From positions 1 through 56,860 of the forward strand of contig JAGUVT010000068.1 in assembly GCA_020062745.1 (NCBI GenBank): 56,860 nucleotides of DNA. Direction: 5' to 3'. Under the pieces are notes generated by a model that saw only the letters and a list, made by a program, of their open reading frames with translations, had not been told where the DNA came from and searched no databases. The position numbers and the translations under genes were made by a program. Positions 1 to 56,860 of this stretch are shown piece by piece. The DNA is from Deltaproteobacteria bacterium (lineage in GTDB: Bacteria > Bacillota > Desulfotomaculia > Desulfotomaculales > JAGUVT01). Each line of letters begins with the position of its first letter. The stretch's first letter is position 1.

Positions 1-90
1 ACAATAAGCTAAAATATAATAGATATGTTGAGATGATAATGTATAAGTTAGTTAGCTGGTTGAGAAATTGAGTTCCAAGAAATAAAATAT

Positions 91-139
91 AGCTGCCATT
101 TGCCGGTTTAACTACCAAAAGTGGCGGCTATTCTTTGTT
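91..139 (+). terminator. possible terminator of an upstream gene
   Basis: Imperfect hairpin (AGCTGCCA-TTTG pairing with CAAA-AG-TGGCGGCT) followed by a T-rich stretch, just before the ferredoxin Shine-Dalgarno. It could end a transcript entering from the left. A TATAAT hexamer at 15-20 could be a -10 box whose -35 lies outside the window. The stem has bulges, so this is tentative. Confidence 0.35.
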
Positions 140-169
140 AAAAAACGTAAGGGGGAGGAGAGCAGGCAT

Positions 170-358
170 ATGTACGTGGTCACAATCGATGTCGAAAAGT
201 GTCAGGGTTGTGGTGAATGTGCTGATAACTGTCCGGCTTCTATTCTTGAAGTAGTGGACGGCAAGGCACAGATGACAGGGGATCCGGCTGATTGCTTGGG
301 TTGCGAGACTTGTGTGGCCTCTTGCGAGCATGACGCAATTACCGTGAGCGAATCGTAG
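170..358 (+). CDS. 2[4Fe-4S] ferredoxin, Dsr-associated
   Basis: A 62-residue protein with two classic CxxCxxCxxxC clusters (Cys 11/14/17/21 and Cys 42/45/48/52), the usual layout of a bacterial 2[4Fe-4S] ferredoxin, nearly all of which is cluster-binding. It is a cytoplasmic low-potential electron carrier. The ATG sits behind a strong GGGGGAGGAG site. It lies directly upstream of dsrM-dsrK, and small ferredoxins occur in this place in Gram-positive dsr loci, so it probably serves sulfite reductase or DsrMK. That specific partner is inferred from position only. Confidence 0.85.
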   Translation: MYVVTIDVEKCQGCGECADNCPASILEVVDGKAQMTGDPADCLGCETCVASCEHDAITVSES

Positions 359-462
359 AGTAAAAAGCCGCTGGTAAATAAAGGGGTGAGGATTGAGAGA
401 ACAAATAAACGAGGCTGTTTTAAATAACTTTGGGTAGTATCCCAAAGGAGGTGTATGCTTTA

Positions 463-1269
463 GTGACATTTTTTATCGGGCAGGTATTACCGTATGTTAC
501 GGTGGTAATCTTTACTTTGGGTATCCTGTACCGCCTCTGGCGTTGGGCTATGGCGCGCATTGTACACAATATCACCCTGTCTCCATTCCCGCAGTCAAAT
601 GCTCAGGTAGCCGGGATTTATGCCGGTGAGATCGTCTTGTTTCGCAATGTTTTTCTCTTCGATAAGGGTCTTTGGATTGGCGCCTGGCCGATGCACGTAG
701 CTTTGGGGTCGGTTATCGGCGGGCATGTGGTCGGTATTTACTTTTTAGGCAAGCAATTTACTTACATCGGCTTATCCGAGCACTTGAGCGAGCAGATGTC
801 GGCTCTTTTGGGGACGGTCTTCGGGCTGATCATGTTTGCCGGCTTGTTATACCTGTTATATCGTCGCCTGGCTATTGACTCGGTACGGAAAATCTCCGTG
901 CCCGGTGATTACCTGCACCTATTGCTTCTGCTGGGTATTGTTTCGGTGGGGAATTTTATGCGGCTGTTCCCGGCTTATGGGCTGGAATACGGGCCGGCCA
1001 GGGAATACATTACGGGGCTGGTTACTCTTCATCCCGTACCAATACCGGATAACCCGTTGTTTATTATCCATTTCCTGCTGGTGCAAGTGTTGCTGATAGT
1101 CTTTCCGTTCAGCAAGTTAATGCATCTCTTCGGCATGTTTGCCAACCGGTGGATTATGAACCGGGTGTACCTTGATCCGGCTCCGGGTCTGCCTGGCGTG
1201 GATCTTTCCAAAGGCGTGCCGGTTGTCAGGGCCGTTTCGGAGGGGGGTGTAACCAGTGCCGGAGTATAA
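463..1269 (+). CDS. dsrM: DsrM-like membrane cytochrome b subunit (nitrate reductase gamma family)
   Basis: Predicted integral membrane protein of 268 residues with about five to six hydrophobic helices, of the NarI/DsrM family. DsrM binds heme b and passes electrons between menaquinol and the iron-sulfur partner DsrK. I start it at GTG 463, about 11 bases after AAAGGAGG at 444-451. An in-frame TTG at 430 lies upstream of that site and is less likely. Its end overlaps the start of dsrK by 14 bases, so the two are translationally coupled. No dsrJ, dsrO or dsrP follows, which fits the two-gene DsrMK form of Gram-positive sulfate reducers and their relatives. Confidence 0.85.
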   Translation: MTFFIGQVLPYVTVVIFTLGILYRLWRWAMARIVHNITLSPFPQSNAQVAGIYAGEIVLFRNVFLFDKGLWIGAWPMHVALGSVIGGHVVGIYFLGKQFTYIGLSEHLSEQMSALLGTVFGLIMFAGLLYLLYRRLAIDSVRKISVPGDYLHLLLLLGIVSVGNFMRLFPAYGLEYGPAREYITGLVTLHPVPIPDNPLFIIHFLLVQVLLIVFPFSKLMHLFGMFANRWIMNRVYLDPAPGLPGVDLSKGVPVVRAVSEGGVTSAGV

Positions 1270-2638
1270 AGGCATGAAGCAGGCCGTTAGGGCTTCAGAA
1301 GAAGACTTGAGAAAAATTCATATGATTCCCGTGCCTGATGACCAAAAAGCAGATGAAGCCCTAAAGTACCTGGATGAAATGCGCAAGAAGTTCCGCTCTT
1401 TTGTTACGGCCATGGAATCCTGCGTCAAGTGTGGATTGTGCGCCGAAAATTGCCATACCTACCTGGGTACCCGTGACCCTAATAACATCCCGGCCGGCCG
1501 CGCCGACCTCGTGCGTAAGATTTACCGCCGTTATTTTACGCCTGAAGGGCGCTGGTTTGGTAAACTGGTGGGGGCCGAAGATATCAGCCTGGATGTTATC
1601 GAAGAGTGGTACACTTACTTTTACCAGTGCAACGAGTGCCGCCGTTGTGCAGTGGTCTGTCCTTTCGGACTCGATACCTGCGAAGTGACCATGGTCATGC
1701 GGCAGATCCTGCACTGGCTGGGCATGGTGCCCAAGCTGCACGCTCACGTGGGACACGCTATGGAACTGACCGGGAACCACACCGGCTTACCCAAGCCGGG
1801 GCTGGTGGATACCCTGGAGTTCCTTTCGGAAGAAATAAAAGACGAGTTCGGAGTAGATGTTCCCTTTCCGGTGGATAAGCCGGATTCCGACATTCTATAT
1901 ATTCCGTCGTCAGCCGACTTTTTGTTGAATCCCTATACTTTGATGGGAGCGGCCATGTTCTTTCATTATATCGGGGCGAACTGGACCATACCCAGCACCA
2001 TGGCCGAAGCCGGCAATTTCGGCCTTTTGTTTGACCAGCAGGCGACGCAGCGGGGCAATGTGATGCGCCTTTTGGACGCTGCTGAAAAACTGGGTGTTAA
2101 AAAGATTGTCTGGGGTGAGTGCGGCCATGGCTGGCGTGCCGCCAAGATGTATATCCCAACCCTGGCCGACCGGCCGGTGCGGTGGCCGATAACCCACTTG
2201 CATGATGAAACGTCTTACTATGTCCAGACCGGGCAGTTGAAGCTGGATCCCGGTAAGAACAATCGCCCGGTTACCCTGCACGATCCTTGTAATTACGGCC
2301 GGGCCTGCGGTTTGGCCGAAAACCTCAGAATCACCTTAAACGCCTGTGTCCCGGACTTTCGTGAGATGACGCTGAACCGGGAGAAAAACTTCTGCTGCGG
2401 CGGGGGGTCGGCTATTCTTTTTGACGATCCGGAAATGTACCAGCTCCGCATCAAATTCTCCCAGAAAAAAGCCGACCAGGTGCGGGAAACCGGGGTGGGC
2501 AACAACGGCGACGGCGTCTTGTGCGCTCCTTGTTCCATCTGCAAAGCCCAGCTCTACCCAATGGTGGAAGAGCATAAGCTAGGGGTAGAGGTAAAGGGTT
2601 TAATCGATCTTTTAGGCCGGGCGCTGGTCTGGAATTAG
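1256..2638 (+). CDS. dsrK: DsrK-like iron-sulfur heterodisulfide reductase family protein
   Basis: A 460-residue HdrD-like protein. Two N-terminal [4Fe-4S] motifs are visible (Cys 56/59/62/66 and Cys 125/128/131/135). They are followed by two CCG-type domains, with HDPCNYGR and NFCCGGGSA near residues 342-382 and CAPCSIC near the C-terminus. In the known DsrMK complex this cytoplasmic subunit acts on the DsrC disulfide or trisulfide using quinol electrons delivered by DsrM. The GTG start at 1256 lies inside the end of dsrM after a G-rich Shine-Dalgarno. The dsrC substrate gene is the next gene downstream, which supports the assignment. Confidence 0.9.
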   Translation: MPEYKGMKQAVRASEEDLRKIHMIPVPDDQKADEALKYLDEMRKKFRSFVTAMESCVKCGLCAENCHTYLGTRDPNNIPAGRADLVRKIYRRYFTPEGRWFGKLVGAEDISLDVIEEWYTYFYQCNECRRCAVVCPFGLDTCEVTMVMRQILHWLGMVPKLHAHVGHAMELTGNHTGLPKPGLVDTLEFLSEEIKDEFGVDVPFPVDKPDSDILYIPSSADFLLNPYTLMGAAMFFHYIGANWTIPSTMAEAGNFGLLFDQQATQRGNVMRLLDAAEKLGVKKIVWGECGHGWRAAKMYIPTLADRPVRWPITHLHDETSYYVQTGQLKLDPGKNNRPVTLHDPCNYGRACGLAENLRITLNACVPDFREMTLNREKNFCCGGGSAILFDDPEMYQLRIKFSQKKADQVRETGVGNNGDGVLCAPCSICKAQLYPMVEEHKLGVEVKGLIDLLGRALVWN

Positions 2639-2643
2639 TACGG

Positions 2644-2672
2644 TTGACTAACCGGCTTGAAGGTGATATATT
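2644..2672 (+). promoter_or_regulatory. sigma-A-type promoter for dsrC
   Basis: TTGACT, a 17-base spacer and TATATT lie in the dsrK-dsrC gap, about 77 bases before the dsrC start. This would let dsrC be made at a different level from the DsrMK membrane complex, as expected for a soluble sulfur carrier needed in excess. It is a sequence match only. Confidence 0.55.
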
Positions 2673-2748
2673 TTTAAAAACAGGAGTCAGCCTTTCCTTT
2701 GGAGAGGGGAAGCAGTATTTAATTTAAAATTTCGGAGGTGTATTTAAA

Positions 2749-3066
2749 TTGCCAACTATGCAAGTTGGAAACGTGACTATTGAACTGGATGAGGATGGGT
2801 TTATTGTTGATCCCGATTTGTGGAGTGAAGAATTAGCCAAGGTTTTTGCTACTTCTGAGGGCATCAGCGAACTGACCGATGACCACTGGAAGGTGATCAA
2901 TTACCTGAGGGACTACTATAAGCAGTTCCAGATTGCCCCGATGATCAGGAAATTGTGCAAAGAAACCGGCTGCAGCTTAAAGTACATTTATGAATTGTTC
3001 CCGAGCGGTCCGGCTAAAGGTGCCTGCAAGCTGGCTGGTTTGCCCAAGCCGACCGGGTGTGTATAA
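2749..3066 (+). CDS. dsrC: DsrC sulfur carrier (DsrC/TusE family)
   Basis: A 105-residue protein ending GACKLAGLPKPTGCV. Cys93 and the penultimate Cys104 are eleven residues apart, the spacing of the two redox cysteines on the swinging C-terminal arm of true DsrC. TusE-type proteins keep only the last one. DsrC takes sulfur from sulfite reductase as a trisulfide and is reduced by DsrMK. The start is TTG 2749, ten bases after CGGAGGTG; the ATG at 2758 is too far from that site. The gene has its own likely promoter and adjoins dsrMK. Confidence 0.93.
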   Translation: MPTMQVGNVTIELDEDGFIVDPDLWSEELAKVFATSEGISELTDDHWKVINYLRDYYKQFQIAPMIRKLCKETGCSLKYIYELFPSGPAKGACKLAGLPKPTGCV

Positions 3067-3175
3067 AAGAAATTAAAAAGTGAAATATTGAATCTGTAAT
3101 GGCGGGCACATCCTGTTAAGCGTTTAAAGGCTTTACCGGGCTGTGTCCTTCATTTTGGGAGAGGGTATAAAAGGC

Positions 3176-4597
3176 ATGGAGGAAAAATGCAGGATTTCGC
3201 GGCTGGTTGTCGCGGCCCCGCACGGCCGCTCCGGGAAAACAGTGGTTTCGGTGGGGCTCATGGCTGCTTTTACCGCCCGGGGAATGACGGTCCAGGCATT
3301 TAAAAAAGGACCTGATTACATCGACCCGAGCTGGCTGACCGTAGTTACCGGCAGGCAGTGCCGTAACCTGGACAGTTTTTTAATGAGCCGGGAAGCTTTG
3401 CGGGAATCTTTTGTAAAACATGCCGGGAATGCCGATATCGGTATTATAGAAGGGGCAATGGGGCTTTATGACGGCGTGGACCTGGAAGGAAGCGGAAGCA
3501 CTGCGGAGATAGCCAAAGCCGTTCAAACGCCGGTGTTGCTGGTGGTTGACGCTACCCGCATGACCCGCAGCGCGGCGGCCATGGTAATGGGTTTCCAGCA
3601 TTTCGACCGGGCGGTCCGGATTGCCGGGGTTATCTTAAACAAAGTGGCCCGCAGCAGGCACGAAGCCATGCTGCGGTCGGCAGTCGAGCGGTACTGCGGC
3701 GTGCCTGTTCTCGGGGCTTTGCCCAAAGACAAAATGTATAATATTCCCGACCGGCACCTGGGACTTGTTCCGGCTGCCGAAAACGAACTTTTGCAGCAGG
3801 CGGTGGATAGGCTCGGCGAGGCTGCCGCGGCTTATTTCGATCTGGACCGGATAATGGCTATGGCCGGTTCAGGCGAACCGCTTTTCGTGACCGGCGGGGA
3901 AGCACCGGCGCCGGTTCGGTTAGAAGAAAAGAAAAATGTCGTAAAAAGCGCAAAGCCGCTGATTGGCGTGTTTTGGGACCGGGCTTTTACCTTTTATTAT
4001 CCGGAAAATTTAGAAGCCCTGGTTGCTGCCGGAGCGGACCTGGTGGCGGTTGACTCCCTTTGCGACCGGGTCCTGCCGGATGTAGACGCCCTTTATATCG
4101 GCGGCGGGTTCCCCGAGGTTTTTGCTTCCGAACTGGAAGCCAACAGCGGCTTGCGTGCTGCGGTACGGGAAAAAGTAAAGGAAGGACTGCCGGTTTATGC
4201 CGAGTGCGGCGGGCTGATGTACCTGGGCCGAAAAATAGTCTGGCACGAGCGCTCTTTTGCCATGACCGGGGCGCTGCCTTTTGCGGTAGAAATGGTGGAT
4301 AAACCCCAGGGCCACGGCTATATGGTGTCGGAGGTAGTTAAGAGCAATCCCTTTTTTAAACCTGGGGAAGTAATTAAAGGACACGAATTTCATCACTCCA
4401 GGGTGGTTGACCTGGCCTGCGGCGAAGTGGATTTTGTTTTTCAGGTTCAGCGGGGCTGGGGAGTAGATGGCCGGAGGGACGGACTGGTTTATAAAAATGT
4501 TCTGGCTACATATAATCATTTGCATGCCATTTCAGTTCCGGCCTGGGCGGGTGCCATGGTTGACCGGGCCGACCGATACAGAGCTGGAAATCGCTGA
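3176..4597 (+). CDS. cbiA: cobyrinate a,c-diamide synthase family amidase (CbiA/DsrN type)
   Basis: A 473-residue ATP-dependent glutamine amidotransferase. The N-terminal part has a P-loop-like APHGRSGKT motif (residues about 14-22). The C-terminal class I GATase half has a YAECGG nucleophile near Cys344 and a late GHEFHHS motif. CbiA enzymes amidate the a and c side chains of cobyrinic acid. In dsr clusters the homologue DsrN amidates siroheme to the sulfite reductase cofactor, and the location behind dsrC favours that role. The start is ATG 3176 after GGGAGAGGG, not the upstream in-frame GTG at 3143. A corrinoid role is not excluded. Confidence 0.85.
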   Translation: MEEKCRISRLVVAAPHGRSGKTVVSVGLMAAFTARGMTVQAFKKGPDYIDPSWLTVVTGRQCRNLDSFLMSREALRESFVKHAGNADIGIIEGAMGLYDGVDLEGSGSTAEIAKAVQTPVLLVVDATRMTRSAAAMVMGFQHFDRAVRIAGVILNKVARSRHEAMLRSAVERYCGVPVLGALPKDKMYNIPDRHLGLVPAAENELLQQAVDRLGEAAAAYFDLDRIMAMAGSGEPLFVTGGEAPAPVRLEEKKNVVKSAKPLIGVFWDRAFTFYYPENLEALVAAGADLVAVDSLCDRVLPDVDALYIGGGFPEVFASELEANSGLRAAVREKVKEGLPVYAECGGLMYLGRKIVWHERSFAMTGALPFAVEMVDKPQGHGYMVSEVVKSNPFFKPGEVIKGHEFHHSRVVDLACGEVDFVFQVQRGWGVDGRRDGLVYKNVLATYNHLHAISVPAWAGAMVDRADRYRAGNR

Positions 4598-4610
4598 ACT
4601 GCCCCCATGT

Positions 4611-4721
4611 GTCATTGCAAGCAAAGCGAAGCAATCTCATACTCGCGCACGTTGCATTTGAGATTGCTTCGTTGCTGCCCGCCACGCTTCGCTCGCGGCT
4701 TCGGCTCATTCTCGCAATGAC
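4611..4721. repeat. REP/MITE-like palindromic element, copy 1
   Basis: About 111 bp bounded by GTCATTGC and GCAATGAC inverted ends, with an inner inverted pair GAAGCAATCTC / GAGATTGCTTCG and a GC-rich centre. A related element lies at 23939-24031, and half copies at 29415 and 56777. It has no coding capacity and sits between cbiA and sleB, so an open frame that runs through it into sleB is not a real gene extension. Confidence 0.7.
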
Positions 4722-4863
4722 GCAAACCTTATATACTGCCACTGCCGGGAACAGGGGCGGTTTTTTTGTTTATATACTAAAAAACAGCAGCCTGTCCGTC
4801 TTGCACATAAATGTTGATGTTTGGGAAAAGATATTTATTAAAAAAGCAGAGGCGGTGACTTCT

Positions 4864-5562
4864 TTGCCCGGCAGGCTGTTTGGAAAAATAGTTTTTTTTG
4901 GAATACTTATTTTTGTGGTAACATTTGCTTTTTATTCCGACCGCCAGGCCGGCACCCAAGCCCCGGTTCTCTACTGGGGAAGCACGGGGGATTATGTTTA
5001 CCAGGCGCAGCAACGGCTGAGCCAGTGGGGTTATTATACCGGCTGGCCTGACGGCGTGTATGGTTTTGAAACCTGGCGGGCCGTGCGTGACTTTCAGTTG
5101 AATAACGGCCTGGAGCCGGACGGGGTTATAGGCCGGCTTACCTGGGAGGCGTTGGGACTGTGGGTGCCGGAGAACTCTTATCCGTCCGTATCAAGAGGAG
5201 CAGCCACCGATCGTGACAGTGTCTTCCTGCTGGCACAGGTAATTGAAGGGGAAGCTGCCGATGAGCCGCTTGTCGGTAAAGTTGCCGTAGGGGCGGTAAT
5301 TTTGAACCGTACCCAAAACGCTTCTTTTCCCCGCACCATCAGTGAAGTGGTGTTCCAGCCGGATGCTTTTCAGGTGGTCAGCAACGGTGAGATCAATCGC
5401 CCGGTAAGCGAGGAATCCGTCCAGGCGGCGCAAATGGCCCTGGCCGGTTACGATCCGACCGGAGGGGCGCTTTATTTCTGGAACCCGGTTACAGCGCTGA
5501 GCCCCTGGGTCTGGTCCCGGCAGATAATCACCCAAATCGGAAACCATGTCTTTGCCCGCTGA
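4864..5562 (+). CDS. sleB: spore cortex-lytic enzyme SleB-like cell wall hydrolase
   Basis: A 232-residue exported protein. It has an N-terminal hydrophobic signal or anchor segment (residues about 5-23), then a peptidoglycan-binding repeat (about 35-100, with GDYVYQAQQRL and PDGVYGFETW), then a Hydrolase_2/SleB catalytic domain (about 118-232, including the IEGEAADEP region). SleB is a lytic transglycosylase that degrades cortex during germination. I chose TTG 4864 with AGAGGCGG upstream; GTG 4855 is possible. The frame also stays open leftward into a repeat, which I discount. ypeB follows, as in other spore formers. Confidence 0.88.
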   Translation: MPGRLFGKIVFFGILIFVVTFAFYSDRQAGTQAPVLYWGSTGDYVYQAQQRLSQWGYYTGWPDGVYGFETWRAVRDFQLNNGLEPDGVIGRLTWEALGLWVPENSYPSVSRGAATDRDSVFLLAQVIEGEAADEPLVGKVAVGAVILNRTQNASFPRTISEVVFQPDAFQVVSNGEINRPVSEESVQAAQMALAGYDPTGGALYFWNPVTALSPWVWSRQIITQIGNHVFAR

Positions 5563-5683
5563 CCGGAAAAGAGGAGATTTTTTGCCATAGAGTTCACACA
5601 TGTTATTTTTTCTGTGTATCCCGTTTTTTTGGGGTTTTTGTGCCCTTTGCGGCTAAAACTTCTTAGCAAAAGGAGTGTTGTTC

Positions 5684-7048
5684 TTGCACCGGTTTATTTT
5701 GCCGTTGGTTCTGGGAGTGTTGATGGTTGTTGCGGCCGGCTTGTTTGGATATAGCCAGTACCAGGCGCGGCGCGGCCTGGAAACGCTTTTGGGTAATAAG
5801 TACCAACAGGCTTTTTACGATTTTATCGGTCAAGTGCAGAGCCTGGAAGTATTGTTTGCCAAAAGCATGGTGGCGGCAGACCCCCGCCAGAACGGGGCTT
5901 TGTTTATGGACATCAGGCAGCAGGCTTCCGCTGCGCAGGCGAGCCTGGTGCAACTGCCTCTGTCGGATATAACGGTTACGCGGACGGTAAAGTTTTTAAA
6001 CCAGGCCGGGGACTACGCCGATAGCCTGGCCCGGAAAACAAAAGAAGGAAGAGCGGTTGATGCCGGCGATTGGGAAACTCTTGACAGCCTGTACCGGCAG
6101 GCCGGCGACTTAAACCGTGAATTGCAGGGGATACAGGCCGTGATGACCACGGACGGTTCTTTTTTACGCGATCTGGTGCGGGAGGCCGGGCGAAAGCTCC
6201 GGAAACCGCCGGTTGAGCCTGCCCGGAGCGATTTTAAGGCCCTGGACAGGCAGATGCAGCATTATCCCGCTTTGATTTACGACGGTCCTTTTTCGGAGCA
6301 CCTGGAACTGCGGGAACCACGGGGTCTAAGCGGGCTGGCCGAGATCACTAAAGAGGAAGCGGGAAGAATCGCTCTGGAATTTCTGGACAAAAGGCCGGAT
6401 ATAACTTACCAGGTGCGGGTTGCCGGTACGAACGAGGGGACCATCCCCGCTTATAGAGTGGAGTTGGCGCCGGAAGGGGAACCGGGTACGGGAGAAGTGA
6501 TCATGGATGTTTCCCGGCGGGGCGGCAAAGTAACCTGGCTGATTTCTTCCCGCCTCACCGGTGAGGTTACCCTGGACATCGAGCAGGCCAAAACAAAAGC
6601 CGGGCGGTTTTTGCAGGAGCGGGGCTACAAAAACATGCAGGCCACCTACTTTCTGCGCCATGGTGATGCCGTAACCTTCAACTTTGCCGCTACGCAGGAC
6701 GGGGCGGTAATTTACCCCGACCTGGTGAAGGTAACCGTGGCCCTGGACAACGGTGAGACAACCGGGGTGGAAGCCACCGGCTACCTGATGTCGCATCAAA
6801 AGCGGGCTTTGCCCAAACCGAAGCTAACCTTGAAACAGGCCCGCGCCCTTTTAAATCCCCGCCTGGCGGCTGAAGGCGGCCGCCTGGCCGTCATTCCCAC
6901 CGGCCCGGCCGGGGAAGAAAAATTAACCTATGAATTCAAAGGAAAGCTGGGCGACGACACCTACCTCGTTTACATCAACGCCCTTAACGGGCGGGAAGAA
7001 AAGATCCTCAAGCTGATTGAAACCCCCGCCGGCACCCTCACCATGTAG
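5684..7048 (+). CDS. ypeB: germination protein YpeB
   Basis: A 454-residue protein with one N-terminal membrane anchor (residues about 3-20), a helical N-terminal domain, and C-terminal PepSY-type repeats (roughly residues 210-440). YpeB is needed to place and stabilise SleB at the spore cortex, and its location directly after sleB is the conserved arrangement. The start is TTG 5684, eight bases after AAGGAG; upstream GTG and TTG codons overlap that site. Expression in the forespore would be expected from the family, but I see no convincing sigma-G promoter. Confidence 0.88.
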   Translation: MHRFILPLVLGVLMVVAAGLFGYSQYQARRGLETLLGNKYQQAFYDFIGQVQSLEVLFAKSMVAADPRQNGALFMDIRQQASAAQASLVQLPLSDITVTRTVKFLNQAGDYADSLARKTKEGRAVDAGDWETLDSLYRQAGDLNRELQGIQAVMTTDGSFLRDLVREAGRKLRKPPVEPARSDFKALDRQMQHYPALIYDGPFSEHLELREPRGLSGLAEITKEEAGRIALEFLDKRPDITYQVRVAGTNEGTIPAYRVELAPEGEPGTGEVIMDVSRRGGKVTWLISSRLTGEVTLDIEQAKTKAGRFLQERGYKNMQATYFLRHGDAVTFNFAATQDGAVIYPDLVKVTVALDNGETTGVEATGYLMSHQKRALPKPKLTLKQARALLNPRLAAEGGRLAVIPTGPAGEEKLTYEFKGKLGDDTYLVYINALNGREEKILKLIETPAGTLTM

Positions 7049-7204
7049 TTTTAAGGTAAAGAAAGGGTTGCTTTTTTGACTCTTCGGATTTAGAATAATG
7101 ACTAATGAAGAACTCATGGTAAGGATAGAAAAAAGGAAATGACATGCACCCTGTGATTCCTCCCCTGGGAAGGACTACAGTAATTCAGATTAGTTTTTAT
7201 TTGC

Positions 7205-7295
7205 GTCCGGCAAATCAAGTTGCCGGGCGAGGGTTGAAACATAGTTATTATACTAAGTGTAGCATTCGGCCTCCGGGCCGGATGAGGGTTGAAAC
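7205..7295 (+). repeat. two hairpin + GAGGGTTGAAAC units (CRISPR-repeat-like)
   Basis: Two stem-loops (7205-7228 and 7264-7283) with different stem sequences are each followed at once by the same twelve bases GAGGGTTGAAAC (7229-7240 and 7284-7295). The tails are 55 bases apart. A hairpin followed by GTTGAAAC is the shape of a Cas6-processed CRISPR repeat, but the two repeats differ, there is no further unit and no cas gene nearby. They may be relic repeats or a different structured element. Confidence 0.4.
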
Positions 7296-7469
7296 TATTC
7301 GATGATAATTCCGGAAACACAATACTTAATTCTGTTATTTATACAGTTCTCCGCCCGCCACAAGCTTTTTTAATTCAAAAGTGGTTACCTCAAAGCAGGC
7401 CGGCAAAGTAATCCTGATGCTAAATCAACAGCCTGCTTCGCTACCCACTGCCGGCGACCCCAGCTTGCA

Positions 7470-7553
7470 GTGACAAAACGGGTTTTTCAACGTCCCCATC
7501 AGTATTGCTATTTTTCAGGTTGCAGGATATTATTATAAGCAAAAGATATAAGT
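7470..7553 (+). repeat. promoter-bearing dispersed repeat, copy 1 (upstream of Rpn gene)
   Basis: This segment is nearly identical, in inverted orientation, to 49008-49080, and its right part also matches 53312-53368. It contains TTGCTA (7505-7510), a 17-base spacer and TATTAT (7528-7533), reading toward the Rpn gene 40 bases downstream. The left part (TGACAAAACGGGTTTTTC) resembles sequence next to the GTCATTG repeats. Confidence 0.65.
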
Positions 7554-7572
7554 TAGAAAGCCGGGTGTTGAT

Positions 7573-8481
7573 TTGTCCGCTTTAACAAATCCAATCGACC
7601 GCAGCTTAAAGGCGCTGGCCAGAAACTATCCGGCCACATTTGTAAGGCTCGCCCTGGGCAAATCCGAAAACAGGTTTTTTAACACAATTGAAAACCCGGA
7701 AATAAACATCCCGGAAAAAAGAGCGGACCTCGTCTACCAGATCGAACAGGAAGACGAAAAATACCTTTTGCACCTGGAATTCCAGCTTCATCACGAGAAA
7801 GATGTGCCGGAGCGGATGTTTAAATACAGCGCCTTTTTAACCGAAAGTTACCGCCTGCCTGTAATCCCGGCGGTAATTTACCTGGAGCGAAGGAACTACA
7901 GGCAACTGCCGTCTGAATATAGCGTGGAGCTCGATGGGAAGATAATGAGCAGGTTTACCTATCAAGCAATCAAATTGTGGGATTATAGTGAAGCCATAGC
8001 CGGGGGAGAATTAAAAGAACTGGCTCCCCTGCTGATCATGCTTGCGGAGGAAAAAAGCGCGGCCGTCCTGGCCAAAACCAGGCAGTTGATTTTAACGGCA
8101 GAAAACAAAAAATGGCAGGCAGACGCCTTGTCGGTAGCGGTAACGGTAGCGGAGCGGTACCTGGACCGGGAGTTTTTACTGCAATTTTTCAAGGAGGAGG
8201 TGGCCATTTTGAAGGAATCAAGTATAGTACAGGACTGGATAAACGAGGGCATACAGAAGGGTATGGAAAAGGGTATGGAAAAGGGTATGGAAAAGGGAAA
8301 AATTGAAACTTTACGTGAAGATATTCTGGAAATACTGGAAGAACGGTTTGATCTGGTTACAAGAGGAATCGACGAAAAGCTGCGGGAAACCGATAGCCCG
8401 GCAGTATTGAGATTTTTGCTTAAGAAGAGTGCTAAAGTAAACAGCATCGAAGAATTCCAAGAAGTCCTCAGGGCAGTTTAA
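7573..8481 (+). CDS. Rpn / PD-(D/E)XK nuclease family transposase-like protein
   Basis: A 302-residue protein of the recombination-promoting nuclease (Rpn, YhgA-like) family. The N-terminal half holds a PD-(D/E)XK-like core (RADLVYQIEQ and HLEFQ near residues 50-76). The C-terminal part is helical and includes a low-complexity run of three KGME units (about residues 231-242). Rpn proteins are DNA endonucleases linked to RecA-independent recombination; the role here is unknown. The start is TTG 7573 with only a weak Shine-Dalgarno. The gene stands alone and its promoter lies within a dispersed repeat, suggesting horizontal mobility. Confidence 0.75.
   Translation: MSALTNPIDRSLKALARNYPATFVRLALGKSENRFFNTIENPEINIPEKRADLVYQIEQEDEKYLLHLEFQLHHEKDVPERMFKYSAFLTESYRLPVIPAVIYLERRNYRQLPSEYSVELDGKIMSRFTYQAIKLWDYSEAIAGGELKELAPLLIMLAEEKSAAVLAKTRQLILTAENKKWQADALSVAVTVAERYLDREFLLQFFKEEVAILKESSIVQDWINEGIQKGMEKGMEKGMEKGKIETLREDILEILEERFDLVTRGIDEKLRETDSPAVLRFLLKKSAKVNSIEEFQEVLRAV
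8257..8300 (+). repeat. 12-bp tandem repeat inside the Rpn gene
   Basis: Three full copies and one partial copy of the 12-base unit GGGTATGGAAAA code for repeated Lys-Gly-Met-Glu. Because the unit is a multiple of three, copy-number change would alter a linker length without shifting the frame. Confidence 0.8.
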
Positions 8482-8685
8482 AATAGCGGAAGTCCAAGGG
8501 ACTTCAAGGGATATAAATTCAATACTAACCATCCATACCTGTAGGGCACAACCACTAATAAAAATATATGAAAGGCTATTGAAGTTTACGAAATAGCAAT
8601 GTCTAAAACAACAACACCTGCGGGCAAACCGGGGGTCGAGGACTTGAACTGCGGGCATTGAAACACGGTGCCTTGAACTTTTTAA

Positions 8686-8714
8686 TTGACAGGGGTAAGT
8701 GCCCGTGCTATAAT
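8686..8714 (+). promoter_or_regulatory. consensus sigma-A promoter of the T-box operon
   Basis: TTGACA, a 17-base spacer and TATAAT match the vegetative consensus at all twelve positions. The predicted start is near 8721, about 350 bases before the Lrp gene, leaving room for the T-box leader. Confidence 0.85.
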
Positions 8715-8720
8715 AACGCT

Positions 8721-8972
8721 AAGTTTATGTGCTAAAAGCGATGATGGGGAAGAAGGGTACCGGCAATTGTCAGCGAACCGGGGTTGGTGGGAGCCCGGCC
8801 GAGGAAAGTACCCGTGCCGCCCCGGATGCTGCGGGCCGAAAAAAGAGTAAGCCTGGCCGGTGTTGACCGCCGTTACAGGATTGGAGTGGGTCGCATGGGA
8901 CAAAATGCGATCAATCAGGGTGGTACCGCGAGCGTAATCTCTCGTCCCTTTAGGGGGCGGGATTTTTATTTT
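8721..8972 (+). promoter_or_regulatory. T-box riboswitch leader with terminator
   Basis: The leader shows the hallmark T-box sequence GGGTGGTACCGCG at 8918-8930 and a Stem I region with AGCGATGATGGGGAAGA near 8737-8753. A distal part with GGTTGGTGGGAGCCC follows at 8782-8796. A terminator hairpin (CTCGTCCC against GGGGGCGGGA) with a T tail lies at 8938-8968. T-boxes bind uncharged tRNA and then read through. UGGU in the antiterminator bulge pairs with an ACCA tRNA end, which excludes tRNAs with a G or U discriminator such as tRNA-Trp. My fold puts GCC at the specifier position, but this is not secure; CGU overlaps it. The controlled operon starts with an Lrp regulator. Confidence 0.9.
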
Positions 8973-8993
8973 GATCAAGAGAAAATGATTTTT

Positions 8994-9024
8994 GCCACAG
9001 AGTTCACAGAGAACACAGAGAAAA
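8994..9024 (+). repeat. CACAGAG dispersed repeat, copy in Lrp leader
   Basis: TTGCCACAGAGTTCACAGAG followed by AACACAGAGAA. Degraded relatives occur near 5581 and 14590 on this strand and at 32236-32272 and 42951-42985 on the opposite strand. It is intergenic each time, with no coding content. Confidence 0.6.
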
Positions 9025-9070
9025 TAAAGAAGAAACAGGCTGATTTTCCTGAAATTTACGAAGGGGGATA

Positions 9071-9553
9071 ATGATGAAGGAAATACTCGAACTTTTAGAG
9101 TCCAACAGCCGGCTTACCTCTGCCCAGATTGCGGCCATGCTTAATATGGAGGAAGAGGAAGTGTGCCGGCAGATTAAAGAAATGGAAAAGAAGAAAATTA
9201 TTCTGGGCTATTACACTTTGGTCAACTGGGAAAAAGCGGGGGAGGAAAAGGTTACCGCCTTTATCGAGGTAAAAATTACTCCTCAGCGCGACGTGGGGTT
9301 TGACGCGGTGTCCGAGCGCATCTACCGGTTTCCCCAGGTGAGAAGTGTGATGCTCATGTCGGGGGCTTATGACCTGGCAGTAATTGTGGAGGGGCGCACA
9401 ATGAAAGAAGTGGCTCATTTTGTTTCCACCAAACTGGCCACGATCGAGCATGTGGTCAGCACGGCCACCCATTTTGTCCTTAAAACTTATAAGCAGCTCG
9501 GCACCATAGTGGAAGACGGGGAGCAGGACCGCAGGCTGGTGGTGACCCCATGA
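9071..9553 (+). CDS. Lrp/AsnC family transcriptional regulator
   Basis: A 160-residue protein with an N-terminal winged helix-turn-helix (residues about 3-55, LTSAQIAAMLN) and a C-terminal AsnC/RAM ligand-binding domain (about 68-145). Such regulators sense amino acids. Tandem ATGs at 9071 and 9074 follow AAGGGGG; either may be used. The stop overlaps the start of the aminotransferase gene by four bases (ATGA), so the two are co-translated. As first gene of the arylpyruvate operon it probably senses an aromatic or related amino acid and controls this operon, which is inference. Confidence 0.88.
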   Translation: MMKEILELLESNSRLTSAQIAAMLNMEEEEVCRQIKEMEKKKIILGYYTLVNWEKAGEEKVTAFIEVKITPQRDVGFDAVSERIYRFPQVRSVMLMSGAYDLAVIVEGRTMKEVAHFVSTKLATIEHVVSTATHFVLKTYKQLGTIVEDGEQDRRLVVTP

Positions 9554-10770
9554 GCAGGGGAAAAAGCTGGGCGGACCGGGTCAATCCGGCCGTGCGGGAT
9601 ATGCCCCCTTCAGGTATCCGGCGCTTTTTCGACCTGGTTGCTGAGATGAAAGATGTGATTTCCCTCGGTGTGGGTGAACCGGACTTCGTTACCCCCTGGC
9701 ACATCCGGGAGGCATGTGTTTACGCCCTGGAAAGAGGTTATACCATGTATACCTCCAACCAGGGGCTGCTGGAACTGCGGGAGGCGATTGCCGGGGACAT
9801 AGAAGGAAATTACGGCGTCCGGTACGATCCCCGCAGCGAGATTCTGATTACGGTCGGGGTGAGCGAGGGACTGGACCTGGCCATGCGCGCCCTCCTTGCT
9901 CCGGGAGACGAGGTTTTGATTCCCGAACCGTCTTATGTTTCTTATGCTCCCTGTACCGTTCTGGCCGGAGGGCGGCCGGTTTTTATCAAGACTGGGGTGG
10001 AAAACAGTTTTCAGGTAACCGCCGAAATGGTGGACGCAGCCGTTACGCCCCGTACCAGAGTGCTGCTGCTTTGCTACCCGAACAACCCCACCGGCGCCGT
10101 CCTGGAGCGGGCGACGGTGCAGGCCATAGCAGAAGTGGCAAGGGTGCGCGATCTAATTGTCTTCTCCGATGAAATTTATGATAAACTCACCTACGAAGGA
10201 GAACACGTTTGTTTTTCCAGTCTGCCCGGCATGAAGGAACGCACCGTGCTGCTCAACGGCTTTTCCAAAGCGTACGCCATGACCGGCTGGCGTGTCGGTT
10301 ATGCCGCCGGCAACCCCGACTTTATCGCGGCCATGACCAAAATTCATCAGTATACCATGCTCTGCGCGCCGATTACCGCCCAGACGGCTGCCGTCGAGGC
10401 GTTACGGAACGGGCGGCCGGAGATGCGGCGGATGGTGGAACAGTATAACCGCCGCCGCCACCTGGTACTGCGGTCCTTCCGGGAAACCGGCCTGCCCTGC
10501 TTCGAGCCCCGGGGGGCGTTTTATGCCTTTCCCGACATTACCGTTACCGGTCTTTCCTCCGAGGAATTTGCCGGGCAATTGTTAAAGGAGGAGAAGGTGG
10601 CGGTGGTTCCCGGCAATGCCTTCGGCGAACAGGGAGAGGGTTACGTCCGCTGCGCTTACGCGGCTTCATTGGAGGATTTAAGCGAGGCCCTCAAGCGGAT
10701 GGACCGGTTTGTCAAGCGCCGGGCGGGACGCGGCAGGATCCTGACCGCCTCTTTTGCCGGCACGAAGTGA
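9550..10770 (+). CDS. class I/II pyridoxal-phosphate aminotransferase
   Basis: A 406-residue fold-type I aminotransferase. The Schiff-base lysine is Lys240 in GFSKAYAMTGW. The substrate-binding and PLP motifs CYPNNPTGA and FSDEIYD are also present. It matches the aspartate/aromatic aminotransferase group that removes the amino group from amino acids to give 2-oxo acids. The neighbours (an acyl-CoA ligase and IorAB) make aromatic amino acids the most likely substrates, giving phenylpyruvate, hydroxyphenylpyruvate or indolepyruvate. The start overlaps the Lrp stop. Confidence 0.85.
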   Translation: MSRGKSWADRVNPAVRDMPPSGIRRFFDLVAEMKDVISLGVGEPDFVTPWHIREACVYALERGYTMYTSNQGLLELREAIAGDIEGNYGVRYDPRSEILITVGVSEGLDLAMRALLAPGDEVLIPEPSYVSYAPCTVLAGGRPVFIKTGVENSFQVTAEMVDAAVTPRTRVLLLCYPNNPTGAVLERATVQAIAEVARVRDLIVFSDEIYDKLTYEGEHVCFSSLPGMKERTVLLNGFSKAYAMTGWRVGYAAGNPDFIAAMTKIHQYTMLCAPITAQTAAVEALRNGRPEMRRMVEQYNRRRHLVLRSFRETGLPCFEPRGAFYAFPDITVTGLSSEEFAGQLLKEEKVAVVPGNAFGEQGEGYVRCAYAASLEDLSEALKRMDRFVKRRAGRGRILTASFAGTK

Positions 10771-10843
10771 GGAAGGAGTTTCCCCGGCCGCGTAGAAAAT
10801 AATAAATGACAAAAAAGATGGTTCTCAGGGAAGGAGCAGGTCG

Positions 10844-12145
10844 ATGATCTGGGATCCCCGCTACGAATGCATGGATCGCGCCGAACTGCAGTTAATTCAA
10901 TTGGAACGTCTTAAAGAAACGGTAGCCCGGGTATACGACCGGGTTCCCTTTTGCCGGGAACTTTTTGACGCATACGGCGTCGGCCCGGCCCACATCAGAG
11001 AAATCGGGGACATCCGCCGCTTTCCCTTTACCACCAAGGAAGCCTTGCGCGACAATTACCCTTATGGCCTGTTTGCCGTACCATTAAAAGAAGTGGTGCG
11101 GCTGCACGCTTCTTCCGGCACCACCGGCAAACCGGTGGTGGTGGGCTACACCCGCCGGGATCTGGACACGTGGGCCGGGTTGATTGCCCGTGTCGCCACC
11201 CAGGCCGGGGTGACCGGGGATGATGTGGCCCAGATTTATTTCGGCTACGGCCTGTTTACAGGGGCTTTCGGCCTCCATTATGGGCTGGAGCGGGTAGGTG
11301 CCGCCGTTGTGCCGGTTTCGGCCGGCAATGCTGAAAGACAGGTTATGCTGATGCGGGATTTCGGCACCACGGTTCTGGTGGGGACGCCTTCTTACGCCCT
11401 TCACCTGGCGGAAGTGGCGGCGGAAACAGGGATTGATCCGGCCGGCCTGCCGGTACGGCTCGGCTTGTTTGGAGCCGAATCCTGGACCGAAGACATGCGG
11501 GCCGAATTGGAGCGGGTGTGGGGGATAAAAGCGACCGACAATTACGGCCTGAGCGAAGTTATTGGTCCCGGTGTGGCCGGCGAGTGCCGGTATCCGGGGT
11601 GGATGCATATTGCCGAAGATCATTTCCTGGTTGAGATAATCGATCCGGACACAGGCGCAGTGCTGGATTGCGGACAGGAAGGGGAACTGGTGATAACCAC
11701 CCTGACCAAGGAAGCCTTTCCGGTGATCCGCTACCGCACCCGGGACATTTCCGTCCTTGACCGGACGCCGTGCCCGTGCGGGCGGACCACGGCCAGAATG
11801 CGCAAGGTAACCGGGCGCACCGACGACATGCTGATTGTTTCAGGCGTTAATGTGTTTCCTTCGCAGATTGAAAGCGTTCTGATGAGTGTCGATGGTATAG
11901 CGCCTCATTACCAGATTATCGTTGATAAAAACGGTTTTTTGGATTACCTGGAAGTGCGGGTGGAATTGACCCAGGAACTGTTTACCGGTCAGTTCCGGGA
12001 TCTGGAGGCGCTGGAGGTAAAAATCCGCCGCCGTTTGAACAGCGTCCTTTCTTTAAACGCCCGGGTCCGCCTCTTGGAGCCCCGTTCTCTGGAGCGCAGC
12101 ACCGGGAAGGCCCGCCGGGTTATAGACAGGCGGGTTGAGAGTTGA
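10844..12145 (+). CDS. paaK: phenylacetate-CoA ligase (AMP-forming)
   Basis: A 433-residue adenylate-forming enzyme of the PaaK group. The SSGTTGKPVVV phosphate-binding motif lies near residues 87-97, DNYGLSE near 230 and a typical PaaK C-terminal domain (TDDMLIVSGVNVFPSQIE). PaaK makes arylacetyl-CoA from arylacetate and ATP. Next to IorAB, which yields arylacetyl-CoA, it may work in reverse to recover energy or in the forward sense to reuse aryl acetates. The start is ATG 10844 after GGAAGGAG. A 73-base gap separates it from the aminotransferase, and it is probably in the same operon. Confidence 0.88.
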   Translation: MIWDPRYECMDRAELQLIQLERLKETVARVYDRVPFCRELFDAYGVGPAHIREIGDIRRFPFTTKEALRDNYPYGLFAVPLKEVVRLHASSGTTGKPVVVGYTRRDLDTWAGLIARVATQAGVTGDDVAQIYFGYGLFTGAFGLHYGLERVGAAVVPVSAGNAERQVMLMRDFGTTVLVGTPSYALHLAEVAAETGIDPAGLPVRLGLFGAESWTEDMRAELERVWGIKATDNYGLSEVIGPGVAGECRYPGWMHIAEDHFLVEIIDPDTGAVLDCGQEGELVITTLTKEAFPVIRYRTRDISVLDRTPCPCGRTTARMRKVTGRTDDMLIVSGVNVFPSQIESVLMSVDGIAPHYQIIVDKNGFLDYLEVRVELTQELFTGQFRDLEALEVKIRRRLNSVLSLNARVRLLEPRSLERSTGKARRVIDRRVES

Positions 12146-12162
12146 AAATGGAGGTGTAACGT

Positions 12163-14013
12163 GTGAAGGAACTTCTTTCCGGCAACGCGGCAATTGCCAG
12201 GGGGGCCTTTGAGGCCGGGGTGACGGTGGCGGCTGCTTACCCCGGCACTCCCAGCACGGAAATACTGGAGCATTTTGCCCGTTATCCGGGCGTTTACGCC
12301 GAATGGGCGCCGAATGAGAAAGTGGCCCTCGAAGTGGGCATCGGCGCCTCCCTGGCTGGCGCCCGGGTGCTGGTGGCCATGAAGCATGTCGGCGTCAATG
12401 TGGCTGCCGATCCCCTGTTCACTCTTGCCTATACCGGGGTAAACGGCGGGCTGGTGCTGGTTTCGGCCGATGATCCCGGTATGCACAGTTCCCAGAACGA
12501 ACAGGACAACCGGAACTACGCCCGTTTTGCCAAAATCCCCCTGCTGGAGCCCGCTGACAGCCGGGAGGCCCGCGACATGGTAGGGCTGGCTCTGGACATC
12601 AGCGAGCGTTTTGACACCCCGGTGATGCTGCGTACCACCACCCGCATCGCTCATGCGCAAAGTTTCGTGGAACTAAAGGAACCGCAGCCGGTAGTGCTGC
12701 GGCCTTACCAGAAGGATGCCCGCAAGTACCTGATGGTACCCGGTTACGCCCGCCCGCGCCGGGCGGTCCTGGCCGGCCGGCTGTTGGAACTGGAGCAGTA
12801 TACGGAATCCGGCCCGGTAAATTTCATTGAATGGCGGGAGCGGCAGGTGGGGATAATTACCGGTGGTGTCTGCTATCAGTACGTGCGGGAAGTGCTCCCG
12901 CAGGCTTCGGTTTTGAAGTTGGGGATGTCCCACCCGTTTCCCCGGAACCTGGTCAGGGAGTTTGCGTCCGGGGTGGGAAATCTGTACGTGGTGGAGGAAC
13001 TGGATCCCTTTATTGAGGAACAGGTGCGCATGCTGGGGATTCACGTTAAAGGCAGGGAAATCATCCCCGGTATAGGGGAACTGGACCCGGTGCTGGTGGC
13101 CCGGCATTTCGTGGCAGCCGGCGTGCCGGCTGTTTTGGCCGGAGAAGAAGTGACTGAAGCGGCGGCGGGAGCAACTGCCGGCCTGCCGGAAGCGCCGGCG
13201 GCGCCGGCCCGTCCGCCGGTGCTTTGCCCGGGCTGCCCGCACCGGGGCTTGTTTTACGTTTTGCGCCGTTTAAAACTGATGGTGACCGGCGATATCGGCT
13301 GCTATACGCTGGCCGGGCTACCCCCGCTGGAGGCCATGGACAGTTGTATCTGCATGGGGGCCAGTATCGGGGCGGCGCACGGTGCGGAGAAGGCTTCTTT
13401 GGAGCGGCACGGGCATACCGTGGCCGTGATTGGCGACTCCACCTTTTTCCATTCCGGGATCACCGGCCTGTTGAACATGGTTTACAACGGGGGCGGCGGC
13501 ACCGTGGTTATTGTCGATAACCGCACTACCGCCATGACCGGACACCAGCCCCACCCCGGCACCGGTACCACCCTGATGGGCTGCCCGGCGCCGGCCGTGG
13601 ACCTGGAAATGCTGGCCCGCGCCCTGGGGGTGAAAAGGGTAAAAGTGGTGGATCCCCTGGACCTCCGCCGGGTGGAAGAGGTAATGCGGGAAGAGGTGGC
13701 CGCCCCGGAGACTTCGCTGGTAATCGCCCGGCGCTCCTGCGTATTGCTCACCCGGCCCGCCGGGCCGCCGGCATGGGTCCGGGCCGACGCCTGTAAGGGC
13801 TGCCGGTCTTGCATCCGCCTGGGATGCCCGGCTCTTTCCCTGCGGGACGTGGAGGCGGCTTCCGGCGGAACGCCGCCGGGCAAAGACGGGAAGTCCGCTT
13901 CCAAAAAGGTGGCGGTGGTGGACCAACTGACCTGTACGGGATGCGGTTTGTGTGTTCAGGTGTGTAAGAACGGCGCCTTGCAGAGGGGTGAAGATAATGT
14001 TGGAACCGGTTAA
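12163..14013 (+). CDS. iorA: indolepyruvate ferredoxin oxidoreductase, alpha subunit
   Basis: A 616-residue thiamine-diphosphate enzyme. The N-terminal pyrimidine-binding domain (about 1-180, with ALEVGIGASLAGARV) is followed by a middle domain and a C-terminal ThDP-binding domain (about 350-530, CPGCPHRG and GDSTFFHSGITG). Two ferredoxin motifs close the protein (CKGCRSCIRLGC and CTGCGLCVQVC). It oxidatively decarboxylates arylpyruvates to arylacetyl-CoA, reducing ferredoxin. The GTG start at 12163 follows GGAGGTG. It overlaps iorB by 17 bases, which indicates translational coupling. Confidence 0.93.
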   Translation: MKELLSGNAAIARGAFEAGVTVAAAYPGTPSTEILEHFARYPGVYAEWAPNEKVALEVGIGASLAGARVLVAMKHVGVNVAADPLFTLAYTGVNGGLVLVSADDPGMHSSQNEQDNRNYARFAKIPLLEPADSREARDMVGLALDISERFDTPVMLRTTTRIAHAQSFVELKEPQPVVLRPYQKDARKYLMVPGYARPRRAVLAGRLLELEQYTESGPVNFIEWRERQVGIITGGVCYQYVREVLPQASVLKLGMSHPFPRNLVREFASGVGNLYVVEELDPFIEEQVRMLGIHVKGREIIPGIGELDPVLVARHFVAAGVPAVLAGEEVTEAAAGATAGLPEAPAAPARPPVLCPGCPHRGLFYVLRRLKLMVTGDIGCYTLAGLPPLEAMDSCICMGASIGAAHGAEKASLERHGHTVAVIGDSTFFHSGITGLLNMVYNGGGGTVVIVDNRTTAMTGHQPHPGTGTTLMGCPAPAVDLEMLARALGVKRVKVVDPLDLRRVEEVMREEVAAPETSLVIARRSCVLLTRPAGPPAWVRADACKGCRSCIRLGCPALSLRDVEAASGGTPPGKDGKSASKKVAVVDQLTCTGCGLCVQVCKNGALQRGEDNVGTG

Positions 14014-14572
14014 CGTGCTGATGGCGGGCGTCGGCGGGCAGGGAACCATTTTGGCCAGCAAGGTGCTGGCCGGGGCCGCCGAAAAAGCCGGCTATGATCT
14101 CAAGGTTTCCGAAGTGCACGGAATGGCTCAGCGGGGCGGTAGTGTCGTCACTCAGGTGCGCCTGGGAGAGAAGGTGCATTCCCCCTTGATCGGAGAGAAG
14201 ACTGCCGATATCATCCTGGCTTTTGAGAAACTGGAGGGCTTGCGCCTCCTGCCCTTTCTGAAACCAGGCGGAACCATGATCATCAACGACCAGGAAATTC
14301 CGCCGGCGCCCGTACTGGCGGGGGCGGTAGAGTACCCGGCCGGTATAATTGCCCATATCCGGGCTGTCGCGCCGGATACGGTGGTGGTAGACGCCCTGGG
14401 GCTGGCTGCCGCCTGTGGCAATGCCCGGGCGGCCAACGTGGTGTTGTTGGGAGCGCTGGCCCGCCGCCTGCCCGTCGGGGAGGAACTCTGGCAGGAATCC
14501 CTGGCCGCCCAGGTTCCGGCCCGCTTGCTGGAGGTAAACCGGGCTGCTTTTGCTGCCGGGTACGGGTTGTAA
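13997..14572 (+). CDS. iorB: indolepyruvate ferredoxin oxidoreductase, beta subunit
   Basis: A 191-residue gamma-domain type subunit of the 2-oxoacid:ferredoxin oxidoreductases. The start is MLEPVNVLMAGVGGQGT, with the typical GVGGQG motif, and an EVHGMAQRGG motif follows near residues 48-57. The ATG at 13997 follows GAGGGGTG. An in-frame upstream start at 13952 would bury the gene in the iorA ferredoxin domain and is rejected. It pairs with IorA to complete the enzyme. It is the last gene of the T-box operon as far as the spacing shows. Confidence 0.92.
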   Translation: MLEPVNVLMAGVGGQGTILASKVLAGAAEKAGYDLKVSEVHGMAQRGGSVVTQVRLGEKVHSPLIGEKTADIILAFEKLEGLRLLPFLKPGGTMIINDQEIPPAPVLAGAVEYPAGIIAHIRAVAPDTVVVDALGLAAACGNARAANVVLLGALARRLPVGEELWQESLAAQVPARLLEVNRAAFAAGYGL

Positions 14573-14637
14573 ACTGAAAATAACCGGCCGCAGAGGCTAC
14601 GGAGAAAAAAGTATTCGCTTTATGCGGACATGCTCTC

Positions 14638-14664
14638 TTGACATACATATGCTTTTGATATTAA
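14638..14664 (+). promoter_or_regulatory. possible promoter for argS
   Basis: A perfect TTGACA at 14638-14643 lies in the 167-base gap before argS. The best -10 is TATTAA at 14659-14664, with a short 15-base spacer. Weak, but the position is suitable for separating argS from iorAB. Confidence 0.3.
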
Positions 14665-14739
14665 GCTTGTTTGCATAAAGTAAACAAAAAATGGTTTTAA
14701 TTCTGCGGCTAAAATAAATTTAAGGCTGGAGCAGTTGAA

Positions 14740-16425
14740 ATGAGCGAAATAGTAGAAGAAATACGAGCCGGCCTGGCCCGGTCCCTGGTCGATGCGGTGG
14801 CCGGGGCGCGGGCGGCGGGCGCTTTAAAAATAGAGGAATTGCCTGATTTTGTGGTGGAAACGCCGCGCGAAAAGGAAAATGGTGATTTTGCCACCAACCT
14901 GGCCATGCTGCTGGCCCGCCCGGCCCGCATGGCGCCGCGCCGGGTGGCCGAGATAATTACCCGGAACCTTTCATTGACCGGGACCTGGGTAGAACGAGTA
15001 GAAATTGCCGGCCCCGGCTTTATTAATTTTTACCTCGATCCGGCCTGGGTATATCAGGTGCTGCCGCTGGCAGAAGCCAGGGACGGGAACTACGGGCGGG
15101 TAAATATCGGCCGGGGGGAGAAGGTGCAGGTAGAATTTGTCAGTGCCAATCCGACCGGCTTATTGCATATGGGCAATGCCCGGGGCGCCGCCCTGGGCGA
15201 CAGTATTGCCGCTATTCTGGGCTTTGCCGGTTATGATGTAACGAGGGAATTTTATATCAACGACGCCGGCAACCAGATTGAGAATTTCGGGCTTTCTCTG
15301 GAGGCCCGCTACCAGCAGTTGCTGGGCATTGATATGCCTGTGCCCGAAGAAGGTTATCACGGAGACGATCTCATTGAGACGGTAAAAGGATTTGTTACCT
15401 GTCATGGGGACGGCTATCTCAAGTCCAGCGCCGGGGAACGCCGGGCGGCGCTGGTTAAATATGCCCTGGCGGAGAAACTGGCGGCCATCAGGCAGGCGCT
15501 GGCGGACTTCGGGATAAATTACGATGTCTGGTTCTCGGAGCGGGAACTGCACGATTCCGGGGCGGTGACAAAAACCCTGCAGTATTTAAATGAAAAAGGT
15601 TATCTTTATGAAAAGGAAGGGGCCTTGTGGTTTAAGGCTGCGGATTTTGGCGCGGATAAGGACGAAGTAGTAATCCGCTCGAACGGAATTCCCACCTACT
15701 TTGCAGCCGACATAGCATACCATAAAAACAAATTTGAGCGGGGGTTCAAAAGAGTTATCGACATCTGGGGCGCCGACCATCACGGCCACGCTGCCCGGAT
15801 GAAGGGAGCGGTTGCCGCCCTGGGCTGCGATCCGGATGCTTTGGAAGTAATTATTATGCAACTGGTGCGCCTTTACCGGGGGGGCGAAATGGTACGCATG
15901 TCCAAGCGCACCGGCCAATATATTACCCTGGAGGAACTGGTGGAGGAGGTGGGCCGGGATGCAGCCCGCTACTTCTTTGTTATACGCAGCGCCGACAGCC
16001 ACCTGGATTTTGATCTGGATCTGGCGAAGGCCCAGACCAATGAGAACCCGGTTTATTATATTCAGTACGCCCATGCCCGTATTTGCAGTATTTTACGCCA
16101 TCTGCAGGAGCAGGGAGGAAAAATGCCCCAACCCGGCGAAGTTGATCCGGGACTCTTGCGGGAAGAAGCAGAGCTGGCGCTTATTCGCAAAATCGTTGAT
16201 TTCCCGGAAGAAGTGGTTTCTGCCGCCAGAGGGCTGGCACCCCAGCGGATTGCCCGTTATACTCATGAACTGGCCGGGCTGCTGCACAGCTTTTACAACA
16301 GTTACCGGGTTATCGTTCCCGATCGGGCCTTGTGCAACGCCCGCCTGGCTCTGGTAAACGCTACCCGGATTACCCTGCGCAATGCCCTCCGGCTGCTGGG
16401 CGTAACTGCGCCGGAGACAATGTGA
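14740..16425 (+). CDS. argS: arginyl-tRNA synthetase
   Basis: A 561-residue class Ia synthetase that charges tRNA-Arg. The N-terminal Add1 domain is followed by the catalytic core. The HIGH-type motif is HMGN at residues 143-146. The KMSKS-type motif is MSKRTGQ starting at residue 387, a common variant for ArgRS. The C-terminal DALR anticodon-binding domain (about 445-561) is complete. The ATG start follows a weak AGGCTGGAG site. pyrG follows after 18 bases, so the two are probably transcribed together. Confidence 0.95.
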   Translation: MSEIVEEIRAGLARSLVDAVAGARAAGALKIEELPDFVVETPREKENGDFATNLAMLLARPARMAPRRVAEIITRNLSLTGTWVERVEIAGPGFINFYLDPAWVYQVLPLAEARDGNYGRVNIGRGEKVQVEFVSANPTGLLHMGNARGAALGDSIAAILGFAGYDVTREFYINDAGNQIENFGLSLEARYQQLLGIDMPVPEEGYHGDDLIETVKGFVTCHGDGYLKSSAGERRAALVKYALAEKLAAIRQALADFGINYDVWFSERELHDSGAVTKTLQYLNEKGYLYEKEGALWFKAADFGADKDEVVIRSNGIPTYFAADIAYHKNKFERGFKRVIDIWGADHHGHAARMKGAVAALGCDPDALEVIIMQLVRLYRGGEMVRMSKRTGQYITLEELVEEVGRDAARYFFVIRSADSHLDFDLDLAKAQTNENPVYYIQYAHARICSILRHLQEQGGKMPQPGEVDPGLLREEAELALIRKIVDFPEEVVSAARGLAPQRIARYTHELAGLLHSFYNSYRVIVPDRALCNARLALVNATRITLRNALRLLGVTAPETM

Positions 16426-18045
<1,620 letters not shown>

Positions 18046-18062
18046 TAGAAGGGGATGTTTAA

Positions 18063-18959
18063 ATGAAAAAAAGGCTGATTGCCGGCTTCGTCCTGGGCGC
18101 AGTAGTGTTTTTTCTGGTTTTAACGGTTGCTCTTCTGCCGACCGCCAGATTCGGAACTGAAACTGTTGCTGGTAGCGGTGAGATTGGTATTATTTATATC
18201 GACGGTATAATTACCGGCGGCAGAAGCGGCGGGGGGTTCCTGGGCAGTCAGGGCAACTCCGAGGAGATCGCTGCCAGGTTGCGGGAAGCGGCTAAAAACC
18301 CCCGTTTGAAAGCAGTAGTAATCAGGATCAACAGTCCCGGCGGAACGGCCTCGGCATCTCAAGAAATAAGCACGGAAGTGGAACGGCTGAAACAGGCCGG
18401 GAAGAAGGTAGTGGTTTCCATGGGAGACATGGCTGCTTCGGGCGCTTACTGGATTGCTACCGGGGCGGATCAAATCGTGGCCAATCCGGCTACCATTACC
18501 GGCAGCATCGGGGTAATCATCGAGACCCAAAACATGCAGTCTTTGTTTGGAAAAATCGGTCTTTCCACGGAAACGTTTAAAAGCGGTCCGTATAAAGACA
18601 TGGGCTCTCCCTCCCGCCCGGTCACACCGGAAGAAAGGGTTATCTTTCAGTCAATGATTGATGATATTTATGATCAGTTTATTAATGTTGTCTCTAAAGG
18701 ACGGGGGATGGATATAGCCGCGGTGAAAACGCTGGCCGACGGGCGGGTATTTACTGGCCAACAGGCAAAGGAACTCGGATTGGTGGATCAGTTGGGTAAT
18801 CATTATGATGCCATTGATCTTGCTGCCCGGCTAGCCGGTATTTCCGGTGAACCGCAGGTTGTGGAACTGGGGCCGCGGAACATCTGGCGGGAGTTTTTTG
18901 GGAATGCTTTATCCCAACTGGTATCTCCCGGCGGCATGGGTTACCTGAACATAAGATAG
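18063..18959 (+). CDS. sppA: signal peptide peptidase SppA
   Basis: A 298-residue membrane-anchored serine protease of the short, single-domain SppA type seen in Gram-positive bacteria. One N-terminal helix (about residues 4-24) anchors it. The Ser126 nucleophile lies in MAASGAYW and the Lys178 general base in GPYKDMGSP, forming the Ser/Lys dyad. It degrades leftover signal peptides in the membrane. The ATG follows GAAGGGGATG. It is 17 bases after pyrG, possibly in the same transcript. Confidence 0.92.
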   Translation: MKKRLIAGFVLGAVVFFLVLTVALLPTARFGTETVAGSGEIGIIYIDGIITGGRSGGGFLGSQGNSEEIAARLREAAKNPRLKAVVIRINSPGGTASASQEISTEVERLKQAGKKVVVSMGDMAASGAYWIATGADQIVANPATITGSIGVIIETQNMQSLFGKIGLSTETFKSGPYKDMGSPSRPVTPEERVIFQSMIDDIYDQFINVVSKGRGMDIAAVKTLADGRVFTGQQAKELGLVDQLGNHYDAIDLAARLAGISGEPQVVELGPRNIWREFFGNALSQLVSPGGMGYLNIR

Positions 18960-19053
18960 GCATTCATGCGGCGTTTGCGGCGCCATCATAAGGACGAAAA
19001 TGCCGTATGCTCGCAACGACAAAAAGGTGATTTCAAGATAGGGAGGCGGGAAT

Positions 19054-19767
19054 GTGGAGGAAAAAGATTGGATAGTTGAAAGCGCAACTCCGGCGGTTGA
19101 CATCGGCAAGGACAAGATCGACCTTCTCGAACTGATTTATGGAGTTCTTTTTGATCCTGCCGCTACCATGAAAAGGGTAGCCCTGCAACCCCCGGTGGGA
19201 TTGACAGTGCTGATTGTAACTATCGTTACTTTAATAGTTACCTCCATGGGGATATTTACTTTTACCAGAATTAGCGGCGGGGTGTCTCCCATATACGGGG
19301 GGGGCCATTTGATTGCGGTTATGCAATCCATAATTCCTTTGGTGGTTATATTTGGCCTGCTTTTTGGTTATTTAAAATGGTTTATTTACAGTGCCGTGTT
19401 ACACCTGATAGCCGAATTTCTGGGTGGTAACGGGCAGGCCAGAGGAGTTTTCACTGTGGCCGGGCTGGCCGGCCTACCTTTTATATTCATCGTTCCGTTT
19501 CAATTTCTGATGCTTTTGCTGGGTTCAAGGAGTATAGTTGTTCCTTTATTAATGGGTCTGGCCGGTTTTGGTATTCTGATCTGGAGCACTGTTATCCTGG
19601 TTATCGGGTTGGCACAGGTGCATCATTTATCCACCGGGCGAGCAGTGCTGGTGGTGCTTATTCCCGCCATGGTCATTTTTGTATTTATAATAGTCTTGGT
19701 GGCGGTCATGATTTCGATGGTCTTTTCGATGGCCAATTATATGAACCTGCCCGGCTATTATTATTAG
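19054..19767 (+). CDS. YIP1 family integral membrane protein
   Basis: A 237-residue protein with a short N-terminal cytoplasmic part and five predicted membrane helices (roughly residues 48-70, 90-110, 125-155, 160-185 and 195-225). This is the layout of the Yip1/DUF1282 domain. No catalytic motif is visible and the function of bacterial members is not established. The GTG start follows GGGAGGCGG. It is the first of a small group with the Cys-rich protein and the aldolase, but the gaps (159 and 86 bases) leave co-transcription open. Confidence 0.75.
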   Translation: MEEKDWIVESATPAVDIGKDKIDLLELIYGVLFDPAATMKRVALQPPVGLTVLIVTIVTLIVTSMGIFTFTRISGGVSPIYGGGHLIAVMQSIIPLVVIFGLLFGYLKWFIYSAVLHLIAEFLGGNGQARGVFTVAGLAGLPFIFIVPFQFLMLLLGSRSIVVPLLMGLAGFGILIWSTVILVIGLAQVHHLSTGRAVLVVLIPAMVIFVFIIVLVAVMISMVFSMANYMNLPGYYY

Positions 19768-19926
19768 GGTGTTAAGCGGTCGGCTATCAGTAGAAGCCTG
19801 CCTGGCCGTCAACCGGCCCCTGACGGTTAAAGGCCAAATACCAGTTGCTAATAATTTAATTTTAAAGAGGACTTTTATTTTTGGCGGCGAATTTATTCTT
19901 AGCGAAGTTTTAAGGAGGTTTAACTG

Positions 19927-20604
19927 ATGCTGATAGCCACTGAAGCAGTGCTGGCCATGCGCTGTCCGGAGTGCGGGAAATTAGAATTTCATACCATTTC
20001 CCGGTTTGCCTTTTCCGGTAGCAGAAGTGTGCAAATTAACTGTTCCTGTGGTACTGCAAAGTTGGTGATAACTACCGGTAATCATTTGTACTGGTTACAG
20101 GTTTCTTGTGTTGTATGTGAGGCCAGGCATCAGCAGGAAATAACCGGGAAGGCTCTCTGGAATGGTGGAGTAACCCGTCTTTTTTGTCCGGAAGTAGAAA
20201 TGGAACTGGGTTATATTGGTTCCGAACCGGAAGTGAAGGAAGTTGTGAAGAACAACGAGGTGAACTTTGAGGCGTTATTTGAAGAATTTGAGCAAGAAGA
20301 TTACTTCCATAACCCATCGGTTATGTGTGATGTTTTAAATCGCCTGCATGATATTGCCAGCTCTGGCGCATTATATTGTCAGTGTGACAGTCAGCGTATA
20401 GAAGTAAATGTTTTCCCGGATCGCCTGGAGTTACATTGCAAAAACTGTGACGGCATTTATATTATTTATGCTGAAAACGAAGAGGACCTGGAAGTAATCC
20501 GGCAAGTGAATACCATTGAATTGTCCAAACATGGTTTTAAATGCATGGATAGCCTTGTCAGCACTAATAAAGCTAAAAGGACCCGGCGCCGCCGCAAGAC
20601 CTGA
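19927..20604 (+). CDS. Cys-rich, zinc-ribbon-like protein of unknown function
   Basis: I do not recognise this 225-residue protein as a named family. It has cysteine pairs spaced like zinc ribbons: MRCPECGK (about 11-18), NCSCG (about 38-42), CVVC (about 60-63), a lone Cys near 86, then CQC and CKNC in the second half. It has an acidic middle region (EALFEEFEQED) and a basic tail (KAKRTRRRRK). This suggests a soluble metal-binding protein, perhaps touching nucleic acid. The ATG follows a near-perfect AAGGAGG. The gene upstream of fba makes a conserved small neighbourhood possible. Confidence 0.7.
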   Translation: MLIATEAVLAMRCPECGKLEFHTISRFAFSGSRSVQINCSCGTAKLVITTGNHLYWLQVSCVVCEARHQQEITGKALWNGGVTRLFCPEVEMELGYIGSEPEVKEVVKNNEVNFEALFEEFEQEDYFHNPSVMCDVLNRLHDIASSGALYCQCDSQRIEVNVFPDRLELHCKNCDGIYIIYAENEEDLEVIRQVNTIELSKHGFKCMDSLVSTNKAKRTRRRRKT

Positions 20605-20690
20605 CCGGCGAAAAGATATTTTACCACAGATAAATATTTCAAGCAATAATTATTTTTGTGGCCGAGGTTTCTTTTAGGGGAGGGAAGTAA

Positions 20691-21545
20691 GTGGCTCTGG
20701 TACCGGTAGCGCAGCTTTTAAAGCAAGCAGAAGCGGGATTTTACGCAGTAGGTGCTTTTAACTGTAACAACATGGAAATTGTCCAGGCTATTGTTGCTGC
20801 GGCGGAGGCAGAAGGTGCGCCGGTAATCATGCAGGCAAGCCAGGGTGCCATTAAGTATGCTGGTATTGAATATATAGCTGCCATGGCCCGGCTGGCTGCG
20901 GGGAGGGCCAGTGTGCCCGTAGCCCTGCATCTGGATCACGGTACCAGTTTTGAGCAGGTTGTCCAATGTATCCGGCATGGGTTCAGTTCGGTAATGATTG
21001 ATGGTTCCAGTCTGCCGCTGGCGGAAAACATCGCTCTGACCAGGCAGGTTGTGGCGGTGGCCCGGGCAGTAGGCGTGTCGGTAGAAGCCGAACTGGGCAA
21101 AATTGGCGGTACGGAGGATAATATTACTGTCAGCGAGCGGGAGGCACTTTTTACCGATCCGGATGAGGCGGAAGTGTTTGTCCGGGAGACCGGGGTAGAT
21201 TCCCTGGCTGTTGCCGTCGGCACGGCTCACGGCCGCTACCGGGGAACGCCGGAACTGGATTTTCCCCGCTTGCAGAAGATCCGGTCGAAAGTCAATATTC
21301 CTCTTGTTTTGCACGGTTCATCGGGGGTTCCCGATGATGCGGTCAAAGAAGCCATTCGTTTGGGAGTACGTAAAGTCAACATCGATACCAATATCCGGGA
21401 GGCTTTTATATTGTCCATGCGCCAGGTGCTGTTAAGTAATCCCGGTGAAATTGATCCCCGCAAGGTGTTGGGGCCGGCAAGGGAGGCCGCAGTGGAAGTG
21501 ATCAGAAAAAAAATTCGTATTTTTGGCAGCAGCAACAGAGCTTGA
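20691..21545 (+). CDS. fba: class II fructose-1,6-bisphosphate aldolase
   Basis: A 284-residue zinc-dependent aldolase that cleaves or forms fructose-1,6-bisphosphate in glycolysis and gluconeogenesis. It has the HLDHG motif near residues 81-85, the catalytic-loop region [13 protein letters not shown] and the phosphate-binding LHGSSGVPD motif near residue 208. The last part, [12 protein letters not shown], is typical. It could also act as a tagatose-bisphosphate aldolase, as the family overlaps. The GTG start follows GGGAGGGAAG. The transaldolase gene starts 23 bases after its stop. Confidence 0.9.
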
Positions 21546-21568
21546 AGCAGCTATGGGGGGTAAGGATA

Positions 21569-22225
21569 GTGAAAATATTTCTTGACACCGCTAACATTGA
21601 TGAAATTCGGGAAGCATATTCATTGGGGGTCATCTCCGGCGTGACCACGAATCCTTCGCTGATTGCTAAAGAAGGCCGTAATTTTGCCGAAGTGGTACGT
21701 GAAATTGTTTCTATTGTGGACGGCCCCATCAGTGCCGAAGCGGTAAGCCTGGCAGCAGCCGGCATGGTGGCTGAAGCTGTGGAACTGGCTGCCATCCATC
21801 CTAATATCGTGGTTAAGATTCCAATGACTGCGGAAGGACTGAAAGCCGTTAAAATACTGGCGGGAAAAGGCATCCGCACCAATGTCACCCTGGTTTTTTC
21901 AGCCAACCAGGCTCTGCTGGCGGCTGGGGCGGGAGCGTCCTATGTAAGTCCTTTTATCGGGCGGCTTGATGATATTAACCACGACGGTTTGGAATTGCTT
22001 TGCGATATTATGGAAATATCCAGACAGTATAATTTCCCCACCGAGGTAATTGCCGCCAGCATCCGCCATCCTGTACATGTTCTTGCCGCCGCCAGGGCCG
22101 GAGCCCATATCGCAACTATTCCTTACCGGGTGTTGATGCAGATGATCAAACATCCGTTGACCGATGCCGGGATTGAAAAGTTTTTAGCGGATTGGGAAAA
22201 AGTTAAGGAAAAGCAGGGTGTATAG
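21569..22225 (+). CDS. tal: transaldolase (TalC / fructose-6-phosphate aldolase-like)
   Basis: A 218-residue short transaldolase of the TalC/MipB group. It begins [16 protein letters not shown], and GVTTNPSL and the Schiff-base lysine in VVKIPMT (about residue 85) are present. These enzymes transfer dihydroxyacetone units in the non-oxidative pentose phosphate pathway. I start it at GTG 21569, just after GGGGGGTAAGG. An in-frame TTG at 21542 overlaps the aldolase stop and adds residues not seen in the family. It is paired with fba. Confidence 0.92.
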
Positions 22226-22419
22226 TAATTAAAGCAATTGGTTATAAGATACCCAACCCCATAAGTACGTTCTTTTTTTCCGCCTCAAGGGATTATTTTA
22301 ATTTTTTAACAACAAGCAGCTGTTCAGCTATCAGAGGCTAGGAACCTGTCCGAGAATTGAAAATTTTAATTATTTACCCCAATATATAGCAGCCATAGAA
22401 TAGTGTCAACCACATTATG

Positions 22420-22448
22420 TTGAGTCATTTGTAAGTTGCTGTTAATAT
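22420..22448 (+). promoter_or_regulatory. likely sigma-A promoter of rho
   Basis: TTGAGT, a 17-base spacer and TAATAT, about 125 bases upstream of rho. This 348-base gap between tal and rho holds no gene; besides this promoter I see only an inverted repeat at 22501-22526. Confidence 0.5.
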
Positions 22449-22500
22449 TTAGGCAGGCTGCTAGTTTCCTTTAGGCGAGAGTAAAAAAAGAGGGTTCCTT

Positions 22501-22526
22501 TTATAGCTGATAGCTGTCAGCTATAA
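22501..22526. repeat. perfect inverted repeat in the rho leader
   Basis: Two exact 10-base arms (TTATAGCTGA / TCAGCTATAA) around six bases, 48 bases before the rho start. A related string, AGCTGTTCAGCTATCAG, lies about 190 bases upstream. There is no T tail, so it is not a simple terminator. It could be an RNA hairpin in the rho leader or one of the AGCTATCAGCT-type repeats spread through bacterial genomes. Confidence 0.5.
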
Positions 22527-22573
22527 TTTCTCTGTATTTTCTGTAGCTAAATTTAATTTAGAGGGGGTTGCTT

Positions 22574-23908
22574 TTGAATCACGCAGAACTCGAAAAAGAA
22601 CTGGAAAACAAAACTCTTGTTGAGTTATATAAGATTGCCAAAGAAATAGAAATTCCTGGCTATTACCGGCTACGGAAAAAGGAATTAATTTTTGAAATTA
22701 AGAAAGCACAGATGGAAAAACACGGGTTGCTTTTTGCCAAAGGAGTTCTTGAAATCCTTCCCGACGGATACGGCTTCCTAAGGCCCTTCCAGTATTTACC
22801 CAGCCATGATGATATCTATGTTTCTGCTTCCCAGATCAGGCGGTTCGACTTGCGCACCGGTGATCTGGTGGGGGGACAGGTCCGCCGTCCTAAAGATAGT
22901 GAGAAGTACCTGGCTTTGCTCCGGGTGGAGGAGGTTAACGGGGTAGAGCCCGAGCAGTCGAACGAGAGGCTGCATTTTGACGGATTGACTCCTCTTTACC
23001 CGCAAGAGAGAATCACCCTGGAAACCGAACCGGATAACCTGTCCGCCCGTATTATCGACCTGATTGCTCCCATTGGCAAAGGCCAGCGCGGTTTGATTGT
23101 TTCTCCGCCCAAAGCCGGTAAAACCATTCTTTTAAAGAGGATTGCCAACAGCATTACCAAAAATTTTCCGGAAGTGGTATTAATTGTACTGCTGATTGAT
23201 GAACGTCCCGAAGAAGTGACCGATATTGAGCGATCTGTAAAAGGTGATGTGGTTAGCTCCACCTTTGATGAACTGCCGGAAAGTCATGTCAAGGTGGCGG
23301 ACATGGTGCTGGAGCGGGCCAAGCGACTGGTGGAGCATAAGCATGACGTGGTAATTTTGCTGGACAGCATTACCCGCCTGGCGCGTGCCCATAATTTGGT
23401 GATCCCGCCCAGCGGCCGTACCCTTTCGGGTGGCGTGGACCCGGCGGCGCTGCACAAGCCGAAGCGGTTTTTTGGAGCGGCCCGCAACCTTGAAGAGGGG
23501 GGGAGCCTGACTATTTTAGCCACTGCTTTGATTGACACCGGCAGCCGTATGGACGATGTTATTTTTGAAGAATTCAAAGGCACCGGTAATATGGAACTTA
23601 TTCTCGACCGGCGGCTGGCCGAACGGCGAATTTTTCCGGCTATTGATGTGTTGCGCTCCGGTACCCGCAAGGAGGAGTTGCTTTTGTCACGGGACGAACT
23701 GGAGATGGTCTGGTATTTCCGCAAAGCCACCAGCGGCGCCACACCCTGGGAAGCTATAGAAATGATGATTGAGCAGATGAAAAGGGTTAAGACCAACCGT
23801 CAATTGCTTGATGCGTTCCTGCAACTGAGACGGGCCGAATTATCTTCTCATGCCGCAGGCCGGTATACTGAGAATAACCGGCGGGGAAACTATCCGGCAA
23901 GCACCTAG
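22574..23908 (+). CDS. rho: transcription termination factor Rho
   Basis: A 444-residue hexameric RNA helicase that stops transcription. The N-terminal Rho_N helix domain ([12 protein letters not shown]) is followed by the cold-shock-like RNA-binding domain ([14 protein letters not shown]). The RecA-type ATPase domain has a P-loop PPKAGKT with Lys183, and Walker B ([15 protein letters not shown]). The TTG at 22574 fits the GAGGGGG site better than the TTG at 22568. It is full length without the long insertions seen in actinobacteria. It has its own promoter. Confidence 0.94.
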
Positions 23909-23938
23909 GAAGAACCCGGAAGAGTTTGTTGATTAAGG

Positions 23939-24031
23939 GTTATTGCGAGGAGGCCGCCGGCCGACGAAGCAATCTCCGGATAAAGCATTCCTGCGCGAAA
24001 GAAGATTGCTTCGCCTGTGGCTCGCAATGAC
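23939..24031. repeat. REP/MITE-like palindromic element, copy 2
   Basis: Bounded by GTTATTGCGAGG and CTCGCAATGAC, with inner GAAGCAATCTCC and AGATTGCTTCG, the same plan as the element at 4611-4721 but with a different centre. It lies between rho and the M23 peptidase gene. Confidence 0.7.
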
Positions 24032-24110
24032 AGATTAACCGGGGTGTTTAATTCCCACCTCTTTTGGCCATAATAGGAAGTAACTTTGCCTGCCAAAAGA
24101 GGTGGAAGAT

Positions 24111-24968
24111 GTGAAGACATGGATATTGAAAGTAGCCCTGGTTCTGATGGTCATGGTTGTTTGGATGGCCATTCCAGCCGGTGTCCGGCTGGAGGGTTAT
24201 GAAGATGGTGATTCCGGTGGGAGCGCTGTGGCAATGGTTCCTCCGGTGGACACACCGGTAGATTATTATAAGGTTAAAGACGGTGACAGTCTCTGGTCTA
24301 TTGCCGGCAGAAGCGGAATCACTGTTGAAACGCTGGCTGCGGTCAACAACTTGACCGACCGGGAATTTATCCGGGCCGGACAGGTATTGAAGTTGCCGGT
24401 TAACTGCCCGGTGCATCTGGTGCGGGCTGGTGAAACTTTGGAAAGTATTGCCGCCGGTTACAAAGTAAGTGTTGGTGCTATTGCGGACCGGAACGGCCTG
24501 TGTGATGTCAATAAAATTCTGGCCGGGCAACGGTTGATGATTCCGGCTGTTACTACCGCTCCGGCCATAGATTCCTGGAACAGCCGCTGGATCCAGTTAG
24601 CCTGGCCGGTATCAGGGCCGGTTACTTCGGCATACGGTATGCGTGACGGCCAACCCCACGAAGGAATTGATATCGCTGCGGTTGAAGGGGTACCAATCCA
24701 TGCGGCCGGGCCGGGCCGGGTAGTTTTTGCCGGGAGCAGGGGTACCTACGGCCTGGCTGTTGTTATCGATCACGGCGAAGGGCTCTGCACTCTTTATGCT
24801 CACTGCTCAAAGATTATGGTGGCAGAAGGAGAGTGGGTGGAGGCCGGTGCTATAATTGCCGAGGTTGGTAACACCGGACGGTCCCGGGGACCTCACCTGC
24901 ACCTGGAGGTGCGCTATGGTGGGACACCCCTTGACCCGCTGACTTATTTGGGAGAAAAGAACCAATAA
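24111..24968 (+). CDS. LysM-domain M23 family metallopeptidase
   Basis: A 285-residue secreted or membrane-anchored peptidoglycan hydrolase. An N-terminal hydrophobic segment (about 3-25) precedes two LysM repeats (about 46-92 and 96-140, each with a DSLWSIA- or ETLESIA-like start). A LytM/M23 domain follows (about 165-280), with zinc ligands in HEGID and HLHLE and an LYAHCS motif, so it should be active. The GTG at 24111 follows AAGAGGTGG; the GTG at 24102 overlaps that site. It probably cleaves peptide cross-links in the cell wall or during spore formation. Confidence 0.88.
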   Translation: MKTWILKVALVLMVMVVWMAIPAGVRLEGYEDGDSGGSAVAMVPPVDTPVDYYKVKDGDSLWSIAGRSGITVETLAAVNNLTDREFIRAGQVLKLPVNCPVHLVRAGETLESIAAGYKVSVGAIADRNGLCDVNKILAGQRLMIPAVTTAPAIDSWNSRWIQLAWPVSGPVTSAYGMRDGQPHEGIDIAAVEGVPIHAAGPGRVVFAGSRGTYGLAVVIDHGEGLCTLYAHCSKIMVAEGEWVEAGAIIAEVGNTGRSRGPHLHLEVRYGGTPLDPLTYLGEKNQ

Positions 24969-24980
24969 AGCAGGACATGC

Positions 24981-25010
24981 GGAGCGGTATAAAAGCCGCT
25001 CCTTGTGTTA
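24981..25010 (+). terminator. terminator after the M23 peptidase gene
   Basis: GGAGCGG and CCGCTCC form a seven-base stem with an eight-base loop, followed by TTGTGTTAATTTT, directly after the stop codon. Confidence 0.6.
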
Positions 25011-25027
25011 ATTTTGACCCCGGAATC

Positions 25028-25056
25028 TTGCAGAATGGTTATTAATCTGTTATAAT
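25028..25056 (+). promoter_or_regulatory. promoter of rpmE
   Basis: TTGCAG, a 17-base spacer and a perfect TATAAT, ending 35 bases before the rpmE GTG. It follows directly on a terminator, so rpmE begins a new transcript. Confidence 0.7.
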
Positions 25057-25091
25057 TTATTATTGTTTAAATATAGAAAGAGGTGTGCCCA

Positions 25092-25292
25092 GTGAAAAAG
25101 GGGATTCATCCCAATTATGACAAGGCAAAAATTACCTGTGTCTGCGGTGAATCGTTTGAAACCGGATCTACCAAAAAGGAGATGCGGGTAGAAATCTGCT
25201 CAAAATGCCATCCTTTTTACACCGGTTCGCAAAGAATGGTAGAAACCCGTGGGCGGGCTGAAAAATTCCGCAAAAAGTACGGCTTGAAGTAG
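25092..25292 (+). CDS. rpmE: 50S ribosomal protein L31 (zinc-binding form)
   Basis: A 66-residue ribosomal protein. It starts [16 protein letters not shown] and has the CVCG and CSKCH cysteines that bind zinc in the C+ form of L31, so a zinc-free paralogue may replace it under zinc limitation. The GTG start is 25092, behind AAAGAGGTG; the GTG at 25083 is part of that site. Its own promoter and terminator bracket it, which suggests a separate short transcript in addition to any read-through into prfA. Confidence 0.95.
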
Positions 25293-25293
25293 T

Positions 25294-25317
25294 AGAGCGC
25301 AAGACGCTCTTTTTTTG
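25294..25317 (+). terminator. terminator after rpmE
   Basis: AGAGCG, five-base loop CAAGA and CGCTCT, followed by six further T residues. A textbook intrinsic terminator two bases after the rpmE stop. Confidence 0.85.
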
Positions 25318-25347
25318 AAGTGTTTTTTGAGATAAGGAATAGTGGGC

Positions 25348-26211
25348 ATGAAAGAAACTTACCAGTATGGCGGTCAGGCGGTAATCGAAGGGGTGATGAT
25401 GCGAGGGCCGGATTCCCGTACCATCGCAGTGCGGCGCCCCGATCAGACTATTATAGTGGACCGCAGGCCGGTTGGTACCCCTGGGGGGCGCTTTCCCTTT
25501 TTAAAATGGCCTCTTTTAAGGGGTACAGTGGCGCTGATTGAAGCCCTGGTCCTGGGCATCGAAGCTTTGACTTATTCTGCCAACCAGGCAGTCGGTGAAG
25601 AAGAGGAACTCAGTACCAGGGAGATGGTGCTGACTATAGCGGTAGCTCTGGGTCTGGCCGTGTTTCTTTTTGCCATACTGCCTGTTGCCGCGGCGCACTT
25701 GTTAAAAAACATGTTTCCAAACGTTTTTCTGCAGAACCTGATTGAAGGTTTCTTCCGCATCACTGTTTTTTTAGCGTACCTGGTGGCTATTGCCAGGCTG
25801 GAAGATATTAAAAGGGTTTTTCAATATCATGGGGCGGAGCATAAAGTAATCAACGCTTACGAAGCCGGAGACGAACTGACTGTAGAACGGGTGCAGCGTT
25901 ATTCCACCCTTCACCCGCGCTGCGGCACCAGTTTTTTGCTGATAGTATTATTGATCAGCATCTTGTTTTTTTCTTTTTTAGGTGACCAGGTGTTATGGTG
26001 GCGCATTCTTTCCCGCATTCTTCTGCTGCCGGTGATAGCCGGAATATCATATGAACTGCTCAAGCTGTCCGGGAAATATGCCTCTGTGTCCTGGTGCCGC
26101 ATTCTGATTGCACCCGGCCTGTGGGTGCAGAAGCTTACTACCCGTGGCCCTGACGACGACCAGGTGGAAGTGGCGATATCGGCCTTTGCTGCTTTGAGGG
26201 AGGATGGTTGA
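25348..26211 (+). CDS. DUF1385 family membrane protein
   Basis: A 287-residue protein of the DUF1385 (YqhQ-like) family. It begins [20 protein letters not shown], typical of the family, and has four to five predicted membrane helices (around residues 92-118, 126-150, 195-220 and 225-245). A conserved [15 protein letters not shown] motif lies near residues 168-182 and suggests a metal or substrate site. Its function is unknown. The position between rpmE and prfA is common in Clostridia. ATG 25348 follows AAGGAA. The stop overlaps the prfA start by one base. Confidence 0.88.
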
Positions 26212-27278
26212 TGATTGAAAAATTGGCCAGGCTGGAGGAACGCTATGATGAACTCGCGAATTTAATCGGTGATTCATCAGTTATGACCGACCGGGAACGC
26301 TGGCAGCGATATATCAAGGCTCATGCCGAACTGGAAGATGTTGTCGGGGTTTACCGGGCATATAAAAAAGTTTTGCAGGAAATCCGGGAGGCCGGACAAC
26401 TGCTGGCCGATCAGTTGGACGATGATTTTAAGGAGATGGTGGAATCCGAACTGGGCCAGTTGGAGGAAAAGAAAACCAATTTTGAGCAAAAGCTTAAAAT
26501 GATGCTTATGCCTGGAGACCCCAATGACCAAAAAAACGTTATCGTAGAAATTCGGGCCGGTACCGGGGGAGAAGAGGCCGCTTTATTTGCCGCGGACCTG
26601 TTTCGTATGTACGCCCGGTATGCCGAGCAGCGCAACTGGAAGGTGGAGATTTTGCATACAAACCATACCGGGATCGGTGGACTTAAAGAGGCTATTTTCC
26701 TGGTGGAAGGCCGGGGAGCATACAGTCGGCTGAAATTTGAAAGCGGTGTCCACCGGGTGCAGCGTGTTCCCACTACCGAGTCAAGCGGGCGGATTCATAC
26801 TTCTGCCGCGACGGTTGCCGTTTTGCCTGAAGCGGAGGAAGTGGACGTGGAAATCAACCCGGATGACCTGCGTATTGACGTGTTCTGCGCTTCCGGTCAC
26901 GGAGGCCAGTCGGTTAACACCACCCAGTCGGCGGTGCGCATCACTCACCTGCCGACCGGCATTGTAGTTTCCATGCAGGATGAAAAATCACAGCACAAGA
27001 ATAAAGACAAGGCCATGAAAGTATTGCGGGCGCGTCTGATGGACCGGCTCCAGACGGAGCAGCACCAGAAGCTGGCCAGCACCCGCCGCTCCATGGTGGG
27101 ATCCGGTGACCGCAGTGAACGGATCCGTACTTATAATTTTCCGCAAAACCGTGTTACCGATCACCGTATCGGGTTGACCCTGCACCGGTTGGACAGTATT
27201 TTGGAAGGGGATCTGGATGAAGTAATTGATGCTATTATTACTACCGACCAGGCAGAACGTATGCAGCAAGACGGGTAG
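26211..27278 (+). CDS. prfA: peptide chain release factor 1
   Basis: A 355-residue class I release factor reading UAA and UAG. The GGQ motif that enters the peptidyl transferase centre is at residues 231-233 ([10 protein letters not shown]). The codon-recognition region before it, with [14 protein letters not shown], fits RF1's PxT type. ATG 26211 follows GAGGGAGG and shares one base with the upstream stop, so it is coupled to the DUF1385 gene. prmC, which methylates the GGQ glutamine, comes next. Confidence 0.95.
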
Positions 27279-27301
27279 GGGACAAAAAACGGGGAACGAA
27301 T

Positions 27302-28222
27302 ATGGCGGTAAAGGTGAGAGAGGCTTTAGCCCGGGCGGGGGGGCATCTTAAGGAAAAAGGAATAGAAAGCCCGTTTTTAGATGCGGAGGTGCTCCTGACC
27401 CACGTACTGGGGTTGAACCGGGCCGGTCTCTACCGGGAAGCGGAGCGCACTTTAACCGCAGCGCAAGAAAAGGTTTTTGGTGATCTTATCTCCCGCCGCA
27501 GCCGGAGGGAACCCGTGGCGTACCTGACCGGCAGCAAAGAATTTATGGGGTTGGTGTTCCATGTTAACCGGTCTGTCCTGATTCCCCGGCCGGAGACGGA
27601 GTTGCTTGTAGAAACGGCGCTGGCCAGACAGGGGGACGGTTCCGTTGTTTGGGATGGAGTAGAAAAGGCGCCGGTTCTTTTGGCCGGGGAGGACCGTCCC
27701 TTGTTGATTGTTGACGCAGGTACCGGCAGCGGGGCCATTGCCGTCAGCCTGGCTGTTTTTTTGCCTTCAGCGAGGATTCATGCTACCGACTGTTCTGCCC
27801 CCGCCCTGGACGTGGCCCGCCGCAACGCGGTTGCCTGCGGGGTGGAGAGGCGGGTTATGCTTTATGAGGGTGACCTGTTGGAGCCTCTTATGAGTTGTCC
27901 CAGCCTGCCGGGGGAGGTGGACCTGATTGCCGCCAACCTGCCCTATATTCCGTCGGGGGACCTGCCCGGCCTGCCGCCGGAGGTTTATCTTTTCGAGCCC
28001 CTGGTAGCTTTGGATGGGGGAATGGATGGGCTGGCTCTGATGCGCCGGCTTGTTCCAGTCGCGGCCGTCCTGCTCAAACCCGGCGGATGGCTGCTCATGG
28101 AGATCGGCGCGGATCAGGGAGAAGCCGCTGCCGCCTTGATGCCGGAGCCGGTATGGGAGGTTCAGGTGCACAAAGACCTGGCCGGCCGGGACCGTCTGAT
28201 AGTAGGGCGGTTAAAAGAATAA
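27302..28222 (+). CDS. prmC: release factor glutamine N5-methyltransferase
   Basis: A 306-residue SAM-dependent methyltransferase that modifies the GGQ glutamine of release factors. The N-terminal helical domain is followed by a Rossmann domain with VDAGTGSGAIAVSLA as motif I. The substrate-binding NPPY motif reads NLPY here (residues 212-215), an unusual Pro-to-Leu change. About thirty extra residues lie between RPETELLVE and motif I. It sits right behind prfA, its substrate gene, which supports the assignment despite the altered motif. ATG 27302 follows GGGGAACG, a weak site. Confidence 0.88.
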   Translation: MAVKVREALARAGGHLKEKGIESPFLDAEVLLTHVLGLNRAGLYREAERTLTAAQEKVFGDLISRRSRREPVAYLTGSKEFMGLVFHVNRSVLIPRPETELLVETALARQGDGSVVWDGVEKAPVLLAGEDRPLLIVDAGTGSGAIAVSLAVFLPSARIHATDCSAPALDVARRNAVACGVERRVMLYEGDLLEPLMSCPSLPGEVDLIAANLPYIPSGDLPGLPPEVYLFEPLVALDGGMDGLALMRRLVPVAAVLLKPGGWLLMEIGADQGEAAAALMPEPVWEVQVHKDLAGRDRLIVGRLKE

Positions 28223-28259
28223 TTTTGAAAATAAAGATGGCTAAATAAGGAGAGAGTTT

Positions 28260-29327
28260 TTGCAGGAAGATGTTATTTCAACCAGGTATATAAAGGTTGA
28301 TCCCTGCTGCCCCGACCGGACAGTGATAGCTGAAGCCGCCCTTGTCTTGCGCCGGGGCGGGCTGGTGGCTTTTCCGACTGAGACTGTCTACGGTCTGGGA
28401 GTCAACGCTCTGGACGGTACGGCGGCAGCCCGTCTTTTTGCAGTTAAAGGAAGACCAGCCGATAATCCCCTGATTATTCATGTTGCCGGCCGTGATATGG
28501 TGTTTCAACTGGCCGGACAGGTGCCGGAAAAAGCGATTTTGTTGATGGACATCTTCTGGCCCGGTCCGCTTACCCTGGTCCTGCCGGGCGGAAAAGGGGT
28601 TCCTGCCTGGGTAACTGGCGGCCTGGATACTGTCGCCATACGTATGCCGGATCATCCTGTGGCTCTGGCCCTGATCCGGGAGGCCGCACTGCCGGTAGCG
28701 GCTCCCAGCGCCAACATCTCCGGGCGTCCCAGCCCGACTACGGCAGGTCATGTGCTGTGTGATCTGGCCGGGCGGATTGAAGTAGTGTTGGACGGCGGTC
28801 CTACCGGTCTGGGAGTCGAATCGACGGTGCTGGATCTTACAGCGCCGACGCCTCAGATTTTGCGGCCGGGCGGCATTACGCCGGAAGATTTGCAAAATGT
28901 CCTGGGAGCGGTTGAGGTTCACCCGGGTATCCGGGCCGGTTCAGAATGGTGTGGGGAAACCCGTTCCCCGGGGCTGAAATATACTCACTATGCTCCCGAT
29001 GCCCCCCTGTTGTTGGTGGAAGGCAGCCCGGAGTCGGTGACGGCAAAGATTGTGGACCTGGCGAGACAGTACCGGGCTAAAGGCCTGAGAGCGGGGATTC
29101 TGTCATGCAACGGCCGGAAGGAATTTTATGGAGAAGGGGAAGTTTTGCAGGCCGGTGGCCGGGACGACCCTGCTGCTGTCGCCGCCGGACTCTATGCGGC
29201 CCTGCGGCGCTTTGACGAACTGGCGGTTGATATTATTCTGGCCGAAGGCATTAAGGATGAGGGCATCGGTCTGGCTATAATGAACCGCCTGCGGAAAGCG
29301 GCGGGGCACCGGTTGCTGAGAGTTTAA
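28260..29327 (+). CDS. tsaC: L-threonylcarbamoyladenylate synthase (Sua5 type)
   Basis: A 355-residue enzyme making threonylcarbamoyl-AMP for the t6A37 tRNA modification. The YrdC/TsaC domain (about 20-205) has KGRPADNPLIIHV and the SANISGRPSPT motif. The C-terminal Sua5 domain (about 240-350) marks the longer, Sua5/YwlC form. The TTG start at 28260 follows AAGGAGAG. It is placed between prmC and the arginine phosphatase, the same order as in Bacillus (prmC-...-ywlC-...-ywlE), which supports the call. Confidence 0.93.
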   Translation: MQEDVISTRYIKVDPCCPDRTVIAEAALVLRRGGLVAFPTETVYGLGVNALDGTAAARLFAVKGRPADNPLIIHVAGRDMVFQLAGQVPEKAILLMDIFWPGPLTLVLPGGKGVPAWVTGGLDTVAIRMPDHPVALALIREAALPVAAPSANISGRPSPTTAGHVLCDLAGRIEVVLDGGPTGLGVESTVLDLTAPTPQILRPGGITPEDLQNVLGAVEVHPGIRAGSEWCGETRSPGLKYTHYAPDAPLLLVEGSPESVTAKIVDLARQYRAKGLRAGILSCNGRKEFYGEGEVLQAGGRDDPAAVAAGLYAALRRFDELAVDIILAEGIKDEGIGLAIMNRLRKAAGHRLLRV

Positions 29328-29414
29328 CCGGGCTTTAATCGCACTGCTGCTTTTACGAACAAAGGGTTGCTTGTGGCGGGAAACTACCCGGCTCTGCTCA
29401 TGACGGCCTGAAAT

Positions 29415-29428
29415 GTCATTGCGAGAGG
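29415..29428 (+). repeat. half copy of the GTCATTGCGAG repeat
   Basis: GTCATTGCGAGAGG matches one end of the palindromic elements at 4611 and 23939. No second arm is present before the next gene. Confidence 0.45.
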
Positions 29429-29489
29429 GATTTGCCGGAAATCACAGCTTTTACGGAGTAAAAATCTGCTTTTGGAGAGAGTGGGAAGG

Positions 29490-29945
29490 TTGTCCAGGAA
29501 AATTCTCTTTGTTTGTACTGGCAATACCTGCCGCAGCAGCATGGCCGAGGCGCTGGCCCGCCAGATGCTGGCCCGGGGGAGTGCTGGCCGCGCAATTGAA
29601 GTGTTTTCGGCGGGGCTCGCGGCGGCGCCGGGAACTCCGGCTTCGTCTGCGGCTGTGGAGGCCCTGGCCGAACTCGGCATTGATTTGAAAAAACACCGGG
29701 CTTCCCGCTTAACTGTAGAGATGGCGGGCAGAGCCGACCTGGTGCTGACCATGACCGGCGTCCAGAAGGAACAGGTGCGGAAAATGGTTCCCGGCGCCAG
29801 GGTTTTAACCCTGGCCGAATACGCGGGGCAGGGGACAGACATATCCGATCCTGTTGGACAGCCCCTGGTGGTTTACCGCCGTTGTGCCGCTCAACTGAAA
29901 GAAATGGTGGCTGCGGCCTTGCGCAGGCTGGCAAGGGAAATGTAG
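29490..29945 (+). CDS. ywlE: low-molecular-weight protein arginine/tyrosine phosphatase (YwlE-like)
   Basis: A 151-residue LMW-PTP family protein. The active-site loop is FVCTGNTCRSS near residues 6-16, and the usual Pro after Ser is replaced by Ser. The late acid motif is VTLTMTGVQK-like followed by ISDPVGQP with the catalytic Asp. The CTGNTCRS loop with Thr is the YwlE signature for phospho-arginine specificity. I choose TTG 29490 after GGAGAGAG; GTG 29481 is possible. It lies between tsaC and rpiB, as ywlE does in Bacillus. Confidence 0.87.
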   Translation: MSRKILFVCTGNTCRSSMAEALARQMLARGSAGRAIEVFSAGLAAAPGTPASSAAVEALAELGIDLKKHRASRLTVEMAGRADLVLTMTGVQKEQVRKMVPGARVLTLAEYAGQGTDISDPVGQPLVVYRRCAAQLKEMVAAALRRLAREM

Positions 29946-30020
29946 GGACAGGAGAATAATTTTAGAAGGCTCCCCGGCTGCAAAATGAATAGAATATAAA
30001 GAGAGAAGAGGGGTGCTTTG

Positions 30021-30527
30021 GTGAGGATAGCTGTAGCCGGCGATCACGGCGGCTTTCGATTAAAAGAAGGGATTATCCGGTACCTGGAAGAGATGGGCAT
30101 TGATTATAAAGATTTCGGCACTTATTCGGAAGAATCGGTGGACTACCCGGATTTTGCCCTGCCGGTGGCCGAGGCGGTGCGGGAAGGGCGCTTCGACAGG
30201 GGTATTTTGTGCTGCGGCACCGGTATCGGCGTGGCTATTGCCGCCAATAAAGTGCCCGGCATACGCGCCGCCCAGTGCCATGACACCTTTTCGGCCAGGG
30301 CGGCCCGGGAGCATAATGACGCCAATATCCTGACCATGGGTCAGCGGGTGATCGGGCCGGGACTGGCCCGGGAGATTGTGCGGGTTTGGCTGGAATCAGA
30401 GTTTACCGGCGGCCGCCACACCTGCCGGGTGGAGAAAATAGGGGCCATTGAACAAAAGTACGGCAAGTCAACTGGACTGACCTGTGGGGAGGAAAAAAAG
30501 AGTGAATCGTGCTCTGGTAGATGTTGA
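30021..30527 (+). CDS. rpiB: ribose-5-phosphate isomerase B
   Basis: A 168-residue RpiB/LacAB family sugar isomerase. It begins [16 protein letters not shown] and has the [14 protein letters not shown] motif with the catalytic Cys near residue 71. It interconverts ribose-5-phosphate and ribulose-5-phosphate. The C-terminus is about 20 residues longer than usual and overlaps the glyA start by 26 bases. GTG 30021 follows AGAGGGGTG. It is linked with the transaldolase of this window by pathway, not by operon. Confidence 0.92.
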
Positions 30528-31737
30528 CCCGGAGATTGCCGGCGCCATTGAACGGGAGGTTGGCCGGCAGCGCTATACGATCGAACTGATTGCCTCGGAA
30601 AACGTGGCCAGCCGGGCGGTAATGGAGGCCCAGTGCTCTGTTTTGACGAATAAGTATGCGGAAGGTTACCCCGGCCGGCGTTATTACGGCGGCTGCGAGT
30701 TTGTGGATGAAGTGGAAAGCCTGGCGATCAACCGGGCCAAAAAGCTGTTTGGGGCCGAGCACGTCAATGTCCAGCCCCACTCCGGGACCCAGGCCAATAC
30801 GGCTGTTTATTTCTCTTTCCTCAGGCCGGGGGATACAATTTTGGGAATGAACCTGGCCCACGGCGGGCACCTGACCCACGGAAGTCCGGTAAACATTTCC
30901 GGAAAGTATTTTAGCGTGGCATTTTACGGCGTGGATAAAGAAACCGGCTGCATTGACTACGATCAGGTTTTAGCCGCCGCTCTGGCCTGCCGGCCGAAAA
31001 TGATCGTGGCCGGCGCCAGCGCTTATCCGCGTGTTATCGATTTTCGCCGGATGGGTGAAATAGCCGCGGAGGCGGGGGCCCGGCTGATGGTGGATATGGC
31101 GCACATTGCCGGGCTGGTGGCGGCCGGCCTGCATGTGAGTCCGGTTCCGTATGCCGACGTGGTCACCACCACCACCCACAAAACCCTGCGGGGGCCGCGC
31201 GGCGGGATAATTCTCTGCCGGGAGAAATACGGCGCGCAAATTGACAAGGCGGTCTTTCCTGGCATTCAGGGCGGCCCCCTGATGCATGTCATCGCGGCCA
31301 AGGCGGTGGCGTTGCAGGAAGCCCTGCAGCCGGAGTTCAAGGTTTATCAACAGCGGATTGTGGAGAACGCCCGGGCGCTGGCCGCCGCGCTCCAGGAACG
31401 GGGCTTTACCCTGGTTTCCGGCGGCACTGACAATCACCTGGTACTGGTGGATTTGCGCGGCAAGGGCGTTACCGGGCAGGAGGCGCAGACGGTCCTGGAT
31501 TCGGTGGGCGTGACGGTGAATAAAAACGCCATACCCTTCGACCCGCAGCCGCCGAATGTCGCCAGCGGTATCCGTATCGGCACGCCGGCGGTGACCAGCC
31601 GGGGCATGGATGCGGAAATCATGCGGCGGATAGCCGAAATTATAGACTATACCCTGGCCAACCGGCACGACCCCGGCAAGCTGGCCGCCGTGCGCCGGGA
31701 AGTGGATGAACTCTGCCGCAGCCACCCGCTTTACTGA
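30502..31737 (+). CDS. glyA: serine hydroxymethyltransferase
   Basis: A 411-residue PLP enzyme that moves a one-carbon unit between serine and tetrahydrofolate, forming glycine. The PLP lysine is Lys227 in [14 protein letters not shown]. The N-terminal [11 protein letters not shown] and GRRYYGG motifs are present. I begin it at GTG 30502, nine bases after GGGGAGG; the GTG at 30484 precedes that site. It overlaps rpiB, implying coupled translation. All family motifs and the length are normal. Confidence 0.95.
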
Positions 31738-31769
31738 GATAAAACAAAGAATAATTCCGGAGGTGTTTT

Positions 31770-32216
31770 ATGCGGCCGGACTGGGACAATTACTTTATGG
31801 ATATAACGCGGGTGGTGGCCACCCGCTCCACCTGCCTGCGGCGCCGGGTGGGGGCGATCATCGTCAGGGACCGCCGCATCCTGGCCACCGGCTATAACGG
31901 CGCCCCGCGGGGTTTGAAGCATTGCCTGGAAGCGGGCTGCTTGCGGGAGCGGGAAGGAGTGCCTTCCGGCGAACGGCACGAGCTTTGTCGGGGACTGCAC
32001 GCCGAGCAGAACGCCCTGATCCAGGCCGCGGTACACGGCATCGTCGTTTTCGGCGCGGTTATTTATGCCACTCACCAGCCCTGTATCCTTTGCGCCAAGC
32101 TTTTAATCAACGCCGGCATAAAAAAGGTCATCTTCGAGGGCGGCTACCCCGACGCGCTGGCCCTGGAGATGTTTGACGAAGCCGGCATCGAACTGATCCA
32201 GTTAAAAGAGAACTGA
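31770..32216 (+). CDS. comEB: dCMP deaminase (ComEB-like)
   Basis: A 148-residue zinc-dependent deaminase of the deoxycytidylate deaminase family. The zinc and catalytic residues lie in HAEQNAL and PCILC. It converts dCMP to dUMP for thymidylate synthesis. The ATG follows CCGGAGGTG, 32 bases after glyA, which also serves thymidylate and folate metabolism, so one transcript is likely. A related riboflavin-type deaminase is less likely because of the short single-domain length. Confidence 0.9.
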
Positions 32217-32235
32217 AAGGCCATTTTTTTCTTTG

Positions 32236-32272
32236 TCCCCCCGGTGCTCTCTGTGGCCTCTGTGACTAATTT
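32236..32272 (-). repeat. CACAGAG dispersed repeat, reverse orientation
   Basis: Reads TTAGTCACAGAGGCCACAGA on the minus strand, matching the family at 8994-9024. It fills most of the comEB-wecB gap. Confidence 0.5.
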
Positions 32273-32291
32273 TTCGAGAGAAGGAGTTTAA

Positions 32292-33437
32292 TTGCTAAAA
32301 GTCCTCGTAGTTTTAGGCACCAGGCCGGAGGCCATTAAAATGGCTCCGCTGGTGAAGGAACTGGAAAAGTACCCGCGACAGATCAGGTGTAAAGTGGCGG
32401 TTACGGCCCAGCACCGGGAAATGCTCGACCAGGTGCTGAACCTTTTCAATATTGTGCCGGATTATGACCTCAACATTATGAGGCACGGGCAGGATCTGTT
32501 CACCATCACTGGCCGGGTGCTGGCCGGCATGCGGGAGATTCTCGAAACCGACCGGCCCGGCCTGGTGCTGGTGCACGGCGATACCACCACTACCTTTGTG
32601 GCGGCTTTGGCCGCCTTTTATATGCAGATACCGGTAGGACACGTGGAAGCCGGCCTGCGTACCGGCCATAAATATTCTCCTTTTCCGGAGGAATTAAACC
32701 GGCACTTGACGGGAGTGCTGGCCGACCGGCATTTTGCTCCCACCGGTACCGCTCTTGACAACCTGCTCAAAGAAGGGGTGCCGCGGGAAAATATCCTGGT
32801 TACCGGGAATACTGTTATTGACGCGCTGCAGGCCACGGTGAAAACCGACTTTGTTTTTGCGGATCCGGTGCTGCGCCGCATTGATTACGACCGGCGGCGG
32901 GTACTGCTGGTAACCACCCACCGGCGGGAGAACCTGGGAGCCCCCCTGCGGTCGGTTTACCTGGCTTTCAAAGAGATAGTGCAGGCATACGACGATGTGG
33001 AAATAGTTTTCCCGGTTCATAAAAATCCGGAGGTGCGGCGCCGGGTGGAAGAAGTGCTTGCCGGGGCGCCGCGTGTGCACCTGCTGGAACCGCTGGATTA
33101 CGAACCCTTTGTGAACGTAATGCAGCGCAGTTACCTGGTGCTCACCGATTCGGGCGGCCTGCAGGAAGAGGCGCCTGCTCTGGGCAAGCCGGTACTGGTT
33201 TTGCGCGACACTACCGAACGGCCGGAAGCCGTAGCCGCCGGTACCGTCCTTGTTGTGGGGACCGCGACTGAAACGGTGGCTTCTGAGATCCGGCGTCTGC
33301 TTGATGACGCCGGTCATTACCGGCGCATGGCCGGGGCCGTCAACCCTTACGGTGACGGCCGGGCCGCGAAAAGGATCGCCGGGGCGATTCTTTACTGGTT
33401 CGGCTTTGCCGACCGGTTGCCGGAAGAATACAGGTGA
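32292..33437 (+). CDS. wecB: UDP-N-acetylglucosamine 2-epimerase (non-hydrolysing)
   Basis: A 381-residue GT-B fold enzyme that interconverts UDP-GlcNAc and UDP-ManNAc, supplying wall polysaccharide precursors. It starts MLKVLVVLGTRPEAIK, and VHGDTTT, GHVEAGLRT and the C-terminal TDSGGLQEEAP motif are all present. The TTG start follows GAAGGAG. It stands just before the ATP synthase genes, an order seen in several Clostridia and Bacilli. Confidence 0.94.
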   Translation: MLKVLVVLGTRPEAIKMAPLVKELEKYPRQIRCKVAVTAQHREMLDQVLNLFNIVPDYDLNIMRHGQDLFTITGRVLAGMREILETDRPGLVLVHGDTTTTFVAALAAFYMQIPVGHVEAGLRTGHKYSPFPEELNRHLTGVLADRHFAPTGTALDNLLKEGVPRENILVTGNTVIDALQATVKTDFVFADPVLRRIDYDRRRVLLVTTHRRENLGAPLRSVYLAFKEIVQAYDDVEIVFPVHKNPEVRRRVEEVLAGAPRVHLLEPLDYEPFVNVMQRSYLVLTDSGGLQEEAPALGKPVLVLRDTTERPEAVAAGTVLVVGTATETVASEIRRLLDDAGHYRRMAGAVNPYGDGRAAKRIAGAILYWFGFADRLPEEYR

Positions 33438-33521
33438 AAAATTTTTCACAAGCGGCATCCGTAATCTCGAAGGAATTAAAATATTTTTGTAGAATATTGA
33501 AATAGAGAAGAGGGCAAAAGC

Positions 33522-33740
33522 ATGAGCGGCGGCAAGAGTCCTTTCAAGGTGATGAAAGCGTTTGCCATCGGTTCCACCCTTGGTGTCCAGTTCGCGGCCA
33601 GTGTCCTCCTGGGTTTCTGGGGCGGGCGTTTTCTGGATCACCGGCTCGGTTCCGAGCCGTGGCTGATGGTGGCCGGTGTTTTGCTGGGAGTTGCCGCCGG
33701 AACAATCGGGATTTACCGTGTTGTTTCGCGCCTTTTTTAG
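33522..33740 (+). CDS. atpZ: AtpZ-like small membrane protein of the ATP synthase operon
   Basis: A 72-residue protein with two predicted membrane helices (about 10-35 and 42-65) joined by a short GRFLDHRLG loop, matching the AtpZ/AtpI family at the head of F1Fo operons. AtpZ and AtpI have been linked to c-ring assembly and to magnesium or calcium transport. ATG 33522 follows GAGAAGAGGGC. It probably begins the atp operon; no clear promoter is visible in the preceding 80 bases. Confidence 0.8.
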   Translation: MSGGKSPFKVMKAFAIGSTLGVQFAASVLLGFWGGRFLDHRLGSEPWLMVAGVLLGVAAGTIGIYRVVSRLF

Positions 33741-33818
33741 GAGAATGTTTTCCCGGCGACGCCGGTGATAACGCCTCTATAAATATATTTAGAGAATACC
33801 TTACCGGGAGAGGATTTT

Positions 33819-34238
33819 TTGCAGGAGTTTTGCTTTGACACCAGTATCCGGAAATCTCTGGTGCGCACGTTGTTTGTTCTGGCGGGCGCTGTCGCCGTTC
33901 TTTTTTGGCACGGGGGGGACAACCCCGTACTGCTCGGTTTTGTTGTAGGCACGGCGTTGAGCGTGATCAACGGCGTGCTGCTTTCCATCTGGATCAAAAG
34001 GCTGACCGGGTGGAAAGAAATGCTCGGGGAAACCGACATCCTTAAAAAAGCCCGGTTTCTTTTCCAGATGGGCTTTTTCTTCCTGCGCTGGACGATTATT
34101 ATCAGCGTGCTTCTTTTGGCGGCTGAAACCGGATGGTTTAATTTGCTGGCAGTAATGGGCGGGTTGTTTGTTTTGCCCGCCTTTGCTAATGCCCGGGTTT
34201 TGCGGTCGCTGTGGCGCCAGAAACCCGGCGTCTCTTAG
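33819..34238 (+). CDS. atpI: ATP synthase protein I (AtpI-like)
   Basis: A 139-residue membrane protein with about four hydrophobic helices (roughly 14-30, 37-58, 75-95 and 100-120), fitting the ATP synthase I family. It is thought to help assemble the c ring. The TTG start at 33819 lies behind GGGAGAGG. It is located between atpZ and atpB, the usual place. Sequence conservation in this family is low, so the call rests mainly on topology and position. Confidence 0.75.
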   Translation: MQEFCFDTSIRKSLVRTLFVLAGAVAVLFWHGGDNPVLLGFVVGTALSVINGVLLSIWIKRLTGWKEMLGETDILKKARFLFQMGFFFLRWTIIISVLLLAAETGWFNLLAVMGGLFVLPAFANARVLRSLWRQKPGVS

Positions 34239-34272
34239 AGAGATACATTTTGGGAGAGGAGGTGAATTAGAA

Positions 34273-35022
34273 ATGGCTGCCGCTGGATTTAGCATTGAGA
34301 AAGTAGAACACGAACTCGATATCTGGGGGTTGCCGGCCCACCCGGTGCATTTGGGGGATATCGGGGGCTTTCCCATTGATGTGAACCCCAAAACCATTGT
34401 TTTTACATGGGTGGCCATGATTATCGTGCTCCTGCTGGGGGTCCTGGCTGCGCGGGGGGCCAGTGTGCGCCGGCCGACCAGGATGCAGTCGCTGTTTGAA
34501 CTGATGTTTGATTTTTTGCGGGGCTTGATCAACGAGAACATGAGCCCGCAGAAAGGCAACAGCATTTTCACCCTGATTGTGACTTTTTTCCTTTTCATCA
34601 CGACCTGCAACTTCCTGGGGCTGGTACCCACCTTAATGGCCCCCACGGCCGATCACCAGACCACCTTTGCCTTTGCGCTGATTACCTTCTTCATGATGTT
34701 CTGGCTGGGCATAAAGTACAAAGGGCCGGGTTACTTCAAGCATTACTTGAAGCCGTTCCCTTTTTTCCTGCCCATTACCATCCTTGAAGATCTGGCCAAG
34801 CCGCTTACCCTGGCCTTCCGTCTTTTCGGCAACATGAAGGGCAAAGAGGTTATGATTCTGGCCCTGCTCGGCCTGATCACCGGAGTGGCCGAATGGGGCG
34901 GCGGCTTTTTAGCTTCGGTCGCCTGGCTTGGGTTTGGGGTTTTTGTGTCTCTTATTCAGGCTTTTGTGTTTACCATGCTGACCATTGCTTACATCGGCAT
35001 CGCGGTTGCTGATGACCACTAA
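34273..35022 (+). CDS. atpB: ATP synthase Fo subunit a
   Basis: A 249-residue membrane subunit forming the proton or sodium half-channels next to the c ring. The essential arginine is Arg183 in LTLAFRLFGN. ATG 34273 follows GGAGAGGAGGTG. The open frame continues left to 34168 inside atpI, but those residues are not part of the family. Five to six helices are seen and the C-terminal FTMLTIAYIG is typical. It is followed by atpE after 27 bases. Confidence 0.95.
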   Translation: MAAAGFSIEKVEHELDIWGLPAHPVHLGDIGGFPIDVNPKTIVFTWVAMIIVLLLGVLAARGASVRRPTRMQSLFELMFDFLRGLINENMSPQKGNSIFTLIVTFFLFITTCNFLGLVPTLMAPTADHQTTFAFALITFFMMFWLGIKYKGPGYFKHYLKPFPFFLPITILEDLAKPLTLAFRLFGNMKGKEVMILALLGLITGVAEWGGGFLASVAWLGFGVFVSLIQAFVFTMLTIAYIGIAVADDH

Positions 35023-35046
35023 CACGAGATTTTACAGGAGGGATAA

Positions 35047-35286
<240 letters not shown>

Positions 35287-35315
35287 GCAGTTTTATGTAA
35301 GGAGGAGGAGAGTGG

Positions 35316-35804
35316 GTGGATTTAAGTTTTAATTATACGTTACTGGCGCAGATATTTCATTTTGTTCTTTTGCTCGTTCTCCTGCGTTTGTTTGCTTACA
35401 AACCGCTCTTAAAAGTGCTGGCCGACCGGCAGAAGTACGTGGCCGATAATATTGCCGCGGCCGAGCAGGAAAAAGCAGAGGCACAGAGACTTAAAGAGCG
35501 GCATGACGCCGAGCTGAAGCGGGTGCAGGAACAGACTCAGGAAATTATGCAAAAGGCCGCCCGGAGCGCTGAGGAACAGGCCCAGCAGATTATTGAAAGC
35601 GCCAGGCTTGAGGCCGGCCGTTTGAAAGACAGCGCCCTGGCCCAGATCCAGCGGGAAAAAGAAAAGGCGATGGCCGAGTTGCGGGGCGAAGTAGCCTCAT
35701 TATCGATTCTGATCGCCGGTAAAATTATCGGCCGGCAGCTTGACGACGCCGTCCAGCACAGGATGGTTGAGGACTTTATTAAAGAGGCAGGGGAGTTACA
35801 TTGA
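35316..35804 (+). CDS. atpF: ATP synthase Fo subunit b
   Basis: A 162-residue peripheral-stalk subunit. One N-terminal membrane helix (about 8-27) is followed by a long charged coiled-coil (about 35-140). The GTG start follows GGAGGAGGAG. Its stop overlaps the atpH start by four bases. It links the a subunit to delta and alpha and resists rotation of the F1 head. Confidence 0.93.
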
Positions 35805-36343
35805 TCAGGGGTGCTATCGCGGGGCGCTACGCGCAGGCCCTGTATGAAATAGCGGCGCAGGAGAAAAAGGTGGACGACCTGGAACAAGAACTGCTTGCCG
35901 TAGAGCAGCTCTTAAAGCAATACCCGGACTGGCGAAAGATTCTCCTTCACCCTCAGATCACCCCGGCCGAAAAGAAAGAATTGCTGAAAAAGCTGTTCGA
36001 GGGCCGGCTCTCGGAGATAACCGGCAATTTCCTGGCCTTGCTCATCGACCACCGGCGGGAATCATTCCTCGGCGATATTGTGGCCGAGTTTACGGCCGCC
36101 GCCAACGCCGGCCGCAACATAGTGACGGCGCAGGTTACATCCGCTGTGGAACTGGACAACAAGGAGAAAAGCAAAATCATCGCTGTCTTGAACCGCCTGG
36201 CCGGTAAAAAGGCGCAGGTTGCTTTTGCGGTGGACCCGCTCCTGATCGGCGGCGCGGTGGTGCGCATGGGGGACAAGGTGATTGACGGCAGCGTGAGAGC
36301 CAGGCTGACTTCTCTGAGAGAACGGCTTAAGGCAATAAGTTAA
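35801..36343 (+). CDS. atpH: ATP synthase F1 subunit delta
   Basis: A 180-residue OSCP/delta subunit connecting the b stalk to the top of F1. The start [18 protein letters not shown] is typical, and the C-terminal [16 protein letters not shown] is the most conserved part of the family. The TTG start overlaps the atpF stop and follows GGGGAG, so translation is coupled. Confidence 0.93.
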
Positions 36344-36364
36344 TGGATAGGGGTGAACCAGTAG

Positions 36365-37891
<1,527 letters not shown>

Positions 37892-37929
37892 CGGACTTTT
37901 TGACACGGTAGAGGTGGTGAAAACATAAG

Positions 37930-38781
37930 ATGGCCAGTTTACGTGACCTCCGGCGCCGGATCAAAAGCGTAAAAAGCACTCAGCAGATTACCAAAGCGAT
38001 GAAAGCCGTATCGGCCGCCAAAATGCGGCGCGCCCAGGAGCAGGTGCTGGCGGCCCGGCCCTATTCCCGGAGGATCAGGGAAGTACTGGGGCGGGTGGCC
38101 GGGGCTTCCGGCGGAGTAAAGCACCCGCTGCTGGCGGTACGGGAACCGAAGCAGGTGGCCTATATCCTGATCACGGCCGACCGCGGGCTGTGCGGCGGCT
38201 TCAACGGCAATCTGATCCGCAAGACAAACCAGGAAATGCGGGGACTGACCGCCGGCCTCAGCATAGTTACGGTAGGGCGCAAAGGCCGGGATTTCTTCCG
38301 CCGGCGCCGCTATCAGATCGACCAGCAGTATGTAGGTCTGGGGGAAAACATTAAATACAACACGGCCAGGGATATTGCCGGTTTTGTAATCGATAAATAT
38401 ACCGGCGCGGAGTATGACGAGGTTTACCTGGTCTACAGCCAATTTGTGAATGTTTTGGTGCAGCGTCCGACGGTGGAAAAACTGTTGCCCGTGGAACCGC
38501 CGGCCGGTGAGGACGCCGGGGCGGTCAACTATATTTTTGAGCCTTCGCCCGAGGCGGTAATGGCGGAGCTGTTGCCGAAATACGTTGAAAACGCTATTTT
38601 TCATGCCCTGCTCGAATCCAAGGCCGGCGAGCACAGCGCCCGGATGACCGCCATGGATTCGGCCACCAAGAACGCCGCGGAGATGATTGACAGGCTGACC
38701 CTGTCCCTGAACCGGGCCCGTCAGGCGGCCATTACCAAAGAGATTTCCGAAATCGTCGGCGGCGCGGCGGCTCTGGAATAG
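37930..38781 (+). CDS. atpG: ATP synthase F1 subunit gamma
   Basis: A 283-residue central rotor shaft. The start [20 protein letters not shown] and the end [18 protein letters not shown] are the two conserved coiled-coil helices of the family. [12 protein letters not shown] is also present. The ATG follows GAGGTGGTG with an 11- to 12-base gap. No regulatory insertion of the cyanobacterial or chloroplast type is present. Confidence 0.95.
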
Positions 38782-40230
<1,449 letters not shown>

Positions 40231-40233
40231 GCC

Positions 40234-40632
40234 ATGTCCGAGAAAACTCAGCGGCTGGAAATTGTCACTCCCGAAAAAAAGGTATTCAGCGAAGAAGTAC
40301 AGTTTCTGGTGGCCCCGGGTACCGCCGGCGAACTGGGTATTTTGCCGGAGCACGCCCCGCTGGTGACCACCTTGCATATCGGCGTCCTGCGCGTTCAGCA
40401 GGCCGAAAAGCAGTTTAAGGTGGCCGTAAGCGGCGGTTTTATGGAGGTGCGCAACAGCAAGGTGACGGTGCTGGCCGGCACGGCCGAGCGGGCCGAAGAA
40501 ATCAACGTGACCCGGGCCGAAGCGGCCAGACAGCGGGCCGAAGCCAGACTGGCCGGCGGCGGGGACATCGACGTGCTGCGGGCCGAGCTGGCCTTAAAAC
40601 GGGCGCTGGCCAGGCTCAAAGCAGCACAGTAA
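40234..40632 (+). CDS. atpC: ATP synthase F1 subunit epsilon
   Basis: A 132-residue rotor subunit with an N-terminal beta sandwich (about 5-85, including GELGILPEHAPLVTTL) and a C-terminal helical hairpin (about 90-132) that can inhibit ATP hydrolysis. It starts three bases after the atpD stop, behind GGAGGG inside atpD. It is the last gene of the operon and is followed by a terminator. Confidence 0.93.
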   Translation: MSEKTQRLEIVTPEKKVFSEEVQFLVAPGTAGELGILPEHAPLVTTLHIGVLRVQQAEKQFKVAVSGGFMEVRNSKVTVLAGTAERAEEINVTRAEAARQRAEARLAGGGDIDVLRAELALKRALARLKAAQ

Positions 40633-40697
40633 AAGATTGCAGGCCGTTTCTTTGGCCGGTTTTTGAAAAAGTTAAAAAGCACTTTGGGTTTAAAAAG

Positions 40698-40726
40698 CCG
40701 GGGAGAATACCCCGGTTTTGTTTTTG
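40698..40726 (+). terminator. terminator of the ATP synthase operon
   Basis: CCGGGG and CCCCGG form a six-base stem with a six-base loop, followed by TTTTGTTTTTG. It is 65 bases after atpC. Confidence 0.8.
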
Positions 40727-40829
40727 TATAGGAAATTATGCTGCGGGCCGTTTTGTGGATAACTTTTTAAAGTCGCCCGAAGGGCGAATTTGTTTTTGTA
40801 TAGGAAATTATGCTGCAGGCCGTTTTGTG
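40716..40829. repeat. 72-bp-period direct repeat after atpC
   Basis: A block of about 42 bases (TTTGTTTTTGTATAGG, then AAATTATGCTGC, R, GGCCGTTTTGTG) occurs at 40717-40757 and again at 40789-40829, with one or two differences. Each copy comes right after a GC hairpin (CCGGGG/CCCCGG, and CGCCC-GAA-GGGCG at 40774-40786). The unit therefore looks like hairpin plus tail, repeated twice. Confidence 0.7.
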
Positions 40830-40883
40830 TTTCAAGACCTGACCCCATTTTCCATTCTCGTTTCGTATGAAACCTTGACAACA

Positions 40884-40921
40884 AAGTGACATGTTGCTAC
40901 AATTGTAGCAACATGTCACTT
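40884..40921. promoter_or_regulatory. perfect 38-bp palindrome, likely TA operator
   Basis: Two exact 19-base half-sites (AAGTGACATGTTGCTACAA and its reverse complement) with no centre gap. It lies 32 bases before the Phd-type antitoxin. A TTGTAG at 40902-40907 in its right arm, 18 bases and TATAGG at 40926-40931 could be the promoter, so a protein bound here would block transcription. Phd/YefM antitoxins are known to autoregulate at palindromes. Confidence 0.7.
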
Positions 40922-40952
40922 ATAGTATAGGATAGTAAGGCAGGTGCAGTTC

Positions 40953-41294
40953 ATGCCGGAAATTAATTTTATCAGTACCCGTGAGCTAAAAAACAAAACA
41001 AACGAAATTCTTCATATTGCTGAAAAGGGGGGTATTATTATAGTTACCCGCTATGGTAAACCCGTTGCCACTATAAAATCTTTTCGGGAGAATGACCTGA
41101 AAGAAAAAAAACATAGTGCGCTTTACCAGAAGATAAGGGAGCAAATCGGTGAAAAACATCCACAACTACTTGCAATGACAAGAGAAGAACTGCAGAATCT
41201 CAACGATGAATTATCCAGCAGGGTAAAAGGATTTTCCTCGTGGCAGGAAATGGATAGAGCAGCAAAAGGTGATTATTATGGTCTTTCTGGATAG
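40953..41294 (+). CDS. Phd/YefM family antitoxin
   Basis: A 113-residue protein. The N-terminal part (FISTRELKNKTNEIL, then GGIIIVTRYGKPVATI) matches the Phd/YefM fold that binds DNA and dimerises. The longer C-terminal half should wrap around the toxin. ATG 40953 follows AAGGCAGGTG; GTG 40944 overlaps that site. Its end overlaps the PIN toxin gene by 17 bases, the usual antitoxin-first order. The perfect palindrome upstream is its probable binding site. Confidence 0.82.
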   Translation: MPEINFISTRELKNKTNEILHIAEKGGIIIVTRYGKPVATIKSFRENDLKEKKHSALYQKIREQIGEKHPQLLAMTREELQNLNDELSSRVKGFSSWQEMDRAAKGDYYGLSG

Positions 41295-41745
41295 CAATAT
41301 TTTTATTATTGACCGCTTTTTCACGAGGGACAAAAATTACCCGGCGAATAAACAACTTCTGGAGCAACTAAGAAAATTGCAGATAAATACTGCTCTTCCT
41401 TATTACACTCTCTTAGAAGTTTGTGGAATTACATCTTTCAATTTATCCAGCGAAGAACAGGAAAGATGGTTGTATTCGTTTCAGGAGGTTTATCCTGTTA
41501 ATATTCTTGATCCTTATAATAGTAAACAGGTCGGACAGTTAAGTATTGCAGACTACTTGCTCAGTTTAACACCGTATATTCTCAAAAAAATGACTGTTGG
41601 TGACGCAATTTTTCTAAGAGAAGCAGAGCTGTATAGCTCCACGGCAATTGTTACCTGGAACAAAAAACATTTTCTCGGGCGTACGGGCATCCAGATTCAT
41701 TCGCCAGACGAATACCTGGTAATCTTATGTAATGTTGTAAGCTGA
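41278..41745 (+). CDS. PIN-domain (VapC-like) ribonuclease toxin
   Basis: A 155-residue PIN protein. The acidic metal-binding residues can be seen in VFLDSNIFIID (Asp5), LLEVCGI (Glu) and VGDAIFLREAE (Asp). The late TWNKKHF motif replaces the TxDxxF pattern of many VapC, as in a sizable subgroup. PIN toxins cut RNA, often tRNA or rRNA. ATG 41278 follows AAAGGTGA. It pairs with the Phd-type gene, a hybrid pairing that is common. Confidence 0.82.
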   Translation: MVFLDSNIFIIDRFFTRDKNYPANKQLLEQLRKLQINTALPYYTLLEVCGITSFNLSSEEQERWLYSFQEVYPVNILDPYNSKQVGQLSIADYLLSLTPYILKKMTVGDAIFLREAELYSSTAIVTWNKKHFLGRTGIQIHSPDEYLVILCNVVS

Positions 41746-41777
41746 AGCTTGTTTAATCCAGTGCGGCGCAAAAAAAT

Positions 41778-42011
41778 CTACTTTTCCAGTTCCTGTTCCT
41801 GATAGCCCTGAAGGGTATCTAATTCAAACAATGGAACCGTCCCCCTGTTTGGTCTTAGAACATCAGTAAATAACTGCCGTTCTCCCTCAATTTTTTCAAA
41901 ATCCTCATCAATGAGCTTTTGCATTTCTTCCACTTCTTTGTGAGTTAGCGTTCCAGCCAGTTCTCGCAAAGCTTCCCTTACTTCAGTCATTTGATTTATG
42001 TTACACCCCAT
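41778..42011 (-). CDS. small hypothetical protein
   Basis: A 77-residue, acidic, mostly helical open frame on the minus strand. I do not recognise it. It contains VREALRELAGTLTHKEVEEMQK, broken here for length as VREALRELAG and THKEVEEMQK, and ends QEQELEK. It has no good Shine-Dalgarno at either ATG (42011 or about 41990). Part of it covers the string GGAACCGTCCCC, which also occurs in the duplicated blocks at 50169 and 51127, so it may be repeat-derived rather than a gene. Confidence 0.35.
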   Translation of the reverse strand: MGCNINQMTEVREALRELAGTLTHKEVEEMQKLIDEDFEKIEGERQLFTDVLRPNRGTVPLFELDTLQGYQEQELEK

Positions 42012-42084
42012 TTATTTTTGAAAGATTATGGAAATAATAAAGGGGTGGGGGAATACGATTATTACGATATAAAGAAAGCGGCGC

Positions 42085-42909
42085 ATGGTGACAATGATGA
42101 GGGCTGAAATGAATGTAAAGAAGTCTGCAGTTAAGAAAATGAGTTGTTTTTGGCAGGAGTCTGTTCTTGCAGTCTTGGCGCTGTTGCTATCCGCCCTGGT
42201 GGTAACAACAGCGATGGGCGGGGTAGAGGCGCGGGCGGAAAAGGATCTGTTCCGGACTACCGGCGGCCGGTTGTCGGCCTCCGACTGCCGCCTGCTTTAT
42301 AATCTTCTTGAGTCTACCGGCGCGAATTTTACTACAGTAAACATCTCCGGCTGGGGTGAGGCGGACGGGCCTGTGTCGCAGGAAACGGTGGTGGAAACCG
42401 CCGGGCGGCTGGGCGTGGCGCGGCCGGAAGAGTACGTGGAAGCCTGGGCGAACTCTTACGCCGAAGGTTTCAGGGTACGGGCGAAAACATTCGGCGGCGA
42501 CGATGTATCCGTGGTGGGGCAGACTCTTCTGACGACAGGGCACGCCCTTTTGATGGTCAGTTTCACCACCCGGGACGAGAGCCGTTTGCAGGCGGCGGCA
42601 GATGAACTTTACCTGCTTTTTAGAAACGGGCGGGTGGGTGTGACGGTCTGCGGCGTTTTGGAAAGGCCGCTTTCCAGTGCCGGAATGCTGGCAGAGGCGG
42701 AGAGGCTGCTGGCGGAAGCCGGGGCGGCCGGAGTGGAAAAAACCGCCGCCGGCCGCCTGGCAAGCGTTACCGGCCATACCGGGCGACTGCCCGGCGGCCT
42801 GCGTTACGCCGGCCGGAAAGTTAATTTAAATATTGCCTTGCGCGGCAATCCGGCGGAGCAAAAGACATATATTTATATAGCCACCCCACTGATCTTCATT
42901 GAATATTAG
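42085..42909 (+). CDS. ywmB: YwmB family protein
   Basis: A 274-residue exported protein with a hydrophobic segment at about residues 28-46 and a YwmB (so-called TATA-box-binding-like) domain after it. The family is found in spore formers near atpC, murA and spoIID, and its function is not known. Here it precedes spoIID directly, without murA. The ATG at 42085 has only a weak ribosome site; ATG 42109 is a possible alternative. GC content and codon use return here from the AT-rich TA pair to the level of the core genome. Confidence 0.75.
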   Translation: MVTMMRAEMNVKKSAVKKMSCFWQESVLAVLALLLSALVVTTAMGGVEARAEKDLFRTTGGRLSASDCRLLYNLLESTGANFTTVNISGWGEADGPVSQETVVETAGRLGVARPEEYVEAWANSYAEGFRVRAKTFGGDDVSVVGQTLLTTGHALLMVSFTTRDESRLQAAADELYLLFRNGRVGVTVCGVLERPLSSAGMLAEAERLLAEAGAAGVEKTAAGRLASVTGHTGRLPGGLRYAGRKVNLNIALRGNPAEQKTYIYIATPLIFIEY

Positions 42910-42950
42910 CAGAAGAATTCAGGAGTCAGACGCTCATGCCGCGTTGCGGC

Positions 42951-42985
42951 GCCACCGGTGTTCTCTGTGTCATCTGTGGCAATTA
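42951..42985 (-). repeat. CACAGAG dispersed repeat, reverse orientation
   Basis: On the minus strand it reads TTGCCACAGATGACACAGAG then AACACCGG, close to the copy at 8994-9024. It lies between ywmB and spoIID. Confidence 0.55.
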
Positions 42986-43005
42986 ACCTTACCGGAGGCT
43001 TTTTT

Positions 43006-43968
43006 ATGTATCGCATCTTAATTGTGATCCTGCTTCTGGTAGCAGCCTTGCTGCTGGGCCTGCCTTACCTGGTGAACCATGCCCGCGGGCATGAAGAAGT
43101 AATGGTGCGGCTTTTTATCCGCCAGGAAAACCGTATCGTTGAACTGCCGCTGGAAGAGTACCTGGTTGGAGTGGTGGCGGCCGAGATGCCTGCCGGCTTC
43201 CCGGCGGAAGCCTTGAAGGCCCAGGCGGTAGCCGCCCGCACGTATACCTTGAGGCGGCTTAGTTCTCCAGGAGCAGCCGGCCAGTTGCACTCCGGCGCCG
43301 ACCTGTGCGACGACTTCCAGCACGGTCAGGCCTGGCTTTCCCGGCAGGAGTTGAAGAACCGTTGGGGTGCCCCGGATTATTACCGTTATTATTACAAGGT
43401 AAAAAAAGCGGTTGACGATACGAAAGGCCTGGTGATTACTTACCGGGGCGAACTGATCGATCCGGTTTATCACGCTTCCTGCGGCGGCAGGGCTACAGAA
43501 AACGCGGAAGATGTGTGGCAGACCCAGGAGCCTTACCTGCGCAGCGTAGCCTGCCCGTATGACGCCGACCCGCAGCCGGTGCAATCGAAGTCTGTCAGTT
43601 TGGAGATTGTAGATCATGCGCTGGGAACCAGCCTGGGAGCTGCGCCTGTGAGCGCGGGGACAAAGACCCGCCGGGAAATCCGGGTATTGGAACGTACCGC
43701 CACCGGACGCCCGAAAACCGTGCGGGTGGGCGATCGGAGCGTGCCGGCGGCAGTGCTGCGCAAACTCCTGGAACTGCGTTCTACCAGTTTTACCTGGAAA
43801 ATTGAAGGGGACTCCGTTGTTTTTACAACTACCGGGTACGGTCATGGGGTGGGCTTATGCCAGTACGGGGCGAAAGGAATGGCCGAACATGGCCATGACT
43901 GCCTGTCTATCTTGAAGCATTACTATACTGGGGTGGAAGTAGTATCTTTTAAAGAGGCTGTTGATTAA
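43006..43968 (+). CDS. spoIID: stage II sporulation protein D (SpoIID)
   Basis: A 320-residue membrane-anchored lytic transglycosylase used in engulfment. One N-terminal helix (about 3-20) is followed by the SpoIID domain: VELPLEEYLVGVVAAEMP, LKAQAVAARTY, HASCGGRATENAEDVW, and the final GYGHGVGLCQYGAKGMAEHG. The catalytic Glu lies in the VVAAEMPA stretch. ATG 43006 follows ACCGGAGG; the frame upstream of it is repeat sequence. spoIIID follows, which is the normal order. Confidence 0.93.
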   Translation: MYRILIVILLLVAALLLGLPYLVNHARGHEEVMVRLFIRQENRIVELPLEEYLVGVVAAEMPAGFPAEALKAQAVAARTYTLRRLSSPGAAGQLHSGADLCDDFQHGQAWLSRQELKNRWGAPDYYRYYYKVKKAVDDTKGLVITYRGELIDPVYHASCGGRATENAEDVWQTQEPYLRSVACPYDADPQPVQSKSVSLEIVDHALGTSLGAAPVSAGTKTRREIRVLERTATGRPKTVRVGDRSVPAAVLRKLLELRSTSFTWKIEGDSVVFTTTGYGHGVGLCQYGAKGMAEHGHDCLSILKHYYTGVEVVSFKEAVD

Positions 43969-44085
43969 GTGTTATGTTGTAGCATTCCGCCAGAATTTAC
44001 CTCCTGATAGAAACATATTAAAAAAGCATTTATATCCTGTCCCGGCCATATACATTAGGTAAAAAGACGATGGGGGGGCAGGGCG

Positions 44086-44337
44086 GTGCAGGAGTACATT
44101 CAAAAGCGGGTGCTTGACATTTGTGCTCACATCCTGGAAACACGGGCCACCGTCAGACAGGCCGCTTTGATATTTCAGGTGAGTAAAAGTACCGTGCACA
44201 AGGATATGACCGAAAGATTGCCCTCTCTCAACAGGCAACTGGCGCAGGAAATAAAAGCAATTCTGGAATATAACAAGGCGGAAAGGCACCTGCGCGGCGG
44301 GGAAGCCACCCGCCGTAAGTACAAAGAACTGGCGTAA
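44086..44337 (+). CDS. spoIIID: sporulation transcriptional regulator SpoIIID
   Basis: An 83-residue helix-turn-helix regulator of mother-cell genes. RATVRQAALIFQVSKSTVHKD holds the DNA-binding helices and a basic C-terminal tail (RRKYKE) adds a second contact. Length and sequence are typical. The GTG at 44086 follows GGGGGGGCAGGGCGG. A CATATACATT string at 44047-44056 resembles a sigma-E -10 box, but I find no good -35. Confidence 0.93.
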   Translation: MQEYIQKRVLDICAHILETRATVRQAALIFQVSKSTVHKDMTERLPSLNRQLAQEIKAILEYNKAERHLRGGEATRRKYKELA

Positions 44338-44417
44338 GAGATGCGGGACAAGTTAAATTGGAAAAATTGGTTAAAAAAGAAAGAAGGAAAGAAGGTTTTT
44401 TTGCCGAATTTTTACCT

Positions 44418-44437
44418 AAGACGAAAGTCTTTTTTTG
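44418..44437 (+). terminator. short terminator after spoIIID
   Basis: AAGAC, GAAA tetraloop and GTCTT followed by T residues. The stem is only five bases, but the GNRA loop and T tract make it plausible. Confidence 0.45.
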
Positions 44438-44452
44438 TTTGGGAGGCTTTTG

Positions 44453-47400
44453 ATGGCCAGAAAACCGGTTTTTCTTCTTTTGCTGGTGTTTGCTTTTTTT
44501 ATTTTCGTGTCCGGGCCGTCGGCCGCTGGTTCCCGGTTGGCCTTCTTGAATGACCGGGCGGCCGCTGTGATCGGGGCCAGGCCCCTGGCAGTGCCGGATT
44601 TTGCCGTTCCCGGCGGCCTGACAGGAGAGGGTCAGATTATCGGCCTGGCCGACAGCGGCCTCGACGGCGGGCGGCTTGATGATATTCACCCCGATTTGCA
44701 AAGCGCCCCCGGCAAAGTACCGAAAATAGTGCTGCTCAAATCCTGGGCCGGCCGCGCCTTGCCCGATGACCCACTCGGCCACGGCACGCACATGGCGGCT
44801 ACCATAGCCGGTACTGGGGAGGCTTCCGGCGGCAAATACCGCAGTGTGGCGCCGGGCGCCAGCCTTTATTTCCAGGCCATTCTTAATAATCGAAATGAAC
44901 CGGAACCGCCTGCTGATTTATTTAACCTGTTTCAACCGGCTTACGATGCCGGTGTGAGGGTTCACGTCGACGGCTGGGGCGGCGGCCCTAATGCTTACGG
45001 TAAAAGTACTGCGCAAATTGATGAATTTGTCCGGCAGCGCCCGGATTTTCTGGCGGTCTTCGGCGCCGGCAACAGCGGCCCCGCCGCCGGCACTCTGACC
45101 AGCGAGGCCAACAGTAAAAACGCTCTGGTGATGGGCACCAGCGAGAACCCGCGGCCGGCTTTTGCTCCCGACGCCGCCGATGTAGGTCGGGTGGCTGCTT
45201 CCTCCAGCCGCGGCTCCACCGCGGACGGGCGCCTTAAACCGGACTTGCTGGCGCCGGCCTCGGCCGTAATTTCTGCCGTCTCGCGGCTGACGCAAAGCAA
45301 CTTCCCGGCCAACCCGCTTTATACCCGCATGGGTGGGACAAGCATGGTGGCGGCGGTGGCCGGCGGAGCGGCGGCCATTTTACGGGAGTATCTGCTGAAA
45401 GAAGAAGATGTGGTCAATCCTTCATCTGCATTGATGAAAGCGATTCTGATTAACGGCGCCCGCCCGCTTGAAGGGGGGCCGTCGAAAGAAGGGTTTGGCG
45501 TGATCGACCTGGCCGGCACGGTGCTGGCCCTGCGTGAAGATACGTTTTCTTACGTAGACGACAAGAGCGGACTGAAGGCCGGGGAGTTGCTGGCCTACCA
45601 GTACCGGGCGACTGACGTGAAAACCCCTTTGAAAGTGACCCTGACCTGGACCGATCCATCGTCGTCCGGCTCCCTGGTCAACAACTTGGACTTGATCGTG
45701 ACCGGGCCGGACGGAAAGAAGTATTACGGTAACCACTTCTTGCACCCGGACCGGCCGGACCGGGAAAACAACGTGGAGCAGGTCTATATCGCCTCTCCCG
45801 CTCCGGGTATCTATACCATAAGCGTGCAGGGGGCGGGCATAGCTGAAAATGCTGCTGCCGGTTCGCCGGCAGCGGCGCAGGATTTTGCCCTGGTTTACGG
45901 GCAGCCGTTGTACCGGGGAATAGTTGCGGATATGGCGGGCGAGGGTGAGTTTATGACGGCTGACGGGCGGTTTTTTGCCCTGCCGGCAGAGAAAATCAAG
46001 AGCGTGGCAGACGACCGGCTGCTGCCCGCGGGAACCCGGATTCAGCCTGGCGCAGACCTTTATCTCGGGCCGCGCCGGGCTTATGCGGTGGCCGGCACCT
46101 GGCGGGCCGGCGGCATTCAGGTGGTACCCGCTGGGGATAAACTGTTGTTCATGGAGGCCGGCGCTCAGGCCCGGGAAGGCGGTTTTTATCTCAATCAGGC
46201 GGCAAAAGACAGCTTCTGGCTGAACGGTTCCCGGATAAACGATATCAAAGATATTCCGCCGGGCGTGGAAGTTACGGCGGCGCTCAACCCTTCTTCCCAG
46301 ACTCTCTGGCAGGTTGAAGCGGCGTATAAGGAAAAAGAAGGTTTCCTGGAACGGGTCGATGCAAAGGAAAGGCAGATATGGCTTTTGAAAGACGGCCGGG
46401 GTTACCGGCTGTCTCTCCGGGCGGCTATTTCTTTTCTTGATCAGGTGGTTTATGCCGGTACGGCCGACGCTCCTTACGGCAGCGGTGAGATCGCAGATTT
46501 GGAAAGTCTTTTGCCGGGCCTTTCCGTAAGGCTGATTATTTCTCCCGCTACCGGTGAAGTGTTATACATAGCCGTGAAAAGACAGGTTGCCATGGGACGG
46601 CTCGGGGACATCGACCCGGCAGGGGAGAAACTGGCCTTTGATTCGGGTGCCGGCTATGGATTTCTACCGGGCATTTTAACCAGGCGGGACGATGTGGAGG
46701 TAACCCCGGCGGAACTCCGCCCGGGAGACTACCTGATTGCCCTCCTTCTTCCCGCTGAGAAAAAAATTATCGGAATGACGGCTTACAGCAGGTCAACCTT
46801 CGGCCGCATCCTGTACTTCAGCGAAAAGCAGAAGAGCCTCTACCTGGTTGATCACTTAAACCGCCTCCGCATGTTGGCTGTTCCTGATGATGCCGCTGTC
46901 TACCGCTGGAGCTTACCGGCCGAAAAAGCGTCTCTGACGGCAGGTGACTGGGTGCGCGTTTTTCTGGACCCGGCCGGCGAAACAGTGCGGCGGCTGGACG
47001 TTGCCGAGATTGCTGAAGAAGCTGCCGGCTTTGTGGATTTTTACGATCCGGCGGAAGGGATTCTCCATCTTTTTAACGGGTATTACCGGCTGACTCCAGA
47101 CGCACTGGTAATTAAAAACGGCTGGCGGGTACTGCCGGAAGACCTGCTTTTTGGCGAAAAAGCGGCTGTTACCGTTCTCGATTCGCCTCAGGGTAAAGTG
47201 GTGGTGTCCGTGACGGCGGAAACCGGCCGGCAGGCGCCTTTGCCGGAGCTTGACGTGTCGTCGGCATACCGGCAGGGCCGCCTGGCTATGGCCGGCCATA
47301 CCGGCGCCGGCCGGCTCTACCTGTACCGGGAAAACGGCCGCATGGAAAAAGTGAAGACAACAGGAGGGCGTTTTGCCATAAGCCTCGCTCTGGCGGAAGG

Positions 47401-48037
47401 AGAGCGGTCGGTGCAGCTGGTTGCCGTCGATAAAACCAGCGGCGGCGTGATTGGCCGGCAGATTGACCTGCCGGCGCCGCCGGCCGGAGTAAAATTTGCT
47501 GATCTCGCCGGCCGCCGGGATGAGGCCGATATCCTGGCAGTGGCGGAACAGGGAATTTTGACCGGCTACCCGGACGGCGCCTTCCGTCCCGATGCCCCGG
47601 TCAGCCGCCTGGAATTCACCGTGATGCTGGTGCGCGCCCTGGGATGGTTGCCGGAACCGGCGCCTGCGCTATCATTTACCGATGCAGACGCCGTTCCGTC
47701 CTGGGCTGCGCCGGCGGTGGCCCTGGCGCAGAAAAAAGGGTTGATTCTCGGTTACCCGGACGGCGCCTTCCGGCCCGGTCAGGCCATCAGCCGGGCCGAG
47801 GCGGCCATGCTGGTTTCACGCGTGCTGGCTGTCTTTGAGCGGGATTATGCCGGAGACGAACTGCCCTTTCTGGACCAGGGCGCCCTTCCGCTATGGGCCA
47901 GGGCTGCCGTCGCCCGCTCTTTTACAAGCGGCGTACTGATCGAAAAAACGCCGGGGTTTTTCTTACCCGGCGCCGTTGTCGCCCGCGCCGAAGCCGCCGG
48001 CATCTTAAACCGACTGCTCAACCGCTTGGTTCAGTAG
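44453..48037 (+). CDS. S-layer-anchored subtilisin-like serine protease
   Basis: A 1194-residue exported protein. A signal peptide (about 1-25, cleavage near GPSAAG) precedes an S8 peptidase domain (about 50-360). Its triad is Asp67 in GLADSGLD, His110 in GHGTHMA and Ser297 in GGTSMVAA. A P/proprotein-convertase-like beta domain follows (about 370-480), then a long region of unknown beta-rich repeats (about 490-1000). Three SLH repeats end it (about 1013-1060, 1078-1125 and 1138-1190, two with GYPDGAFRP), which bind wall polysaccharide. ATG 44453 follows GGGAGG. It probably processes surface or extracellular proteins. No propeptide is obvious before the catalytic domain. Confidence 0.9.
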   Translation: MARKPVFLLLLVFAFFIFVSGPSAAGSRLAFLNDRAAAVIGARPLAVPDFAVPGGLTGEGQIIGLADSGLDGGRLDDIHPDLQSAPGKVPKIVLLKSWAGRALPDDPLGHGTHMAATIAGTGEASGGKYRSVAPGASLYFQAILNNRNEPEPPADLFNLFQPAYDAGVRVHVDGWGGGPNAYGKSTAQIDEFVRQRPDFLAVFGAGNSGPAAGTLTSEANSKNALVMGTSENPRPAFAPDAADVGRVAASSSRGSTADGRLKPDLLAPASAVISAVSRLTQSNFPANPLYTRMGGTSMVAAVAGGAAAILREYLLKEEDVVNPSSALMKAILINGARPLEGGPSKEGFGVIDLAGTVLALREDTFSYVDDKSGLKAGELLAYQYRATDVKTPLKVTLTWTDPSSSGSLVNNLDLIVTGPDGKKYYGNHFLHPDRPDRENNVEQVYIASPAPGIYTISVQGAGIAENAAAGSPAAAQDFALVYGQPLYRGIVADMAGEGEFMTADGRFFALPAEKIKSVADDRLLPAGTRIQPGADLYLGPRRAYAVAGTWRAGGIQVVPAGDKLLFMEAGAQAREGGFYLNQAAKDSFWLNGSRINDIKDIPPGVEVTAALNPSSQTLWQVEAAYKEKEGFLERVDAKERQIWLLKDGRGYRLSLRAAISFLDQVVYAGTADAPYGSGEIADLESLLPGLSVRLIISPATGEVLYIAVKRQVAMGRLGDIDPAGEKLAFDSGAGYGFLPGILTRRDDVEVTPAELRPGDYLIALLLPAEKKIIGMTAYSRSTFGRILYFSEKQKSLYLVDHLNRLRMLAVPDDAAVYRWSLPAEKASLTAGDWVRVFLDPAGETVRRLDVAEIAEEAAGFVDFYDPAEGILHLFNGYYRLTPDALVIKNGWRVLPEDLLFGEKAAVTVLDSPQGKVVVSVTAETGRQAPLPELDVSSAYRQGRLAMAGHTGAGRLYLYRENGRMEKVKTTGGRFAISLALAEGERSVQLVAVDKTSGGVIGRQIDLPAPPAGVKFADLAGRRDEADILAVAEQGILTGYPDGAFRPDAPVSRLEFTVMLVRALGWLPEPAPALSFTDADAVPSWAAPAVALAQKKGLILGYPDGAFRPGQAISRAEAAMLVSRVLAVFERDYAGDELPFLDQGALPLWARAAVARSFTSGVLIEKTPGFFLPGAVVARAEAAGILNRLLNRLVQ

Positions 48038-48050
48038 GAGTTGGGTGTCA

Positions 48051-48159
48051 AACCCTGGTTCAAAAGAACCAGGGCCTGCGATGTAACTTTGGTCAGGAGT
48101 TTACCCGCTTCCAAAGTGCGCTTCCATGTAACTGCATACCTGTCTGGCGAATTCGTCAA
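48051..48159. repeat. duplicated block A (3' end of the MntA-HepT gene)
   Basis: These 109 bases match 50048-50156 with three differences. The block starts with a perfect hairpin (CCCTGGTTC-AAAA-GAACCAGGG, 48053-48074), which may terminate transcription of the minus-strand gene, and includes that gene's last codons. Confidence 0.85.
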
Positions 48160-48979
48160 AATCTTCTGGTTCCCCGGTTACTGCCCGGTAAACGGCTTCG
48201 TAGTCCAATCGCCAGTATACGTGCACTATGGCATTGCGCATGCCGGCCATGCCCTTTATGCGCCTGGCAAACGGATTGGTGATGAGACCTCTTTCCCCGG
48301 CCAGTTCAATCAAGTTTGTGGTTTCCAGTGCGCTTAAAGAAACCCCTTTTACGGCCAGAAAATGGCGGCAGATGTCCAGAACGCACTCTAAACATATGCG
48401 CAGATGGTGCACGCATAACTCGCGGGTGTCTTTATCGTCCATGAAGCCTTCAAAGGAATTAAACCTTTTACGCAGTTCCGCCAGCCGCTGGACGGATTCG
48501 TCCATTTTGGACAGGCATGTTTCCATTCTTTCGCGGCTTAATTTTCTTTCGGCCACCGAGAGCCCCTCCCTGCTTCGCTTTTGTAGGTGGTACCGGAACT
48601 CTTTTTTAAAGAACAAATAATCGCTGTAATCAAAAAAGGCTTCCATGCCGAACCTGGCGAAGGTATCCGGGCTGGCGCAGTAAAGCAGCACGCCCTTTAA
48701 TAAAGCTTCCATTTTTAGGGCAGGGTGGGCTAGATTGAGAACCGCCAGGTCCACGTTTTTTATTTTTATGATCCTGGTAAGGGCGGATAAGGTTTTAAGG
48801 TACCTGTTAAAGTCATAAGATGAGAATAAAACGGCAATATCTATATCACGTGTAGAGCGTATTTTCTGGTCGGTTGCGGAACCGAATAAAAAAGCCAGCT
48901 CCACGCCGTGTTGCTGAAAAATTTCGGAAAGCTTGTTCTCACGCCTGATGACTGCCCGGGCGGCAACGGTATTACTCAT
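48101..48979 (-). CDS. fused MntA-HepT type VII toxin-antitoxin protein
   Basis: A 292-residue single chain with two domains normally found in separate proteins. Residues 1-105 form an MNT-type minimal nucleotidyltransferase with GS at 33-34, Asp45, Asp47 and Asp77. Residues about 130-292 form a HepT/HEPN ribonuclease with the Rx4HxY motif as Arg248, His253 and Tyr255. In the known system MntA inactivates HepT by AMPylating the tyrosine of that motif. Both active sites look intact here. ATG 48979 is on the minus strand, with a promoter inside the dispersed repeat 36 bases upstream. A truncated copy of its 3' end lies at 50048-50156. Confidence 0.82.
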   Translation of the reverse strand: MSNTVAARAVIRRENKLSEIFQQHGVELAFLFGSATDQKIRSTRDIDIAVLFSSYDFNRYLKTLSALTRIIKIKNVDLAVLNLAHPALKMEALLKGVLLYCASPDTFARFGMEAFFDYSDYLFFKKEFRYHLQKRSREGLSVAERKLSRERMETCLSKMDESVQRLAELRKRFNSFEGFMDDKDTRELCVHHLRICLECVLDICRHFLAVKGVSLSALETTNLIELAGERGLITNPFARRIKGMAGMRNAIVHVYWRLDYEAVYRAVTGEPEDFDEFARQVCSYMEAHFGSG

Positions 48980-49007
48980 TTGATCTATCTTCTTTCATCA
49001 GTTTACT

Positions 49008-49080
49008 TGTTTATAATAATATCCTGCAGCCTGAAAAATAGCAATAATGACGGGGCTGTCGAAAAACCCGTTTTGTCATT
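49008..49080 (-). repeat. promoter-bearing dispersed repeat, copy 2 (upstream of MntA-HepT)
   Basis: On the minus strand it carries TTGCTA (49039-49044), a 17-base spacer and TATTAT (49016-49021), pointing at the MntA-HepT start 36 bases on. It matches 7470-7553 over about 68 bases with roughly seven differences. Confidence 0.7.
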
Positions 49081-49140
49081 TGATAATATTTTTGAATTAA
49101 ACAAGAATTGAGTATTGTGTCCCTGGAATTAAGACCAGTA

Positions 49141-49209
49141 ATAAAACCGACAGGCCGTCTTTGATTTCATCAAGCGTCAAAAAACAGTTCCTCCTCCATG
49201 ATCTGATCC
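49141..49209 (-). pseudogene. remnant of an RHH/PIN (VapBC) pair
   Basis: About 69 bases match 50701-50769, the junction of the intact antitoxin and PIN toxin. Read on the minus strand it keeps the antitoxin end DQIMEEELFFDA-stop and the toxin start (TTG, MTLDEIKDGL), then the sequence diverges. The frame closes after about 23 residues, before the first PIN aspartate, so no functional toxin is made. Confidence 0.75.
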
Positions 49210-49225
49210 AAGATCTGCTCCGCTT

Positions 49226-49576
49226 TTATCTCAATAATTCGAACAGCCGTTTTAATTCATTTCCGGTAAGCTCTCTGTACCTGGCAATCCGTTTCGCCGC
49301 CGTTTTATAAGCCTCCAAATCTTCTCGTTTTCCAACGGTAACGATAGCCACGAAGACGGCCTTTTCTTCCAGCAGGTAAACCAGCCGGTATCCTTGCACA
49401 GCGACTTTCCTTAACCCCACCAGGTCGATGCCCAACTTTTCACCTAAAGGTTTTCCGTAGGAAAAAGGGTCAATTTCGAGTTTGGTTGCCGCCTTAAATA
49501 TTTTGTTGCGGATGCTTTTATCAAGGTTTTCGAGATCTTTCACTGCTTCCGGAAGCCATTTAACCGTCCACTGCAT
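49226..49576 (-). CDS. RelE/ParE family toxin
   Basis: A 116-residue protein with the small RelE fold: WLPEAVKDLENLDKSIRNKI at the N-terminus, then GLRKVAVQGYRLVYLLEE with the basic and aromatic residues used in mRNA cleavage or gyrase binding, then VAIVTVGKREDLEAYK. The closest group is RelE/YafQ-like mRNA interferases, but ParE cannot be excluded. It overlaps the antitoxin gene upstream by 17 bases and uses ATG 49576. The last twenty or so residues exceed a minimal RelE. Confidence 0.8.
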   Translation of the reverse strand: MQWTVKWLPEAVKDLENLDKSIRNKIFKAATKLEIDPFSYGKPLGEKLGIDLVGLRKVAVQGYRLVYLLEEKAVFVAIVTVGKREDLEAYKTAAKRIARYRELTGNELKRLFELLR

Positions 49577-49922
49577 CGTCCGGCATCCCTTCGAGCTCTG
49601 TACGGGTTACGCCGAACCGTTTTAGAACATCATCCATGTCTACTAGCGATTTTGGGGTTTTGGTATGCTCGACAAGGCGGCGGATCGCCAACACGGCATG
49701 AAAAAGCTCTTCCACTCTTTGCTCTTCCAGCAGCAGTTCCCTGTATTCGTTGATGTTAATAAGCACGGCTTCTACTTCCTGTCCTCTTGTAACGAAGATC
49801 GGGCGTTTTCGGGTCTTGTCCAGGTACGCCCCCAGATTTTTGCTTAGTTTAGACGAGGAAACCAACTGCCCCGGACTGAGCAAGACGGGATCATCTGGAT
49901 CGTTCATGGTTACTACACTCAT
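49560..49922 (-). CDS. Phd/YefM family antitoxin (partner of RelE-like toxin)
   Basis: A 120-residue protein with a Phd/YefM core: LVSSSKLSKNLGAYLD, then RPIFVTRGQEVEAVLININEY, split here as RPIFVTRGQE and VEAVLININEY. A longer helical C-terminal part should bind the toxin. ATG 49922 is preceded on the minus strand by AAAGGAGTC, and by a strong promoter with an overlapping inverted repeat. It is first in a two-gene operon with the RelE-like toxin. Confidence 0.82.
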   Translation of the reverse strand: MSVVTMNDPDDPVLLSPGQLVSSSKLSKNLGAYLDKTRKRPIFVTRGQEVEAVLININEYRELLLEEQRVEELFHAVLAIRRLVEHTKTPKSLVDMDDVLKRFGVTRTELEGMPDDAVDG

Positions 49923-49972
49923 TTCCTTAGCCAGACTCCTTTACGTAGATATTGTATGAATCCTTTGCGTAA

Positions 49973-50001
49973 ATTATACACCTTGAAATTACGCATTTCA
50001 A
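49973..50001 (-). promoter_or_regulatory. promoter and operator of the Phd/RelE operon
   Basis: On the minus strand: TTGAAA (49996-50001), a 17-base spacer and TATAAT (49973-49978). An inverted repeat TTGAAAT-TACGC-ATTTCAA (49983-50001) covers the -35 and most of the spacer, as expected for antitoxin autorepression. Confidence 0.7.
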
Positions 50002-50047
50002 CTCGGCAGCATGAACATCTGGAAAAATGCTGTGATAAATAAATACG

Positions 50048-50156
50048 AACCCTGGTTCAAAAGAACCAGGGCCTGCGATGTAACTTTGGTCAGGAGTTTA
50101 CCCGCTTCCAAAATGCGCTTCCAGGTAACTGCATACCTGCCTGGCGAATTCGTCAA
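50048..50156 (-). pseudogene. duplicated 3' fragment of a HepT-domain gene (block B)
   Basis: These 109 bases match 48051-48159 with three differences, and read on the minus strand give DEFARQVCSYLEAHFGSG-stop, the C-terminus of the HepT domain with one Met-to-Leu change. The downstream hairpin is also copied. No upstream coding part is left, so this is the end of a lost paralogue. Confidence 0.8.
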
Positions 50157-50168
50157 CGCGGCATGAGC

Positions 50169-50245
50169 GTCTATCCTGAAAATTAATCGCCACCTGTCTG
50201 TTGGCAGTAACCAGTAGTGTGACAGAGAACCGTCCCCTGGCTCAG
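50169..50245. repeat. 77-bp direct repeat, copy 1
   Basis: GTCTATCCTGAAAATTAATC through GAGAACCGTCCCCTGGCTCAG is the same, as far as I can read, as 51127-51203. The two copies flank the RHH/PIN pair, so the pair could have arrived or been duplicated as a unit, or could be lost by recombination. Confidence 0.85.
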
Positions 50246-50255
50246 GAATTAGGAA

Positions 50256-50741
50256 TTAGGGCTTGAAAACAGTAATTTCCTCTATGTTGTCAAAGTCTGT
50301 ATCTGAAGTTATAAGGTTGATACAATCTGATTTTTGCATGGCGGCAATCAGCAGGGAATCGTTTGTTAACAATCCATGCTTCTCTCTCACCTTCTGGCTT
50401 AACCGGCAGTCTTCAATACTGCAGGGGATTACCTGGATTCCCATGGCGGGAATTTTCAGGCCGCAGGTATAGTCGCTCAACCCCCTCACAATTTCCGGGT
50501 GTTTCTTTAGTTTCCCGGCTGTATTTCCGGGCTGGATAAAACCTTTATGAACCGCCTCAATCGTCATCAGCCGGTGTATTACCTCCAGCACCGTCTGTAC
50601 CGTGGTGGTTCCTTTAAGTGATCCTCTTTCACAGCGCTCCAGAAAGCGGGAGCATTCCTCTGAGATGCCCGTGAAATGATAAATAAAAATATTTGCGTCG
50701 ATAAAAACCGGCAGGCCGTCTTTGATTTCATCAAGCGTCAA
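50256..50741 (-). CDS. PIN-domain (VapC-like) toxin
   Basis: A 161-residue PIN ribonuclease. The acidic residues are visible in VFIDANIFIYHF (Asp), VLEVIHR (Glu), LLTNDSLLIAAM (Asp) and ITSDTDFDN. I start it at TTG 50741 on the minus strand, eight bases after GGAGGAGGAA, overlapping the antitoxin end by 11 bases. The frame is open further upstream inside the antitoxin, but that part is not PIN-like. A dead copy of the start lies at 49141-49209. Confidence 0.83.
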   Translation of the reverse strand: MTLDEIKDGLPVFIDANIFIYHFTGISEECSRFLERCERGSLKGTTTVQTVLEVIHRLMTIEAVHKGFIQPGNTAGKLKKHPEIVRGLSDYTCGLKIPAMGIQVIPCSIEDCRLSQKVREKHGLLTNDSLLIAAMQKSDCINLITSDTDFDNIEEITVFKP

Positions 50742-50967
50742 AAAACAGTTCCTCCTCCATGATCTGATCAACCACGTTTTTAGGAGCAGGAATGACGCCC
50801 CGGGTGGCTTTGACAACAGAACCGCTCAGTTCATTGTTTTCTGCTTCCAGGTATTTTTCTAAGGCTTCCTCAATTACTTCGTTGATTTTTTTACTTCTGC
50901 GCAAAGCCAGGGACTTTGCTTTTACTATTAATGGTTTTCTAAGTGAAGTGCCGATTTTTTGTCGCAT
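50731..50967 (-). CDS. ribbon-helix-helix antitoxin (VapB/CopG-like)
   Basis: A 78-residue protein with a ribbon-helix-helix-like N-terminal half (LIVKAKSLALRRSKKINEV, then IEEALEKYLEAE) that should bind DNA as a dimer. A flexible C-terminal half ends IMEEELFFDA and should bind the PIN toxin. ATG 50967 has a GGGGTG site upstream and a consensus promoter with an inverted repeat. The gene order is antitoxin then toxin. Confidence 0.75.
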   Translation of the reverse strand: MRQKIGTSLRKPLIVKAKSLALRRSKKINEVIEEALEKYLEAENNELSGSVVKATRGVIPAPKNVVDQIMEEELFFDA

Positions 50968-50987
50968 AAAAATTCACCCCGCATAAT

Positions 50988-51022
50988 ATTATATTGTCTA
51001 GATATTATTATGTCAATCTAGA
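50988..51022 (-). promoter_or_regulatory. promoter and operator of the RHH/PIN operon
   Basis: On the minus strand: perfect TTGACA (51011-51016), a 17-base spacer and perfect TATAAT (50988-50993). Inverted arms TCTAGAT and ATCTAGA (50997-51003 and 51016-51022) are 12 bases apart and overlap the -35 and the spacer, which fits RHH antitoxin autorepression. Confidence 0.8.
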
Positions 51023-51126
51023 AAAACCGTCGAAAAATCATTTGATAATATTTTTGAATTAAACAAGCTTGTGGAACCGGATGAACCGGATGGATACAGG
51101 AATTATGTATTGTGTCCCCGGAATTT

Positions 51127-51203
51127 GTCTATCCTGAAAATTAATCGCCACCTGTCTGTTGGCAGTAACCAGTAGTGTGACAGAGAACCGTCCCCTGGCT
51201 CAG
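51127..51203. repeat. 77-bp direct repeat, copy 2
   Basis: Second copy of 50169-50245, in the same orientation. It lies just before the promoter of the AbrB/PIN operon. Confidence 0.85.
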
Positions 51204-51235
51204 TCCAAATATTTGAGGCGGTTAAAAAAGAAGTG

Positions 51236-51290
51236 TTGACAGTCCTTATCAATATGATTAGAATGTAAGAAGTAATGCATGCCTTACTTC
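51236..51290 (+). promoter_or_regulatory. promoter and operator of the AbrB/PIN operon
   Basis: TTGACA (51236-51241), a 17-base spacer and TAGAAT (51259-51264). An inverted repeat GAAGTAA / TTACTTC (51269-51275 and 51284-51290) lies at the transcription start, suiting an AbrB-type autorepressor. Confidence 0.75.
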
Positions 51291-51307
51291 AGGGGGAGTG
51301 GTTTGTT

Positions 51308-51586
51308 GTGGAAAGGATGAAGGTTACTGCCAAGGGCCAGGTGACATTACCAAAAAACTTGAGAGAAAAACTTAAAATTAAAGAGGGAAATTACCTGGAG
51401 GCCTTTATTAGAAGGAACGAACTGGTAATCAGGCCTCTTCCCGACAGGCCGGAAAGGGAGCTTTTACTTGAATATTGCAAGAAAAACGCATCCCGGCGGG
51501 TTGGTATTAATGATGCCCGCCGTATTCTTTCGCGGGTACCTTTTTCGCTGTCCAAGAGGGTTCGCCAGTTGCGGGAGGAGAGGTAA
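51308..51586 (+). CDS. AbrB/MazE-type swapped-hairpin antitoxin
   Basis: A 92-residue protein. MKVTAKGQVTLPKNLREKL is a clear AbrB/SpoVT N-terminal DNA-binding motif, followed by KIKEGNYLEAFIRRNELVI. The C-terminal half is basic and should contact the toxin. I choose GTG 51308 after AGGGGGAG; the upstream in-frame ATG at 51275 lies within the operator. It overlaps the PIN toxin by one base (TAATG). Confidence 0.82.
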   Translation: MERMKVTAKGQVTLPKNLREKLKIKEGNYLEAFIRRNELVIRPLPDRPERELLLEYCKKNASRRVGINDARRILSRVPFSLSKRVRQLREER

Positions 51587-52023
51587 TGGCATCATATTAC
51601 CTCGATACCAGCGCCCTTTTTAAAAGATATGTGCAGGAAGAAGGTTCGGATGTTGTAAACTCTCTTTTTGATAAAGGAGAACCCCTTTTTATTGCGGCGA
51701 TAACCCTCTGCGAGGTAACGTCCAACCTGCGCAGGCTCGTTGACGTTGATGAAATAATAAAAGGTGAAGAGTTTGCTGTTTTGCGGGCTACCTTTCTTGG
51801 AGATGTGGGGGATACCATCCTGGAAGTAATAGAATCGACAACTGAAATAATACTCTCAAGTCTGGATCTTGCTTCGAAAAAGTATCTTACCCCCATAGAC
51901 GCCATACAGCTTGCCACTGCCCTCTCCCTGGCGGAGAAACCGGTATTTGTTTGCTCGGATCAGAAATTACTCCGGCTTGCTGTTGAAAATGGTCTTGCTG
52001 TACTTGACCCAACGGGGCCGTAG
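51586..52023 (+). CDS. PIN-domain (VapC-like) toxin
   Basis: A 145-residue PIN protein. YYLDTSALFKRYV gives the first Asp, ITLCEVTSNL the Glu, LTPIDAIQLATAL the next Asp, and VFVCSDQKLLRLA the last. These are all four positions of an active PIN ribonuclease. The ATG shares one base with the antitoxin stop, so production is coupled. It is the second PIN toxin of the island and differs clearly in sequence from its neighbours. Confidence 0.85.
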   Translation: MASYYLDTSALFKRYVQEEGSDVVNSLFDKGEPLFIAAITLCEVTSNLRRLVDVDEIIKGEEFAVLRATFLGDVGDTILEVIESTTEIILSSLDLASKKYLTPIDAIQLATALSLAEKPVFVCSDQKLLRLAVENGLAVLDPTGP

Positions 52024-52125
52024 TTTTGTCCAGGTGATCCGATTGTCACTATTGTTGTTTAAGGTTCAAATTAGGCACCTCCTTAAACAATGAATTATGT
52101 AGTTATGTTATAGCATATATTCCTC

Positions 52126-52154
52126 TTTACGCAGAAGACAACTCATGCTAAAAT
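52126..52154 (+). promoter_or_regulatory. possible promoter of the HTH/PIN operon
   Basis: TTTACG, a 17-base spacer and TAAAAT, ending 33 bases before the antitoxin ATG. GCATAT and ATATGC motifs around it may be operator half-sites. Confidence 0.4.
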
Positions 52155-52187
52155 ATGCAATAAAATATTATGGAGGTATGTAGCGTT

Positions 52188-52529
52188 ATGGCGCAGCAGA
52201 ATGAATTTTACACGATACCGGAAATTGCAAAAAAACTGAAGGTTTCTCCTTCTACCGTATGGCGCTGGGTAAAGGCAAAAAAACTGCCGGCCTGCCGGGT
52301 GGGCGAAAAATCGGTCCGGGTACACGAAAGGGATGTGGTGAAATTATTGCAGCCGCTTCATGTTTCACTCGCAAAGGCGCCGCGCGGAATAAGCCGGAGA
52401 GACCTGGTTTTAAAGATCGCGGCCTTGCATAAAGCAATCCTGGAAAGACGGAACGGGCAGCTCCTACCCGATTCGGCCGGTGATCTGTCCGTTTTGAGGG
52501 AGGAACGGGATGGCTACGGTTTGCGTTGA
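52188..52529 (+). CDS. excisionase/MerR-type HTH protein, likely antitoxin
   Basis: A 113-residue protein. Residues about 5-50 form an excisionase-like winged helix-turn-helix (FYTIPEIAKKLKVSPSTV, then WRWVKAKKLPACRVG). The rest is helical. This helix-turn-helix type is used as the antitoxin in some PIN systems. ATG 52188 follows TATGGAGG; the earlier in-frame ATG at 52170 overlaps that site. It overlaps the PIN gene by 20 bases, supporting a TA role over a phage excisionase. Confidence 0.72.
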   Translation: MAQQNEFYTIPEIAKKLKVSPSTVWRWVKAKKLPACRVGEKSVRVHERDVVKLLQPLHVSLAKAPRGISRRDLVLKIAALHKAILERRNGQLLPDSAGDLSVLREERDGYGLR

Positions 52530-52956
52530 CGCTTCTTTCGTTTTAAAGTGGTTTTTGCCGGAAGAACATTCTGATTGCGCCGGGGCTGCTCTTTTGGACT
52601 ACCAGGAGCAGAAAGTTAACTTTGCCGCACCGGGTCTCTTGCCGTTTGAGATAATTTCCGTATTGCGGCGCAAGGTTTATTTCGGCATTCTCCTTCCTTC
52701 AGAAGCAGATGAAGTGTTTTCCTGCTTTATATCCATGAAATTCAAGCTATTATCCGGGAGTCGTCTTAACAGGCAGGCCTGGCAATACGCTGTGTACTTT
52801 AACCGGCCCAATGCGTATGACTGTTTTTACCTGGCGGCGGCAAAAATACTGGCTGTCGGCCTGTGGACGGCAGATCAGAGATTGTATAACGCTACCAGGG
52901 ATAAGCTTCCGTGGGTGAAGTGGGTCGGGGAATACGGCCAGGCCTCTTTGACATGA
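52510..52956 (+). CDS. PIN-domain toxin
   Basis: A 148-residue PIN protein of the group found with HTH antitoxins. VCVDASFVLKWFLPEE gives the first Asp, LLPFEIISVL the Glu, YDCFYLAAAK the third acidic residue and LWTADQRLYNA the last. The ATG overlaps the upstream gene by 20 bases. The likely activity is RNA cleavage held in check by the HTH partner. Confidence 0.8.
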   Translation: MATVCVDASFVLKWFLPEEHSDCAGAALLDYQEQKVNFAAPGLLPFEIISVLRRKVYFGILLPSEADEVFSCFISMKFKLLSGSRLNRQAWQYAVYFNRPNAYDCFYLAAAKILAVGLWTADQRLYNATRDKLPWVKWVGEYGQASLT

Positions 52957-52999
52957 TTTCAGAAGGTGGATGCTTTTGCCAAAGATGAAATCATGACGT

Positions 53000-53269
53000 T
53001 TACAAGGTGCCCAGCGACTCATAACGTGGCTCCTGATTAAGATCAATATTGTTAATAACTGGAAATGTATGCCTTAGTTTTAATCCCAGAAGGACCCATT
53101 CTTCCAATGTGGAACGCAACTCCATTTCACACTCCCTTAATGTTCTTCCAAATGCGACCACGCCTGTACATACAGGAATTCGCCCGGCAAAGGTACCGTC
53201 TTCCAGTTTATCGTACATGGCCTGAGCCATACACTGATTGAGGTAATCTGATAAGACAAAAGAACTCAT
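53000..53269 (-). CDS. HicB-like antitoxin without HicA
   Basis: An 89-residue protein. LEDGTFAGRIPVCTGVVAFG and the following TLRECEMELRSTLEEWVLLGL form the partial RNase H-like HicB fold. The usual HicA toxin gene is missing: only 43 bases separate its stop from the PIN gene on the other strand. ATG 53269 has a weak ribosome site. The promoter lies in the third copy of the dispersed repeat. It may be an orphan antitoxin that neutralises a toxin elsewhere. Confidence 0.72.
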   Translation of the reverse strand: MSSFVLSDYLNQCMAQAMYDKLEDGTFAGRIPVCTGVVAFGRTLRECEMELRSTLEEWVLLGLKLRHTFPVINNIDLNQEPRYESLGTL

Positions 53270-53311
53270 CTTTGTAAAACCCCCAAATGATTTTTCCCTT
53301 GTTTTTGAATC

Positions 53312-53368
53312 TTTTGCTTATAATAATATCCTCTAACCTAAAAAATAGCAATACCAAAGGGGGCTTTA
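53312..53368 (-). repeat. promoter-bearing dispersed repeat, copy 3 (upstream of HicB)
   Basis: On the minus strand: TTGCTA (53346-53351), a 17-base spacer and TATTAT (53323-53328), reading into HicB 53 bases on. The core is shared with 7470-7553 and 49008-49080, but the outer GACAAAACGGG part is missing. Confidence 0.65.
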
Positions 53369-53388
53369 ACATGAATTGTAAACAGCCG

Positions 53389-53427
53389 AAAAAAAACGAG
53401 CCCCGGCTCAAAAAGAACCAGGGGCTC
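53389..53427 (-). terminator. terminator of the surface protein gene
   Basis: GAGCCCC / GGGGCTC arms with a further imperfect pairing inside, followed on the minus strand by eight T residues. A strong intrinsic terminator 16 bases after the stop codon. Confidence 0.85.
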
Positions 53428-53442
53428 GCCGTGTGTTGCGGT

Positions 53443-55599
53443 TTAGATTTCGATTTTAACGGTCTGGGCTGCTTCGTCCCAGGTTACTACAGCGCCGAAG
53501 GCTTCTGCCACCCAGCGGATCGGGAGCATGGTGCGGCCCGGGTCAACGATCTCGGGCGCCACGTCCATGGTAATGGACGCTCCGTTGACCAGCAGGGTGT
53601 TGCTGCCGATCTTGAGCTGGACCACAGTGCCGCTCTTGATCAGGGTCACCGTGTCGTTGGCGTCGTCCCAGATGATGTTGGCGTCGGTCAGACCCAGGCA
53701 GTACGCCACGTAGCGCACCGGCAGGTAAGTCCGGCCGTCCTTGATGTACGGGGCTACGTCCATGGTCTTGGTTTCGTAGACATCGCCGCCCACGGTGTAG
53801 CTGGTGTCGCCGATCTTGAATACGGAAGTGATCTTGGTTTCACCAGGAGCCGGGGTGACGCAGGTGGCCGCCGCAACCTTTGCCGCCCAGTTGACATCCG
53901 GGAAGAGGTCAGAGCTATTGTTTTCTACCAGGCTGCTGCCGCCGATTTTAAGTATTACGTCACCTTCCGGCACGGTCCTGTCCGCCGTCAGCTTGACTCC
54001 CGAGACCTTGATGGTGCTGGGCTTGCTGCTGGTAGATTTTACTTTGACGCTAATGTATCCCCAGTCGTTATCTGCTTCAACCGTACCGAGTCTGAGGTCT
54101 CCTTCTGTTACCTCGAACTTGGGCGCTGTGGCAAACCGCAGGCCCGGAGGCGCTTCGATATACAACCACTTATCTGCCTTCAGGGCTTCCGCTTTGGCTT
54201 CGGTTATGGTGAAGTCCGCGCCCGCCTGGTTCGGCAGACCGATGATAATATCCGGCTTGCCGTCCGCAGTCGCCGTTATGGGAGCTAATACCTTGGCCAC
54301 TACCGCGCTGCCGCTGGCGCCGGCGGAGCCTCCCACTTCAAGGGCGATGTCGCCGGTGTAATCGGCCGCCACGGTGATCTCGCCGCCCTTGAAGACGATC
54401 TTGGTCGGCTTGTCGCCGCTGGAAGCAGTTGTGACCGTGGTCTTGATGATGCGCTTGTCCGTCCCCACTGCTGTCCAGCCGCTGGTGGCGAAACCGAGCA
54501 GGGTGGAGTCGGAAGCGGAAATTGACGGATATTCGCCGTCCCACTTGGCCTTGTCGGGCAGGGTCAGGGTAATGGTGCGACCATCAATCAGGCTGCCCGG
54601 CACGGTTTCCTCGATGGCGAATTTGCCGATTTCCTTCTCGCGCTTGCCGGCGATTATCGTCTTTGTCTCAACGGAGCTGACCTTCACCTCGTAGTCGCCG
54701 TACTTCGCTATTACCGCCGAGGTCGGCACTACCGAGCTCTTGCCGCTGACCGTTACTTCCACATCGCCGAATTTTGCCACCGATTCGTCAACATTAATTC
54801 TTAAACCGGCAATTCGCAAGTATGTAGCTGAGGTAGAGGCAGCATCTACATCAATGTTTAAAGTCCGATCGCTATCAGAAAGTGTGGGAGCGCCCAGCAC
54901 AAGTCCCGCACCCCATACCTGCGTTATAGCGGCTCCTGCAATGTTCCAGGTAAAACCGTTGGGTAGTTTGAACTTGAGACTTGTGTTGCTTACTTCCAGA
55001 TCGCCGGCCAGGGTTTCTTTTACTCTAATGGTGTCAATTGTACCGCCGGCGCTGGTAATTAATACGGCTTTGTCCAGCCCCAGGGTTACCTGGCCGGAAC
55101 CGACGCGGGCAATCAGCACCTCACCGTTGGAGAAACCGGAATTGGGAGCCGCTTCCGCCGTCAGCTTGACGTCGCCCGAAGCGCCGCCGGGAATGGTGAG
55201 ACTGTCGATATTAACGTAAATGTAAGGGACATATACGCCGCTTTCGACTGTATCTACCGTTATTTGGATTCTATTTTCGTCCGTAAAAGTAGTGTTGCCT
55301 GAAATAGCTGTGACGTCATTTGGTTTTCCGTCTACTGACGCCGGTATGGTAACTGTCCCCCTCATTGTGAAATCGGTCGGGAGGCTCAGGTAAACCGTAT
55401 CACCGACTTCCAGGCTGTCGGCGGCGCCGGTTATCGTTACCTTGTTGCCGTCCGTATTTGTCGAACCCGGTGAAACGCTGAGCACTTTCGCCGCACTGTA
55501 GGTCGTCGCTCCCAGCGCCGATCCCGCCAGGGGCAGCAGCATGGCCGCCAGCATGGCCAGGGTCAGGAGTATGGAAACGATTCTCCTGTTTTTCTTCAA
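53443..55599 (-). CDS. large secreted surface protein with copper-amine-oxidase-like C-terminal domain
   Basis: A 718-residue exported protein. The signal peptide (about 1-30, cleavage near SALGATT) is followed by some 560 residues of repeated beta-rich modules with many Thr, Ser, Val and Gly. The C-terminus (about 595-718) is a copper amine oxidase N-terminal-like domain, with two related units (DVAPYIKDGRTYLPVRYVA and DVAPEIVDPGRTMLPIRWVA). This domain is common on surface proteins of this bacterial group and does not imply amine oxidase activity. The TTG start at 55599 follows AAGGAGGG. It may be an S-layer or wall protein; there are no SLH repeats. Confidence 0.8.
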   Translation of the reverse strand: MKKNRRIVSILLTLAMLAAMLLPLAGSALGATTYSAAKVLSVSPGSTNTDGNKVTITGAADSLEVGDTVYLSLPTDFTMRGTVTIPASVDGKPNDVTAISGNTTFTDENRIQITVDTVESGVYVPYIYVNIDSLTIPGGASGDVKLTAEAAPNSGFSNGEVLIARVGSGQVTLGLDKAVLITSAGGTIDTIRVKETLAGDLEVSNTSLKFKLPNGFTWNIAGAAITQVWGAGLVLGAPTLSDSDRTLNIDVDAASTSATYLRIAGLRINVDESVAKFGDVEVTVSGKSSVVPTSAVIAKYGDYEVKVSSVETKTIIAGKREKEIGKFAIEETVPGSLIDGRTITLTLPDKAKWDGEYPSISASDSTLLGFATSGWTAVGTDKRIIKTTVTTASSGDKPTKIVFKGGEITVAADYTGDIALEVGGSAGASGSAVVAKVLAPITATADGKPDIIIGLPNQAGADFTITEAKAEALKADKWLYIEAPPGLRFATAPKFEVTEGDLRLGTVEADNDWGYISVKVKSTSSKPSTIKVSGVKLTADRTVPEGDVILKIGGSSLVENNSSDLFPDVNWAAKVAAATCVTPAPGETKITSVFKIGDTSYTVGGDVYETKTMDVAPYIKDGRTYLPVRYVAYCLGLTDANIIWDDANDTVTLIKSGTVVQLKIGSNTLLVNGASITMDVAPEIVDPGRTMLPIRWVAEAFGAVVTWDEAAQTVKIEI

Positions 55600-56065
55600 A
55601 CTGTTTTCCCTCCTTAAAAAATGATGAGCTTCACTGGTAAACTACATTTGCCAAAACTTCTTTCGCTGATTCTTCAAAACCGCCTGTGAAATATCCCCGT
55701 TTCCCCGCTTAAAGCCGGCCTGAAAGGAAATTTGTTCGGTTGTTTCCTTTTGCAAAAAAAGATGCCGGGCTTTTTAAAAACTTGCGGGTGGCGCATCCCC
55801 CCTTTGAGTGTTCGGAGCCGCTTTAAGCCGCGGAATCAAAAGCAAAAGAGAGCTGAAGAAAACCTTGACCTCCGCTCTTTTAAGGGTTTTTGTTTCCCGC
55901 GCTCTCGACTCTCTCACTGATTAGTTAGACAAAAAAATCCTCCCAAAAGTTCCATTCGGAAGGAAAAAATTTTTCTTAACCGGTATTTTTTTGAGTGCAA
56001 ATCTTGATTTACTTAGAGCCGGGTTTATTAGTTAAAAATTATTGCCAGGGCTTAAAAAAACCTTA
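55600..56065. other. long gene-free leader region of the surface protein gene
   Basis: About 466 bases with no convincing gene. The plus-strand open frame at 55732-55920 has no ribosome site or family likeness. On the minus strand it would be the leader of the surface protein gene; I see several short GC hairpins but no riboswitch I recognise and no consensus promoter. Confidence 0.6.
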
Positions 56066-56096
56066 TTGACAGCAGAACCCGGTAACATTATAATGT
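56066..56096 (+). promoter_or_regulatory. promoter and operator of the last RHH/PIN operon
   Basis: Perfect TTGACA (56066-56071), a 17-base spacer and perfect TATAAT (56089-56094), with a 12-base palindrome ACATTATAATGT (56085-56096) centred on the -10 box, suiting RHH autorepression. Only 18 bases separate the -10 from the antitoxin ATG, so the leader is very short. Confidence 0.8.
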
Positions 56097-56112
56097 CGGT
56101 GAGGTGATGTAG

Positions 56113-56370
56113 ATGCGTAGGACACAAATTTATCTGGAACCTGAGCAGCACAGGGCGTTAATGCAAGAGTCGGCAAAGAAAGGGGTTTCTCTGGCCGGGC
56201 TTATCCGTGAAGTTGTAGCGGATTACCTTAACCGGGAAAAAAGACCGGGGAAACCGGGCAAAGAAATTTACATGGGCCTCGTGGGGCTTGGGCAAAGCGG
56301 GCTGGGTGATGTTTCTGAGCGCCACGATTATTACCTGGCGGAGGCTTTAAAAAGTGACCATAATGGTTGA
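56113..56370 (+). CDS. ribbon-helix-helix antitoxin (CopG/VapB-like)
   Basis: An 85-residue protein beginning MRRTQIYLEPEQHRALMQES, the classic RHH beta strand and first helix, followed by GVSLAGLIREVVADYL. The C-terminal half (from about 45) should bind the toxin. ATG 56113 follows GAGGTGATG. It overlaps the PIN gene by 17 bases. Confidence 0.85.
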   Translation: MRRTQIYLEPEQHRALMQESAKKGVSLAGLIREVVADYLNREKRPGKPGKEIYMGLVGLGQSGLGDVSERHDYYLAEALKSDHNG

Positions 56371-56776
56371 TACCGGGGCCTGGTACGCGCTTGCCGACAC
56401 CTCCGACGTCAATCACCAGCGGGCAAAGGCTTTTTATCAGCAGGTTGCGGGAGATATATCACTGGTTACCACTGATGCCGTCATGACAGAGACGTGGTTG
56501 CTCTTAACCGCAAAGTTGGGCCGGACGGCCGCCCTTGCTTTTTGGCAAACTTTGCGCGGGGCCGGCATACGGGTTGTCTGCCTTATTGAAAACGATCTCG
56601 AAGCAGCCTGGCATATTGCCAACTCTTATGCCGATCAAAGCTTTAGTTTTACCGATTGTACTACTTTTTCCATCATGGAGCGCTTGAGAGTATCCGACGT
56701 GTTTACTTTTGACCTGCATTTTTTAGTATACAGGTACGGTATTCGCCGGCAGAAGTCTTTTGCCTGTATGCCGTAA
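56354..56776 (+). CDS. PIN-domain (VapC-like) toxin
   Basis: A 140-residue PIN protein. MVDTGAWYALAD gives the first Asp, VMTETWLLL the Glu, FSFTDCTTFSIME the third and VFTFDLHF the last acidic residue. All active-site positions are kept. The GTG at 56354 follows GGCGGAGG; the ATG at 56363 is an alternative. It is the last gene of the window and is followed by a GTCATTG-type repeat. Confidence 0.85.
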   Translation: MTIMVDTGAWYALADTSDVNHQRAKAFYQQVAGDISLVTTDAVMTETWLLLTAKLGRTAALAFWQTLRGAGIRVVCLIENDLEAAWHIANSYADQSFSFTDCTTFSIMERLRVSDVFTFDLHFLVYRYGIRRQKSFACMP

Positions 56777-56812
56777 GAGGCTGTCGCAGAACCCTGTTTT
56801 GTCATTGTGAGG
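56777..56812 (+). repeat. GGCTGTCG...GTCATTGTGAGG repeat end
   Basis: GAGGCTGTCGCAGAACCCTG then TTTTGTCATTGTGAGG resembles the outer part of the promoter-bearing repeat (49052-49080) joined to the end of the GTCATTGCGAG elements. This links the two repeat families. Confidence 0.55.
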
Positions 56813-56860
56813 CTCTTGTAACAGGTGCTGGTGATTCTAAGAGTGGTAGATTATAATTAT

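Follow-up and report, generated by a model that had tools for sequence, protein, structure and literature searches.

In type VII toxin-antitoxin (TA) systems of the HepT/MntA type, the nucleotidyltransferase MntA uses ATP to AMPylate a tyrosine of the ribonuclease HepT, a modification that matters more than binding, and the Shewanella complex is built from two MntA and six HepT chains (PMC7641770). The alpha4 helix of MntA is the docking site for the HEPN protein in two-gene systems, and MNTs without this helix failed to neutralise, with the exception of a Legionella MNT that also lacks it (PMC11586414). Fused forms are on record as well. In Anantharaman et al. 2013 (PMC3710099), DUF86/HepT is already tabulated as 'occasionally fused to MNT', and the HEPN domains of such fusions are described as typically without RNase residues. 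An earlier sequence-only reading of the DNA analysed here, according to which known systems use two proteins, was too strong in the light of that table.

Here we describe a fused MntA-HepT gene within a stretch of 56,860 nucleotides (contig JAGUVT010000068.1, positions 1 to 56,860; hereafter the window). Coordinates without a further label refer to the window, and the gene and all features inside it lie on the minus strand.

Domains and predicted structure of the fused gene

The open reading frame at 48101-48979 runs through 292 codons without an internal stop and would encode a protein of 33.7 kDa. Pfam places a Polbeta nucleotidyltransferase domain at residues 15-103 (48671-48937; 9e-18) and a HepT-like HEPN ribonuclease domain, PF01934, at residues 159-281 (48137-48505; 5.8e-22). 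Both NCBIfam equivalog models for type VII score above their cut-off of 60 bits each (HepT_toxin 75.8 bits, MntA_antitoxin 71.2 bits), and the HepT_toxin model is matched by all 13 aligned members of the clade of fused relatives described below. Comparisons with the PDB, whether of sequence or of fold, gave chains of solved HEPN-MNT complexes, both HEPN and MNT, as the top matches. By alignment position, the MntA half holds the GSX10DXD motif, with G33 and S34 at 48878-48883 and D45-x-D47 at 48839-48847, together with a third catalytic Asp, D77 (48749-48751), which corresponds to D71 of Shewanella MntA. The RX4HXY motif of the HepT half is formed by R248, H253 and Y255 (RNAIVHVY, 48215-48238). 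Judged by its sequence, the frame unites an MntA nucleotidyltransferase and a HepT ribonuclease, both of them complete. Pfam, NCBIfam and the residue positions agree in this with the sequence-only reading, which had placed both enzymes and all of the residues just named in one 292-residue chain.

Structure prediction with AlphaFold2 on 53 sequences gave a pLDDT of 91.7 (90.2-91.7 over five models) and a pTM of only 0.63. A helix is confidently predicted at residues 104-137 (48569-48670; pLDDT 90-98 over most of it), the HepT part opens with a helix at residues 149-170, and the stretch between them, residues 138-148 (EGLSVAERKLS; 48536-48568), is loose, with pLDDT below 50 at residues 140-143. 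A shallower prediction from 13 sequences had given a continuous helix over residues 104-170; it was discarded, since with the deeper alignment the helix is interrupted at 138-148 and the confidence is much higher. By position and prediction, helix 104-137 would correspond to alpha4, the docking helix of MntA. It covers residues 105-130, where a cleavable linker had been proposed; the inter-domain linker is placed instead at about residues 138-148.

Conservation and genomic surroundings of the fusion

Within the window's order, nine of 113 genomes carry the same fusion, namely the window's own and eight others whose fused genes are 54-79% identical to that of the window over their full length. 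A pattern scan added fused relatives from Dehalococcoidia (L040-L042) and Methylomirabilota (L039, L044), the last of which ends at a contig edge, and a copy from an unclassified bacterium (L043) is broken by an insert. L037 was left out as a separate phylum, its gene position being the same as that of G062 of the window's order. A query with the single protein against genome contigs returned no match, whereas the alignment-based scan did find relatives.

In a tree of HepT domains that also held 36 separate HepTs, the 13 rows of the clade group together on a long stem with support of 100/99. G33, S34, D45, D47, D77, R248 and H253 are invariant across the nine orthologs, and more distant members keep the same catalytic residues where the region is present, with a shorter loop between GS and DxD. 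The loss of activity in both domains of related proteins that the sequence-only reading had raised is not what the clade presents, since the residues are kept throughout, except for one ortholog with Cys in place of the acceptor Tyr. Estimates of dN/dS are 0.09-0.27 for the whole gene, below 0.3 for every domain and 0.05-0.19 for the linker where estimable; one pair showed no linker changes at all. Together, the alignments, the tree and the substitution rates show these MntA-HepT fusions to be one old, supported clade in which both active sites, as read from their residues, are kept under purifying selection. Fusions also occur in other HepT lineages, namely L087 (1471-2382, a frame of 303 residues) and L089 (715-1872, a frame of 385 residues with a long linker rich in Pro, Gly and Ser).

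The distribution is patchy, as in type VII systems, with nine carriers among 113 genomes of the order and neighbours that differ. Elsewhere the fusion gene is accompanied by an overlapping DegT aminotransferase gene, an asparagine synthase gene, cas6 directly upstream or Uma2, each in one or a few genomes, and no conserved partner gene was found among these neighbours. In Dehalococcoidia (L040:4093-4944) the fusion gene comes right after cas6, and the two ORFs touch or overlap by a few bases. No clade member was detected in the phage, plasmid and viral-contig collections that were searched, and a search of a defence-system library gave weak nucleotidyltransferase matches only. We infer that the fusion gene acts as an independent mobile cassette.

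In the window, the gene stands at the edge of a TA island (49226-53269) that comprises ParE/Phd (49226-49922), PIN/RHH-like (50256-50967), MazE/PIN (51275-52023), HTH/PIN (52170-52956) and UPF0150, HicB-like (53000-53269). Duplications internal to the island (49143-49208, repeated at 50704-50769, and 50169-50245, repeated at 51127-51203) look like remnants of rearranged modules. Right after the stop codon of the fusion gene there is a perfect 9-bp inverted repeat, CCCTGGTTC-TTTT-GAACCAGGG (48053-48074, minus strand), which terminator prediction did not flag. Repeat comparison also revealed a 109-bp segment at 50048-50156 on the minus strand, 97% identical to the last 18 codons, stop and hairpin of the gene, and this remnant is evidence for a second copy of the fusion, now lost. 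Upstream of the gene lies a 72-bp intergenic repeat (49007-49078) with further copies at 7471-7542 and 53314-53353; their identity is 88-100%, and within the genome they were found only on the window contig. On the other side, a 1200-aa subtilase with S-layer homology domains (44435-48037) is convergent with the fusion gene.

Two relatives carry visible damage. The insert in L043 (3987-4151) is a MITE-like element of about 150 bp that sits directly ahead of the RX4HXY motif. Its terminal inverted repeats are 20 bp long (17/20), and the target duplication measures 8 bp (GCTGATAA). In L045 from Dehalococcoidia (1606-2083), a deletion has removed most of the MntA half, and the HepT that is left, 67% identical, has no Shine-Dalgarno sequence before its first ATG and has Trp in place of G243; it is apparently a silenced toxin relic.

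A predicted nested HepT start and its consequences

Inside the linker, each of the 15 clade members whose junction is intact carries, at the residue-142 column, a start-type codon placed 7-8 nt after GGGAGG or GGAGG. In the window these are a GTG (48554-48556) and a Shine-Dalgarno (SD) core, GGGAGG (48565-48570); the codon is GTG in most members, TTG in G062 and ATG in L039-L042. Residue 142 is where a separate HepT would begin, and initiation there would give, nested in frame, a free HepT of 151 aa and 17.5 kDa (48101-48556). The residues encoded before the start vary (REG, GEG, KEG, KGG, QGG) and the start residue itself may be V, L or M; the DNA signal is constant. An ATG at M152 was also considered as the internal start and rejected, as relatives have M, V or I there and codon 142 is the conserved one.

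Several measures single out the same site. A scan of all columns finds SD plus start at residue 142 in 11 of 11 lineages and at any other column in at most two of the 11. The top six-codon windows of synonymous conservation in the gene fall within residues 140-147, with observed/expected ratios of 2.05-2.14 (mean 1.12, sd 0.22). Resampling of synonymous codons gave combined P values of about 4e-5 with all lineages treated as independent and 8e-4 with five well separated ones; as Met has a single codon, the ATG lineages weigh little in this statistic. Pairing with the anti-Shine-Dalgarno sequence, for which the general bacterial form was used as the host 16S 3' end was not found in the assembly, reaches -10.8 to -14.0 kcal/mol in the 15 clade genes and ranks the nested site first or second among the in-frame start-type codons of each gene; in the window it is stronger than at the gene's own start (-11.7 versus -5.8 kcal/mol). 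L043, L044 and L087 were examined only after the pattern had been recognised, and all three show the nested start. In L087, an independently formed fusion, the strongest of the internal ribosome-binding sites (RBSs), at -12.0 kcal/mol, is the one at the HepT start. Predicted RNA folding gives the internal RBS no unusual accessibility (5th-38th percentile of gene positions in seven of 10 genes), so initiation may be weak or rely on upstream translation.

As the start signal is kept in 15 of 15 intact-junction relatives, one gene in one frame probably gives both the fusion and a free toxin. The sequence-only reading had expected that free toxin would require a special trigger, a need that falls away because the conserved internal RBS and start would make HepT directly. 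How such an arrangement could have formed may be seen in the two-gene relative L017, in which the HepT RBS, if translated in the frame of HepT, gives REGLG immediately ahead of a TTG start. The likeness suggests that the fused linker REGLSV is a former hepT ribosome-binding site made protein by a small frame change. Such a change would be easy, since 87 of 102 two-gene pairs have a HepT frame that opens ahead of the MntA stop.

We therefore regard it as likely, on the strength of the conserved start and catalytic residues, that the locus is a type VII TA system collapsed into one frame, predicted to give a self-AMPylating fusion and a free HepT of 151 aa. Ribosomes starting at two sites would make MntA-HepT and HepT from one mRNA, and the HEPN dimer would bring the two products together. 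The nucleotidyltransferase domain, made first, would use ATP to place AMP on Tyr255, either in its own HEPN chain or in that of a partner, and the AMP would hold the ribonuclease off; self-AMPylation by the intact fusion is a reasonable expectation from the residues it retains. Unmodified HepT would cut RNA and stop growth, and new chains could stay unmodified when ATP is low, when the nucleotidyltransferase is reduced or blocked, when initiation is skewed or under phage takeover, with some de-AMPylase as an alternative route of activation. The nested start would furnish extra HepT chains, as in the Shewanella complex, and would be useful because a pure 1:1 fusion cannot form an assembly of six HepT and two MntA. 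Given that inactivation is covalent, losing the labile antitoxin alone would free no modified toxin even in a two-gene system, and fusion may thus lose less than it seems. We also lean towards a fuller version, in which the toxin:antitoxin stoichiometry is set by the relative frequency of initiation at the two sites and at least one other fusion has arrived independently at the same solution.

The strongest competing explanation holds that the 292-aa protein is the only product, its internal RBS a relic, and that the self-AMPylated ribonuclease serves as a sensor, as the sequence-only reading had suggested, or as an RNase under regulation. The conservation of the fusion and of its active sites fits it, as does an internal RBS that is not unusually unpaired, and CapRel-SJ46 offers an example of a fused TA that works as an autoinhibited phage sensor (PMC9712102). 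A relic, however, would not retain SD and start in all 15 genes despite changes in the encoded residues, nor would it place the peak of synonymous conservation at the nested start, and the independent fusion L087 keeps a nested start too, for which reasons we consider a single product unlikely.

A second alternative concerns the acceptor tyrosine, which is present in about 111 truly separate HepTs with RX4H and missing from none. It is absent from three fused proteins, L007 (the Desulfofundulus ortholog) and L089, which have Cys, and L087, where it is missing and the GS motif is also damaged. The loss in three of 16 fused proteins against none of 113 gives a Fisher P of 0.0016 with kinship ignored, the 113 on the separate side including L044 and L045, truncated clade members, and leaving 111 truly separate. 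We take this as no more than a lead, namely that AMPylation may be less needed once toxin and antitoxin are tethered. It could be carried further, to a bound MntA domain that mainly neutralises HepT by itself, with tyrosine and AMPylation no longer essential, as losses in three separate fused lineages would allow. Against this, Tyr255 and all nucleotidyltransferase residues are kept in the rest of the clade, binding alone is insufficient in Shewanella (PMC7641770) and L087 may simply be decaying; we hold the idea to be improbable. Beside RX4HXY the clade has invariant residues of its own (M247, A250, W256, Y260), and the second tyrosine, Y260, occurs in none of 36 separate HepTs.

Domestication, in which the nucleotidyltransferase would modify another protein or a small molecule and the HEPN part would serve as a substrate-binding domain, finds some encouragement in the gross architecture, which is that of aminoglycoside nucleotidyltransferases and other fused MNT-HEPN proteins, and in the fate proposed for the latter by Anantharaman et al. 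2013 (PMC3710099). The RNase residues R, N and H are nevertheless invariant in 13 of 13 clade rows, which rules out an inactive HEPN domain, conservation is highest in the HepT half (65-86% identical to the window versus 39-77% for the nucleotidyltransferase), the two-domain arrangement does not match that of ANT enzymes on superposition (rmsd about 14-26 A) and a conserved partner gene is lacking, all of which makes this proposal very doubtful. A frameshift or assembly error that merged two genes, which the sequence-only reading had envisaged and which a single indel could produce where the HepT frame is open before the MntA stop, is refuted: the junction holds no stop or error, the homologue search found the same fusion in independent genomes, and identical architecture in more than 10 independent assemblies goes with a conserved linker and low dN/dS.

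Comparison with known systems

On the reading that we prefer, a type VII pair in one frame with a nested toxin start, a TA pair can merge into one gene with neither enzyme lost, and the toxin's own start inside the fusion suggests how the collapse is tolerated. The covalently linked enzyme-substrate pair would make the control of AMPylation and de-AMPylation in type VII systems addressable in one protein. Annotation pipelines would label such a gene a plain fusion and overlook its predicted second product.

The closest relative is the type VII HepT/MntA system of Shewanella oneidensis (SO_3166/SO_3165), with which the window gene shares the same two domains, the GSX10DXD motif with a third Asp, RX4HXY, an order with MntA first, a predicted alpha4 docking helix and a HepT start that adjoins the end of MntA. 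It differs in being one continuous frame instead of two neighbouring genes, with separate HepT as a predicted product, in having the HepT RBS and start nested in the fusion, and in M247, A250, W256 and Y260 at the motif. ANT/KNTase enzymes likewise combine a nucleotidyltransferase and a C-terminal HEPN-like helical domain in one chain, but their HEPN domain lacks the RNase residues and serves substrate binding, and the domain arrangement does not superpose. CapRel-SJ46 also unites toxin and antitoxin in a single polypeptide, although its domains are unrelated, a RelA/SpoT-like toxin being N-terminal and an antitoxin/sensor C-terminal, and its conformational autoinhibition is lifted by a phage capsid protein, in contrast to the covalent modification proposed here (PMC9712102). 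In-frame internal initiation, backed by conservation of SD and start, is known from bacterial internal-start N-terminal proteoforms, among which, in the available part of that report (PMC11005335), HepT/MntA does not figure.

As two separate genes are replaced by one open frame, we file the window gene as a variant of type VII, in one frame with a nested toxin start, and not as an ordinary two-gene member. The MntA-HepT architecture itself was already known. Measured against the MNT-DUF86 fusions of Anantharaman et al. 2013, as far as the available part of PMC3710099 describes them, which includes no internal start, the window clade differs in keeping the RNase residues and, by its sequences, in being a conserved lineage in which neither active site is impaired.
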